A DNA stretch of 64,000 nucleotides, taken from NCBI RefSeq assembly GCF_002127325.2, contig NC_035437.2, positions 155,293,897 to 155,357,896 on the forward strand, read 5' to 3'. This DNA comes from Helianthus annuus (lineage: Eukaryota > Streptophyta > Magnoliopsida > Asterales > Asteraceae). The notes under the pieces are model-generated. The model had not been told where the DNA came from. It was given only the letters and a program-made list of their open reading frames with translations, and did not search any database. This document shows, in pieces, positions 1-64,000 of this stretch; the stretch's first letter is position 1; each line of letters begins with the position of its first letter. The position numbers and the translations under genes were made by a program.

Positions 1-457
1 ATTCATTGTGATATATGGGGTAAATATCAAAAATAGTCAACGTCGTAAGCACAATTTTTTCTAACTAGTGTTGATGATTTCAGTAGAGCAGTTTGGACGT
101 TTTTGATCAGTCACAAAAGTGAAGCATGTGATTGTTTAATAGATTTTCAAAGGATGGTAAAGACACAGTTTGGCAAACAAATTAAAAGAATCTGGTCCGA
201 CAATAGGGGTGAATTTACCTCCAACCAAATGAAAATGTTCTATGCGGATGAGGGTATTTTGTTAGAAACTAGCTGTCCCCACACCCCTCAACAAAACAGG
301 GTGGTTGAAAGAAAACATCGTCACCTGCTTGAGACAGCCTGAGCACTGATGTTTCAAGCTTGCTTACCTAAGAAATTCTGGGGTGAGTGTATACAAGCGG
401 CAACATATTTGATAAACAGATTGCCCTCGAAGGTGATAAATAATCAAACTCCCTATG
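1..457 (+). pseudogene. Ty1/copia integrase fragment (left copy)
   Basis: The frame reads as the catalytic core of a Ty1/copia integrase: DDFSRAVWTF, the second catalytic Asp region (IKRIWSDNRGEF) and the [19 protein letters not shown] block containing the catalytic Glu. It has in-frame stops at 34-36 (TAG) and 340-342 (TGA). It is about 96% identical by eye to 12013-12469 and shares both stops with that copy. It lacks two further stops that the right copy carries. The fragment ends abruptly at 457, where chromovirus LTR sequence begins, so it is a truncated remnant. The upstream part of the element lies outside the window. Confidence 0.9.
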
Positions 458-932
458 AAAGTATACAGGACCATTCTGCCATATTTTTGCACTTTACTAG
501 CATGTTACAATGCTGAATTTTATTAATGAATGCAGAATTCTGCATTTGAAGTGTGTTTTAGGCACTTCCCGGCATTATAACTATCACCTAGTGACGCAGT
601 ATTATGGTCCTCACTTCCCTACACTCCATACTAGTGCAGTACCCTGTCTCTGGCTCATACTGGCCTTAAAACATAGTCTGTCCATGTGCTGGCATTGTCA
701 GCATGTTTTCTGAATTATCCGTTCAGTGTGCTAACCGTGCTTTGTGCATCAAGTATGTCACTAAAGTTTATGTGTAATATATGGAGTGACTGTATGCAAT
801 ATGATGCATATGTATGTATGATGCATAATTCATAAAACAGTTCAAACCGTCAGTTGTAATCAAGCACAGTCATTAAGCACATCATTAAAATTAATTAATT
901 GTATAGTACCTGTAATTGTGAGGGTTGTCACA
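458..932 (-). repeat. truncated 3' LTR of element 1
   Basis: Read on the minus strand it starts TGTGACAACCCTCACA directly after a polypurine tract, as a 3' LTR should. It aligns without gaps to 11141-11615, the first 475 bp of the 5' LTR, with about 13 differences. The remaining roughly 3.1 kb of LTR is missing. The break at 457/458 joins copia sequence with no visible target duplication, which suggests a deletion rather than an insertion boundary. Confidence 0.88.
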
Positions 933-945
933 TTCTCCCCCCGTT
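933..945 (-). other. polypurine tract of element 1
   Basis: On the minus strand this reads as a purine run AACGGGGGGAGAA that abuts the TGTGACA start of the 3' LTR. This is the expected position of the plus-strand DNA primer used in reverse transcription. Confidence 0.8.
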
Positions 946-967
946 AAGAAAATTTCGTCCCGAAATT

Positions 968-1870
968 TTAGGTTCTGCTTCTAGTTGCAGGGGTTTTGTG
1001 GAACAAACGTGGGCATTTTTCCTTCATTCGATCCTCACGTTCCCAGGTAAATTCTGGGCCGTGTCGTGCATTCCATCGAACCTTGACGAGTTTGACACTA
1101 CTCCTCCGTGTTTTGTTAACCTTCCAATCTGTAACCTCAACTGGTTCTTCGATAAAGTGGAGTGTGTCGTCAACATGAACTTCGTCGGTAGGAATGACAA
1201 CGGTTTCTTGTGTTGGACTCTTTTTCAAGTTAGATACATGAAATGTTACGTGAACGCCATTAAGCTCTGCAGGTAAATCCAGCTTGTATGCTACGAGACC
1301 AATTCGTTCTAGAATTCTGAATGGACCAATGTATCTGGGGTTCAACTTCCCACGCTTCCGGAAGCGTGCCACACCCTTCCAGGGTGAAACCTTCAAATAA
1401 ACCATGTCTCCCACCTCAAATTCCAGAGGTTTCCTTCTTAGGTCCGCATAACTCTTTTGTCGATCACGAGCCGCTTTGATGCGCTCCCGGATCTGTGCAA
1501 TCTTGTATGTCGTTTCCTGGACCAATTCCGGACCAACTAGTTGTCTATCACCTGCGTCAGCCCAACAAATCGGTGATCGACACTTGCGTCCATAGAGAGC
1601 TTCGAACGGTGCGGCTTGAATACTTGCATGGTAACTGTTATTGTATGAAAATTCAACCAATGGTAGGTGAGTGTCCCAACTTCCACCTAAATCCATTACA
1701 CAAGCTCGCAACATGTCCTCAAATGTTTGAATCGTTCGTTCGCTCTGTCTGTCTGTCTGCGGGTGAAATACTGTACTCAGATTTAACTGAGAACCAAATG
1801 CTTCTTGAAAGGATTGCCAAATCCTCGACACGAATATTCCATCTCTATCAGAGATGATCGAGAGAGGCAC
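968..1870 (-). pseudogene. integrase C-terminal half plus chromodomain (element 1)
   Basis: This 300-codon open stretch begins at [15 protein letters not shown], with the second catalytic Asp, and continues through [19 protein letters not shown], which holds the catalytic Glu. A GPY/F-type module ([19 protein letters not shown]) and HVSNLKK follow. The last roughly 60 residues ([27 protein letters not shown]) form a chromodomain, the module that targets chromoviruses to heterochromatin marks. It is cut off from the N-terminal integrase by a TGA at 1875-1877 (probably from CGA) and by a frameshift near 1915-1935. It therefore represents the tail of a broken pol polyprotein and not an independent gene. 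Confidence 0.9.
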
Positions 1871-1913
1871 TCCATGTCATGCAACAATCTCTCTCATGTA
1901 TATCTCAGCAAGT

Positions 1914-2993
1914 TTACTCGTGTTGTCTTTTTTCCTTGATAGGCAGAAAGTGCACAGATTTCGTTAGACGGTCTACTATCACCCAAATCGTATCGTGGCC
2001 CTTGGGCATCCTTGGCAATTTCATTATGAAGTCCATGGAAATCTGTTCCCATTTCCATTTGGGTATTTCAGGTTGTTGCAGAAGACCTGAAGGCTTCTGG
2101 TATTCGGCTTTCACTTTGGCGTAAGTTAAACATTTACCAACGTATATCGCAACATCGCCCTTCATCCTTGGCCACCAATAAAAATCCTTTAGGTCTTGAG
2201 ACATCTTATCCGCTCCTGGATGAATCGAGTATCGTGACTTGTGAGCCTCATAAAAAATAACCTTCCGCAAACCACCAAACAAAGGAACCCAAATTCGTTT
2301 CATGAAGCACAACGTTCCTTCCCCGTTTGGTACCAATTGCTTCTCCATCCCACGGAGATACTCATCCTCGATATTCCTTTCTTTAAGAGCTTCTCTCTGC
2401 GCGGCGCGAATGCGCAATGAGAGGTCTGTCTGGACAATCATTTCTAAAGCCCTAACCCTTATGGGCTTGATCCTTTCTTCATCAGCGACCACATTCGCCT
2501 TCCCTGGATGATACTTGATTTCACAATCGTAGTCGTTCAACAATTCAACCCAGCGTCTTTGCCTCATGTTAAGCTCTTTTTGATTGAAAATATGCTGTAG
2601 ACTCTTGTGATCCGTGTAAATTGTGCATCGCGTGCCATATAAATAATGTCGTCAGATTTTCAAAGCAAACACCACCGCGCCTAATTCTAAATCATGCGTA
2701 GTGTAATTTCTCTCGTGGACCTTCAATTGGCGCGATGCAAACGCGATAACCTTCTGACGCTGCATTAGTACACGTCCCAAACCTTGACGCGAGGCGTCGC
2801 AATATACCACGAAGTCGTCCGTGCCTTCGGGTAGGGATAAGATCGGTGCGTCACAAAGTTTGTTCTTCAATAACTGAAATGCTTCTTCTTGTTTGTCTCC
2901 CCAATCAAACTTCTTGTCTTTCTGCATAAGGGAGGTTAAAGGTTGAGCGATTTTTGAGAAATCCTCAATGAACCTTCGATAATAACCAGCCAA
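1914..2993 (-). pseudogene. RNase H and integrase N-terminus (element 1)
   Basis: Two in-frame blocks continue pol. Positions 2993-2655 encode the RNase H domain ([41 protein letters not shown]). Positions 2567-1914 encode its end ([23 protein letters not shown]), the H-H-C-C zinc-binding region and the first catalytic Asp ([12 protein letters not shown]). Lesions are visible: TGA at 3006-3008 and at 2652-2654, a short in-frame deletion at [10 protein letters not shown] where related elements have extra residues, and loss of one zinc ligand (KCLTYAKVK, Tyr where Cys is expected). The frame ends with a frameshift after LPIKEK. Confidence 0.88.
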
Positions 2994-3005
2994 ACCTAAG
3001 AATTG

Positions 3006-5641
3006 TCAAATCTCGGTTGGCGTCTTTGGAGTTTCCCAATTCTTGATCGCCTCGATCTTTGTGGGATCCACATGAATTCCATTTCCATTAACCACATGAC
3101 CAAGAAACTGAACTTCGCGTAACCAGAACTCGCACTTCGAGAACTTTGCGTATAACTTCTCCTTCTTAAGCAGCTCTAAGATGGCTCTTAGATGATGCTC
3201 ATGTTCTTCTTTTGTCTTTGAGTAGATAAAAATGTCATCAACGAATACAATTACGAACTTATCGAGGTAGGGCTTGCAAACTCTGTTCATTAAATCCATG
3301 AATATCACTGGTGCGTTTGTTAACCCGAACGGCATAACCAAGAATTCGTAATGTCCATATCGAGTCCTAAAAGCAGTCTTGGGAATACTTTCCTCGTGAA
3401 TTCTCAACTGGTAATAACCTGATCGAAGATCGATCTTTGAGTAAAAACTTGAACCTTGCAATTGATCGAATAAGTCATCAATTCTCGGCAAAGGATATCT
3501 ATTCTTGATGGTCAACTTGTTCAGCTCCCGGTAGTCGATACACATGCGAAAACTACCATATTTCTTCTTGACGAACAGAACTGGAGCTCCCCAAGGCGAG
3601 AAGCTTGGTCTGATGAATCCTTTATCTAACAGCTCTCGGAGTTGCGTTGACAGCTCTTGCATTTCTGAAGGCGCAAGCCGATAAGGTGCCTTAGCCACAG
3701 GCGTGGCGCCTGGAACTAAGTCAATGCGAAATTCGACCTGCCTTTGTGGCGGCAATCCTGGCAAGTCTTCTGGAAAGACTTCAGGATACTCCTTCACGAC
3801 TGGAATATCTTCTATCTTGGGCTTAGTGGCTTCTTTATCAACAATATGTGCCAAGAAGGCAACACATCCCTTCCTCAAACACTTTGGAGCTTTTAGGCAG
3901 CTAATGATCCTCAGAGGCGTACCACGCTTCTCTCCGTGTACTACAATCGTTTCCTCATCCGCCATTGGGATGCGAATTGTCTTCTCGTGACAAACAATTT
4001 CGGCTTTGTTGCTAGATAACCAATCCATCCCTACCACCACATCGAAGCTTCCCAACTCGACTGGCAGTAAATCCAGAGTAAACTCGTGTTCTCCCAGCTC
4101 AATTACGCACCCTCTGATGACTTCATTAGTTTCCACTAGCTTTCCATTAGCCAGTTCAATTGAGTACGGAATGTCTAACTTACTAGTAGTTAACCCAAAC
4201 ATATTCTTAAATTCTAGCGATACAAAACTATAGTCGGCACCAGTGTCAAATAGAACAGATGCAAAGCGTTGATTTATAGGGAACGTACCAGTGACAACAT
4301 TCGGGTCCTGGCGTGCTTCCCTCGCTCCAATGTTGAAGACTCTGCCCTGCGCTTGATTCAGTTTTGGGCATTCCCTTTTAAAATGCCCCATGTCTCCACA
4401 GTTGAAATAACCTGGTCCTCGACCATTCCCATTTCCATTACCGCCTTGATTGTTGTTTTGATTGCGGTTACCACTTCCTGCTTGATTCCCAAAGTTACCG
4501 CGATTACCATTTCCGATGTTGCGGTTCCCATTCCCGTTACCTCCATGATTGTTGTTACCGACTCTCCTTTGGCCACCACGGCCAGTACCAACCCAACAAG
4601 TGTCCTTCAAGTGACCAACCTTTCCACAGGTTTCACATTTTCTAGCACCGCACCGGCCAGCATGATGATATTGGCAAAATTCGCATTTGGGCAGAGTGCC
4701 CATGTATCCTTTCCCTTTGTGTTCACTGCCAGTCTTTACTTCAGCTAGCAGGTTTGTATCTCTTCTCTTGCTGGCACTGCCGGTACTTTTCTTAAAGTTC
4801 GAGAATTTTCTCTTGTTTTCTCCTGATGATTCGACACGTGTCTCCTTCTTCTTTGGTTCAGAAATTGAAAAATTGTTCAACCGAATGGCTTCTTCTGTAA
4901 GTGCCGCGCTGAAATCAATGGCTTCGGTAATCGTTGCAGGGTTTGAAGTGGTTACCATGCTCATAATATGGGGTGCTAATCCCCAGATCAAACGCTCCAC
5001 GCGTTTAAATTCGGGCGTGACCATGTACGGCACCACATGGGACAGATCGTGAAACCTCTGAACATATTCGGCGATTTTTGGGCCTTCCATCTTTAGGTTC
5101 CAGAATTCCGTTTCTAGCTTTTGTATCTCAGCCCGCGAACAATACTTCTTCCTCATGAGCTCCTTCAGCTCATTCCATGTTAACGCATATGCCGCCGCCT
5201 CTCCCAATGTTTGCACTTGCAGATTCCACCACGATAGGGCACCATCAAGAAACAGCCCTGAGATGTATGTAACTTGTTGCTCAGGGGCACACTTGCTCAT
5301 CCTCAGAATCGAATCCGTCTTTTCTGCCCATCTGACGAATGCAACAGCACCTCCAGTGCTGTCGAAATTTAAGGGCTTACATTCAAGGAATTGTTTGTAG
5401 GTGTAGCCTGTACAGGCAATATTGTTAACAGTCAGTATTAGTGGATATGTAAGAAGTATCCAAAGGTAACGTAACGTGTCTCAAGCGACTTAACACTACC
5501 ATTGGGTGGATTGTTGTTGTTGTTTGAAGTATTCCTGCTTGTTTCTGCTTGGGAGGCCACATAATGTGCTATAGCTGCGACAATTAGCCCTTGGAGTTCC
5601 GCCTCAGTAGTAGGCAGGTGTGCGTTTCATCGTGGAGGCAT
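3006..5641 (-). pseudogene. gag - protease - reverse transcriptase (element 1)
   Basis: The likely gag start is the ATG at 5641 (MPPR), but the fifth codon is already TGA (5627-5629). The frame from 5300 is open for 764 codons. It begins within the retrotransposon gag domain ([41 protein letters not shown]). A Lys-rich linker and a zinc knuckle [14 protein letters not shown] follow near residue 225, then a Gly/Asn-rich repeat. A second knuckle has lost its first Cys ([15 protein letters not shown]). The aspartic protease motif [10 protein letters not shown] lies near residue 350. The RT has [24 protein letters not shown] and the catalytic FVDD near residue 685. The region 5300-5640 does not read cleanly into gag, so a further indel is likely there. 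Confidence 0.88.
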
Positions 5642-6180
5642 CTTCTAAAAGATGATCATATTGGTCAGGTCATAGTAAGTATAGTAAATATGCATATATA
5701 ATAATATCCATCAACCTCATAACACATAACATCCCATGTTATAATATAAAACAAATAATTCAACAAAGCATGTAGTGAGAACGTTGCCATTGAGCTTTCA
5801 TTAATCATGACCACAATATAGTTTTACATGTTTTACAGTACATCATACATCAAAATAAGATCATAGGGTTACATCACCCCCAAAATACAAGTCAGTCTAC
5901 ACTAATCATATACAAAAGTGTGGTCTTCCAAAAGTCTTTGTCTGCTGGCCCAATTGCGACTTTCTCACCAAAAACAATCTACCTGCACCAAACCAAAATG
6001 TAGCTACGCTGATGGCGGAGGAGGAGGAGGAAAGAAAATCAGACGGCGCAAGCGCACCCAGTCCTCCTCAAGTGCATGAATGACGCGCAGCAAGTAGGCA
6101 ATCTGCTGCTCGGAGGTGCGGAAACGGATATCCGAATCGGGGGGTAGCGGGATGGGAGCGTGTGGTGCGACAAAAGGAGT

Positions 6181-7575
6181 CTAACAGTGACATGGGGGAG
6201 GACGTGGAGTCCTCTCTAACTCCTGAACGCGACGACTCAGTGTGTCCTGCTGTAGTCGTAGGGAGATGAGTATATCGTCCATCGTGTACCCCACATGAAA
6301 AGGGTGGTACGGGTCTGACAACGGCATAACATTGGGCGAAGACCATAGAAACAGCTCGCCCGAAGGTACGAAAGATGGTGTAGTGTGAGGGAACTGGGAC
6401 ATGAACGGAACAGATGACGATACAGGCGGTACAAAAGTAGGCTGCTGTCTCGATGAACCCTCCCCAGGACGAGGTGGAGGAATATCCTGGAGAAAAGTGA
6501 TAGGAAGATCGGTACGATGGGTATCAGACACATGGGGAAAATGAGGGGCAACATCGATCAGTGCCGAGATGGGTGCATGAGAAGGGGTGACAAGTCTAAC
6601 ATATGGGGGATAATCGTCATCGTCGATCCACCCGTTGTGGGTGTCGGCGTATCGAGGGTCGATGTGAGCGGCGAACGGTGCACGGTCAACAAATGCCGAC
6701 ACAGGATCAGGCAGGGGTGCATCAGTAATAGGAACATCCATCACTGGTGGCGCAACAATGGGAATATCATCAATAGGTGGTGCAATGGCTGGTGCATCCA
6801 TAACAGGGTCGTGCACTGGTACAGGGTCATGGGCAACAACAGGCTCTGGTGCTATGACAGGCTCAGGGTCGGCAAAGTCCATATCAAAGTCGACAGGTAT
6901 ATCAAATAACTGATCAATAGGAGCCACTGGTGCCTCCAAGGGCTGGTCAATAGGAATAAACTCGATCTCGTGATCGGGATCAAAATCAGGAGGAAAAACT
7001 GGATCAAACTCGTCCTCGATCTCATGATCAAACTCAAACTCGTGAGGTGAACCAGGTACACCTGACATCGCCACATCTGAGTCAGCGTCAGGAGAGTAGT
7101 GCTGCACGCCCTGGTCGTGCAAAGAAGCGGATGCCACAGACTCAAACGAGTCTGGACCAGGTGAATCAGAAGGAGCCTCCTCTATAGGAGCCTCAACAAT
7201 AGGAATGACGACATCATCAGTAATCGGGGCCCCTCCCTCATGGTCGTCCTCAGGGGGACCCTCAACGAAAAGATCGATGTCGTCATCAGACACAACATCG
7301 AGTGGCAAATCCTCTACGGGAAATGCGACAAGTGGAACAGGAGCAGGGATCTCAGCAAGAGGTAGATCCCCAGCTAGAATGCCATCAGCGGGCTGAACGT
7401 CATCCCCGAAGTCGGGCAAAGCGAAAGGCTGAAAATCATCATCATCCGTGCTCGTGGTATCCAACGTGTAAACCTCGCTCTCGGATAGGATCTCGTCGTC
7501 CGAGACTACCGCCATAGGATCAAGCGTATCTGACACTCCGGTATCCGAAGATGACATGCTGTCTGTAACAAACAA
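6181..7575 (-). CDS. upstream ORF of element 1, acidic/Pro-rich, unknown function
   Basis: An uninterrupted 464-codon frame between the primer-binding site and gag, on the same strand as the element. An alternative start is the Met at residue 7 (MSSSDTGVSD). It is extremely acidic in the first half (runs of Asp/Glu such as SDDEILSESE and STDDDDFQPF). It is then rich in Pro/Ala/Val/Ile dipeptides (APVAPI, VIAPEPVVAHDPVP), and it ends in a short amphipathic segment (LRLQQDTLSRRVQELERT) that could form a helix or coiled coil. There is no signal peptide, membrane segment or known catalytic motif. It is open while gag-pol beside it has many stops, but its low-complexity codons make stops less likely. 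Element 2 has a comparable ORF in the same place. Extra ORFs are known in plant Ty3 elements; this one has no function that I can name. Confidence 0.7.
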   Translation of the reverse strand: MFVTDSMSSSDTGVSDTLDPMAVVSDDEILSESEVYTLDTTSTDDDDFQPFALPDFGDDVQPADGILAGDLPLAEIPAPVPLVAFPVEDLPLDVVSDDDIDLFVEGPPEDDHEGGAPITDDVVIPIVEAPIEEAPSDSPGPDSFESVASASLHDQGVQHYSPDADSDVAMSGVPGSPHEFEFDHEIEDEFDPVFPPDFDPDHEIEFIPIDQPLEAPVAPIDQLFDIPVDFDMDFADPEPVIAPEPVVAHDPVPVHDPVMDAPAIAPPIDDIPIVAPPVMDVPITDAPLPDPVSAFVDRAPFAAHIDPRYADTHNGWIDDDDYPPYVRLVTPSHAPISALIDVAPHFPHVSDTHRTDLPITFLQDIPPPRPGEGSSRQQPTFVPPVSSSVPFMSQFPHTTPSFVPSGELFLWSSPNVMPLSDPYHPFHVGYTMDDILISLRLQQDTLSRRVQELERTPRPPPCHC

Positions 7576-7669
7576 TCACGACAATTGCACATATATCAAC
7601 ATAAAATCAGATAAACATGTATGTCACAATAATGCAAGTAATCGTCCTAGTCTTCCCCAGACTATCCCT

Positions 7670-7885
7670 CCCAGCCTCTCAGACTGCCCTCTAGCCTCTC
7701 AGACTAACTCCCTGGTCTCTAAGACCAACTCCCTGGACTCTAAGGCCAACTCCCTGGTCTCTAAGACCAACTCCCAGTCTCTAAGACTAAACCTCCCCAA
7801 TCTCTAAGATTGAATCCCCCAGGCTCTAAGACTGAACCTCCCCAGCCTTTAAGACTGAACTCCCCCAGTCTCTAAGACTGAAATA
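7670..7885 (-). repeat. tandem hairpin repeats in the leader of element 1
   Basis: About nine imperfect units of 21-27 bp with the core TCTCTAAGAC lie between the PBS and the upstream ORF, in the untranslated leader. Many units are small inverted repeats around a TCTAA loop. Three stem variants keep pairing: CAGTC/GACTG, CAATC/GATTG and GGTC/GACC. Other units (GGCTCTAAGACT, AGCCTTTAAGACT) pair less well. Confidence 0.8.
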
Positions 7886-8042
7886 TAAATTTGAAATGTG
7901 TAATTGTGCCCTTTTGTTTGTAAAATGTTTGTGTCCCGGATCTGGACTTTTAGTGTATGCAATGTAAAAAAAAAATGTTTTCGTGAGAGCCCTAGTGATC
8001 ATAGTCTAGACTCGAAGGAATCCTAGTTCGCTATGATCGAGG

Positions 8043-8055
8043 CTCTGATACCAAG
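8043..8055 (-). other. primer-binding site of element 1 (tRNA-Met type)
   Basis: Minus-strand TGGTATCAGAGCC, four bases inside the LTR end (TGTGACA at 8065-8059). This sequence is the standard plant PBS complementary to the 3' end of initiator tRNA-Met. It fixes the 5' LTR boundary and the element's orientation. Confidence 0.9.
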
Positions 8056-8058
8056 CTG

Positions 8059-11000
8059 TCACACCCTGGCTTTTGCGGAAGCGTGGATTAATTGGCGTGA
8101 CTTCTTAATACCATAGCAACAATCATAACAATGCTATATGAAAATAAAACACAAGATGTTCATCCAATCATTAAGTTTTATAGTACCAAAACATGATTGT
8201 CTTGAAACAACTACCCAAATCAAGTTACATCCATGACTTGCTTAAAATAAAATGAGTTCACAAAGGACTCAACAAAAGACCTTAAATAAAACGGGGTTTG
8301 GAGACATGTGACCCGTCCAGGCAAGGGTTACACCTCTCAAACCCTACACCCCTGGATGACATCTTTATTTAATACGCAGCTTAACGTGCATCACCTGCCA
8401 GATTCGCACAATTCCCTGAAATACATGTAGTTTGAAAAATCAACAAAAGTTGAGCGAGTTCATGTGTACGTGAGTATGTATAAACCTTTGTAAACGGTGT
8501 ATGTATGAAAGTCCCTGGTAGGTAGCAATAAGGAAAATGAGATCACCAATGGGTTGCAAGGCCACTGGTATGTGTGAAATGGTCCGGGAAAACTCAAACC
8601 TAGCGGAGTTGCACCGGGCTTCCGGCTGTAAGACACAATCACTTCAATGGGCCGCCCCGGCCTCATGGGTGTGGGCTCGCTACACCCAAATAGATCTATC
8701 ACTCATGTCCCTCGGTCCTACTACGAGGATTAATGGCTTTAAGTGTTGCGCCCACCACTCACATGATCTAAGTAGTATGCCCTCCTTAAGCTAACCATAC
8801 CATGTATAAAAATGTTCGTAATAATTGTAACATGTATTTCACCCCCGAGGTTGTAAAACTGAAAACAGTTAAAAAGAAAAGGGGGATATGAACTCACAGT
8901 AGTGCGTCTCCTGAAATCGTATCGTCAACTCAAACTTGATCCGCTACACGACAACCTACAATGTACTAATGTCTATTAGACGAATGGGTCGTGCCTTGCC
9001 TTCATATTACGGGTTTGAGTTACGTTACTTTTTTATTTTTCCAAGTCTTAACTTCTTGTTAAAATAATGATAATAATTTTAAATTAAGTTTTATTTTAAG
9101 GGTTTTGGAATAATAGTTAGGCAACTATTTTGTATTCATACTTCTCAAGTATTTTATGTGCGTATTTCCTTTCCAAGGATGGGGGGTATTTTATACATGT
9201 ATTTTGGTAGTTCCGAATAATATATTTTTTTTAAATCCCATTTAGAAAAATATATTTAACGCATTTGTCAAAAATAACGTATTCCCAAAATATATATACT
9301 TTTCCCAAAAATAATATATTTTCATTCTTTGTATCAAAGTAATAATGACCCAAAATATATTCGTAAAAGTATTTTCCGGAATTATAAATGTGATGGCATT
9401 ATTCTAAATTACATTATTTTGCTCTAAATAATATAACTAGTTCCCAAAATAAACAAATAATCACACAAGCATTTTAGTGTAAAAGATATTTTCTAAATAT
9501 ATATTTATCCATTTTTTTAAGAAAATCAACCTCCGACACTTGTATTTTGTTACAAAAAATTATGGCGAAGTTTATATTCAAAACACAAGTTATAAAATAT
9601 ACTTGTAACACTTGTTTGGAAAAATATTTTCTAAGTGTTGAAATTTTTAGAAAATTTCGCCAGAGTTTCCCCTAAAAACGGAGGTGTCCATGCTATTAAG
9701 CATATCGTTTTCTTTTCAAAATCAATCAACAATTATCAACAATCAATCTTTACATTACCAAGAGCAAAAATATATGTGTTACACACTAATCATGAACTTG
9801 ATATATTTTGAAAACGCGTAGTAACTTGGTGAAGCTTTTAGGGGACTTAGTTACCTTCCGAAGCGTATTTATTTCTTTAAAAATCATTCTCATAAAATAA
9901 TTTAGTGTTTACAACTTGTAAGTAAATTTTACAAAAATTAACCCCTTTGAACTCTTCTTGTAAATAAAATATTCTCATACTTGTCTTATTTCTAAAAATG
10001 GTGTAGGTGTTTGTATTAGTCATGATTTTCCAAAAACCGCTTCTCTAACTTGGTTTATTTACAAAAATCTTTTGTAAAACTTGGATCAACATGATCATCC
10101 ATCAATTTGTTCACTTATATTATAAGAAAATTATTTTTATTCAAGTTCATGTTTAAACTAGAAGATGATTATGTCATGTAACACATAATCACCTTCTTAT
10201 TCTTGTTAAACCATATTTCTAAACATCCTTTAACAAGATCTATATGATGATTAACATCACATAATCAAGAATCATCATAAAATTAACAACATGTTCACTA
10301 CAACATCATACTAGTAACATTTCACCTTTATGTAAAGTTTTATGTTCATCTTCTTAGTGTTCTTGTTCTTTAGTGTTTTGAACATAACCATCCTACTACA
10401 ACTTTTAACTATGAAACAAGATGAACAAGAGTGTAACAAGGAACTTACTACTAGCACAAAGGCTAGGGATGATTCCAGTGAAGAAGATGATGAGAAATGA
10501 TGGTGAAAAAGCAAGAAACAAAGTCCCTTGAAGCTCCACAAGTTGCAAGCTCCTTTAATCCTTCTTCTACACTTGAATGAAGCTTAAAATGGATGAAGAT
10601 GGTGACGTTAAAGTGGTGGTGATGGGGGCGGTTAAGGGAGCCGAGAGGAGGGAGTGGGGGAGTGGGGGAGTGAAGGTGAGGGTGTGATAATGTGAAGTAT
10701 GGTGGTGATCTTCATGCCATGCTTTATAAAGGATTGTTCATATATTTTGATGATCTCTACAAGCAACAATCTATTAAACAATTGGGATATAATCTAATCA
10801 AGATATGAGGCATGGTGTAAAATGTTGGGGTGGGTCCATAAGGGACCGAATTCGGTTAGGGGGGGGGGTTAAGGGTAAATTTTGCAACTAAGTGGTAAAG
10901 GTAAGTTAGATTTCAAGTAATATCCTTATATATGATATTTATTTGATATTTAGTGGGTGTTAGGGTGTTCGGGGATCATGGCAAGCCAAGAAATAAATAA

Positions 11001-11615
11001 ACAATGTGTTTGGCAAAAGTTTAGTGTCCCGGGTAATGTCCAGTTATTCGGTTGGATACCGCTCCGTTAAAGTGTTTAATTATTCCTTAAAGTGTCCTTT
11101 ATATATATTTTTGTAACACAATTAATCCCCGGCACTTAGGAAAGTATACAGGACCATTCCGCCATATTTTTGCACTTTACTAGCATGTTACAATGCTGAA
11201 TTTTATTAATGAATACAGAATTCTGCATTTGAAGTGTGTTTTAGGCACTTCCCGGCACTATAACTATCACCTAGTGACGCAGTTTTATGGTCCTCACTTC
11301 TCTACACTCCATACTAGTGCAGTACCATGTCTCTGGCTCATACTGGCCTTAAAACATAGTCTGTCCATGTGCTGGCATTGTCAGCATGTTTTCTGAATTA
11401 TCCGTTCAGTGTGCTAACTGTGCTTTGTGCATCAAGTATATCACTAAAGTTTGTGTGTAATATATGGAGTGACTGTATGCAATATGATGCATATGTATGT
11501 ATGATGCATAATTCATAAAACAGTTCAAACCGTCAGTTGTAATCAAGCACAATCATTAAGCACATAATTAAAATTAATTAACTGTACAGTACCTGTAATT
11601 GTGAGGGTTGTCACA
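8059..11615 (-). repeat. 5' LTR of element 1 (about 3.56 kb)
   Basis: On the minus strand it runs from TGTGACAACCCTC (11615) to CCAGGGTGTGACA (8059), directly before the PBS. The sequence is AT-rich, with no reading frame of note. A TATA box lies at 10730-10723 and a perfect 12-bp palindrome (ACCGAATTCGGT, 10845-10856) about 115 bp upstream of it. Such length fits Del/Tekay elements. The first 475 bp are shared with the 3' LTR remnant at 458-932. Confidence 0.85.
10723..10730 (-). promoter_or_regulatory. putative LTR promoter TATA box (element 1)
   Basis: Minus-strand TTTATAAA in the context CCTTTATAAAGC. It lies mid-LTR, about 0.9 kb from the LTR start, at a plausible U3/R border. Transcription towards lower coordinates would read into the PBS and the upstream ORF. 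Confidence 0.5.
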
Positions 11616-11967
11616 ATATGCTATTATCAAACTTGTATGCTCTCCTTTACACTATGTGTATTGACCTTTTACTTTAACGTATGTGACAGGTGCTTAAGTT
11701 GCTAGGATGCTTATTTGCACGGTGATGAAATCGAGGCTAGGGAAGGTCTAGAAACCAATAAACAATTGTCTGTAATAAAATCTGAGTTGTCAGAACAGAA
11801 CAATTTGACTAGATCTTTCTGTAATAATTGCATTATCATTTATGACATGGTATGGGACATGTTGCTTTAAATATCTGGTAAATATATAGTTGTTATGGAA
11901 ACTTCTGGACAATCTGTTTCGCTCAGTGCCGCGCCCCGATGTATCCACCATCAGTTGGGGCGTGACA
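11616..11967 (+). repeat. 3' tail of another LTR (truncated)
   Basis: A non-coding segment ending TTGGGGCGTGACA at 11967, the style of LTR terminus seen in the other long LTRs here, immediately followed by copia coding sequence. Only the terminal 350 bp remain, because its left side is the outer edge of element 1. It appears to be the sequence into which element 1 inserted. No matching 5' end or target duplication can be shown. Confidence 0.5.
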
Positions 11968-12420
11968 CCATTTCCCAGAAGCTCAATAAAAACGATTGCT
12001 TGCTTCGATTTAATTCATTGTGATATATGGGGTAAATATCGAAAATAGTCAACGTTGTATGCACAATTTTTCCTAACTACTGTTGATGATTTCAGTAGAG
12101 CAGTTCGAACGTTTTTGATCAGTCACAAAAGTGAAGCATGTGATCGTTTAATAGATTTTCAAAGGATGGTAAAAACACAGTTTGGCAAACAAATTAAAAG
12201 AATCTGGTCCGATAATACGGGTGAATTTACCTCCAACTAAATGAAAAGGTTCTATGCGGATGAGGGTATTTTGTTAGAAACTAGCTGTCCCCACACCCCT
12301 CAACAAAACGGGGTGGTTGAAAGAAAACATCGTCACCTGCTTGAGACAGCCTGAGCACTGATGTTTCAAGCTTGCTTACCTAAGAAATTCTAGGGTGAGT
12401 GTATACAAGCGACAACATAT
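11968..12420 (+). pseudogene. copia integrase region with four in-frame stops
   Basis: Continuous homology to a copia integrase core ([54 protein letters not shown]) with stops at 12046-12048 (TAG), 12238-12240 (TAA), 12352-12354 (TGA) and 12391-12393 (TAG). The first and third are shared with the left copy, and the second and fourth are specific to this copy. There is no frameshift, so the RT ORF follows in the same frame. Confidence 0.88.
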
Positions 12421-14751
12421 TTGATAAACAGATTGCCCTCGAAGGTGATAAATAATCAAACTCCCTGTGAGATTATTTTCAATGAAAAACCAGATTATAA
12501 TCTTTTAAGAGTTTTTGGTTGTCTTGTCTACTACCGCACCACGGAGACCGGGGGAGACAAGTTCGATTTCAGAGGGAGACCGGGCGTATTTATTGGTTAT
12601 CCCACTAGTACGAAAGGTTACAAAGTATTCAATATTGAAACCGGGAAGATAACAAACTCTAGGGACGTTACTTTTGTTGAAGACCAATTTCCTTTTGAGA
12701 AAATTAAGCAACAAGTGAAAGATAATTTCATTTTTGAACCCCCATTTTCTTATGAAAGTGGCAACCTCACTAGCATTGGAATGGAGGATATGCATAAGCA
12801 AACTGGGCCTGAACACACGACTGATGTTGTTGGCCCAAGTACCTCTGAAAGCAGTGGCCCACAACAACTTGCCTCCCTCAACCCAAATGTCATTGAAGAT
12901 ACAAGAGGTCCAGAAAATGATCTAGTTGGGCCTGAAGCCGAAGTTGATGGCCAGGTCAACACCGAAAATCAAGAGACCTTACCAAATTCAGAAGAAGTTT
13001 CCCCAAATGTGTCAAGACCTCACAACCATGATACAAATGAAGCTGTTCTTGATGGATTTGCTCTAACAATAAGCAAACGAACCAGAATGCCTTTTAAACG
13101 GCTAGATGGGTACGAAGTCAAATTGCCCCCTTCGGTAGACCATAGCCACACCACATCAACTCAGCCTCCCTCTACGGTACATCCTTTGGCAAACTACGTC
13201 TCTTACGAAAAATTTTCTAAATCACACCGTGCTTATCTCACAACCATTAGTGAAAACAGTAAACCCAAAAATTTTCGTGAGGCCATGAAGGATAAACGGT
13301 GGAAAGAGGCGATGCAATGGGAAATACGAGCTCTTGAAACTAATGAAACGTGGATTGTTGAGGAACTTCCTCAAGGAAAACGTCCCAAAGATTCCAAGTG
13401 GGTCTATAAGGTGAAGTACAAACCGAACGGAGAAGTCGAGCGATTCAAGGCTCGTTTAGTCGCGAAGGGGTTTACACAAATGGAGGGAGTCAATTATCAT
13501 GACACGTTTGCTCCTGTCGCAAAACTTGTTACAGTTCGAACCATGTTAGACGTCGTCGTTAAACGTAATTGGATTACGCATCAACTTGACGTCAACAACG
13601 CCTTTTTGCATGGTGACCTGAAGGAGGAAGTTTACATGAAAATTCCACAAGGTTTTGTCAAAGAGGGAGAAACAAGAGTTTGTCGGCTTCGAAAGTCCTT
13701 ATATGGGTTGAAACAAGCTTCGAGAAACTGGTACCAAAAGTTTACTGCTGCGCTACTCGAAATCGGATTTTCTCAGTCAAAAGCTGATTACTCGTTATTT
13801 ACTCACAAAAATCAGGATAACTTTGTTGCTATTCTCATATACGTCGATGACGTGATCATCACTGGTAACGATCCCAACAAGATTCAGCAAACCAAAGACT
13901 TTCTCAGTCAAAAATTCAGCATAAAAGATTTGGGAGTTCTCAAGTACTTCTTGGGTATTGAAGTTGCTAAAACTAAAGAAGGCATGGTTCTTAATCAGCG
14001 AAAATATACCTTGGACATTCTACAAGATAGTGGTCTTATTGGGTGTCGGCCCCGTGCTTTCCCCATGGAGCAAAATCTCAAACTGGGTGGCTGCACGGAT
14101 AGCGAGAAGGTTGACGCTGTTCGCTACAGACGTATCGTAGGAAAGCTACTCTATCTTCAAACCACACATCCAGATATCGCGTACTCCGTCAATATTTTGA
14201 GCAAATTCGTTTCGGACCCGAGACAAGAACACATGGATGCCGTCACCAGAATCCTTCGATACTTGGAAACCAGTCCCGGTCAAGGTATTCTATTGCCCAA
14301 AGCAGGAGGTTCAGATTTGGTCGCTTACTGTGATGCAGATTGGTTGGGATGTCCGTTGACACGACGCTCACGAACGGGATATCTTTTACTATTGGGTGGT
14401 GCTCCGATATCCTGGAAGACCAAGAAACAGTCAGTTGTCTCTCGATCTTCAGCCGAGGCGGAATATCGTGCTATGGCCAACACTGTTAGTGAAACATTGT
14501 GGTTAAGATGGCTTCTTTTCGAATTGGGAACTTCACAATTAAGCCCTACAGCTTTGTTCTGTGATAATGTTGCAGCCCGCCATATTGCTAACAACCCTGT
14601 GTTTCATGAGCGCACCAAACACATTGAAATGGACTGCTATTTCGTTCGAGAAAGGGTGGAATCTAAAGAAATCGTGCCATTGTATGTCGACTCAAAGAAC
14701 CAAGTCGCGGACCTTTTCACCAAAGCGTTGGGTGCTCAGCAACTATCGTAG
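12421..14751 (+). CDS. copia integrase C-term, reverse transcriptase and RNase H (776 codons)
   Basis: The open frame starts inside integrase (LPSKVINNQTPCEIIF; the Met is not a true start) and passes a variable hydrophilic linker (residues about 110-270). The RT follows: WKEAMQWEIRALE, KWVYKVKYKPNGEVERFKARLVAKGF, HQLDVNNAFLHGDL with a catalytic Asp, LYGLKQASRNWY and YVDDVIITGND with the catalytic Asp pair. RNase H shows YCDADWLGC, SWKTKKQ and SRSSAEAEYRAMA. It ends QVADLFTKALGAQQLS, the usual copia pol C-terminus. RT and RNase H carry no stop in contrast to the integrase upstream, but without gag and protease the element cannot move by itself. Confidence 0.92.
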   Translation: MINRLPSKVINNQTPCEIIFNEKPDYNLLRVFGCLVYYRTTETGGDKFDFRGRPGVFIGYPTSTKGYKVFNIETGKITNSRDVTFVEDQFPFEKIKQQVKDNFIFEPPFSYESGNLTSIGMEDMHKQTGPEHTTDVVGPSTSESSGPQQLASLNPNVIEDTRGPENDLVGPEAEVDGQVNTENQETLPNSEEVSPNVSRPHNHDTNEAVLDGFALTISKRTRMPFKRLDGYEVKLPPSVDHSHTTSTQPPSTVHPLANYVSYEKFSKSHRAYLTTISENSKPKNFREAMKDKRWKEAMQWEIRALETNETWIVEELPQGKRPKDSKWVYKVKYKPNGEVERFKARLVAKGFTQMEGVNYHDTFAPVAKLVTVRTMLDVVVKRNWITHQLDVNNAFLHGDLKEEVYMKIPQGFVKEGETRVCRLRKSLYGLKQASRNWYQKFTAALLEIGFSQSKADYSLFTHKNQDNFVAILIYVDDVIITGNDPNKIQQTKDFLSQKFSIKDLGVLKYFLGIEVAKTKEGMVLNQRKYTLDILQDSGLIGCRPRAFPMEQNLKLGGCTDSEKVDAVRYRRIVGKLLYLQTTHPDIAYSVNILSKFVSDPRQEHMDAVTRILRYLETSPGQGILLPKAGGSDLVAYCDADWLGCPLTRRSRTGYLLLLGGAPISWKTKKQSVVSRSSAEAEYRAMANTVSETLWLRWLLFELGTSQLSPTALFCDNVAARHIANNPVFHERTKHIEMDCYFVRERVESKEIVPLYVDSKNQVADLFTKALGAQQLS

Positions 14752-14794
14752 CTTCTTGGCAAGCTTGGCGTTCAAGACCTTCACGCTCCAGCTT

Positions 14795-14975
14795 GAGGGG
14801 GAGTAAAGAAGTTAGCTGTCATTACCTTTCATTAGCTGTTCCTTAATTGCTGCCTTTGTGTTTGGCTTGGTTATTATTTTCTTTTGTGGCTATAAATATA
14901 GCCTTCTTGTTATCGTGAAATCTATCAAATAAATGAAAACCCAAATAACTTGATACCAATTTTCTCAGGTTTTGG
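14795..14975 (+). repeat. copia polypurine tract and 3' LTR
   Basis: TGAGGGGGAG at 14795-14803 is a typical copia PPT about 45 bp after the pol stop. The following roughly 170 bp contain a TATA box (TATAAATA, 14891-14898) and AATAAA-like signals (near 14930), as expected for a short LTR. The LTR start reads TAAAGAAG instead of TG, and the 3' end is uncertain because no second LTR is present for comparison. Confidence 0.55.
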
Positions 14976-15700
14976 GTTTAGTCTGAACGGGTCGGGCTAG
15001 TTTTGTGTTGAGCCCGCGATTACTTTTAGCTAAACAGGTCATGTTCGTGTCAACCTGATAGGTTCGCAAGTTAACCCGTTTAATCCTTTATTTACTTTTT
15101 TTTTTTATTTTTCTAAATGTGTTTATGTAATAACTTAAACTATCTTGGTATTTTTTTACGTCAAAACTTTAAAGTTAAAAAATAAGTGAACATAGTTTAA
15201 ACATAAGGGAGTAGGGATGCTCCACTTTCCATCACTCACCACACCCAATCATTGTCCGCCGCGTCATTAAGCTTGATTCTATCACTTGTGATGGATTTTA
15301 GTAGGGGTGCCCATCACTTTCCATTACTCACTACAATGGTCCCCTCAGCGGCAACTTTCAAAGATTTTCACGCGTGGTCACTACCATGCGTTGTCACAAC
15401 CATGAGTGATGGAATTCAATGGCGGCGGTGTTCCACCCGTGGTCATCCAACCACCACGTTCCATCATGTAGCGCCCCTACCCCCCTAATAGTTTCAAAAA
15501 ACATTATGTAAAGTATCGATATGAGAAAGGAAATTAAATTTCATTTTTAGGTTAAACGGATATTGTTTATGTCAACTAGTGCATACACGTGCTGTGTCTG
15601 GATTTATGTGCGTGACAAGATTTTCGGGTTCGTGTCTGGTTCAACCCGCGAACACGACTCTTTAGCGCAAACACGACTCATTTAGTAGCCTTGCAGACGA
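14976..15700. repeat. dispersed 'acccgttt/gggttgaccc' repeat, split by a MITE
   Basis: Non-coding sequence with repeated words such as AACGGGTCGGG, GTCAACCTG and TTAACCCGTTTAATCC at 14990-15090, and related words (TTCGTGTCTGGTTCAACCCGCG) at 15620-15670. The two halves flank the MITE at 15207-15485, so they may be one element. I cannot assign a class. Confidence 0.3.
15207..15485. mobile_element. Tourist-like MITE (PIF/Harbinger type)
   Basis: A 279-bp segment with imperfect terminal inverted repeats: the left end GGGAGTAGGGATGCTCC, and the reverse complement of the right end GGGGGGTAGGGGCGCTAC. It is flanked by TAA on both sides (15204-15206 and 15486-15488). A 3-bp TAA/TTA target duplication with G-rich termini is the mark of Tourist/PIF-Harbinger MITEs. 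No coding capacity. Confidence 0.7.
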
Positions 15701-16814
15701 CCGTAGCTTGACACTTGAGTTCGTCGCATTACAATCGCTAAAGCATCACATCAAACACACGGCTGACTATTTTTTTATGAGTTAGCTGACCAAATATTTC
15801 GTCGCTGTATTGTCGCTACAAAGACATGTTCAACTATTGAACTCTATCTGACGACCCCACCAAATCTCTTTCCTTTCTTTTCTCTATAACTATCATCCCA
15901 AAATGTTAGATTCCTTTTTATATATTTGATAAATCTCTTAACATATATTTTATACACTTAGATTGTAAAGAAGTAGCTAACTGTATTAAATATATATGAC
16001 AATAGATCTGACGGCACTACTACTATGCGGTGGAGAACCCTTATTCCTCATAAACTGACTACCCTTTTAAAACATGGAACTATGCTCTTCAGCCAATGAA
16101 TAAAAAAAAGTACCTATAACTTCATCTATTTTCTAAACCACTTTATGTGGATCCCTACACCACTTTATAGTGTGAAATTAAGGAGCCTTAAAAGCAAGTT
16201 GTTTCGCAAAACATGCATAAAAAGGTGAAAAATATTAGGTGTTATGAAACAAAGTCATAAAATTAACATAAAAAAGAAAACATTCAAATTCAACTTAATT
16301 CAATGTATCAACATCCTACTCTTTGGCTTTTTTTCACTTTAGTTTCTTGTCATGATTAAAAATATAATAAAAGGACAATATATATCTTGATCCTTCGGGT
16401 GTATGTACATAGCATCAAATAGAAAAACTTTATTAAGAAACCCTATAAAGAATTTTTGGACTAAAACATTTTTTTTTCAGATATTTTTATCTTAGTGGAA
16501 AAATATGTAATACGAATTTATATTCTCTCTATAACACCACAAAGAAAAACCCGTGTATCTTGTACTTTACTTCTCTTTTCTCACATCACATGCACTTTTC
16601 TATGGAATCATCACCACAAAGCTGGAGATGTTGCGTTTACATGTTTGATTCATCTTTGAAATTGACAAGTATGTTGATTTTGGACTTCATTTTTGGCCAA
16701 GATTTTATTTACGATAATTCTAAGTTTTGTGAAAAATTGTGTTTCTTTTCTGAATGTTATTTTGTAATCATGAACAATTCATTTAAGTTTGCACATTAGG
16801 TGTTTTTTATAAAA
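15701..16814. other. no recognisable gene
   Basis: AT-rich sequence. The only notable ORF (16560-16799, 79 codons) has no recognisable motif or homologous neighbour. I see no element termini. Confidence 0.5.
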
Positions 16815-16885
16815 CGTTACCTCACTTGGCTAGAGCTTTGGCTTTATTACAAAGTGACCCGGGTTTGATCCCCACGATCATTATA
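16815..16885 (+). repeat. tRNA-like / SINE head with A- and B-box motifs
   Basis: TTGGCTAGAG (16826-16835) resembles an RNA polymerase III A box, and GGGTTTGATCCCC (16861-16873) is a good B box. The spacing of about 25 bases between them is at the short end of the tRNA-derived range. A cloverleaf cannot be completed convincingly, so a SINE head or decayed tRNA pseudogene is more likely than a functional tRNA. Confidence 0.45.
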
Positions 16886-16959
16886 CTTTTACTTTTTGCA
16901 GAAAAAAATGGACGTAACTGAATCGGACGAACCCGTGAGCATAGGGTTGATACTAGGGG

Positions 16960-17530
16960 CGGCAATTCTTGACACGACCCGTTAACCCAACCCGAACCCA
17001 ACACGGGCGGCCCAACATGAAAAAAAAAACAAGTTTGGGTCGACTAATACGAACCGTTTAAAAAAACGGGGCGGTTCAGGTTAACCCTATTAAAAAGGGG
17101 TCGGGTTTGGGTTGACCCATATAAAAACGGGTTGACCCATTAATCCGTTTAACTATTTAGATAAAAAATCTTTTATATTTTTGTTTTTGTTTTTGTTTTT
17201 TTGGGTTTCTATTTTACATGGTTAGTTATAATAATATTAATTTTGACACATTATGTTATTTACTTATCAGACTCATACTCATCATTAAACATGTTATCGA
17301 TAACCCGTTTAAAACCAAGCAACTCGTTTATAAATCGTCAAGTTATATCACTCGTTTAAAAATATGGGTTAAACGGGTCGGATTCAGGTTGACCCGAATT
17401 AATATGGGTAGGGTTAGGATTGAAATCTTTGACCCGAATAATAATATGGGTCGGGTACGGGTGAACATTTCAACCCACCAACCCGTCAACCTGCCAACCT
17501 ATCAACCCTACACGATTGCCACTCGTAGTT
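16960..17530. repeat. dispersed repeat rich in 'gggtcgggtt / aacccgaccc' words
   Basis: Clusters of ACCCGTTAACCCAACCCGAACCC-like words occur at 16975-17010, 17035-17150 and 17360-17515, separated by an AT-rich core. Similar words occur at 14976-15700. It has no coding potential, and its class is not determined. Confidence 0.35.
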
Positions 17531-17669
17531 GATACTTTCCAAATGCATATAAGTTAAAACTGAAATTGCAAATTTCGAGTATGCTTTTGTGATGTGTCTT
17601 TCGTCTCGATATAAATACTACTCTAAACCGATTACAGAATAGTAGTGTACAAGTGATTGAAGCACGAAC

Positions 17670-17706
<37 letters not shown>

Positions 17707-19474
17707 TAGGGTTCATGCGAGAACAACCTTTATTGCGAGAACCGCGAGAACCAATGTGAACACAAAAAATACCTAAAAAATCCAAAAAAAACACAATTTT
17801 TTTTGTTTTTTTAGTATTTTTCTAATAAAAATCTTATATTTCGATACAAAAAAAAAAACTTTTTTTTTCGAGTAACAGTTATGGATGCACATGTGCATAT
17901 GTATCATTTCTTGGAAAAATTCCGTAATATATTATCAGTAGTAGAAAAATGCACTTTCATTTACATTACCATCCGCAATACACTACTCTTTACATTATTA
18001 ATATTAAGAATGCACATGTGCATCATTATGTATAACCATTATATAACGTGTTTTGTTACAAAAAAGTTTGTGATTTTAAATGTGGAAGTAGGCCCATATG
18101 CATGTGTTTTGGTTAGTTATATCTAGTGGTTGATGGTTTGATTATATTTGTCACTTTATGATGTAATATGTTGTTTGGATAGTATAAAGGGTGTTGATGT
18201 ACATGTAATAAAGTGAAATATTGGTAATGGTATTGTATTATGGATGGTAGGATGCAATGTGTCGCAACCCCCGACCCCTACCCGGGAGTGGGCGGCCGCG
18301 AGATCCAGATTAATGATATCGGTGTTTATTAATTTGGCAGCAGAAATTAACATCAGGACCGTAGTTAGGAAATAGTTTATCAGAGTTAAAATACCGCACT
18401 TTTATAAATAACAAATACATGGGAAAAACCCAAGTTTCCATTACAATACGTTTATAGGGATAAACCCTAATTTATTGAAATAAAACTTCTTGCATATTTA
18501 GGTAACTTTTATAACCACTTTTCCAAGCCTTCAGTGCTCTCCAGCTGGCTTCTATTTGCCTTTCACATTTTGTTACCTGAAACACGTTTTAAAAAATTTT
18601 ATCAGCAGGAAATACTGGGGAGTGCATCCCAGTTTAATCAAAACAAGTTTTTATATTTTTACAGTATTGAGAGCGATTACAATGTTTTTATCTATTTTTA
18701 CGGTACTGTCAATCCTGACTTGTGGTCATGCTACTACTCACAGTGTAGTAACAAGTAATGTATACAAAACCCCAACATACCAACAGTAATTGTAGAATAC
18801 ATAGACTCAATCACTGTTAAATATACTTTAAAACAATTGAGGTTTTGTAAAAACAGTTTACAAAAATAAGATGTACTCACAAAAAGGTTTACAAAAAGGG
18901 GAATGACTCACATTGCTGTTTTAGATAATACTACTGCTTTCTGGTGACTTCCTGGTTATAATCTATTAAAATTACACAATGCACACGTGTTAGCAAGATA
19001 ACCCAATTTACATTAGCCCTACCCCTGAGACAGAACTCCAACGACTGAGTCAGGCAGAGCCTTGTGATGTGTGCAAAATATAACATATAAATTACATCAA
19101 ATGAGGCATAAACTAACCCGTTTTTAGTACTAATATTGGAAAAAGTGTGTTTTTGTCTTCCTTTTGAATTTACAAGACCAAATGAGCTTAAACGAGCAAA
19201 AGGAACAAATATACAGCAAAAACCAACATAAATACAAAGAAAAGGAATAAACGTGACATGCCCGACCCCTCGGCAGCATCCCCAAAAGGCAAAAACAAGA
19301 AACAGAAGACTGACCACGGGGCCGTGCCCACTGGACACGGGGGCATGGTCAGCTACCTGCAGAAAAGACAAAGCTGTGGAAGCTTCTACGCCCACCACGG
19401 GGGCGTGCCCAGCTCAGCACGGGGCGTGGTGCGAATGGCTTGATCCCCTCATATGTAAACTACTATTAATACAT

Positions 19475-19690
19475 TAAACCGGCTACTTGGGATTGTATCA
19501 TTGCTGACTCAAACCACTTAGCCGAGGGTAACGTCACCTTCAAAAGAGGGGCCTACCACTTTTCGCATTAATAACTTAATTAATTATCTTTCAATGTTCT
19601 GACCCTTTGGGATTGTATCCTTGCTGACTCAAACTACTGGGTTGAGGGTAACGTAACTTTCAAAAGAGGGGCCTATTACTATAACTAAGA
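19475..19690. repeat. internal direct duplication in the solo LTR
   Basis: Two copies, about 124 bp apart, of a block containing TTGGGATTGTATC, TTGCTGACTCAAAC, GAGGGTAACGT and TTTCAAAAGAGGGGCCTA (19483-19560 and 19607-19680), diverged at several positions. Confidence 0.75.
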
Positions 19691-20251
19691 TAATCTCTTA
19701 AAAAGTGCAAAAGTGCGGAAATCATCAAAGGATACATTAAAGGCGAGTCGGATCCAAGTGATTCATCTTGTGTATCTGTTTTTATTTTATTTTTGTTTAT
19801 GCATTTTTAGTTTTTATTTTCATGTTTTAAAATCCTTTCTCAAAAATTTTAGCTTGATTAGACGTTGAGGATAAACCGGTACTAAAAGCTCTTTTGTCCT
19901 TGGATGACCTCGGTATCTTACCAACGCTATACTACGCTCACGATGGGTGCAGTTGCTCAAGTGTGTGTTTAGTGTTAGTAGAATATCGTGTTTTATAAAT
20001 TTAAAACTTGACTAATGTGTAAAATGGGCTTAAAATATCAATAAAAACATAATACACCTTACACATACCACTTGACATGCGTTACGGAGCCCTAGATCAA
20101 TCGGGTATAGTAACTAATACGTAACCGGTGGTTATGATACTTACAACGAGGCAGAGCTTCGCTTTTTAGGGGTATTATTCCCGAGAGTTTTAGCTTATAA
20201 TAGTTGAGAGAGGGAAAGAAATTTTGAACGAGATTTGAATGAGGCAGAGGC

Positions 20252-20264
20252 CTCCTTATATAGG
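20252..20264 (-). promoter_or_regulatory. TATA box of the 18260-20591 solo LTR
   Basis: Minus-strand CCTATATAAGGAGG, a strong plant TATA context. Two near-perfect palindromes (TCGCGGCCCGCGA at 20281-20293 and GTCGCGGCCCGCGAC at 20421-20435) lie 20-170 bp upstream. Confidence 0.6.
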
Positions 20265-21067
20265 CTGGTCGACGGGCGGCTCGCGGCCCGCGACGGCCTC
20301 TTCTATCTTTCTCACGGCTCGCGAGGTTCTAGGGTAGGTCCTAGCCTCGGTTAGTCACCGGTATAGGGTTGCCGGGTGTAGTGCCACTTGGCGGAACCGG
20401 GTGCGTCCTGGTGTCACTGGGTCGCGGCCCGCGACGGCCTGGCTTGACCTAGTCGCGCCCCGCGAGAGACTTGAATATTTGTTTTTATTTTATTTTTATA
20501 AATATAAAGGTATATTAGGTCCGTTTTTCGTATATGGGATGTATTTTAGGACGTATATGAGTATTTTAATGGTTTTGGGAGAGTTGTTATACAATGGTAT
20601 TGTATTACGGATGATAGGAGGTAATGGTAGTGTATTATGGATGGTATGATAGATGAAAGAGAAAGTGTATTCAAAGTGATGTACCAAAACACGTTATAAC
20701 ATGTTCATACATATAGATGCACATGTGCATTTCTAGTGTTAATGTTATAACAAGTTCATACATATAGATGCACACGTGCATTTCTAATATTGTTAATGTA
20801 AAAAGTAGTGTATTATGAATGGTAGTGTAAATGAAAGTGCAATTGTGTGATATTAGTAATGTATTACAGAATTTGTCAAGGAAATGATACAAATGCACAT
20901 GTGCATGGATAATTGTTACTCGATTTTTTTTTTGTGACGAAATATAACGATTTTAAAAAAAAAAATTATTTTTTTGAGTATTTTTTTATTTTTTTAAGTA
21001 TTTTTTGGTTGTGTTCACACTTGGTTCTCGTGGTTCTCGCAATAAAGGATGGTTCCTAACGGATCCT

Positions 21068-21098
<31 letters not shown>

Positions 21099-21723
21099 GT
21101 GGAGAGTTCAAATGAGAAGAATCACAAATTAAGAATAAAAAGAATAAAAGGGTATTAAGGTAATTTAAACCAATCATTTAATTAGTCTACCCTTTATTTT
21201 TGCTATTTAAATTAATAAACCTTAATCATTTAATGAGTCTATCCTACAAAATAGTTGTGCAACTTACACAATAAAACATTCATGCACATGCTCCTAAATA
21301 TTCAACGTTTTCTACACCATAATAACAACGTTTCCTACACCAAGAAAACAATGTTTTGGTGTAGGGTACAAAATGTGTAGGTTCCCAACACTTTTAAATA
21401 ATTTTCCGACATATAATAATATATGTGTAGGATACAATACTTTAAAGAATTTAGTCACTCCTTATAAAATTGGTGTAGGACCCAACACATTAATGATGGT
21501 GAAGGAGAAAATTATGGTGGCATTAATAAGATTGGACTAACCCTTTATAATATTTAATAGTGTTATACATCAAATTGTCTATTCTACCCTTATTAATTAA
21601 AACATTAATTGAAAGTGGACAACAATAATATCTTGATTCACAACCATTGATCAAAAAAATATAGGGCCTAGATTAATTTAGTTTTCTTCTTACAAGAATA
21701 TTCTTCTTAAATGAACATTCCCC
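21099..21723. mobile_element. foldback/MITE element B between (TA)n tracts
   Basis: The left end GTGGAGAGTTCAAATGAGAAGAAT and the right end (reverse complement GGGGAATGTTCATTTAAGAAGAAT) form terminal inverted repeats of about 24 bp. (TA)n borders both sides (21074-21098, 21724-21743). The interior is non-coding with repeated GTGTAGG words. It is closely related at its termini to element C. Confidence 0.75.
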
Positions 21724-21743
21724 TATATATATATATATATATA

Positions 21744-22288
21744 GTGGAGGGTTCAAATGAGAAGAATTTTTTTGTAAGAAGAAAAAGAAGAAGTTTCAAC
21801 CAATAAGAATGCTTCATTTTACTTCATTTAATATTTGTATTTAATTTTAATATAAGGGTATATTGGTAAACTTACATAAATTATTAATTTTGTATTCTTC
21901 CCCTTTAATAACTAGCTAAATTAAATTTGTAACTCCTTTTCAAAATATATACTTTTTCCAAATTAAAAAAAAAACAACTTAATTTAAAGTGTAGAATAAA
22001 TTGCTAGTTGTGTAGGATAAATTACGAGTTGTGTAGGATATATTTCGAGGTGTGTAGGATAAATTTCGACTGTGTAAGATAAAATTCTATAATGTGTAGG
22101 GTATATGTAGGAAAATTTTGATATGTGTAGGGTTTGTAAATTATATGTAGAATAATTAATGATTAGTTGACTAATTAATTAAAGAGATAAAAATTATTGA
22201 TATGAGTTATAAATGAAATAACATTTTACTAATATGTCTTTCTTCTTTTTCTTCTCACATTAAATTTCTTCTTAAATGAACCATCCCC
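21744..22288. mobile_element. foldback/MITE element C between (TA)n tracts
   Basis: The left end GTGGAGGGTTCAAATGAGAAG and the right end (reverse complement GGGGATGGTTCATTTAAGAAG) are inverted repeats bordered by (TA)n. The centre (about 21990-22150) holds about six copies of a 20-25 bp unit GTGTAGGATAAATTNCGA. No coding capacity. Confidence 0.75.
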
Positions 22289-22308
22289 TATATATATATA
22301 TATATATA

Positions 22309-22701
22309 GGGAGATGATCATGAGAAAACTACATATAAATGAGAAAACTAGAAAACTAACTAAAAAAACCTAAAAAAACTAAAAAACAGACCAAATTTTT
22401 TTTAACAATTTTTTATAAAAAAATCGCTAGTTTTTATATATAAAAAAAATTTTCAAATTTTTTTTCTGTTGTACTGCACATATGCATTATATGTGCATTA
22501 TATGTGTACTACACATGTGCATTCTATCCGTAATAGTGCACATGTGCAATATAAAAAAAATATTTTTTTTTTAATTTTTTTCCATGCATAAAAACCTGCG
22601 ATTTTTTATAAATATTAAAAAAAAACTGGTATGTTTTTTAGGCTTTTTAATTAGTTTTTTGGTTTTCTCATTTAAACTAGTTTTGTCATGATCCATCCCC
22701 T
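22309..22701. mobile_element. foldback element D between (TA)n tracts
   Basis: The left arm GGGAGATGATCATGAGAAAAC and the right arm (reverse complement CAGGGGATGGATCATGACAAA) extend inwards through AAATGAGAAAACTAG and AAACTAACT words, so nearly the whole 393 bp is an inverted repeat. The centre contains ACACATGTGCAT and TGCACATATGCAT palindromes like those in element A. Confidence 0.78.
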
Positions 22702-23057
22702 GTATATATAGAGAGAGAGAGAGAGAAAGAGAGAGATAAGTTATTATACAAGAGGAAATAAGTGTAGGAGAGAAGTTTGGCTATTGATTTGCAAAATCAA
22801 TGGTTGAGATTAAGTGGTCTCCAAATATAGAATCCACATAACTAAAAACAAGGGAACAAGTGGGGAAAAAAGTAAAATAGGAAAATACAATATTGTTGAC
22901 TCATAACCCCTTTTAGACCATGGGGTATGGTGGGGCTTGGGTTGGGGGCGTGAGTTGACACGTGAAACTTGAAGATCAACAAACCCAACCCCAAGTTGTA
23001 GGGGGTATGGTCGGCGTGGCTTGGCTGGCGTGGCCAACCCACATCAACTTTTTTTTA

Positions 23058-23078
<21 letters not shown>

Positions 23079-23092
<14 letters not shown>

Positions 23093-23348
23093 AAGTATAA
23101 TGTACTTCACGCCTTAACATACATTAACGTACTTCATGAAATATATTACATGCGTAATTATTTTTTTGACCAAAATAACGTGCGTGATTTTGGATCCCAT
23201 GCGTGATTATGTGGTCCCGTGTGTGATTATGTGGTCCTATGCGTGATTATATGTTCCATGCGTGATTATACCCCTGATCCAACGGTTACCATTGTCTCCT
23301 ACGTGAAGTATGATAAGCCGTGAAGTATGTTAACCTTTCTCTCTCTCA

Positions 23349-23369
<21 letters not shown>
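23079..23369. mobile_element. small foldback element E inside the Harbinger element
   Basis: The inverted ends are GAGAGAGAGAAAGTATAATG then TACTTCACGCC on the left, and on the right the reverse complement GAGAGAGAAAGGTTAACATAC then TTCACGGC. It is bordered by (TA)n (23059-23078, 23369-23385). The interior repeats GCGTGATTATGTGGTCC four to five times (23181-23265). No coding capacity. Confidence 0.7.
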
Positions 23370-23385
<16 letters not shown>

Positions 23386-23436
23386 ACCATTAAAAACTAC
23401 ATAAACATACACAATAATTATCAAAATAAAAAACAA

Positions 23437-24657
23437 TCATTCTTCGTCGTCTTCGTCGGTTTCGAACCCAGGAATCGTTGAAACATGATCCACCAAATCA
23501 GATCGAAGGTTGTGATGTATATCCCATGACTTGATCAAAAATTCATTTGACGCTTTATCTTCGACTGTTACGTTACCTGTTGGGGGTCATCGTCATCATA
23601 GTAGGTAACGACCGCTCTACCTTCATCCTCCAAAATCATGTTGTGAAGAATGATACATGCGTATATCACGTTTCCAATCTGATCCTTGTCCCATAGTCGA
23701 CAAGGCATTGCCAATATTCGCCACCTTTTCTACAAAACACCGAATGCTCGCTCGATGTCTTTACGTGCAGCCATTTGGACCCTGTTAAACTTTAATCTCT
23801 TTAGATCTATGGTACCGTGTCTTGTGAACGATTTTACAAAACCTCCCACTCTGGGTAAATCCCATCAACTAGGTAGTACCCATACACGTACTCAACCCCG
23901 TTTACAAAGAAAGTTCCTTTGGGTCCTATACCATTTACCCGATCATTGAAAAGGGGCGAGTGGTTTTTGATGGTAATATCATTATGTGAACCTGACATAC
24001 CGAAGAACGCATGCCATATCCAAAGATCTTGGGAGCAACCGCTTCAAGCATGATGGCTGGCATCCCGTGAAATCCACTCGTGTGAGCGCCTTGCCATGCG
24101 GTAGGACAAAGTTTCCAAGGCCATTTCAAACAATCTAAACTACCTAGCATCCCGGGTAGCCCATGATAATCTGTCTGATGTTCCAATATTTGTTGCATGT
24201 CACTGAACGAGGGCTTTCTGAAATATCTTTTCCTATAAAGTTCTATAATACACGAACAAAAGTTGTGAAGACTTTCTCTAGCTACACGTGCAGACATTTT
24301 TAAATAGTCATCCATAATGTCCAAACTATTGCCATACGCTAACTGCCTAAGTGCGACAGTGACCTTTTGCCACATACTAAATCCTAATTGCCCGGTTACA
24401 TCCGGTTTTTGTTGGAAATAAACATAATTCTCCTCAAGATCTCTAGATATCCTTAAAAATAAGTTTCTACTCATACGAAAACGACGCCTAAACATTTTTT
24501 CATCATACTTAAGTTCCGCTGAGAAGTAATCGCTTACCAACAAATTGTTAGCGGTGTGCCGTTCACGAGCGATGTACCTTCTCCTCCGTTTAGGTTGCGG
24601 AGTCTCTTCCTCATCGTCTTCGTCTTCCACGATAGCTTTCACCACCACCGCGATCAT
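23437..24657 (-). pseudogene. Harbinger transposase (ALP1/HARBI1-like nuclease), frameshifted
   Basis: From ATG 24657 the frame begins with an acidic then basic segment (EDEDDEEETPQPKRRRRYIA). A Harbinger N-terminal domain follows (FRRRFRMSRNLFLRISRDLE, WQKVTVALRQLAYG), then the first catalytic Asp (GSLDCLKWPW). After EAVAPK a one-base loss near 24030 shifts the frame. The homology continues with the second Asp (SHNDI) and the Glu (DIERAFGVLQ) and on towards an acidic C-terminus ending near 23437. A second shift is seen near 23590. The intact protein would be about 400 residues, normal for the family. All three DDE residues are still encoded, but not in one frame. Confidence 0.85.
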
Positions 24658-26515
24658 TTGTAGAAATATTCTGCACCATCGTCAGATGATGATGACGATA
24701 CACTTGAACTTGAAGAACTTATGGCAAGATTGTGTTTTATGTGTTTGGTATTGTGTGAGAAAAATGTTAAATATGGTAAGGTATCTATAAAGGAAAAAAA
24801 ATTATTAAATGCCCCCAACGGCTAGTTTGGTTTGGCCATTGAGAGCCCGCCATGTCAGCTTGCTAGACCCGCCCCACGCCCGGCTTCAAACTCCCGCCCC
24901 TTGGGCCACGCCCCAACCCAAGCCCACCCGGGGTGGTGGCTTGGGCGTTTTCAGCTAACCCACGCCCCAACCCAAGCCCCATACCCCACAGTCTTACCTC
25001 TAGATTTTCAAACGGCTATAACTTTTTTCACATGTTAATTTTTTTATATAAAAATTATACCGTATTAACGAGCAATTCATTCCCTTTAATTCGAGCAGCT
25101 TATTGCTATATTTTTCTTAAAAAAACTGAAGGATTTTGAAAACTCATTACGTGATTTTGAATATCCAGTAAGTGTATACATGATTTTGAATACCCATTAC
25201 TTGACTACTTGATTTCATTATAGTATTTTATGTGAACCCCCAATAAGAGATTATGTAATTACGTAACAATAGTTGACTATATATTATTATATGGCTACAA
25301 GATTTTAAATACTTATTTCGTGATTACGTGATTTCATTATTGTATTTATGTGAAACCCTACTGAGTGATTACGTAATTACATATAAACAAAAATGTAATA
25401 CATAATATTTCAGGTATAATCACGTATTAAGGATATATTATATACAAAACATTAGCCAAACCAACCTATAATAGCAACATAATGTCGTATATTAGAGATT
25501 TAACCACTTAATAAAGCATAAACAATCAAGTTCTTATTATTGAATATCAAATCACGTAATAAGCATAATTGTATTAACATTAGTTATAAAAAATCATATT
25601 GAATGTGTAATAATGTAATGAATTTACATTGAATGCATAATGATTTATGTTGAATGTGTAATCACGTAATGGGTATTAAAAAATCACGTAGTAATGTACC
25701 AGGTATTCAAAATCACGTAATGGGTAGTGGGTATTTAAAATCACGTAATCACGTAATGGGTATTCAAAGTCCTGTAAATTATTTTTAATAACACCATAGC
25801 AATAGGCTGCTCGAATTAAAGAGAATGAAATGCTTGTTAATACAGTGTATTTAAAAAAATATATTAACGTATGAAAAAGTTATAGCTGTTTGAAAATCAA
25901 GGAGGAAACTAGTTAAAGGGAGAAAAGACCTTCCATTCTTAAATTGAGAAAAACAAATATGTGGTTATGATTGTCTCCTACACTTCTATATATATATATA
26001 TATATATATATAGTTTAATGTTATATAATAAAAATCCTAGTATGCCTTTGCAATGTTTTATTTATATCAACCTCTCAATATAAATTTTACTGATTTTTGA
26101 ATATTAATCTACAAGTGATTAGGCCCAAAATATTTGTTAATCATTATAATAACTTTTGAGCATATAAGTAAAGTGTATTTTGTGTCGATACTGTAGTGTT
26201 GTCGTTACAAAGCGAACCGATTTTAACCGAACATCTATACCAGTATTGATATTTTATTTTATGGTTTTCGATCGATGTGAAATACGTGTCGATATCCTTA
26301 TGGGCATATAATAATTTTATTTTTTGGGTTTTATCTTTTGATCACTATACCAGTTCTCTTTTATTCCAAAGTAAGAGTCGATACCGTATTGGTGCCTCTG
26401 ACCGAACAATCTTGAAAAGAAGTTCTACTCAAAGTAGTGTATTTTTTATTGTTTGTACCATACCGGTGCCGTTATGAACTGAACCTAGTCTAGCCGAAAA
26501 ACATTGGTACAGTTA
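24062..26515. repeat. tandem duplication, unit 1 (2.45 kb)
   Basis: Comprises the 5' half of the Harbinger element (minus-strand transposase N-terminal part and right TIR), the right arm of foldback F, a (TA)n tract and a 0.5 kb AT-rich segment (26013-26514). The same order recurs at 26516-29543. Identity is about 97% by eye, with a 12-bp insertion and other small indels. Confidence 0.88.
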
Positions 26516-27110
26516 TCCCGTGAAATCCACTCGTGTGAGCGCCTTGCCATGCGGTAGGACAAAGTTCCCAAGGCCATTTCAAACAATCTAAACTACCTAG
26601 CATCCCGGGTAGCCCATGATAATCTGTGTGATGTTCCAATATTTGTTGCATGTCACTGAACGAGGGCTTTCTCAAATATCTTTTCCTATAAAGTTCTAGA
26701 ATACACGAACAAAAGTTGTTAAGACTTTCTCTAGCTACACGTGCAGACATTTTTAAATAGTCATCCATAATGTCCGAACTATTGCCGTACGCTAACTGCC
26801 TAAGTGCGGTAGTGACCTTTTGCCACGTACTAAATCCTAATTGCCCGGTTACATCCGGTTTTTGTTGGAAATAAACATAATTCTCCTCAAGATCTCTAGA
26901 TATCCTTAAAAATAAGTTTCTACTCATACGAAAACGACGCCTAAACATTTTTTCATCATACTTAGGTTCCGCTGAGAAGTAATCGCTTACCAACAAATTG
27001 TTAGCGGTGTGCCGTTCACGAGCGATGTACCTTCTTCTCCGTTTAGGTTGCGGAGTCTCTTCCTCATCGTCGTCGTCTTCCACGATAGCTTTCACCACCG
27101 CCGCGGTCAT
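26490..27110 (-). pseudogene. truncated Harbinger transposase (duplicate copy)
   Basis: The N-terminal 198 or so residues of the same transposase as 23437-24657, with ATG at 27110 (MTAAVVKAIVEDDDDEEE). It ends after the first catalytic Asp region (GSLDCLKWPWELCP..HTSGFHG), where the duplication boundary replaces the rest with unrelated codons up to a stop at 26490. The second Asp and the Glu are absent. The right TIR of the element is retained, ending at 27459 with a TTA at 27460-27462. Confidence 0.88.
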
Positions 27111-28441
27111 TTGTAGAAATATTTATGCACCATCGTCAGATGATGATGACGATACACTTGAACTTGAAGAACTCATGGCAAGATTGTGTTTTATGTGTTT
27201 GATATTGTGTGGGAAAAATGTTAAATATGGTAAGGTATTTATAAAGGAAAAAAAATTTTTAAATGCCCCCAACGGCTAGCCCAACAGCTAGTTTGGTTTG
27301 GCCATTGAGAGCCCGCCATGTCAGCTTGCTAGACCCGCCCCACGCCCGACTTCAAACTCCCGCCCCTTGGGCCACACCCCAACCCAAGCCCACCCGGGGT
27401 GGTGTCTTGGGCGTTTTCAGCCAACCCACGCCCCAGCCCAAGCCCCATACCCCACAGTCTTACCTGTAGATTTTCAAACGGCTATAACTTTTTTCATATG
27501 TTAATTTTTTATATAAAAATTATACCGTATTAACGAGCAATTTATTCCCTTTAATTCGAGCAGCTTATTGCTATATTTTTCTTAAAAAAATTGAAGGATT
27601 TTGAAAACTCATTACGTGATTTTGAATATCCAGTAAGTGTATACATGATTTTGAATACCCATTACTTGACTACTTGATTTCATTATAGTATTTTATGTGA
27701 ACCCCCAATAAGAGATTATGTAATTACGTAACAATAGTTGACTATATATTATTATATGACTACAAGATTTTAAATACTTATTTCGTGATTACGTGATTTC
27801 ATTATTGTATTTATGTGAAACCCTACTGAGTGATTACGTAATTACATATAAACAAAACATGTAATACATAATATTTCAGGTATAATCACGTATTAAGGAT
27901 ATATTATGTACAAAACATTAGCCAAACCAACCTATAATAGCAACATAATGTCGTATATTAGAGATTTAACCACTTAATAAAGCATAAACAATCAAGTTCT
28001 TATTATTGAATATCAAATCACGTAATAAGCATAATTGTATTAACATTAGTTATAACAAATCATATTGAATGTGTAATAATGTAATGAATTTACATTGAAT
28101 GCGTAATGATTTATGTTGAATGTGTAATCACGTAATGGGTATTAAAAAATCACGTAGTAATGTACCAGGTATTCAAAATCACGTAATGGGTAGTGGGTAT
28201 TTAAAATCACGTAATGGGTATTCAAAGTCCTGTAAATTATTTTTAAGAACACCATAGCAATAGGCTGCTCAAATTAAAGAGAATGAAATGCTCGTTAATA
28301 CAGTGTATTTCAAAAAAAAATGTTAACGTATGAAAAAGTTATAGCTGTTTGAAAATCAAGGAGGAAACTAGTTAAAGGGAGAAAAGACCTTCCATTCTTA
28401 AATTGAGAAAAACAAATATGTGGTCATGATTGTCTCCTACA

Positions 28442-28492
<51 letters not shown>

Positions 28493-29543
28493 TGAGGTTC
28501 ATTGGGGAACACTAAAAAAGTGAGGAACAGGGGAACACTCTTAAAAATTTAACTTAACATGTTAAAATAAATTTTTTTTAAAAATCTTTTTCAGCGCTTC
28601 TCCTTATATATGCTTGCAGGAGTATTTTTAATAAAAAAAATCAAAAACTAAAAATATTAGAAAAAAACAATTAAAAAAAGGCTAAAAAATGTTTTTTTAG
28701 AAAAAATAAATTTTTTTGTTAGACTAGTTTCTCCTATTTTTTATAAAGAAAAGCGCTGAAAAATTTATAAAAAAAATATTTTTAACATGTTAAGTTAATT
28801 CTATAAGATATAACTGTTTTTTAAACATTTTTTTTATATTTTTAGTTTTTGATTTTTTTTTATCAAAAATGTTTCTACTTGTATTTATAAAAAAAAGCGC
28901 TGAAAAAAAGTTAGAAAAACATTTTTTTAACATGTTAAGTATAATTTTTAAGAGTGTTCCCCCGTTCCCCACTTTTTTAGTGTTCCCCAATGAACTCTCC
29001 CCTATATATATATATATATAGTTTAATGTTATATAATAAAAATCCTAGTATGCCTTTGCAATGTTTTATTTTTATCTACCTCTCAATATAAATTTTACTA
29101 ATATAAATTTTACTGATTTTTGAATATTAATCTACAAGTGATTAGGCCCAAAATATTTGTTAATCATTATAATAACTTTTGAGCATATAAGTAAAGTGTA
29201 TTTTGTGTCGATACTGTAGTGTTGTCGTTACAAAGCGAACCGATTTTAACCGAACAACATCTATACCAGTATTGATATTTTATTTTATGGTTTTCGATCG
29301 ATGTGAAACACGTGTCGATATCCTTTTGGGCAGATAATAATTTTATTTTTTGGGTTTTATCTTTTGATCACTATACCAGTTCTCTTTTATTCCAAAGTAA
29401 GAGTCGATACCGTATTGGTGCCTCTGGCCGAACAATCTTGAAAAGAAGTTCTACTCAAAGTAGAGTATTTTTTATTGTTTGTACCATACCGGTGCCGTTA
29501 TGAACTTAACCTATTCTAGCCGAAAAACATTAGTACAGTTATC
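26516..29543. repeat. tandem duplication, unit 2, with an inserted foldback element
   Basis: Repeats unit 1 directly after it. The junction reads ..CAGTTATCCCGTG..; unit 1 begins ..GGCATCCCGTG.. and unit 2 ends ..CAGTTATCTG.., so the shared ATC marks microhomology. The extra length comes from foldback element G (28490-29002) in the (TA)n tract, a small insertion near 29095 and a longer (TA)n. Confidence 0.88.
28490..29002. mobile_element. foldback element G in the (TA)n of the duplicated unit
   Basis: The left end GTGTGAGGTTCATTGGGGAAC then ACTAAAAAAGTG, and the right end as its reverse complement (GGGGAGAGTTCATTGGGGAAC then ACTAAAAAAGTG). Both arms continue through GGGGAACACTCTTAAAAATT and AACATGTTAA, with an AGCGCT palindrome in the arms. 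It is absent from the corresponding (TA)n of unit 1 (25986-26012), so the empty and filled sites are both visible. Confidence 0.85.
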
Positions 29544-30610
29544 TGTTTTATCGGAATCAGTATCATTTTTATGGGAATCGGTATTGGTTGTATTAGAAAC
29601 AATATTGATATTCATTTTTATGGATTTTGAATGATGTGTTTTTATCGTACCATACTAATACTGTAACGAACCGAATCGAGGCCGATAGAATTCTCGCTCA
29701 AATAGCGTGTTACTTCAACTAGTATAATTTATACTAGTAGCAGTTTATTTATGGGCTTTAACTATTTATTCTATCGAGGGTCTCTTTTAAATAATGTTCC
29801 TCATTCAAATTTATATTTTGCACCGTTAAAATACTTGATTTATTTCTAGCATAATCTAACTTATAATAAAAGACTCCAAATAATGGCACATGGCATCCTC
29901 TCCTTCAACCTCATAAATTTTATTATATTTGTTTAATAAATTTCTTTTAATATTAATATTAATTAATAAGCAATATATAGATATCACTTACTTTTATCGT
30001 TATCTTTATCTAAAATTAATAAATAACTTTAATTTTGCAATTTAGACCCTTTGTTTTTTTACTTTTAACCCAAAGTTTTTTGTCTTTTACAATTTAATCC
30101 CAATTTTTTTTTTATTTTCAGTTTTGGTCCACCATACTTTTTATATTTTCCAAGTTTTCCGTTTCGTTCTAAATTTTGTGAGTTAACGCACCGCACCGCA
30201 ACGTGCGTGTGGGGTTCAACATTTTTTCGTATATTTTCTCCCGTTTGACTGGCCTGTCGTGTCACATCTATTTTTCTGCGTTTGACAAGTTCGTCCAACA
30301 CGCGGGTCCTGGATGGACTTAGTTATTTTTTTTCTATGTTTTACGCTTCGGTTTAATTTCTCAGCAACGAGCGTGCATGATTCAAAAAATTTATGTCTAC
30401 TTTTCGCTCGGCGTTATTTCTTTCCCGTTTTTATTTATTTTGTTTTTACTAACTTTTCCGGTGTTGGTGGTCGTTGACAATGGTATAATATTGCTACTAC
30501 TTAACACGGTTTTATGACAACCGCTGCAAATAATACAACATTACACAAATAAACTCTACGATAAATATTTGTGTATTTTGCTTGATCTTTAACACTTAAA
30601 ACGGTTATCT
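29544..30610. other. no recognisable gene
   Basis: AT-rich intergenic sequence. Words like CGAATCGGTATTGG and ACCATACTAATACTGTAACG continue the style of the preceding duplicated segment. I see no termini or coding motifs. Confidence 0.5.
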
Positions 30611-30716
30611 TTTTATTTTTTTGAAAATAAACTTTCATTAAAAACCGCATCCGACCCAAACGGGTTAAAGGCCAACACAAACCAGGAGCCCCGACCCAAA
30701 CGGGCAAAGGCCAAAA

Positions 30717-32102
30717 TTACAACATGTACATGGGAAATTTACACCACTCCTTCCAACTAATATCTTTACATGATGATCTATTTTTGATCCACCCAAACCC
30801 TCTCGATATAATATCTATCAAAATCTCTTGAGAACTTCTCCTGACTTGATTAAACACCAAATCGTTCCTAGCCTTCCAAATACACCAACACGCGATAATA
30901 ATCAATCCCCATAAGATCCTCTTCAATTTTTTCCTTTCATGGCTGAAGTTATGAATATCCATCAAGTCTTTGTATTCGAAAGCGAAAATCGGAGGAATGT
31001 TACACCAATCACTGAAAACCGCCCAAACACGAATCGACGTCAAAGATGCAGTAAATAGATGATCCAAAGATTCCTCATACTCGTCGTAGAAAGGGTACAT
31101 AACCGATGTTATATCAACGTTCCTACTTCTCAGATTTACCCTAGTAGCAAGACGATCCAGGTTACCTCTCCACGCCATGATATTGCATTTAATAGGGCCC
31201 CATTTGCTCCATTCAAAAGTGGGAGGGTGACTAAGTCCCCTATCAGAGATTAACGTCATTCTGACCGATTTCACCGAAAATCCATCCTTTCTATCGATGT
31301 TCCACATCCATGTGTCCTTCTCGTTTGACAACCTCACCATGTTAATGACATCTTGACATTCCTGCAATTCCTTACGTTCCATATCAGACTCAGGCAATCT
31401 ATCCCAGATCCAACAATGTCTGTCGTTTCCTTGACCCCTCCCTATTCTCTCCGAAATCCTGCAAGATTTAATACAAGCCAAAGCAAAAAGATGTGGCCAT
31501 CTTTCCAAGAATGGAAAATCTCCCACCCATGTATCAATCAAAAATCGAATGTCCTCCCCGTTCCCCACTTTGCCCATAATCAACTGATTAACATTTTTCC
31601 CATTTAATTTTAATTTGGAAACCATTTTTGCTATATTATTCCAGCACCCCGTAAGCTTTCCGTTTAAAGGCAGGAAGCTCCTTTGATTGTTATTCTTATG
31701 ACATGCATCCACAACTATCCTCCATAAACTTTGTTTTTCGACTCTATATCTCCAACCCCACTTATAAAGTAACGCATCATTAACTTCTTTTAATCTGTTA
31801 ATACCCAACCCCCCTTTTTTCTTTGGCCACGTAATCCAATCCCAGGCCACCCAATTCATTTTGTTTTTATCCTCAGACCCCGCCCATAGGAATTTTCTCA
31901 TCTTAGCTTCAAGGCTATTGATTATACCTGCTGGAGCTTTATACAAAGAGAAGTAATAAATAGGCAAGCTCTCCATAACAGAGCTAATCAAAGTTAATCT
32001 TCCCCCTATAGATAAAGTTTTTGCTTTCCAAACCAATAATCTTTTATCAAAAATTTCAATAACCGAATCCCAATTTCTTATTCTATTCATATTGGCTCCC
32101 AC
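30717..32102 (-). pseudogene. LINE ORF2 C-terminal region (zf-RVT)
   Basis: A 461-codon frame with features downstream of the RT in plant L1: RNWDSVIEIFDKRLLVWKAK, LSIGGRLTLISSVMESLPIYY, FLWAGSEDKNKMNWVAWDWI and a zf-RVT-like end (WSKWGPIKCNIMAWRGNLDRL). The zf-RVT Cys positions are partly lost (MYPFYDEYEESLDHLFTAS). It ends WCKFPMYML just before the 3' UTR. It is cut from the RT by stops and a shift near 32110-32245. Confidence 0.85.
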
Positions 32103-32248
32103 CTTAATACCTAATAAGATAACGAGATGTTATCAGAATTACACCCAATCACATTCGCCATATCCTTTATGGCATCGTTCTCTACCCCCAACCCATAAAG
32201 GTATTATTTGTGAAGGTTTATTTTCAATCCCGAGCATAAGTAAAAAAT

Positions 32249-33695
32249 TCAAAGGCATCTAGCCACGTTCTTCACATTCCCCCTATCCCAGTCCCCCAAA
32301 ATCAAGGCATCGTCCGCATAAAAAAGATGGGATATTACCGGACCGTTATTAGGTGTTTGAATGCCCTTGAAAATTCCTTCAAGCCCAACTTTGCAAAAGA
32401 TGCTAGACAAGGCCTCCATGACTAAAAGAAACAAAAACGGAGATAACGGGTCTCCCTGTCTGATTCCTTTGGAACAACCAAATTCAAACGTAGGAGAACC
32501 GTTCACTAACACCGCGGATCTAGCCGATTTTAAAACCCCTTCCACCCATTTACACCAAAGGTCGGGAAAACCCATTTGACCCATAATATTCAACAAAAAT
32601 CCCCAACAAACGTTGTCATATGCCTTTTCAAAATCAATTTTTAACAAGAAAGCCTTTTTTCAACCTTACTAATCCAAGATATTATTTCATTTACCATTAA
32701 TGGGCTGTCGAGATTATACCTGCTTTTAAGGAACGTTGTTTGGTTTTCCGAAATGATAGGGCCTATGACCTTTTTGAGGCGATTTGCAAGAACCATCGAA
32801 ATAGTTATACTAATCACCCCAATAAGGTTGATCGGACGATAATCTCTCATCCCCACTGGATCCTTGCTTTTTGGAATAAGAGTTATGAAAGATGAGCTGC
32901 AACATTTATTGATTTGTCCTTTTCTGTAAAAGTCAGACAGCAAGTTAAAAAAATCAGACTCAAATATATTCCAATAACTTTTTATGAAGTTGAAGTTGAA
33001 GTTGAAACCGTCTGGCCCAGGGACTTTGTCAGCCCCACATTCAAACACCGCTTTCTTGATCTTCTTGTTTTTAAATAGCTCTGTCAGAAACACCGTGTTA
33101 TCCTCCGAAAGCCTCTTGATTCTGTGGCAATTTAGGTTAGGCCTGTTGATATATTTTTCCTTGAAAGCCTCTTTAAAGAATCCCATGATTTCTTTTTTGA
33201 GTAATGCAGGTTTAGTCGTCCAAACTCTGTTTATCATAAGACCGGGAATACTGTTAGAAGCCCGTCTGTTGTTAATATACCAATGAAAAAGGCCGAGTTC
33301 TCATCTCCCTCCAGGTCCCATTTAATTCTCGATCTTTGTTTGAGGTCTTTATTTTTTAAATCTTCCAAATCCTTTAAATCTTTAATACATTCCGCTTTGA
33401 CCCATTCCTCCTCTTCCGATAATTCCCTAGCTTCCGACCGTTCCACCATTTTTTGAAGCTCCTCATTCAATATACTCTCTTTCTCCCCTTCCTTCGCTAA
33501 AACCTCCTTTTTCCAGATCTTAATTCTGTCTCTAATCCTTTTAAATTTTTCCATTAATCTCAGATCCGACTCTCCAATTCCCAGAAAGTTAACAGTCGCC
33601 TTCTTGATCACTTCATCGAAATCTTCTCGATCCAACCACAAGTTGAAAAATCTAAACGGCTTAGGGCCAAAATTTTTATTGGAACAAGACAACAA
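32249..33695 (-). pseudogene. LINE reverse transcriptase, three frames
   Basis: Three consecutive frames (33695-33234, 33237-32641, 32647-32249) overlap by a few bases, so single-base shifts separate them. They carry the pre-RT helical region, then AFFIGILTTDG, KAVFECGADKVPGPDGFNF, LIPKSKDPVGMRDYRPINLI, DFEKAYDNVCWGFL, SKGIRQGDPLSPFLF and the catalytic FYADDALILGDW. All core RT motifs of the L1 family are present, but not in one frame. Confidence 0.88.
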
Positions 33696-34400
33696 TCGGG
33701 CAGTGGTCTGAATGCACCCTAGGTAACACTCTCAAGCACGCCACCGACCATTCAGAAAAAAGTTCCTGACAAACCAAAACTCTGTCCATCTTGCTATGTT
33801 TGTTTCCCTTAAAATTATGATAAGTGAACTTCCTTCCTTTCATTTCAAATTCTCTCAGCCCATTATCCATAATAAAGTTATTCAAATTGGACGCACATTT
33901 TTTGTTAAATTTAGAATTCATCCTTTCTTCTACACATCTAACCGCGTTAAAATCTCCCAAAATAAGCCAACGACCCGACATATTACCCCATAAACCCCCA
34001 ATGACATCCCAAAGAGATTTCTTTTGTGTCACATTTTGAGGAGCATAAACATTAATAACATTAACCACTTTATTGCTTCCCTTCAAGACCCCCACAGTTA
34101 AAAGAAAATTAGGGTGTTTAAATGAATCATGTACCTTGAAGATATTCGAATCCCATAAACTCACCACTCTTCCAGATCTCCTATCAGCTGGAACGTGGTC
34201 CATCTCGAATTTGCTAGATCCCCAAAACTTCTCAAATTTAATACCTGAAATATCATTAAACTGAATTTCTTGTAAGGCAATAAAATCAATCCCATTCTCT
34301 TTTCTTAAATTATTGACCCAGCCGCTTTGTTTTAACTCCCATCTCCTAGCCCTATAATATTTAGAGAAAGAAAATTCATCTAAAATCTTTTTGGATTCCT
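33676..34400 (-). pseudogene. LINE apurinic-type endonuclease domain
   Basis: The open frame from 34203 reads RRSGRVVSLWDSN, VVNVINVYAPQ, WLILGDFNAVR (catalytic GDFN), RKFTYHNFKGNKHSKMDRVLV and HSDHCPIVV (catalytic SDH). These are the conserved blocks of the L1 endonuclease that nicks target DNA. The homology extends upstream to about 34400 (ALQEIQ, then a stretch before the Met at 34203). The frame stops at 33676 and is shifted relative to the RT. Confidence 0.85.
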
Positions 34401-34422
34401 TCTTCCCTGATCGCTTCTCTGA

Positions 34423-35696
34423 TCAAATGCTCATGTTGTTGGAGGTTAACCCCCAATATACCCCCAAAGTAGCCGTGAGGTGTGTCTCTAGATTATAGTT
34501 TCCTTCCCATACAGTAGAGAATTCCTTAACTGTTTCTGCCAAATTTTTGTTTTCGTTCCCCTCTTCTATCTCTTTTTCATTTTCAATATTCCCTTTCTGA
34601 ACGTTTTTAACGAGTCCTTCTTTTCTTGAAATATTTGTGTTCCTCTCTTCCTGTTCCCCGTCTGATTCACTTTCCTCACGAATTCCTATAATTTCATTTA
34701 AATCGAATGGATCATTCTGTCTACTCCTTTTCTTTGGTCTTGTAACCCCTCTAGGATCCTCTTCCAAAAATGTTTTGCTTCTGGGTTTTTTTAAAAAAAC
34801 CTTTGTTTACCTTTCAAGGATCTATCCGAATATAAGTTAGCCTTGAATTCCAAATGATTATTTCTAGAATCGTTCTTTACAACTGTTGATCCATAGACCT
34901 TTTCTCTTTTGTCCTTTTCTGAATTAGAAAAACTAGAAAAGTCTCACCTAGGGAAACTTCTATCATTTAACTTTTCACCTCCCCCAACGTTCCCTTTTCC
35001 CTGAAAATTACCGTTAACGGTCGGCGGTTCTTTTTCCGGTTGGTTATCTTCGCCGGAGACCTTCCCCGATTCCGATATACTACGAATATCGTCGCCTGAG
35101 TCCGCAACCGCCGACGCATTTCCGCTGCCGTTCGTCTTCCGATCGTCCATACCCTCACTCGTTGAATTGGCATCTTTTCCTTTATACCTTATGTCTTCCG
35201 GTCTACCGAATCCTCCTTTGTCTATCGCCATCTCTTGTGATCCTGAAAAAAACGTTGTTTAAATCAAAATCAAAATTTTCCGGTACCTCACTTTCGCCTG
35301 TTCCTTCGTTTCGTTTCTGAGTATCGGCTGACCTCTCTCCACCTCTTCGACATTTGCTGAGAAGTTAACCTCTGGAATGGGTGTATCATTTTCGTTCATG
35401 ATATTATCCTAGTTCTCGATTGAATCCGGAACCCACTCTCCCCTTTCTTCCTCGACCCACACCCTGAACCGCTTGCCTTCCTTCACGATAGCTACCACTT
35501 CTTTAATCATATTCACCGTGTCAGTAAGAACGCAAACACTGTCCGGTGTCAGAAGTTTATCCTCAGGCTATCGTTGTGAAACATGTATAACTTTACCAAA
35601 ACGCCTTCCAATCGAATCAAATGTCTCGTTACCAGAGAGATGTAATGGGACACCGTGTATATTTAGCCAAGATAATCTTTCAAATGGAAGCGTTTG
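34423..35696 (-). pseudogene. LINE ORF1 (gag-like) remnant
   Basis: Near 35690-35600 the minus strand reads as the end of a DUF4283-type domain of plant LINE ORF1 (LHLSGNETFDSIGRRFGKV). Acidic, low-complexity frames follow (35231-34944 and 34767-34423, the latter with TRPKKRSRQNDPFDLNEIIG). Stops and shifts interrupt it. The N-terminal part is removed by the LTR at 35697. Its role would be RNA binding. Confidence 0.65.
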
Positions 35697-38600
35697 TGTA
35701 ACACCTCAAAAATTCATGTCCAATAATATATCAACACGTGTCATTAACTTTAAACGTGTAAAGAATTGATTTAGAGGGACTAAAGTTGACAAACAAAGAA
35801 AGTATGTGAATATAAGGGTTCAAAGTGCCAATAATGGACAAATATAACTTTCAACAACCCTACACGATGTTTATTCCCTTAAACGAATGAGTCATAGATC
35901 ATACGAAGCTAATTATGGAAGAAAGTGAGAGATTACAAACTACAGGGGTTAAATGTGTCAACATGTTTAAAGTATACCTCTGAGTTACCTTTTAGCAATC
36001 CCGAAGCTTTGTAACGATTAATTATACTCACTAGAATAAGTGATAAAAATTTCACAAGGTTTCGATAAAGTATGAGAAAGTTATGATAATATTCGTATAC
36101 GAGGGGTTAAAAGCGTCAACATTGAAATCTAGGGCCTTACGGGTGATCACAAAGATAATCGAGGGCTTAACAAAGTTGGTTAAGTCTTGGAGCCCTTAAA
36201 AGTCAAGTTAAAGGGCCAAAAGTGCAAGAAATAAACTAAAAACCATGTTTAAAAGGACCAGGGACCTAAAGTGCAAATAACTGAAACTTTTTAACCTGAC
36301 CCGGGGCCTCATACCGACCGTGTAAGACCCATGTGGTCTGTTACGCGGGCCGCGTGACCCTTACAGCGATAGAAATCACAGGCAGCTGCCTGTTAAAGCA
36401 GATAACCGACTTAAAATGGTTGTTTTACGTACCAGGGGCTGCCCCAATGGTTTAACATGCAATAGGGGCACTTGTCTTCATCTGGAATCACCTGTAGACT
36501 TCCTTGGCATCATCTTAGGAGATCAAATTCACTATATAAGGGCTCCCAAGTTTGCAACATTGGACACATTCACTTGCAAACATCCACAACTGATAATCTG
36601 AAGATTGCTGGAGCTCAAGGACAATTCCTAGAAGTCAGTAGTCGTGCTTAGGACCTTTGTAAGTGTCCTTAACCCTTCTTAGTTCAGTTTTACTTAGTTA
36701 ATTAGCTTAAAGTCAAACTGTTATAATTAAGGTTTGACTTCGTAATTAATCATAATTTGTCCAGTCAAATTTCAAATTGAAAGTACCTATGAGTTGGTAA
36801 TTATGTGTGCAATAAACCCTTAAAAGGGAACCCTCTGATTCCCACTCTAACTAGGTCAATTGTCGGGTCAAAGCTAATCTTAAAAAGTCAACAGAAGGCT
36901 TATTTTCAAATAAATGCATAATTAACAATGTAGAAGCCATGCAACCTATTTTATCACTAATATAACTTGTTAATTAATGTAAAAACATGTCTAAACATGT
37001 TCAACCCGACAATTTTCAGTTTAAGCTCGGTTTGGAACCGAAAGTCGCATAAGTGGACTTTTACTTTGACTTTCAGTTCTGACCCATTAGAGCATAGTTT
37101 AGAAATGCCTTAGAGATTTATTAGGACCAGGTTTCATATTAGTATAACCCTCTGTGATTATACAACTTGGTTCATTAGTTATCCGATTCATATGCATGTT
37201 TTCGTTAAATGCTTAAATGTTGACTATTATGCCCTTTTCACCTTAAAACGTGATTTTTGAAAAAGTAAAAGAATAGAAACCTTCATTACTAATTTATAGA
37301 CTTGTCCCTAAAATTTGACATCAGTGTGAGGTCTAGATTAGGAGTTATGCTCATTAGCGTAAATGAAAAGCTTTTTATTAATTAAACGACGTAATTAGCG
37401 TATAGCCTATCTAAACCCAATTTTTGATACCAAACTTTTTACCCACTAATGTAATATAATATTTTGGTATTTTTGAAGATTTTTTATTTATTTTTAGGCT
37501 GAGCATAACATAGGGTTCTAAGCTTGATTCAGTAATTGCCGGTTTTGCCCTTTTGGCTTATAAAATGAGTTTTACAAATAATTTTGATACCAAACCTTTT
37601 TTCTACAGATCTTATATGATAACTAAAATATTTTAAGCCTTCTGGAATAATAAAAATATTAGCTTTTCTTTAAAAACCCGGAAATCGCTTAAAGCCGCCT
37701 TTTTACGCGTTTTTAACGCATAGTATGTATTAAAACTATTGTAAACGTATAAGGTTTAATGCCTACTGATAATTTCAGTAAATTTTTATATTTTAACAGT
37801 AAGCAAAAGTTTTGAACTCAGATTTCCAGTTTTGACCTTTTAAGCCTATGTGAAATTACCAAAATGCCCCTAAGGTGCATAGTTGAGTTATAAATGATAA
37901 ATTTCACATATATGTAATAGCCTACTGTTATAACTTATTAAAGTAAGTATATTTACTGATTATATCAGACCTGTAACTCAGATTATTATTTAAACTCTTT
38001 TATAACCTTTAAAATGACCAAAATGCTCCTGCGGGGCATAGTTTGAGTTTAAATTCGTTTTGGGCATAATAGAAGATATCTTACTGATGTCACAACATAT
38101 TTAAGGCATATTAACTTAGGAAACCTGTATATGACTCTTATGGTTACCCGTTATGCATCTTTCGAGTTCGGTTCGGTTTATGTAACTAGTTTGCATAAAT
38201 TGACCGAAACGGGTCAAACCTTATCATTTTTGTCTCTAAATCCAGAATGTGTTTAGTTTACCCATATTACACAAGTCTACAAACATGTCGGGTCTAAATC
38301 ACATTCTATTCGGGTCTTCTCTTAATTGTGCGTTTTAAACTGTATCTTCCTTTAAAACTAACTGGTCTAAGTCTAGGCTTAATTAAGACCCGTTAGGAAT
38401 CTAATAGGTTATTTAAAAACCTTCGTTCCAGATTACGAGCCCAGTAAAAGATACGTGCACTTACTGATTTTGAATATTACTTGCTCAGGTAAATACTCTT
38501 AACTTATTTTCCCTATACGGGCTTGGGATACGGTATTATACAAATACCGCTTGGTCGGGTGTGTAGTCATTTAAATCGTATTGTGATTGATGTATTTACG

Positions 38601-39302
38601 TAACTCGTTTTAATCTGTATTATTTGGTGTATGGCCTTTGGGGGTTAAATGACCATGTCCCGGATATCCTTGGCATCATTCAAAGAAATGGCCACGACCT
38701 AAGCACGGGGTGTAAGCATTACACCTGACAGTTGCATATGTAAAAACTGGTAATCCACTTAAAGGAATCAACCTTGTGGGCATTATACCTGTGGCGTGTC
38801 AGTTAATCTAAGCAGGCTCTTCTCACTGGTTCTAATGGACGACAAATAAGTAAAACTGTATACAAGATTATTTTTGAATAATTGTCCCAAGTTATAAAAG
38901 ATATTTTTGCCTAAGTGCATTCAAATTAATTTTCAAACTCTTTTCAAAATGAGTCAGTTAATTGTATTTACCAGTGTAAACTGACGTATTTTCCAAAAAG
39001 GCTAAGTGCAGGTACTATACGAAATAGGCTGGCTACTCCAGGCATCAATAATCAAGTCTTGCAAGCTCTAGATGTTAAAGTCTGTTGAACGATCTTCCTT
39101 TTTCTTTTGATCCGCCTGTGGATCCATTACAGTCCATTTGTGATACTTTGATATTACTATAATTCGGTTGTAATGTGATTCATTTTCTTTTGCTTCCGCT
39201 GTGCATTTAAAATTTGTGTTGTTTGATTATGATGATATCAACTACGTCACAATACTCCCCACCGGGCCCATCGGTAATACGTGGAAATATCGGGGTGTGA
39301 CA
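35697..39302 (+). repeat. 5' LTR of element 2 (about 3.6 kb)
   Basis: Starts TGTAACACCTCAAAAATTC and ends CGGGGTGTGACA immediately before the PBS. No coding capacity. A TATA box is at 36533-36540 and the inverted repeat ACGCGGGCCGCGT at 36343-36355, about 178 bp upstream. The second LTR is not in the window, so the start rests on the break of LINE homology and the TGTAACACC consensus. Confidence 0.8.
36533..36540 (+). promoter_or_regulatory. putative LTR promoter TATA box (element 2)
   Basis: TATATAAG in the context CACTATATAAGGGCTCCC, about 0.84 kb into the LTR, matching the position of the TATA box in the other long LTRs of this window. Confidence 0.6.
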
Positions 39303-39305
39303 GGT

Positions 39306-39318
39306 TGGTATCAGAGCC
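39306..39318 (+). other. primer-binding site of element 2 (tRNA-Met type)
   Basis: TGGTATCAGAGCC, three bases after the LTR terminus TGTGACA; the same tRNA-Met PBS as element 1. Confidence 0.92.
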
Positions 39319-39489
39319 AACACTGAGTGAATTAAACACTAGCCTTTTGTGTTTAATCTCAGTTACACAAATTGCACATTCCTCAATTTTCGAGTCTAGA
39401 CAAAGAACATAGGACAAATCCTGATTTGTTTTATTTTTGTCTTTTATATATTTTTGTTGTTATCTTTGTTTATGTTGACAGGAACAAAA

Positions 39490-40528
39490 ATGCCACCACG
39501 ATTCAGAAGAGGTAGAGGCAAGGCCCCATTGACGGGTCATGATCATGAAGCCGGACCTTCCCACCGGCGCACGCCATCCATAACTATAAGCACAAGTCCA
39601 CAAGAACCTTGGAGGACTTATATAGAACTACGGAGGCGATCCGTCTCTCTAAGCTCATCACCATCTTATCTCCACTCCTTCGGGCCTCAATCCGAAAATG
39701 AGCCCCATAACCCACAACCTTCTTTTATACCTCTCCAGCGGTCAATTCGCACCATTCCTTTGGCGACCCCACTCCTGTCTTTCAAAGTCGGTTCAACCCG
39801 GCAAACTATATTGAAGAAGCAGTGGGTTTTAACCCACTAGGACCTGAAGACCACTTTTCGGGCGACAATGACATGGACGAGGACACCGATCCCGCTGAGC
39901 CACCGTCCGAAACCCCTAACCACCCCATCGAGATCTCTGATGGGTCATCCTTCCATGGATCACCTTACCGTGGTCCTGACAGTTTTCAGGCGAATTTCGC
40001 CCAGTATGAATGGTATTTTACTCCTTCCTACGATTCATCGCCCCATGAGCAGCAGCAGCTGGAGGAGGATCCCTCCGAGGATTCTCGTTTTGTGGCAGTC
40101 ACACCACCACCACCACCACCAGTGCAGCAGGAGGATCCCTCCGAGGTTTTGGTAACCCAATTCCTGTATACGTCGGTTCAGCGGCATACAACCCATTTGA
40201 GCAGCCGACCCACACCAACTACAACTATGCTGAGGTCGACCCATATCAGGCAGCGTGGGACTACAACGCTCTTCATCCTGAAGGGCCCTATGGTGGTCCT
40301 TGGACCACTGGGTACCCACCTTATGTGTACCAGCACCCGCCACCTCCTCAACCTCTGCATCAGCAGCCGCCGCAGCCGCAACTGATCCCGCTGGAACGCC
40401 AACAGGAGGCTCTTGAAAGGTTGAACCAGGTTGAGCGGGAGGTTCAAAGAGATCGCAGGGAACGTCAAGGCTTCTTCAAAGGTTTGTCAAGCCTAATCAA
40501 GGGGAAGTCCAAGAGAGGGGATTTTTGA
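39490..40528 (+). pseudogene. upstream ORF of element 2, acidic/Pro-rich, two frameshifts
   Basis: The likely start is MPPRFRRGRGKAP (39490), preceded by an in-frame Met at 39454. Three overlapping frames (to about 39835, about 39822 to 40150, about 40150 to 40528) continue one sequence: a basic N-terminus, an acidic stretch (NDMDEDTDPAEPP), HPIEISDGSSFHGSPY, Pro runs (TPPPPPPVQQEDPSE and HPPPPQPLHQQPPQP), then a charged helical end (LERLNQVEREVQRDRRERQG). It sits between PBS and gag, like the 464-codon ORF of element 1, and shares the same composition order. No catalytic motif. The function is unknown. Confidence 0.65.
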
Positions 40529-40561
40529 AAATCCTTGTTTATTTTAATTTATTGTAATCAG

Positions 40562-40650
40562 GTCCCTGCGTGGACATTTGTTTCTGTACTCAGCCCCTGC
40601 GTGGGTATGTTTGTTTGTTTAAGCCCCTGCGTGGGCATGTTATTTCAGTA
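40562..40650 (+). repeat. 30-bp tandem repeat between upstream ORF and gag (element 2)
   Basis: Three units of about 30 bp with the core CCCCTGCGTGGGCATGT (40563, 40593, 40623), followed by a fading fourth (AGTCCCGTTTAGGGC). Non-coding spacer. Confidence 0.7.
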
Positions 40651-41345
40651 GAAGTCCCGTTTAGGGCAAAATTGTACTTGTTTAATTTTTAATGGAATGG
40701 TTAGTTTGAATTTTCATTTTATTAACTTTATGCATGAACATAAAATGTGAAATAAATAAAATAACATTCCTATTATAAGATCTATCATTATAATAAAATG
40801 ACAAAATCTAAAAAGGGACAAGACCTAGCCATGTGTCATCTTAAGACAGGGCCAAAATGGTAGTTCCATAATTAGATTCAGATCCATATTAACATCTCAA
40901 TTTAGGATTGTTCTGCGTTAAATATTAAAAAGAATCTTAAAGGTAAAACCTAGCCTAGATGTCGTTGTAGACATGGCCAAGATGGTGAAACTTATTCAAA
41001 AAAATTCCAATCCTTGTTAACATCTGAAAACATGTTAACACTCTTGGCAAAATGTGATTCGATAAAATCGCATAAGTCATCTCTAAATTGGGTTATTCCA
41101 ATTTCCCTTATTTATATATATTCATCCCTTAAGGATGAAGTGCCTACGGGCTATAATTAACATCCTTTGGGACTAAAGACAGTAGTGGCCTACAACACCC
41201 TGTCAAGAAAAGGTCCTGAATATATAAATACTTAACAAATTAACCAGAATAGTTAATAAAACCATGGTTAATAATCATAAAATACTGTAAAAGCTTCTAA
41301 ATAAACCTTGTCAATCATTTTCTTTTATGTAGCAATTAAAGCTAC
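40651..41345 (+). other. non-coding spacer before gag (element 2)
   Basis: AT-rich, no open frame. It contains two similar blocks with ACCTAGCC..TGTCATCTTAAGACA/TGTCGTTGTAGACATGGCC words (40840-40860 and 40950-40985). It is likely untranslated leader between the upstream ORF and gag. Confidence 0.5.
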
Positions 41346-42610
41346 ATGACTAGGTCAGAAGAGGTAAACAGTCATCCAGTGGATAACCATGAAAATACTA
41401 AGACACATGTGACCGGTGCGGAACTGCAAGCATTAGTAGATAATGCTGTTACAAAAGCTATGGAGCGGCAGTTTAATGAATCCAGCGGGACTCGAAGCAG
41501 GACCCTATCCGCACCACACTCTAAACCTAAGACTCATCCAGAAGCTCACAGCAAGCCACCCTCTACCCAACCTAAACCCAAGAAAGAGGATGTTCAACAT
41601 TCCTCAAATCAACACAGTGTTCCATCCAAGGGGATAGTGTTTGATGATAAACCATGTATCAAGTCCAGTACCTATAAGTACTTTGTTTCCTGCAAACCCC
41701 GGGATTTCACTGGGGAGAAAGGGCAATTGATTGTATGACTTGGTTAGATGAAATGGACACAGTGGTTTATATCAGCGGTTGTGCGGAAAGGGATATAGTG
41801 AAGTATGTATCCCAATCATTCAAGGGAGAGGCATTAGCATGGTGGAAGTCTCTCATTCAAGCTGATGGGAAGATCCCACTCTACAATCTGTCATGGGATC
41901 AGTTCGTTGCTCTCATTAAAGAGAATTATTGCCCACAGCATGAGGTTGAAAGGATTGAGTCAAACTTCTTATCATTGGTAATGAAGAATTTAGATTGTCA
42001 AGCTTACCTCACCAGCTTCAATACCCTGTCTAGACTGGTTCCGTATTTAGTAACCCCGGAACCCAAAAGGATTGCTCGCTTCATTGGGGGTTTGGCCCCA
42101 GAAATCAAGGCCAGTGTTAAGGCATCAAGGCCTGCTACTTTTAGGTCAGCAGCTGATCTATCTCTGTCTCTTACCTTGGATGCGGTCAGGCTAAGATCGC
42201 TCAAGAACTCTGAAGAAGGTAAGAGGAAGCGTGAGGATGATAACTCACGAAGATCTGAGAAGAAGCAGAAAGGTAATACGGACTTCAAGAAGAAGTCTGG
42301 GTCCAACAAGGGTACCAACAGGTGGAGGAGAAGCCAAAGTGCAAAACTTGCCGGAAACGCCACTTTGGAAAATGCAGACTTGAGTCCAAGTCTCAGTCAG
42401 GACCAGCTGCATGTGGGTTATGCAAGTCTAAAGAGCACAAGACTGTTGATTGCAAGAAGATTAAGGATGCCACATGCTACAACTGCAATGAGAAAGGGCA
42501 TATCAAGACTAACTGCCCTAAATACACCAAGAAGCCTGAGGAAGCCAAGAAGACCAATGCAAGGGTCTTCCGAATGGATGCACGAGAAGCTGTCCAGGAC
42601 GACAATGTGA
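41346..42610 (+). pseudogene. gag (element 2)
   Basis: Starts MTRSEEVNSHPVDN. It includes GAELQALVDNAVTKAMERQF and FVSCKPRDFTGEKG, then a frameshift near 41730, and continues as MTWLDEMDTVVYISGC, KGEALAWWKSLIQ, LIKENYCPQHEVERIESNF, LVPYLVTPEPKRIARFIGGL and a Lys/Arg-rich linker. Near 42320 a second shift moves into the frame that carries the zinc knuckles. The domain is a standard retrotransposon gag, the structural protein of the virus-like particle. Confidence 0.88.
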
Positions 42611-43311
42611 TCACAGGTACCTTCCTCATAAATGATGTTTATGCAAGGGTGTTATTTGATTCGGGTGCTGATAAGTCATTCGTAGATAATAAGTTTTGTG
42701 AATTGTTGAAATTACATGTTAAAACCCTAAGTGTGAAATATGAGGTAGAGTTAGCTGATGGTACCTTAGAGACAGCCTCAACTGTGTTAGATGGATGTGT
42801 CAAATCCATTAGGAACCACTCTTTTCCGTTATCCTTGCTTCCCTTAAAGTTAGCCGGCTTTAATATAGTTATAGGCATGGACTGGTTATCCCATAACCAG
42901 GCCCAGATCGTTTGCAACAAGAAGCAAGTAGCGATCAAGACTCCGTCTAGCGAGCCACTTACCATTCAGGGAGATACCCAGTATGGATTGCCTAAGCAAG
43001 TGTCTATGCTCAAGGCATCTAGGTGTCTAAAGAAGGGTTGTGTCATTTATATGGCACAAGTGACTATTGATGAGCAGAAGCCCAAGGTTGAAGACATCCC
43101 TGTCATTTCTGAGTACCCTGAAGTTTTCCCTGAAGAACTACCTGGTTTACCACCAGATAGGCAAGTAGAATTCAGAATTGACATCATCCCTGGAGCAGCG
43201 CCTGTCGCGAGAGCGCCTTACAGGTTGGCACCAACAGAAATGAAAGAGTTGAGGACACAACTAGATGATTTGTTAGCCAAAGGTTTTATTAGACCTAGTT
43301 CATCTCCTTAG
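42322..43311 (+). pseudogene. zinc knuckles, protease and start of RT (element 2)
   Basis: A 329-codon frame. It has CKTCRKRHFGKC and CGLCKSKEHKTVDC, then the CCHC knuckle CYNCNEKGHIKTNC (residues about 52-65). The protease motif LFDSGADKSF is near residue 110 and IGMDWLSHNQAQIVC near residue 190. The linker [20 protein letters not shown] and the RT entry APYRLAPTEMKELRTQL follow. It ends at TAG 43309-43311, where a Trp codon is expected (SSSP-stop-GAP). Confidence 0.9.
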
Positions 43312-44141
43312 GGAGCACCAATCTTGTTTGTCAAGAAGAAGGATGGATCGATGCGTTTATGCATCGATTATCGAGAGCTTAATAAGGTCACTATTAAGAA
43401 TAGGTATTTTTTGCCCAGGATCGACGATCTATTCGATCAATTGCAAGGGGCAAGCTACTTTTTAAGATCGATTTGAGGTCAGGCTATCATCAACTGAAGG
43501 TTAAAGATGAAGATGTACACAAGACTGCATTTAGGACTCGTTATGGTCATTACGAGTTCCTAGTGATGCCTTTTGGGCTCACTAATGCACCTGCCGCATT
43601 CATGGATCTCATGAATTGCGTCTGCAAGCCCTACTTTGATAAATTCGTCATCGTCTTCATCGATGACATTCTCATTTACTCAAAGAGCCAAGCTGACCAT
43701 GAGAAGCGTCTCCGTTGCATTCTGAAACTGCTTCAATAGGAAAAGCTTTATGCCAAGTTTTCGAAGTGTGAATTCTGGCTTCGTGAAGTCCAATTTCTTG
43801 GACATGTTGTCAGTGAGCATGGTATCCAAGTAGATCCCGCTAAGGTTGAAGCTGTCATGAATTGGCAAGAGCTAAAGACGCCTACAGAGATTCGTAGCTT
43901 TCTGGGACTGGCAGGATACTACAGGCGATTTATTGAAAACTTCTCAAGAATTGCAGCACCCCTGACTTTACTCACTCGAAAGAATAGCAAGTTTGACTGG
44001 GGGCCTAAGCAGCAAGAATCGTTCGATATTCTGAAGCAGAAGTTGAGCAACGCTCCAGTATTGACGTTGCCTGATGGAATTGATGAATTTGTGGTATATT
44101 GTGATGCATCACACACCGGTATGGGATGTGTGCTTATGTAG
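43312..44141 (+). pseudogene. reverse transcriptase and RNase H start (element 2)
   Basis: The RT continues with [20 protein letters not shown] and [13 protein letters not shown], then a frameshift near 43460. It goes on with [36 protein letters not shown] and the catalytic [14 protein letters not shown] at 43737-43739 interrupts. RNase H begins with [16 protein letters not shown] and [16 protein letters not shown] and is stopped by TAG at 44139-44141. Confidence 0.88.
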
Positions 44142-45438
44142 AAAGGCAAGGTCATTGCCTATGCTTCTCGTCAGTTAAAGGTGCACGAGAAGAACTACAC
44201 CACCCATGACTTGGAGTTGGGTGCCGTTGTATTTGCGCTAAAACTGTGGAGGCATTACTTGTATGGAACTAAGTGTGTGATCTATTCTGATCACAAAAGC
44301 CTTCAACATTTGTTTAATCAGAAGGACTTGAACATGAGGCAGCGACGTTGGATGGAAACTTTGAATGATTATGACTGTGAGATAAGATACCATCCTGGCA
44401 AGCCGAATGTAGTCGCCGATGCCTTAAGTCGAAAGGAAAGAGTGAAGCCTATAAGAATCAATGCCAAGAGCATTGAATTAAAGAATAGTTTGAATGAAAG
44501 GTTGTTAGCTGCACAGAAGGAAGCTGTACTTGAAGCTAACTATCCTGATGAAAAGCTAGGAGTAACTGAGGAGCAGTTATCCTATGGCAAGGACGGAATC
44601 CTAAGATTAAATGGTCGAATATGGTTTCCAGTTTATGAAGGACTTCGGGATGTTATCCTCCAGGAAGCCCACAGTTCTAAATATTCCGTTCATCCTGGAG
44701 CTGATAAGATGTACCAGGATCTGAAGGCAAACTATTGGTGGATAGGCTTGAAGAAGTCTATAGCTACCTATGTAGCCAAATGTTTGACGTGCGCACAAGT
44801 TAAAGCTGAACACCAAAAGCCGTCAGGTTTGCTACAACAGTCTGAGCTTCCCACCTGGAAGTGGGAGATGGTGACAATGGATTTTATCACCAAATTGCCG
44901 AAGACAAAGAAAGGAAATGATACTATAGTAGATAGACTGACTAAGTCAGCACATTTCCTACCCATCAAGGAGACTCATAGCTCCGACATATTAGCCCAGT
45001 TGTACGTAGATAAGATTGTATCCCTGCATGGCGTACCAGTGTCTATTATCTCGGACAGAGATACTAGATACACATCTCATTTTTGGAAAAGTTTCCAACA
45101 ATCTTTGGGCACGCGCTTAAATTTTAGTACGGCTTATCATCCTCAGACGGACGGGCAGAGTGAGCGTACAATTCAAACTTTGGAAGACATGCTTCGTGCA
45201 TGTGTGATTGACTTAGGTGGTAGTTGGGATAACCACCTGCCATTTATCGAGTTTTCCTATAACAATAGCTACCATACAAGCATTCAGGCTGCGCCTTTTG
45301 AGGCATTATATGGTAGGAAATGCAGAACGCCTATTTGTTGGGCAGAAGTAGGAGAAGCTCAGTTATCAGGACCTGATATAGTCCTTGAAACAACGGACAA
45401 GATTGTCCAAATTCGTGACCGCCTAAAAGCTGCCAGGG
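44142..45438 (+). pseudogene. RNase H end and integrase, truncated (element 2)
   Basis: 420 open codons: [49 protein letters not shown], then the integrase H-H-C-C ([26 protein letters not shown]), catalytic Asp ([10 protein letters not shown]), Asp ([13 protein letters not shown]) and Glu ([18 protein letters not shown]). A 3-codon deletion is visible at GNDTIVDRL. After IRDRLKAAR the frame runs into the LTR that starts at 45439 and stops at once. The GPY/F module and any chromodomain are missing. Confidence 0.9.
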
Positions 45439-46333
45439 TGTAACACCCTAGTTACTAATTAACGGTTTTATATGTAAATACCAACAATTAGATGTGTAGC
45501 TAAGACTACACATACTATAAAATACGGGTTTATTAAAACTTTTACAAATCATAAGTTATTCTACATAACGTGATCGAGTTCGTCGTTTAAAATTTACGGC
45601 GAGGCAATGTGCAGAAGCATGTATCTATATCGTGTTCGGTTCCTCGTTGAGCTTGATCGTCTTCCGGCATCCCAAAAGTACCTACATTTCATAAACATGA
45701 AATGCTTTAGTCATACAGGGTTTAAAGCGTAACTAATCGAGTCCGGGAAACAAAACTAGTTAAAATACATTTTTGTACAGGATCCACCGTAAAATACGGT
45801 GGATACCGTAATTTACGGTAGCTCCTGTTTCAAAATACTCCACCGTAAGGCAGGAGATAACTGCCGTAACATCTTCAGTCTCCACCGTAACTTACGGTGC
45901 CCACCGTAAGTTACGGTGGCCCCTGTATAAGATTCTTCCATTTTGTCGTTTTTGACACGAAAACTTTCGTATCTTTCAATCCGCTTGTCCGTTTGACCTA
46001 CCGTTTCTTCCTACGTGATTGTAATTTGATTCTCCACCTTATGGAGTTAAAATCCAACATTCGGTTCAACAAAGCTTTAGACTTTTAAGTCTTCGGCTTA
46101 TTACCCTTTTTATCAAATTTTGACCCATTCGATTTTTATCAAACAAACAAGTTTGTTTGACCCTTATCTCTCATAAACCTATTAAATTCAATGATGTTTA
46201 ACATAAAAGGTTCCAATTACAGGTTCATGTACCTCCTTAAACCCATTTTTACTCATATGCTTATTTTGACCCGTTAAGGGTATTTAAGCATATTTTAAGC
46301 ACAAACCGCTTTCATTCGTTTCTAAATACATAT
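45439..46333. repeat. LTR inserted in element 2 integrase, first part
   Basis: Begins TGTAACACCCTAG exactly where integrase homology breaks. It continues after the nested insertions at 62693 and beyond the window. Orientation is not certain. AATAAA-type words on the minus strand (TTTTAATAAACC near 45528) suggest that it is a minus-strand LTR whose 3' end is at 45439. It contains four perfect palindromes (45784-45919). Confidence 0.6.
45784..45919. repeat. cluster of four perfect palindromes in the 45439 LTR
   Basis: CCACCGTAAAATACGGTGG (45784-45802), TACCGTAATTTACGGTA (45804-45820), CACCGTAACTTACGGTG (45883-45899) and CCACCGTAAGTTACGGTGG (45901-45919). Arms are conserved and pair perfectly; only the central one to three bases vary. 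A decayed half (CACCGTAAGGCAGGAG..CTGCCGTAA) lies between. Confidence 0.9.
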
Positions 46334-48607
46334 TGTCACACCCGACCACGTAGGACAACAAACCGTGGCGGAAATGTCGGGGAGTGTTGCAACAGAAGCT
46401 GTTGTTTCACAACCATGGATACAAAATAGTTTTGTTTTATTGATAGAATTAATCATTTCATTTGTCTTAACACATAGAACAAACTAGTTTTATATCGTCT
46501 ATCATAGTTGTTATGTCACTAAGGCCTTGTCCAGATCCTATGTGACGCATGCATCCTAGAAATCAATCAAGCATCAACACCTGAAACATATGTAAAAACT
46601 TAGTCAGCAAAAAAATGCTGGCGAGTACATAGGTTTTATAAGAGTATCAGAATCATGGCTCGTTTATATGTTGCAGTACTTTATTAGACTACAAGAGTCA
46701 AAATACAAACCTTGTTTTGAAAAGTGTATTGCAACATAGTTAACCAACTCAAATCAAGTGGGTTATAGTTTGTAAAATCCCATAGCCATGCTTCTTAACC
46801 CAAAAACATTTGTTTTAGAAAACCAACTTGTAAAACATCTTGTAAAAATTCGTTAAAACTCGTATGGTTTATAACCTTTAGAAAACATCGTTTGTGTGAC
46901 ATCGTTTCAAAATCGTTTACCCAAGTGAACTAAATAACGCCACGGTATGTAATATATTGAAAACACTTATATATAAGAAGTACCAGCGGCGTATCTACCA
47001 TGTTTTCACCATATTACACCCGTCCCGTTATCTAAACACTAGCCAAAAACCAATCGTTTACCCAATTCATATAACTTGTTCAAATCGTTTTCAAATCGTT
47101 TCAAAATCGTTAACTTGTTTAAATCATTTAAAATCATCCTCGTTTTAATTGTGAAAACTTATTTATGGTCGTCTCGCTAACAACATTCAAACCTTCGTGA
47201 CTCGATCACCTCGCTTCTTGCTTCTAGAATTAACAAACCACCAAAGGGTAAGTTAACAAACATCAGATTCAGTCGCTACCCACAACCCCCACACATAACC
47301 ATGGGTGCAGTGCAATAACGGGATTTGTCAGATCCTATGGTACCATAACCTAATACTGGTCGGCTTGATCAATGCTAATGAATGTCATTTGTTATGTAAC
47401 TACAACCATCAAGTTTCGTTCACATTATTGAAATCGTTATTAGTTTAGTAAAAATCGTTTTAATCGTTTTTGAAATCATCGTTTAAACCTTGAAAACATT
47501 TCGTACATATGAATCACCCCAAAACATTTAAAAACAGTAAAATAGGGGAACTATGTAATCACATGGAATGCAAAGTATCTTCAATCAATAGAACTCAAGC
47601 AAACTCAAGCAAACCAGAGCAATCAAACAGCACCTAGTAATCGAATCGCTAGTCAAACAATAGACGCCTAAATCGGAAGATCGGACAGAATGAGGTCTTG
47701 TAAACCAAATGAGTGTTGGAACTCATGTGATATGGTTTAACAGAGCCTACATTCTAAAATTGAAACCTAACCTAAGTGCTTTCGACCCATTGCGACCCAT
47801 TAAGGTAGCTCACGCTACTTTAACGCGTCGTGCGCGCAAAAACGCGTTCGAGACGTCTAACTAGTCCTATGACAAGTATTATATGCCAAAACATGTTTAA
47901 TTATGTTACATAACAGTTACCTGACAAAAGTTTAGGTTACATATTCTTAATTACCAATTATGCATAAAAAGGGTATTTTGGTAATTTACCTAAGGCATAT
48001 AAACTACTTATCATACAACTACCTAAACTAGGTGACCATAAGGTATAACCTCGGAAGGTTATTCCCTATGATACTATGGTCGCTAAACATGTTTGGTCGG
48101 ATCCTAAAGATCGATCAAACGGGTCGTGTTCGAAAGTCTAAGCGGGTGTTTAGTCCGCTTGACTTACGACTCTACATAAGCGCTAATCTAAAAAGTGACG
48201 AGCTAAACATGCTAGAACATGTTTAGTTAAGTTAGAAAACAGGTTTTGATATCAAAACAAACGGTTACAAAATACGCGAGAAAACGCATTTTGGCCGAAA
48301 CTACTACTCGGTACTGAGTCTAGATAAGTGGTAATCAGTAGGTATAGTCACTAGGGACTATCACCATCGTGATTACGCTCACGTTATGAAGTTCAAACGA
48401 ACTTCGCATTGACCATAAACTGGTTAATGCAGAAAGTCAAACACAGTTTGACTTTAACGATAGACACGAACGAAAAACGCGAAAGAATACTTACAGAGGG
48501 TCCCATTAAGATTGAATTCCAAGTATTTCTCAGGTATGAAGTGATAATCACTCCAACTTAGAGAAAATCTCAGAATTCAAGTGAGGAATGAATGAAATGA
48601 AGGTGAG

Positions 48608-48616
48608 TATTTATAG
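48608..48616 (-). promoter_or_regulatory. TATA box of the 46334-62687 solo LTR
   Basis: Minus-strand CTATAAATA in the context CTCCTATAAATACTCACC. The Tat element inserted about 55 bp upstream of it, separating it from its upstream promoter half at 61643 and above. Confidence 0.55.
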
Positions 48617-48901
48617 GAGAGCTAGAACCGTTAGGATCGTTTATCGGGAAACGAGCTTCGATCTAGACCCTTGAAGGGGTATGGTCCCAGATCTCGCGTC
48701 AGCATCGACCGCGAGTGACCATTACCCTTATCAAAACCCCCACCAGCCAACAACCTACTTGTGCCCATGCGAGAACGCGTCGACACAAGGGTTGAATCCA
48801 ATCTATCTAGTGATGAAGGAGGACTTACCTGGAACATGAAAACGGTAGAGTGATGCGACATAGCATCACATCTGGTGTATGAAAACGTAAGTATTCACAG
48901 C

Positions 48902-49082
48902 GATGCGGCCTCGCACCGCGTCCAGTGAACACTTCTATCAATACAAGGAAGCTGGATAACAGCAACAGTCACCACAGGCGACGATGCGGCCAGCACCGCA
49001 TCTCGCGTATTTCTTGATCACAAGCAAGAGACGCGATAACATCAGATGTTACCGCAGGCAGCGATGCGGCTCGCACCGCATC
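48902..49082 (+). repeat. 80-bp spaced GATGCGG/CCGCATC hairpins (5' LTR)
   Basis: Three stems with 7-bp arms and 6-7 base loops: 48902-48922 (second arm CCGCGTC, one G-T pair), 48983-49002 and 49063-49082. The spacing is 81 and 80 bp. The sequence between them is only weakly similar, so the hairpins are the conserved part. The same set occurs in the 3' LTR (60993-61173). Confidence 0.85.
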
Positions 49083-49263
49083 CTATATGCTCAACAAGTG
49101 GGACTGACACCACAGTGCAAGTGGAACCAATGGCAGTCACCTGTCAGGGCTACGTAAGCAACGGACTGACGTGGCATAACATCCACAACCGACAAGCCTG
49201 ACACACCTGCAAAGGTGCAGCACGTCGTCAGTCCGTCCATCATCCTGCTCCTTCACTCCTCGG

Positions 49264-49272
49264 CTATAAATA
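49264..49272 (+). promoter_or_regulatory. TATA box of the element 3 5' LTR
   Basis: CTATAAATA in the context CTCGGCTATAAATACCAACC. In the 3' LTR the same site reads CTATAACTA (near 61355), so only the 5' copy keeps the consensus. Confidence 0.7.
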
Positions 49273-49552
49273 CCAACCCCAAACCAGGTTTGAGGTATCT
49301 CTTCACAACTCTCTCACTACTACTACTACTATCATACTTTGCTTCCCAAGCAGATTACTGATTCTTACGCCGGAGAGTGGTAACAAGGAGCACCCCCCCA
49401 CCCCATCCTCCTTGTTACGAGTCACGGTTTGTTTCCTTGTGCAGGAGATCAACCCACCGGTGATCCAGCCAGCGATCCTCGAGAGGAAGGGATTAACCCT
49501 TCTTGACGAGACCAGTGAGTTAACCCTGCCCGGTTAACCATTGTTTCATCAT

Positions 49553-49570
49553 TGGCGCCCACCGCTACTC
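49553..49570 (+). other. primer-binding site region of element 3
   Basis: TTGGCGCCCACCGC starts one base after the LTR. Tat elements typically have a TGGCGCC-type PBS here. The priming tRNA cannot be named with confidence. Confidence 0.7.
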
Positions 49571-49610
49571 TTAGCATTTTTCAAACCATCCTTTTCCCTC
49601 TCTCACGATC

Positions 49611-51935
49611 ATGACTGATCACCAAAACAACACTGGGGATAACCAAAATCCCACAAATCTAAGTCCGGTAGGGGTCAATCCCTCAACATCGCAACCCGGA
49701 CACATCGGCACGTCCACACAAAGGGGTCCCTCCCTTACGTTTGGACATGACCTATCACAGTACGCATCTGTGATCCCACCAGGCATCGACGTTCATGCCT
49801 GGTACGACCAGCAGGCAGCCTTGCTGACAGCAACATACAACCGCGCTTGTGCGGAAGCGCAGATACAAGCTGGGCCCACCCCAGCACCGCACACCCCTGC
49901 CGATCGTATTTTACAATACGAAGGCCGGGCACATTCACGTCTAGCTTCGAGAAGCAGACGTGAAGACCGCGGATCATCTTACTGTTCGGTCCACACAATC
50001 AACGAGGATGATTCCGCGTACGGGTCCCACTCCAGGGGACCAGTACATACCTGCCTAGGTCCTTACGTTGAGGACAGGCAACGATCCGCATCCCGACATG
50101 GCTCTGGAATTCAGAGCCGGTTGGGCCCACAGCCATACACCGAAGGGTATGGTCGTACCGACCCGGACGACCATACATATTATGGGGATTCGCATAACAC
50201 CTGCAGCAGACTGGGAGGAAGCAACTATGTTCCTCCCACTCACCCCCGCAGTACATACCTCAGGGTTGCAAAGCGCCCTGAGAATAAAGCCTACAGACCA
50301 AAGGCTGCGGCCGAAAACTCCAAATTCGCCCCACGGATTGCCCGCGCCCATGTCACTACAACAAAGTTCCCATTCAATGTTGGGAAATAAAGTGGTTCGA
50401 CCGACCCGGACGACCACATGAACATTTTCATGGGTGCGGGGTGCAATGGCCAGTGGGATGAACCCACTTGGTGTAATTTTTTCCCCCAGACCCTCACGGG
50501 CCTGGCCAGGGCATGGTTCGATTCTTTGCCAGTAGGATCACTGGAATCATTCGAGGACTTGCACGCCAAGTTCCTCGCCCATTTTAGCCAGCAACGACGC
50601 CACGAACGTGATTCGATTGACGTCATGAATATCTGGCGTAGGGACGACTAATCTATCGAAGCATTCGTCGTCCGTTACAACAAAGAGTGCCTGGAGATAG
50701 GTGACGTGGCAGACCAAATGGCACGGAACCACTTCATCAAGGCCGTCAGGGACAAGCAGATGGTCATGACCATCTCTGGAAAGGAGGGCTTGCCTAAAAA
50801 ATGGGAAGATGTCATGACCGCGGTCAAGACATATGCCCAGACGCAGCGGTCTCTTGAACAGCACCTGGCAAAGGCACAGCCCCAAGCCGAAACCTCTTAC
50901 CAAGGGTCCAAGCGTAACAACAAACGCAACAGGGACGCGGGAAATCGCGACAGTATTTCTAAACCATACTTCCCGCGAACCAACCCGTTTGACCCAAGAA
51001 ACCATAACGCCCAACGGGACAACCGGGCGTCAAAGAAAGATTCTCGGGACCGCAACTGGACCGAGATCACTATGTCGCCAAGCGAGGTCCTTCTGGCGGA
51101 GCCGCAATTCCTGCGACCGGCCCAACCAATGAAGTCCAAGAAAAATCAGGATCTCACACTCTACTGTGAGTATCACAAAGACTCGGGCCACACCACCAAC
51201 AACTGCATCAGTCTCCGGCTGGAGATCGAGCGAGCCTTAAAAGTGGGGAAACTGCAACATCTTTTGCCAGGTGGACAAAAACCCACCAAGCGCATCACCC
51301 CTCACGGCGAAGGTACCTCCTCCGGGAAGAAAACCATGTACGTGGCCTCCACCCACATGATCAACGGAGGCAAAGGTAGGCCGCGCAAAGCGGCGAGAAG
51401 GCCGGACAATGACTGGAAAAACGAGCAAGTCGTCTTTCCAAAAGTTCGAGGCGGACCGCGCGATAGGCGCGCCGTCGTTATTACAGGCCAACTGGCACAC
51501 TACTGCACCGAGCGTCTATTCATCGACCCGGGCAGTACTTCTGACATAATCTACGAACAATGCTTCAACCAGTTTGACCAGGAGGACAAAGATCGGTTGC
51601 AAGTAGTAGATTACCCATTGGCTGGGTTCGCAGGGGAAACTGTCTTTCCCCTGGGCCAGATCACCTTTCCTGTGCGTCTGACCAGCGGAAGACACACAAG
51701 AACAGAAGAGGTAAACTTCATGGTTTTACCTCACACCTCTAGATATGACGTACTCCTTGGGAGAGAATCCCAGGGAGATTTTAATATGATTACATCCGTC
51801 CCCCACTCTGCTGTCGGTTTTCCAACCGAATCGGGGATCGCGATAATCTACGCACGAAGGGACGTCATGATGTCGGACGAAATACGTCCGACCAAGGTCG
51901 CAAGGCCCACCCCCAACAACCAACCAGAAAAATGA
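49611..51935 (+). pseudogene. gag and protease of element 3 (two in-frame stops)
   Basis: The frame starts MTDHQNNTGDNQ and is interrupted by TAA at 50388-50390 and TAA at 50649-50651, but the reading frame is kept to 51935. The first 250 codons are Ser/Arg/Gly-rich with no known fold. The gag domain lies at about 50420-50870 (ARAWFDSLPVGSLESFEDL, FLAHFSQQRRHE, RYNKECLEIGDVADQMA). A Tat-type CX2H knuckle-like motif follows (YCEYHKDSGHTTNNC). The aspartic protease is near 51520 (LFIDPGSTSDIIY), with the DPGS form usual in this lineage rather than DTGA. Confidence 0.88.
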
Positions 51936-53283
51936 GTTCTCAACGCAAGATACCCAGAACAAAAGGTTACCTTGGGTCACGCCTTGTCCCCGACCACAAA
52001 AGCGCACCTGAAGCAGCTTCTCTTCAGGAACCAAGACATTTTCGCATGGACACCCGCAGACATGACAGGCGCGTGATATTGCGCAACATCACTTGAATAC
52101 CTTGCCAGGTGTCAAGCCGGTGATCCAAGGCCAACGCCACCTTGGATCCGCTAAAAACCAGGCGATGCAAGAGCAGGTCGAAGAACTGCTCTCCGCAGGC
52201 ATCCTGTGGGAAGTTAAATACCAGACTTGGTTATCCAACCCAGTCATGGTAGAGAAACCATCCGGGGGCTGGCGCATGTGTGTCGATTACAAGGACCTCA
52301 ACAAAGCCTGCCCCAAGGATTGTTACGCACTTTCAGAAATCGACGAAAAGGTCGATAATCTCGCACCATTCAGATGGAAGTGTTTCCTCGATTGCTACAA
52401 AGGGTACCATCAGGTACAAATGGCAATCAAGGATGAAGACAAAACGGCATTCCGGACTCCTACCGGAAATTACTGTTATACAAAAATGCCGTTTGGTTTG
52501 CGCAACGCGGGCGCAACTTATCAAAAACTGATGAATGACACTTTCCGCGGGCAAATAAGCAAAAGTGTCGAAATCTACAAGGACGACCTAGTCGTCATGA
52601 GCATGGAAGAGGATACCATGCTCACAGACATTGACAGAACATTCCAGACTCTGCGAAGCGTTAACATAAAGCTTAATCCAGGGAAATGCTCGTTTGGAAT
52701 GGAAGAAGGCAAATTCCTTGGATTCATCGTGACTAAAGATGGATTCAAGGTAAACCCGGAGAAAGTTCAGGCGATCGAGCGCATGCCATCGCCTTCAACG
52801 ATGAAAGATATGCAACGACTGGCCGGCAGGCTAGCAGCACTCAACAGATTCTTAGCCAACCATGCAGCTAAGTCTTATCCTTTCATCAAGACCCTGCGGA
52901 ACTGTTTAAAGAAAGAACAATTCCAGTGGACCGCAGAGACTGACAACGCTTTCTGGGAAATGAAGGAGTGTTTGATACAACTCCCAACTTTAACCGCACC
53001 ACGCAAGGATGAGCCACTCATATTATACCTATCCGCCGCGGACAACGCGGTGGGTGCGGTATTGATAGTGGAACGTGAGGGGGTTCAAACACCCAACTAT
53101 TATATCAGCAAGATGCTCAACGACCCAGAGACGAGATACTCAATAATGGAGAAGTTGGTGTTAGCATTGGTGCACGCTTCAAGGCGGTTGCGACGCTACT
53201 TCGCAAATCACGTCATCACAGTGCTAACCAATTACAGGATCGGCCCGATCCTATATACAAACCTGACATCTCTGGGAGATTAG
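51936..53283 (+). pseudogene. reverse transcriptase and first RNase H of element 3
   Basis: After the TGA at 51933-51935 the same frame continues (ARYPEQKVTLG..NQDIFAW) to a shift near 52075. From 52093 it has 396 open codons: GVKPVIQGQRHLGSAKNQAM, WRMCVDYKDLNKACPKDCYA, DCYKGYHQVQMAIKDEDKTAF, MPFGLRNAGATYQKLMN, and the catalytic box reads IYKDDLVVMS (YKDD at 52575-52586). The RNase H follows (LYLSAADNAVGAVL, SIMEKLVLALVHASRRLR) and ends at a shift near 53270. Confidence 0.9.
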
Positions 53284-54056
53284 CAAAATGGGCAATAGAG
53301 TTGGGCGCACACACGCTGAACTACAAACCGCGCCCCGCAATTAAAAGCCAAATCTTAGCTGATTTCGCCGCCGAAGTACCGGTGAATCGCATCCAAGAAT
53401 GCGAAGAAGCACAAAACCCTGCACCAACGCCATCTTCCTCAGAAACCTGGGCACTATTCACCGATGGTGCCTCCAACGAGGAAGGAGCGGGCGCAGGTCT
53501 ACGACTCGTCAGCCCCGATGGTCAAGAGCTTACGTATGCAATCCGCCTCGATTTCAAAAGCACAAACAACGAGGCCGAATATGAAGCCCTACTGGCAGGA
53601 CTACGTTTAGCAGTTAAACTCGGCATGCAACATCTGGAAGCACACGTCGACTCTTTGTTAGTTGCAGGACAGATACGCGGCGACTATGCGGCAAAGGGGG
53701 ATATCATGATCCTCTACCTCGAGCAAGCCCTGCAACTAACATCAAAGTTCACTTCGTTTAATATCCGACATATTAACAAGAGTGAAAACAAATCCGCAGA
53801 TGCACTCTCCAAACTTGCATCCACCAGCTTCCAACACCTGGAAAAGGAAATACGTATCGAAATTCTACAAAATCCTTCAGTACCCCTGCGCCAGGTCAAC
53901 GTCATCCAATACGGGACAACGTCGTGGATGACACCAATTGTTGCATATTTGCAATCAGGTGTGACTCCCGAAAGCAAATCGGAGGCACGCAAGCTACAAT
54001 ACAAAGCGTGCCATTATCAAATGGGAGACGGTATCTTATACCGCAATCATACCTAG
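53284..54056 (+). pseudogene. second, archaeal-type RNase H domain (aRH) of element 3
   Basis: A frame of 251 codons from 53301. After a linker (HTLNYKPRPAIKSQILADFAAE) comes a full RNase H fold with acidic active-site residues: ALFTDGASNEEGAGAG (Asp), TNNEAEYEALLAGL (Glu), AHVDSLLVAGQIRGDY (Asp) and NKSADALSKLA (Asp). An additional aRH between the normal RNase H and integrase is known from the Tat lineage and is thought to complement RNA-primer removal. It is shifted from both the upstream RNase H and the downstream integrase. Confidence 0.9.
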
Positions 54057-55156
54057 GGCCACTACTACGATGCGTCAACCCCCAGGATGCCACATACCTC
54101 ATCAGAGAGATACATGAGGGTATGTGCGGCATACACGCAGGACCACGCATGGTAGTGGCCAAAATCATGAATGCTGGGTATTACTGGCCCGGCATGCACC
54201 TGGACGCCGTCAAAGAGCTGCGCAAATGTATCAACTGTCAACGACATGCTCCAAAAACTTTGCGCCCCAAAAACAACCTGATCCCGGTCACCACCGCATG
54301 GCCCTTCCAGAAATGGGCAATCGACGTTGTGGGACCTTTCCCTGACGCACCAGGTGCAGTCAAATTTATCATAGTAGCGGTTGATTACTTCACAAAATGG
54401 GTAGAGGCAAAACCGCTCGCCTCAACCACTGCTATGATAACAAGAAAATTCATATGGGAACACATCATCTGCCGTTTCGGTCTACCAATGTGCATCGTTA
54501 CCGATAATGGCACCAACTTTGCTGCTGACGAATTTCAAAAATGGCTAGAAGAACTACACATTGAACACATATTCTCATCCGTGGCACATCCGCAAGGAAA
54601 CGGCCAAGTTGAGAGTATCAACAAAAGTCTGGTCGAGGGCATCAAAGCAAGGTTGGGAACAGCCAGGCATGGCTGGGTCGATGAACTCCCAAGTATCCTA
54701 TGGGCTCACCGCACAAGCCCAAAAACAAGCAATGGGGAAACACCCTTCAGCCTAGTCTATGGCTCAGAAGCGGTGATCCCCGCGGAAGTAGGCCTCCCTT
54801 CACCCAGAATGTTGGCTATTGAAAAAATAGACAACAGTATGGAACGCAGGATCGACTTAGACCTTTTGGAAGAAAGGCGTGAAAACGCTGCCATCAATGA
54901 GGCTAAGTACAAATCCAAACTGGAAAAGTACTACAACTCGCGTGTCCGCGTTTGTACTTTCAACCCGGGAGACTACGTCCTCCGTGACAATGAAGCATCT
55001 AATGCTGAACGCCCAGGGAAACTTGCCCCCAAGTGGGAAGGACCCTACCTCATCAATGAGGTCTTGGGAAAAGGCGCGTACAAATTGCAAACGTTAGAAG
55101 GCGAACCTATCGCACGAACATGGAACGCACAACAGCTCAGACGCTGTTACATGTAA
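54020..55156 (+). pseudogene. integrase of element 3
   Basis: The frame contains the zinc-binding H-H-C-C (IHEGMCGIHAGPRMV..CINCQRH). The catalytic Asp follows at KWAIDVVGPFPD, the second at CIVTDNGTNFAADEF and the Glu at PQGNGQVESINKSLVEG. Then come HRTSPKTSNGETPFSLVYG and a C-terminal region (FNPGDYVLRD..KWEGPYLINEVLGKGAYKL) ending NAQQLRRCYM. There is no chromodomain. From about 54026 to the stop at 55156 it is open and all catalytic residues are present. It is shifted from the aRH frame, so it would not be made as part of one polyprotein in this copy. Confidence 0.92.
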
Positions 55157-55691
55157 GCCATGTTTTTACATTTTCATGTAACCTATCGGGCCGCAGGCCA
55201 TTTGCAATTAAATAAACGAACGATTCAATGCAATATTGTTTGTTACTACTATTACAAATGCGTGTTCCACTTTGCGGTATCCGCAAAAACAGATTGGCAA
55301 AATCTTCATTCGCGATACCCACACAAAGTGTCAACCACACACAAATATTGTAATAGGCCAGCAAAAGGCAGAATATCAAGTGTCTATCCGGCTGGATAGA
55401 CAAGTTTTTACAAAACTTACACAATTCCTAAACCCTAAAAAGGTAAATAATGGAATTAACGCGTACTCATACGACAAAGGTATGGAGTATACTTGACCCC
55501 ATTCACAAATGGGTAAAGTTCCGCATATATACGTTCAAACATGCAAGAATTAAAAACACTTGTACAAATTGAACAACAAACTTTATATTCAAAAAATTCA
55601 AGCACCCACGCGATGCTTAATGGATTTACATAGAGTTTTCCACATTTACAAAAGGAAAGCAAAAAAGGGGGCACACTAGCCAACCTAAACC
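55157..55691. other. convergent 3' ends of sense pol and antisense gene
   Basis: A 535-bp AT-rich spacer between the pol stop and the antisense gene stop. AATAAA at about 55210 on the plus strand could serve as polyadenylation signal for sense RNA. No gene seen. Confidence 0.5.
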
Positions 55692-58600
55692 CTATTTTGT
55701 ACCACTGATACCCGCGCCATCTTGGCCGCCCCCAGCGGGATTTTCCTCTTCTGCATCGGCATACAGCATCCGCAACCGGTCAACGTAATCCGCAGCCTCT
55801 AAACATTCGTCCAACTTCTCCACGCAAGAGAGGGACGTATCATAAAAGGCGGCTACACCCGCGTTAAGACGACCTTCGGTGTCCACGTGACGAAACCTGG
55901 ATCGCTCTTCGGTAAAACCACCTTCAGACATGACGTTCATATGACCGACACAGCGGCTGTAACCAGCTTTAAAACCGGCATCGCGAGCACGTTCCTTGAC
56001 CAAGTCCAAACCAGTTGCGGTTTCAGGAGCATCCATGATAGCCTGAACAATCTGCGACAAAAGGATAACAAGGTCATCATATGGTTAACCTTTGATACAA
56101 AGTCAGATAATACTTACATATGCGATGCCTTGACTCCGCATCCACTCACGATCAGCCTCCAGTTGTTGGAACGAAGAAGTCAGAGCATCTCTGGCCTCAA
56201 CAGCAGCGTTAGCCCGCTCTTCCGCAACAGTCGCGCGGGCTGTAAGGTCCGTAACCGCGACCTCCAGGGCCTGAACTTCAGCCTTTCAAAGAGCAGAAAA
56301 CAGTTTACTCAGTAAACATTCTCAAAAGGCAGAGAAATATACAACAGAGGTAACGAATCATACCTGAAGGCTGGCAACAACTTTATCCAAACAGGTGCGC
56401 TCAGCATTCGCCTCTTCAAGAGCCTTAGAAGAACGGCTCTCCCTCTCTTTGGCCTCCTCAAGGGCCTTTGCAGCACGAGCCCCCGCTTCCTTGGCCTCTC
56501 CTAGCGCCTTAACAGCCCGGGCCTCTGCTTGTTGCGCTTTAACTGCAACCGCCTCAGCTGCAGCCTTCTCTTTGATCAAAGCAGCGTTCGCTGCCTTGGC
56601 ATTTGTCAGCTCCTGACGAGCACGAAACAGAGTGTCATTCTGCTTAGCCCAAGAATCATTCCACTTCTTGCGCTCATTGGAAAACTTTTCGTTCCAACTC
56701 TTGCGTTCATCAGAAAGGAGTTTGGCAAGAGTATGAAACTGTTTCAGCTGCGCAGTGGCAGCCCACTCCGAGGTCTGTTTCTGCTTCTCAAAAGCAGCTC
56801 TATCCCTTTCAAGCTGCTCCGCACCCTCACGAGCAGCTTTCACCAACTCTTCCGCTTCAGCCCGCAAACGAGCAGTTTCTTCTTCCCTGCGGCCCAATAC
56901 TTTGTAGTCTTCCAAAATGGCATTCGCCACAATGGAACTTCCTACTAGCATTGTAGAAAGTTGGTTGATGCGCAGCTCACGGGGTGCGGCACGGGCACGC
57001 TCAGTTTCAAAGGGGGTGCCCAGACCACCCAGAATCTCCTTGCACGCCGAAGGATCGTTAGAAATATCATCCCCCTGCATAACTCTCCAGGCTGAATCGG
57101 AGGTCCGTCATAACCCGCACCAACGGAAGTAGAACTGGTAACCTTCTCACCAGCAGAAGGTTTCTGCGGCTCAGCACCATGCTGCCGCACCTCAGCATCA
57201 GACTTCTGTTTCCCAGCATCTGAAAACCTCAAGTCCAATCCATCACCCTCATTGGGAGAGATCAGATTGTCGGAGGAATCCACAGTATCAAAGATCTGGG
57301 AAGCAGTCTTCTCCACCGTCTTCTCCACCTGCACGGTGGGATCGCGAACAAAAGGTGCCACAGGCTCCTTGGGCACCACAGGCTCCTTTGGCACCCCCGC
57401 GTCCGCAGCAGCGGTATGCGTGGGAGACGAATGGAAATCAAAAAATGAAAAACCTGCATCTTGGGATTCTGCAATACAAAGAATAATAACTGTTAATCTA
57501 ACACATTGTGCATGCAAAACAATGCAAAAAGTTACACTTACCAGCAGCAACCGCAAGTTTCTTTTGCGCCGGAGCAGCCCTTTTAGACTGCAGTTTCCGA
57601 CGTTTTGGTTCACCACCACCAGCAGCCTTTTGCTCTGGTTCTCTCTTATCACCAACAACGGGGGGACCCGCAGCAGTTCCACCCGCAGCCGCACCACTAC
57701 CTAGAACACCCAAACCCTCAAGGGTATCAGATACTACCACGTAATCGGTATATCTGCGGTAACAAGATCAATAGGTACCTGCGGCCTGAGACACCAAAGA
57801 TGGGGCATCTAAGCCTTCAGCCCTCCCCTTACCACGACCCCGCGTGGTTTTCTTCACCTGCTTCTTCTCCACATGCTTCTTAGGGATGCGCTTTTCAAAC
57901 TTCCCCAAGTCCGCAAGGATAGCTGCATGGGAGAAATCAAGAAAATAAATTACAAGGGTAAACTTAGAAAACAAGTACAACTTGGAAAATACCTTTTTCG
58001 CCTTCTGGCACGGGTGCCCTCAACACATCACGTTTGGGTACACGGAAGTTACCAACAATTTCTAGATTGAAACCTTCCCGTAACTCAACCGGAATCAGAT
58101 CAACTTGGCCCTTGAAATCGGCTCAAACATCCTCCACAAGCCAACCGCATCCACTGATACAACACATGCATGCATATTACTACAAGGATAACGAAGCAAG
58201 AAAAACAATAAAAAGCAACAGGCTTACCACCACTCTTTTCCCGCAGAACGGGTCTTGCCTTCCTGTCTGGCCTCGTAAGCATCATCCGCAACACCCACAG
58301 CTGGTTGTTGTCTAACTTCTTGAGTTCAATAGGCCGCAGCCTAGAAAACCAATCCACAGTCTTCGCGGTGGCAACAGGAATGTCCTCATCAGTAACACCA
58401 ATATTGACATCCCGGAAAGTCATATTGGCATATACCGCACAGGCTTTAACATAGAAGAACTTCATCTTCCAATGGGTCACACCCTTCGGAGGTGTCATCA
58501 ACTTCAAACTCCCATGACGTTGAGTAAAAGAGAAAAAACCAGTGTTCACCGTCAACTGGTAAAATCGCCGGAAATTTTCAACAGTAATGGGCAAGCCATG

Positions 58601-58990
58601 GGCACGGAAGGTATACTCAAAGTTCCTGATTCGGAACATCCCAAAGGGACTAAGTTGGGAGATATGGAGATGGTAGTACTCCAACACCTCCGCAACGAAC
58701 ACCGTCACCTGCAACCGAAGATTGCCTTCGGTGAAAAAATCTGCCCACAAAGTAATATAACCGGCCGGAGCATCGGCACCGGTATCCCCCTCTTGTGGGT
58801 AAGTAGCCTCCCACTCGTCGGCCATATGAACGGTGGTCATCAGGTTTTTAAAACTACCCTTTGACCACTTCAACACCGGTAACCCACCACCGACGGCACC
58901 ACCATCATCATCTTCATCTTCATCAGCCGCCACAACCGGCTGTTCAGGGTTTTCACCTTCCACATTATGTGGATTTGATGGTTCAGCCAT
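55692..58990 (-). pseudogene. six-exon antisense gene in the Tat element ('putative transposase, gypsy type' family), three lesions
   Basis: ATG at 58990 (MAEPSNPHNVEG). Exons by GT-AG borders and frame: 58990-58228, 58153-57993, 57922-57542, 57468-56364, 56282-56118, 56051-55692. Introns are 74, 70, 73, 81 and 66 bp. Exon 1 encodes a globular region (SKGSFKNLMTTVHMADEW, YITLWADFFTEGNLRL, FRRFYQLTVNTGFFSF) of the type annotated in plants as putative gypsy-type transposase, without a catalytic triad that I can identify. Exon 3 is Lys/Arg-rich. Exon 4 ends in a long Ala/Glu/Lys coiled coil (ETARLRAEAEELVKAARE; about 240 residues). Lesions are a one-base loss in exon 2 (near 58108), TGA at 57768-57770 and a one-base loss near 57085. 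Intact length would be about 978 residues. Extra antisense ORFs are known in Tat/Retand elements; the function is unknown. Confidence 0.85.
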
Positions 58991-59150
58991 CAGAAATATC
59001 GAAGAAACGGAAGAAAGTGAGTGGAAAAACTCGACTCAACCTCACCGGAAGTTCAGAAATATCGTCAGAGAAGACAAAGGAAATGTTTTCTCTCACTGGA
59101 AAATTTTTTGAAATTTCGAACAAGTGAGGGGAAACCACGAACGGTTTCCC

Positions 59151-59158
59151 CTTATATA
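59151..59158 (-). promoter_or_regulatory. putative TATA box of the antisense gene
   Basis: Minus-strand TATATAAG in GGGTATATAAGGGGAAACC, about 160 bp upstream of the ATG at 58990. A start about 30 bp downstream would give a roughly 130-base 5' UTR. It lies outside both LTRs, so the antisense gene would have its own promoter. Confidence 0.6.
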
Positions 59159-60153
59159 CCCATCGCAATTAATGCGGAGGGAGAAAACGAATCATCACGT
59201 TCAAAAAGAACGAATTACGCGACACCACGTGTCAAGCGCCGTTTCCGCTGACGGTTATCACGCGCGTGTGGCCGCCCACGCGCCTGACAAGAGAGACCTT
59301 TACACTCCTTGCTACAGTGCATTTAATGCCTCGGGCAGTGCAAATGTCCTTTCATTTCAGCACATGCCAGAATGATCTCACCAACTTCCACCAACTCACA
59401 CGTGAGATCAGCCACGTATGCAACAAAAAGCGACTACATTATCCAACTATAAGCGGCATGCGGTTTCTCTGGTTCCCACACCATAACCCATACCGCATGT
59501 CGTTTTTTTACATACCCCTGAAAATAGGCAAAAATATATATCTCCACACTATAAGGGGGTATAACACCTATCCGCACTACCCACGAGCACACGTGGAATA
59601 TGCGGAAATGACACACATGAGCCCGTTCAGGTGTGTCAGATACTCAGAACCAGCGTTGTTCTTTGGACTGAACCGCATCTCAGAAACAGGTAAACCGCAT
59701 TGCCTTCACTCTCTTCAAGCTTCAAATCCCTCCTATCCGGTTTACAACCACAGAGGGTGCTTGAACAACTTCTTCAACGAGAAGAAGCAAGGGAATATAC
59801 GTGAGCGCACATCAGCAACCCTGACTCCTGATCCTTCAAGAGCCACATCCGAGCAACACACCCGTTTCGAGCGAATATGGGGTGACAAAACCGCAGACAC
59901 TCATAAGTCACTGCGGACATAACCATAGCTTCCGCAAACGGTTGCTACGGAAGAGCCACAACTAACTCCACATCGAGGAACGAAACTACTTCAAGGAAAA
60001 CTCCTCGGTATTGGAGCGTGAAGGAAGGTGCCCAAGGAAGAGATGCGGCCGAGATCCCCAATGATCATACGAGCCCTTGTCGAACAACAAGCGATCGAAC
60101 AAGCGGTAACAAGTCTGCTTATGACTTTGTTACCCTACTTGTAAGCGGGATAG

Positions 60154-60197
60154 AATAAACAATGGTAGGCATTACCATGCCTATGACCATGTTTATT
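60154..60197. repeat. long imperfect hairpin
   Basis: AATAAACAATGGTAGGC pairs with GCCTATGACCATGTTTATT around the loop ATTACCAT, with two small bulges. Confidence 0.75.
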
Positions 60198-60427
60198 TGA
60201 CCATTATCCAGAATCACATTGTTCGACCAAACATGGCCAATAATGACGCAAGTACCCAACGTTGTTCCCATAACCGTGGCCAACAATGTCAAGCAACGAG
60301 GTAACCGCAAAGGACGTGCGGTTACTTGAGAGCTAATGGGAAGAACATGAACACCCCACGAAAGGAATCATCATTAGATATCCAATCATGGGAGCAGCAC
60401 GCTCTCTTCTTCGTTCACCACCTCAAA

Positions 60428-60525
60428 GGTTGGTTCGAAGTTTGTGCACACCTCCAACCATCATCTCAGAGATTGGTTCGAAGTTTGTACACTTCCTCCA
60501 ACTAATTCCCATAATTGGTTCGGCA
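60428..60525. repeat. 43-bp tandem repeat
   Basis: Two full units and a partial one with the core ATTGGTTCGAAGTTTGTRCAC then CCTCCAAC (60428-60470, 60471-60513, then ATTGGTTCGGCACACC). Confidence 0.75.
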
Positions 60526-60750
60526 CACCAACAGGTGGCAACCAGCCAAAGGCTGAGAATTTCGCATCAGACGAAACATTTTCACCGATACGGAAGAGGC
60601 GTCAAATGACCCTTTCAGACCTCTAGCTTGATTTACAAACAGAGAAGACCATCCACATGGTCTAGGATCTTCTCCAGACTCCAAACTACCTTCTAAACAC
60701 CATAGTCCAGTACTCCTCCCACATACAACTTGCATGTGGCAGCAACACTA

Positions 60751-60762
60751 GACTGGGGGACT
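60751..60762 (+). other. polypurine tract of element 3
   Basis: GACTGGGGGACT directly before the 3' LTR start TGAAGGGG; a short PPT typical for Ty3 elements. Confidence 0.75.
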
Positions 60763-61637
60763 TGAAGGGGTATGGTCCCAGATCTCGCGTCAGCATCGAC
60801 CGCGAGTGACCATTACCCTTATCAAAACCCCCACCAGCCAACAACCTACTTGTGCCCATGCGAGAACGCGTCGACACAAGGGTTGAATCCAATCTATCTA
60901 GTGATGAAGGAGGACTTACCTGGAACATGAGAACGGTAGAGTGATGCGACATAGCATCACATCTGGTGTATGAAAACGGAAGTATTCACAGCGATGCGGC
61001 CTCGCACCGTGTCCAGTGAACACTTCTATCAATACAAGGAAGCTGGATAACAGCAACAGTCACCACAGGCGACGATGCGGCCAGCACCGCATCTCGCGTA
61101 TTTCTTGATCACAAGCAAGAGACGCGATAACATCAGATGTTACCGCAGGCAGCGATGCGGCTCGCACCGCATCCTATATGCTCAACAAGTGGGACTGACA
61201 CCACAGTGCAAGTGGCACCAATGGCAGTCACCTGTCAGGGCTACGTAAGCAATGGACTGACGTGGCATAACATCCACAACCGACAAGCCTGACACACCTA
61301 CAAAGGTGCAGCACGTCGTCAGTCCGTCCATCATCCTCCTCCTTCACTCCTCGGCTATAACTACCAACCCCAAACCAGGTTTGACGTATCTCTTCACAAC
61401 TCTCTCACCACTACTACTATCATACTTTTCTTCCCAAGCAGATTACTGATTCTTACGCCGGAGAGTGGTAACAAGGAGCACCCCCACCCCATCCCCCTTG
61501 TTACGAGTCAAATTTTGTTTCCTTGTGCAGGAGATCAACCCACCGGTGATCCAGTCAGCGATCCTCGAGAGGAAGGGATTAACCCTTCTTGACGAGACCA
61601 GTGAGTTAACCCTGCCCGGTTAACCATTGTTTCATCA
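60763..61637 (+). repeat. 3' LTR of element 3
   Basis: Copy of 48672-49551 with about 16 substitutions and small indels, followed by the ACCCT target duplication. It retains the three hairpin units but has a mutated TATA box (CTATAACTA). Confidence 0.93.
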
Positions 61638-61642
61638 ACCCT

Positions 61643-62687
61643 CCACTTGGGCCCATGGTATTGCTAAACAATGGGGCACAAGAAAACCATCAAATTTAGC
61701 CCATGGTATTGCAAAAATTGCATTAAAACCCCTGAATTCGACCCAGATTGCAAAATTTGAAGTTTCTTTCTGACAGGCTCTCACGCCCCGCGTAAGAATT
61801 AAGCTTGGCTTACGCGGGCCGCCTGGCCAACTTTGGCAGATTGTCAAAACAGGTCCCTGCACATGAGAAACTTGCATTTCGGCTCATTTTTGACACGTTT
61901 AAGCCCCGTTAACCTCATTTCAAGGCTCTAAAATGAAGTTAAAGTATAGGGAACTCAAAACATGCTCATAAATATCTCGGATGTCGGTTCGTTTGGTCGT
62001 ACGGTTGCGTTGTTCGGTTAATTACGACGGAAGTCGTAATGAACGCAAAAACGATCCAAATTAAGCGACGAATGAAATTTTATCATGCAAAACACTAAAA
62101 CATAATATTTTAATGATTACATGAATTTTTGGATGTCCGGATATATTCAGAACGAAAGATATGCGCGAAAATGCAAACTTGTGCACTTTTTGACGCTTTT
62201 AGTCCCTATTGATCAATAAAGTTTATTTTAGCATACCGAACACCTCAAAGCCTGATTCTAAGCTATGTAAAGGTTATTTAGGGTATGTTTAACTCATGAT
62301 CAAGTTCCGGAATGTTCGTTACTATACAAATCGGTATAGTTTCGTAGTTTGACACAAATAGTCCATGCGATCGAACAAACTTGATTTCAACACACCAAAC
62401 CATCCAAAACTTATTTCTAAGTTATGTGGAGGTTATTTAAGGTATGTTAAGCCTATTTCATTATTCCGGAGTGTTTGTTGCGTTAAACTGGTTATATTTA
62501 CGCATCGGTGCGCATATAACCTTCCAGAAAGCGATTTAGAGCTTGAAATCAGAATCGAATTGAATTGAAAATTTACCAAACACAATTACACACATAATAA
62601 CACATATAATAACACCAAAGCAAATTGTTTTATTGATAACCAACATTGTTTTATATTGAACCACGACTACAGAACACAGTTGTCACA
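61643..62687 (-). repeat. upstream part of the solo LTR (continues at 48671)
   Basis: Resumes the solo LTR after the Tat insertion. CCCGCGTAAG (61787-61796) and CTTACGCGGG (61807-61816) form a perfect 10-bp inverted repeat with a 10-base loop. It ends at AGTTGTCACA followed by CATAT. Confidence 0.8.
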
Positions 62688-62692
62688 CATAT

Positions 62693-64000
62693 GTCCACAT
62701 TTCTTATCAAAAGATCTCCCACGACAACTATATTTGTGGTGGATTCAATGTGGTGTTTTATATATTCTAAATTTTACCCTTCAAATCATTATTTTACGGC
62801 GAAGACTCTTTATAGAGTCATTTGACCAATATTTTACATCTTTCGCTTTTCATTCTTATTCAAGGTATTTATTTCATCCTATCACCTATTTCAAAAAAAG
62901 CTTTATGGTTCGTTTGTTCAAATTCTCTTACAAGGGCGTTTTAGTAAGTTTTAGTCCTTCTTTTACGACGAAGGACTTTTAGTACTTGTTTGACCCAAAA
63001 GTTCCACTTCTAACTATAGTTTTGTTTAGGAACCATTATGTTTCTAAAATGTCATAATCATGACTAAATTTATTCGGCTTACCTAAAAGATAACCAAATA
63101 TCTATACTTTAACCTTGTCTAGCTCTTATAGAACTCCAATTTCTACATGATGAGTTGTATCAATATACATACCTGGCTCGAATCAATATATTGACCCGTT
63201 TCAATACCTTTCTTTAGTGGCTGCTCAGTGATAGCGATGTAAGCATCCATGTGATATTTATTTCCTTAAATCATACAACTTGACAACCCATTAGTCGATA
63301 TTGTCAAAGGGTGATAATTTCACCTTTTGACCTGTTTGGTCTAAATGGCCAATTACCATCGTCAAATTGTCAAATATTGTCAAATTACCATTTTGCCCTT
63401 AATGGTTATTATGATTTAACTTATATGATAACCATTAAAGTACATGTTTCATTCGTCATAACATGATCGAATTTCAGATTTAACTCATTTTTAGCCATCA
63501 TTATGTTTCCTTATCATATTTGATTATCTTGTTCCGTACGACTACACGTCGGAACACCATATCTCAATTAAGTATTTATCTTTTTCGTAACTAACATGAC
63601 GAAAGAATATTCTAAATTATATGACTAGTGTAAGATATACTTACCTTGCATCCGAATACGCTTTTTCCTTCATTCTTGATTCGTTTGACCCGCTTCCTTC
63701 CCCAAGCTTTCACCTAGCTTGCCAAGCGTCAAACTACCATTGTAATTGTAAGATGGTTAGGTTAGTCATAATCATTTACAACTAAACCATCCTACGCTTT
63801 TATGTCGAATCTATCATTCGATCATACACTTGGTCGGTTTGACTTTTTAAAGTCAATCGACTTATCGACTTATTCAATGCACATGTGGTCTATTGAATTT
63901 CACTTAGGCATTTCATCCGAACTCTTAACGAAATCAAATTTTACACACTAACTACTAGGTAACCTGATTTCAAGCATCTATATCACAATCTTAACATCAA
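62693..64000. repeat. continuation of the 45439 LTR
   Basis: Joins 46333 when the solo LTR is removed (..AAATACATAT then GTCCACATTTC..). AT-rich and non-coding up to the window end; the 108-codon frame at 62656-62982 has no recognisable motif. The far terminus is outside the window. Confidence 0.55.

Follow-up and report, generated by a model that had tools for sequence, protein, structure and literature searches.

A Putative Split Protein-Coding Gene with Its Own TATA Box on the Antisense Strand of a Sunflower Retand Retrotransposon

Introduction

The antisense ORFs of Retand retrotransposons have been known for years without an assigned function. ORFs with a TRP28/Transposase_28 domain were described in antisense orientation in 97% of Retand clusters, some of which also carry Smc- or TolA-like domains (Vicient 2025, PMC11963269), and in an earlier survey 23% of Retand elements carried Transposase_28 (PMC6317226). 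The locus studied here, located in a 64-kb stretch of the Helianthus annuus genome that was analyzed as a whole (hereafter, the window), raises the question of whether such ORFs are separate units or exons of a single gene and, in the latter case, how an element copied through RNA could retain the introns.

Results

The Host Element

The element harboring the antisense gene is a Ty3 LTR retrotransposon of the Tat clade and Retand type, as judged from its Pfam domains, its region sizes, and the antisense Transposase_28 (table 1). It is flanked by a 5-bp duplication (ACCCT, at 48667-48671 and 61638-61642), and its LTRs exhibit 97.6% identity, with 16 mismatches and 2 gaps in an alignment of 882 positions. 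The gag-pol region matched RVT_1 (1.5e-30), RT_RNaseH_2, RVT_3, rve (3.6e-14), and H2C2, comprising reverse transcriptase, RNase H, and integrase. The region between pol and the 3' LTR (55157-60762, 5606 bp), the internal region (49552-60762, 11211 bp), and the LTRs (875-880 bp) all fall within the ranges given for Retand, i.e., 2.9-6.6 kb, 7.4-12.9 kb, and 315-1194 bp, respectively (PMC11963269), and the Transposase_28 ORF lies in antisense between pol and the 3' LTR. No second copy was found within the window; genome-wide, 1837 full-length Retand elements make up 25% of the 7314 annotated in sunflower (PMC12844716).

Table 1. Coordinates of the element and of its antisense gene in the window
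Feature	Position	Strand	Remarks
Whole LTR retrotransposon	48672..61637	+	TG..CA ends, matching flanks
5' LTR, 880 bp	48672..49551	+	
gag-pol region, frame-broken in this copy	49575..55156	+	Pfam domains; ORFs in different frames
3' LTR, 875 bp	60763..61637	+	
TATA box TATATAAG of antisense gene, 168 nt 5' of ATG	59151..59158	-	
Exon 1, ATG at 58990, Transposase_28 (TRP28) domain	58228..58990	-	PF04195 match
Intron 1, 74 nt, phase 1	58154..58227	-	GT..AG in 34/35 copies
Exon 2, frame-broken in this copy	57993..58153	-	
Intron 2, 70 nt, phase 1	57923..57992	-	GT..AG in 34/35 copies
Exon 3, basic linker with NLS-like KRRKLQSKR	57542..57922	-	
Optional exitron-like GT..AG segment in exon 3, 78 nt (multiple of 3)	57701..57778	-	
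Intron 3, 73 nt, phase 1	57469..57541	-	GT..AG in 34/35 copies; lengths 71-76
Exon 4, acidic region, then Ala/Glu/Lys-rich coiled coil	56364..57468	-	
Intron 4, 81 nt, phase 0	56283..56363	-	GT..AG in 35/35 copies; lengths 81-90
Exon 5, coiled coil	56118..56282	-	Identical length in 35/35 copies
Intron 5, 66 nt, phase 0	56052..56117	-	GT..AG in 34/35 copies
Exon 6, conserved C-terminal helical region, TAG stop 55694-55692	55692..56051	-	
AATATAA 3' of stop (hexamers AATATA, ATATAA), weak plant poly(A) signal candidate	55583..55589	-	

Exon–Intron Organization

The antisense gene (58990-55692, minus strand) comprises six exons and five GT-AG introns of 66-81 nt. This layout had been proposed in an earlier note on this DNA and proved exact to the base, including all five junctions (58228/58153, 57993/57922, 57542/57468, 56364/56282, and 56118/56051). 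The gene is convergent to gag-pol, with its end approximately 0.5 kb from that of pol. The introns are distinct in base composition, with 65-70% A+T and 39-50% T where the exons have 42-51% A+T, and no exon window of equal length reaches the A+T content of any of the five; when only T is counted, intron 5 is equaled or exceeded by 20 exon windows. By scanning GT..AG pairs of 60-90 nt with thresholds taken after the fact from these same introns, we observed 26 T- and AT-rich pairs on the minus strand, all at the five intron places, and no such pair among the 243 that the plus strand carries over the same interval.

The copy in the window is broken at three places, in exons 2, 3, and 4. Two one-base losses had been suggested as the only interruptions of the frame. 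The one in exon 2 is real, as the exon length is off by one relative to 32 of the 35 other copies (the remaining 3 match the window), whereas the site in exon 4, near 57083, is a larger deletion of about 73 nt, all 35 other copies being 71-74 nt longer. An in-frame stop in exon 3 (57770-57768), where 34 of the 35 carry a sense codon, had been overlooked.

Conservation of Splice Sites and Introns

Comparison with 35 close DNA copies from the sunflower genome revealed that all five introns keep GT-AG in 32 of them (counts per intron in table 1). Introns that are absent or non-GT-AG in related copies, which the earlier note had named as evidence against a multi-exon gene antisense to gag-pol, are thus not what was found. 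The pairwise difference amounted to 0.56% at donor and 1.67% at acceptor dinucleotides against 13.4% in intron interiors, so that the splice dinucleotides are 8-24 times less diverged, and the exons are phase-consistent across copies. All five intron positions are also common to 20 copies of a second subfamily (intron 1 in 20/20), and intron 4 appears as a stop-bearing insertion in two distant relatives. Indels occurred at 0.71 per kb per copy in exons and 11.07 in introns, and those that were not a multiple of three numbered 42/58 and 109/141, respectively, in the 35 copies; indels are thus scarce in the exons but often frame-disrupting where they occur, which is to be expected if the copies are decaying.

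A test on dinucleotides based only on protein, using 40 junction peptides, was weaker than that on DNA: GT was strictly the best donor in 33/40 and AG strictly the best acceptor in 29/40, with the poorest outcome at intron 2, where the junction lengths of relatives differ. Among 204 protein models spanning this intron, 83 skip it exactly, 5 nearly so, 111 have a larger or shifted gap, and 5 have none. Six of the matches listed lie on short ena/jgi contigs that may derive from DNA or RNA, and the five reaching an intron continue into it unspliced. From the conservation of the splice sites and the gene models of other groups, we infer that the five introns are spliced.

A sixth intron at 57778-57701 was considered and rejected, as this segment is coding in the largest class of relatives and exhibits a dN/dS of 0.34 and low divergence. 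It is bounded by GT..AG in 34 of the 35 copies and is 78 nt long in 34; among 203 homologue models spanning it, 82 run through uninterrupted and 27 skip it exactly. Since the codon pattern and the low divergence indicate exon, the segment is listed as optional and exitron-like.

Selection on the Coding Frame

The median dN/dS of the exons was 0.284 over 630 pairs from 36 sequences, distant from the ratio near 1 that the earlier note would have taken as evidence against a gene. Divergence at codon positions 1, 2, and 3 was 0.058, 0.052, and 0.120, and that of the introns was 0.128. Among 18 disjoint pairs, dN was lower than dS in 17 (median 0.39), and dN was under the intron distance in only 13. 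Exon 1 exhibited 0.20 in the gene frame but 1.17 and 1.93 when the frame was shifted, exon 6 exhibited 0.21 against 1.11 and 1.66, and the shifted frames of exons 1, 4, and 6 together spanned 1.05-1.93. One plus-strand frame of exon 1, whose third positions coincide with those of the gene, gave 0.34. Exons 2, 3, and 5 gave 0.30, 0.51, and 0.37. The ATG is present in 33 and the stop codon in 34 of the 35 copies. At the level of sequence comparison, these patterns indicate purifying selection on the predicted protein, and selection at the codon level speaks for a protein, rather than antisense RNA alone, as the thing that is kept.

Promoter Signals

The separate promoter claimed in the earlier note finds a counterpart in a TATA box that is conserved across copies. 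The octamer TATATAAG occurs only once across the two strands of the internal region, 1.6 kb off the 3' LTR, and is unchanged in 34 of the 35 close copies, the remaining one being gapped. Its position speaks, though not decisively, against an HBZ-like promoter located in that LTR. In the second subfamily, TATAWA is located 163-168 nt before the ATG in 20/20 copies, and in 4 of 5 further copies at approximately 163-177 nt.

The Predicted Protein and Its Relatives

Exon 1 matched PF04195 (Transposase_28) with an E-value of 1.2e-7 (32.3 bits, cut-off 26.2), and the profile was recovered at E<=0.1 in 46 of 59 aligned relatives. In many copies, gene models (mostly of 900-1000 aa) unite Transposase_28, a linker resembling an NLS, and the coiled coil in one protein, bearing out the order of domains suggested before (Transposase_28, basic linker, and Ala/Glu/Lys coiled coil). 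Three protein searches were inspected through their best 120 of 165, 213, and 185 matches, among which every species-named match was from Helianthus. In the third, 59 of the 105 new models among the matches listed begin in exon 1 and end in exon 6, with a median length of 953 aa; two models of this extent, 978 and 979 aa long, are "isoform X2" entries of RefSeq. A KRRxLxxKR-like NLS was observed in 52 of 66 gene-spanning models.

AlphaFold yielded a pLDDT of 44 for the N-terminal part (59 sequences), whose fold could not be modeled, and of 62 for the C-terminal part (51 sequences), predicted as mainly long helices; a profile search of the PDB returned nothing at E<=1. Given the N-terminal result and the lack of a PDB relative, any molecular function proposed for the protein is guesswork. 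No relative was detected among viral or prokaryote contigs, as expected for a plant element.

Discussion

A Second Transcription Unit and Its Alternatives

The exon–intron anatomy, the conserved splice sites and TATA box, the purifying selection, and the one-protein gene models, all read from sequence comparisons, are best explained by a second transcription unit on the minus strand, namely a six-exon protein-coding gene under its own TATA promoter. We regard this overall explanation as likely, and that the gene is split as highly probable. The competing view that the strand merely carries several unspliced ORFs draws on an ATG-to-stop scan of the minus strand between pol and the 3' LTR, which yields three ORFs of at least 300 nt (891, 723, and 345 nt), on a survey by ORF Finder in which antisense ORFs are tallied individually (PMC11963269), and on certain homologues that read through into introns. 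Exons 2, 3, and 5 lie outside those three frames, yet their dN/dS values are low, and the contrast between splice dinucleotides and interiors, together with introns that diverge like third codon positions, also speaks against it; we consider this view very improbable.

Equally improbable is a captured host gene or nested element in passive decay, with the introns as leftovers. Introns are unusual in genes of retroelements, and the origin of Transposase_28 is given as unknown (PMC11963269), both in keeping with such a history; against it stand the dN/dS of 0.28 and the large copy number, as one exon-1 protein had 8165 first-look candidates, and 138 of the 148 scored were without a stop in exon 1. 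An ancient capture as DNA followed by selection is possible and agrees with the explanation we favor. It is slightly less improbable, and still quite unlikely, that the antisense RNA itself is what matters, through double-stranded RNA, silencing, or transcriptional interference, with the coding frame as a relic. Any minus-strand transcript would be complementary to the sense genomic RNA, and ORFs of Retand and Grande are reported to be transcribed in antisense (PMC7264820), whereas the observed selection tracks codon positions and gives ratios above 1 in shifted frames. A role of the antisense RNA and one of the protein could coexist.

Under the preferred explanation of a split gene, Pol II would transcribe the antisense strand in the manner of a host gene, starting near 59.12 kb, and the spliceosome would excise the five introns. 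The resulting protein of approximately 900-1000 aa would enter the nucleus and oligomerize via its coiled coil, where its Transposase_28 region may work on the DNA or RNA of the element itself, as a regulator or as a helper before integration; the role of a nuclear regulator is put forward tentatively, at somewhat less than even chances. The earlier note had offered double-stranded RNA, a regulator, or a particle partner as conceivable roles. The RNA that is reverse transcribed would be the sense strand, in which the introns read CT..AC and could not be spliced, and each new copy would therefore inherit them. This proposal, made in the earlier note, fits two observations: none of 40 scored places, the window included, exhibited a continuous match from exon 5 to exon 6 (examined for intron 5 only), and the plus strand lacks intron-like pairs.

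That the split gene is conserved and selected suggests that the element needs the encoded protein. We consider it conceivable, though doubtful, that Retand divides its genes between the strands, with the replicating genome in sense and a host-like, separately promoted split gene in antisense, and that the introns may be functional instead of merely tolerated. Functional introns would let the antisense RNA pass for an mRNA of host type (favoring export and escape from silencing), would prevent it from serving as template when new copies are made, and, with the optional 78 nt in exon 3, would permit isoforms.

Relation to Known Systems

The antisense Transposase_28 ORFs of Retand were already known, and what the present analysis adds is their reading as exons of one split gene. 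The ORFs of PMC11963269 are alike in orientation, in their interval between pol and the 3' LTR, and in Transposase_28, and their Smc- and TolA-like domains are what the present coiled coil would give. The available account consists of ORF Finder predictions and describes no introns, whereas here the TRP28 and coiled-coil ORFs would belong as exons to a single gene whose promoter is conserved. The titles and abstract openings searched did not mention introns in any antisense gene of Retand, which is not proof of their absence. If the split gene of approximately 900-1000 aa and its own promoter are real, it becomes possible to express and test the correct protein, single-ORF surveys have been cutting it into pieces, and catalogues list fragments. 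It would also show a way for an element copied through RNA to retain introns and account for many sunflower "hypothetical protein" annotations as parts of an abundant element.

Among other antisense genes, gene23 of maize Grande is likewise an accessory gene in a long 3' region, with its own promoter and a nuclear protein (PMC7264820). HBZ of HTLV-1, also encoded in antisense by an LTR retroelement, yields both spliced and unspliced transcripts and a bZIP product, and differs in its TATA-less promoters and in a spliced form that begins in the 3' LTR with a distinct first exon (PMC2731725); the sunflower gene has an internal TATA and five introns inside the coding region, and no sequence relation is claimed. 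Introns are spliced from the RNA of the plant LTR retrotransposons Ogre and EVADE (PMC12786077) and sunflower Tyran and Varan (PMC7730604), but these lie in the gag/pol-encoding RNA. In a 2025 review, Ogre and EVADE are singled out as notable because introns are otherwise generally lacking, and its available text does not mention antisense introns (PMC12786077). A mobile-element antisense gene with a spliceosomal intron spliced in vivo is found in the homing endonuclease gene of a group I intron, which belongs to an unrelated element and encodes an unrelated protein (PMC9548176).

The Host Element and the Layout of Its Antisense Gene

The element carrying the gene is bounded by LTRs of 880 and 875 bp, which share 97.6% identity, and terminates in TG..CA with the 5-bp flank ACCCT present twice. 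Its RT, RNase H, and integrase domains lie on the plus strand, spread over ORFs in different frames, so that gag-pol is broken in this copy. A long region between pol and the 3′ LTR, together with the antisense Transposase_28 (Pfam) domain, fits the Retand lineage as portrayed in excerpts of PMC11963269. Three protein searches, taken to their best 120 matches each, gave Helianthus for every match with a species name.

Coordinates of the retrotransposon, its putative six-exon antisense gene, and associated features
Feature	Positions	Strand	Remarks
LTR retrotransposon	48672-61637		LTR pair, TG..CA ends, duplicated flank
TATA octamer TATATAAG	59158-59151	minus	unique within the internal region, both strands considered
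Exon 1	58990-58228	minus	
Exon 2	58153-57993	minus	
Exon 3	57922-57542	minus	
Candidate exitron-like segment	57778-57701	minus	78 nt, GT..AG, inside exon 3
Exon 4	57468-56364	minus	
Exon 5	56282-56118	minus	
Exon 6	56051-55692	minus	

The re-derived layout reproduced to the base the five exon/exon junctions that an earlier note had proposed from the sequence alone, with introns of 74, 70, 73, 81, and 66 nt, GT-AG at each, and phases 1, 1, 1, 0, and 0. Intron A+T content was 65–70%, a level reached by none of the exon windows of equal length. Using cut-offs taken from the five introns themselves, we found that 26 of the 473 minus-strand GT..AG pairs of 60–90 nt were T- and AT-rich, all located at the five intron places, and that none of the 243 such pairs on the plus strand of the gene was.

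Transposase_28 ORFs in antisense orientation already serve as a hallmark of Retand elements: PMC11963269, in excerpt, counts them in 97% of recent-copy clusters and mentions DNA binding as a suspected role; an earlier survey, as excerpted, put the share of Retand elements with the domain at 23% (PMC6317226). The excerpted text of a 2025 review describes introns as generally absent from plant LTR retrotransposons, apart from the notable cases of Ogre and EVADE (PMC12786077), and a passage of a 2020 review urges that antisense and spliced transcripts be looked for (PMC7264820). Thus, an antisense accessory gene was already known; what the sequence evidence on exons, introns, and promoter shows in addition is that it would constitute one split gene with a conserved putative promoter. 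HTLV-1 provides a known case of a spliced antisense gene, HBZ, as outlined in part of PMC2731725.

Conservation of Splice Sites among Genomic Copies

Forty scored exon-1 matches (from 1,805 first-look candidates) comprised the window itself and 39 further DNA copies from the sunflower genome, of which four (L026, L029, L032, and L037) were excluded because their similarity was limited to upstream parts of the gene. These four match at 91–94% over the upstream 1.2–2.2 kb, and the similarity stops abruptly within the gene. Aligning other genomic copies, as the earlier note had advised, revealed GT..AG at introns 1–5 in 34, 34, 34, 35, and 34 of the 35 close copies, respectively, and at all five in 32; with the excluded four included, the counts were 38/39, 36/38, 35/39, 35/39, and 34/39. 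Pairwise divergence amounted to 0.56% in donor and 1.67% in acceptor dinucleotides, and to 13.4% in intron interiors. Introns 1 and 2 were almost constant in length and introns 3, 4, and 5 varied, partly by non-multiples of three. Relative to the window, copies averaged 0.71 indels per kb of exon and 11.07 per kb of intron, of which 42/58 and 109/141, respectively, were not multiples of three. Exon 2 and the initial part of exon 4 were omitted from this count on account of the window's own damage there. The interior of intron 5 (56117-56052, minus strand) diverged by 0.30 across the 36 sequences, versus 0.05–0.16 in introns 1–4.

The antisense gene is damaged in the window copy. Its frame is broken in exon 2, where the length differs from 32 of the 35 other copies and equals that of three; exon 3 contains a stop codon from which 34/35 copies are free; and exon 4 lacks 71–74 nt that all 35 retain. 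In-frame stops were absent from exon 1 in 31 of the 36 sequences, from the second part of exon 4 in 26, and from exon 6 in 31.

Selection on the Coding Sequence

Over the 630 pairs formed by these 36 sequences, divergence at codon positions 1, 2, and 3 was 0.058, 0.052, and 0.120, and that of introns 0.128. The dN/dS of the exons, which had been put forward as a check, gave a median of 0.284 rather than a value near 1; by exon, the medians were 0.20, 0.30, and 0.51 for exons 1–3, 0.37 and 0.24 for the two parts of exon 4, 0.37 for exon 5, and 0.21 for exon 6. When exons 1, 4, and 6 were read in shifted frames, dN/dS was 1.05–1.93, and the three plus-strand frames of exon 1 yielded 1.44, 1.95, and 0.34, the last being the frame whose third positions coincide with those of the true exon 1 frame. 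The 630 pairs being non-independent, 18 disjoint nearest pairs served as a control, with a median dN/dS of 0.39: dN was smaller than dS in 17 of them and smaller than the intron distance in 13. Decay of copies after insertion raises dN/dS, and the measured figures should therefore understate selection during spread. The start codon was retained in 33/35 copies and the stop codon in 34/35.

Introns in Homologous Gene Models

Spliced alignment to the window of 344 homologous proteins, among the matches listed, placed introns 1–5 base-exact in 142/207, 83/204, 118/180, 150/190, and 150/173 spanning models, which are annotation-group predictions aligned under a program permitting GT-AG introns only. 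Spanning models without any intron at the respective junctions numbered 9, 5, 9, 0, and 1, and the remainder exhibited a gap close by or a larger gap. Out of 105 proteins newly listed in a third search, 59 reach from the first exon to the sixth (median length 953 aa; 62–91% identity to the window), in which introns exact or at most 30 nt off numbered five in 12 models, four in 43, and three in four; intron 2 was the one most frequently unplaced among the 105. Two of the homologous models are RefSeq "isoform X2" proteins, a class of model in whose building RNA evidence is used.

Counting against a split gene, five homologues on short contigs (P0021, P0110, P0196, P0198, and P0201, among the matches listed) continue unspliced into introns, and a sixth, P0070, stops before any intron; the unspliced ones may represent genomic DNA or sense RNA. 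Intron 1 read-throughs carried the donor-implied Gly-Lys in 11/11 cases, a count fixed by the sampling because these were hand-chosen from 23 contexts as entering the intron with Gly-Lys, with matches of 18–76% in the interior and 58–98% at the exon end. A further read-through, in P0021, has Gly-Thr instead.

Putative Promoter

The octamer TATATAAG was intact in 34/35 copies and gapped in one. Divergence was 13.8% in the leader behind it and 6.4% in the 92 nt ahead. A TATAWA motif was also located 163–168 nt ahead of the ATG in 20/20 copies of a second subfamily and about 163–177 nt ahead in four of five further copies. Together, these sequences provide good evidence for a separate putative promoter of the antisense gene.

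Other Subfamilies and the Direction of Copying

The 20 copies of subfamily 2, hand-chosen from 148 scored P0021 matches (8,165 candidates), were aligned to the full-length model proteins P0335 (identity 80% to the window and 68–77% to these copies) and P0278 (83–93% to these copies). The window's intron positions 1–5 were shared by 20, 20, 19, 19, and 20 of the 20 copies in the P0335 alignment, where intron 2 falls at residues 309–318, and by 20, 20, 20, 19, and 20 in the P0278 alignment. Extra gaps on the P0335 paths, at residues 380–390 (18/20) and 580–581 (20/20), were rejected as introns, being T-poor and lying where P0335 is without a segment. Five additional copies were drawn from a P0037 search: L071 and L072, near subfamily 2, each have the full set of five introns; the distant L068 and L069 (51–55% identity) have introns 1, 2, 3, and 5 in the P0278 alignment and, at intron 4, an in-place insertion bearing stops; L070 is traceable through introns 1 and 2 only.

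A probe joining exons 5 and 6 was continuous at none of its 40 scored places (window included; 779 candidates), each consisting of two separate pieces. This absence of copies from spliced antisense RNA at the probed junction fits the view that sense RNA alone is copied into new elements.

The family is very large, with 8,165 and 8,512 first-look candidates for two exon-1 proteins, and exon 1 was stop-free in 138 of the 148 scored P0021 matches. By eye, the protein model P0269 seems to be a mosaic, its N-terminus resembling the window's subfamily and its body another, which suggests recombination between subfamilies.

The Predicted Protein

The models, mostly 900–1000 aa long, open with the Transposase_28 domain and continue through a basic linker and an acidic region into a long coiled coil rich in Ala, Glu, and Lys, followed by a conserved helical part at the C-terminus. 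An NLS-like motif was found in the basic linker of 52/66 models spanning the gene. At the 78-nt segment of exon 3, 82/203 spanning models have no intron and 27/203 skip it exactly, the rest having a shifted or larger gap; its borders are retained in 34/35 copies, and its third-position divergence is 0.043 versus 0.093 in other exon 3 sequence. We call this segment exitron-like and putatively optional. The same in-frame segment is missing from the two RefSeq "isoform X2" models.

In two gene models, P0294 and P0327, further Pfam domains are joined to the antisense gene (PF10551 with PF21056, and PF01717 with PF08267, the latter pair named methionine synthase by the source), through either chimeric annotation or a real fusion.
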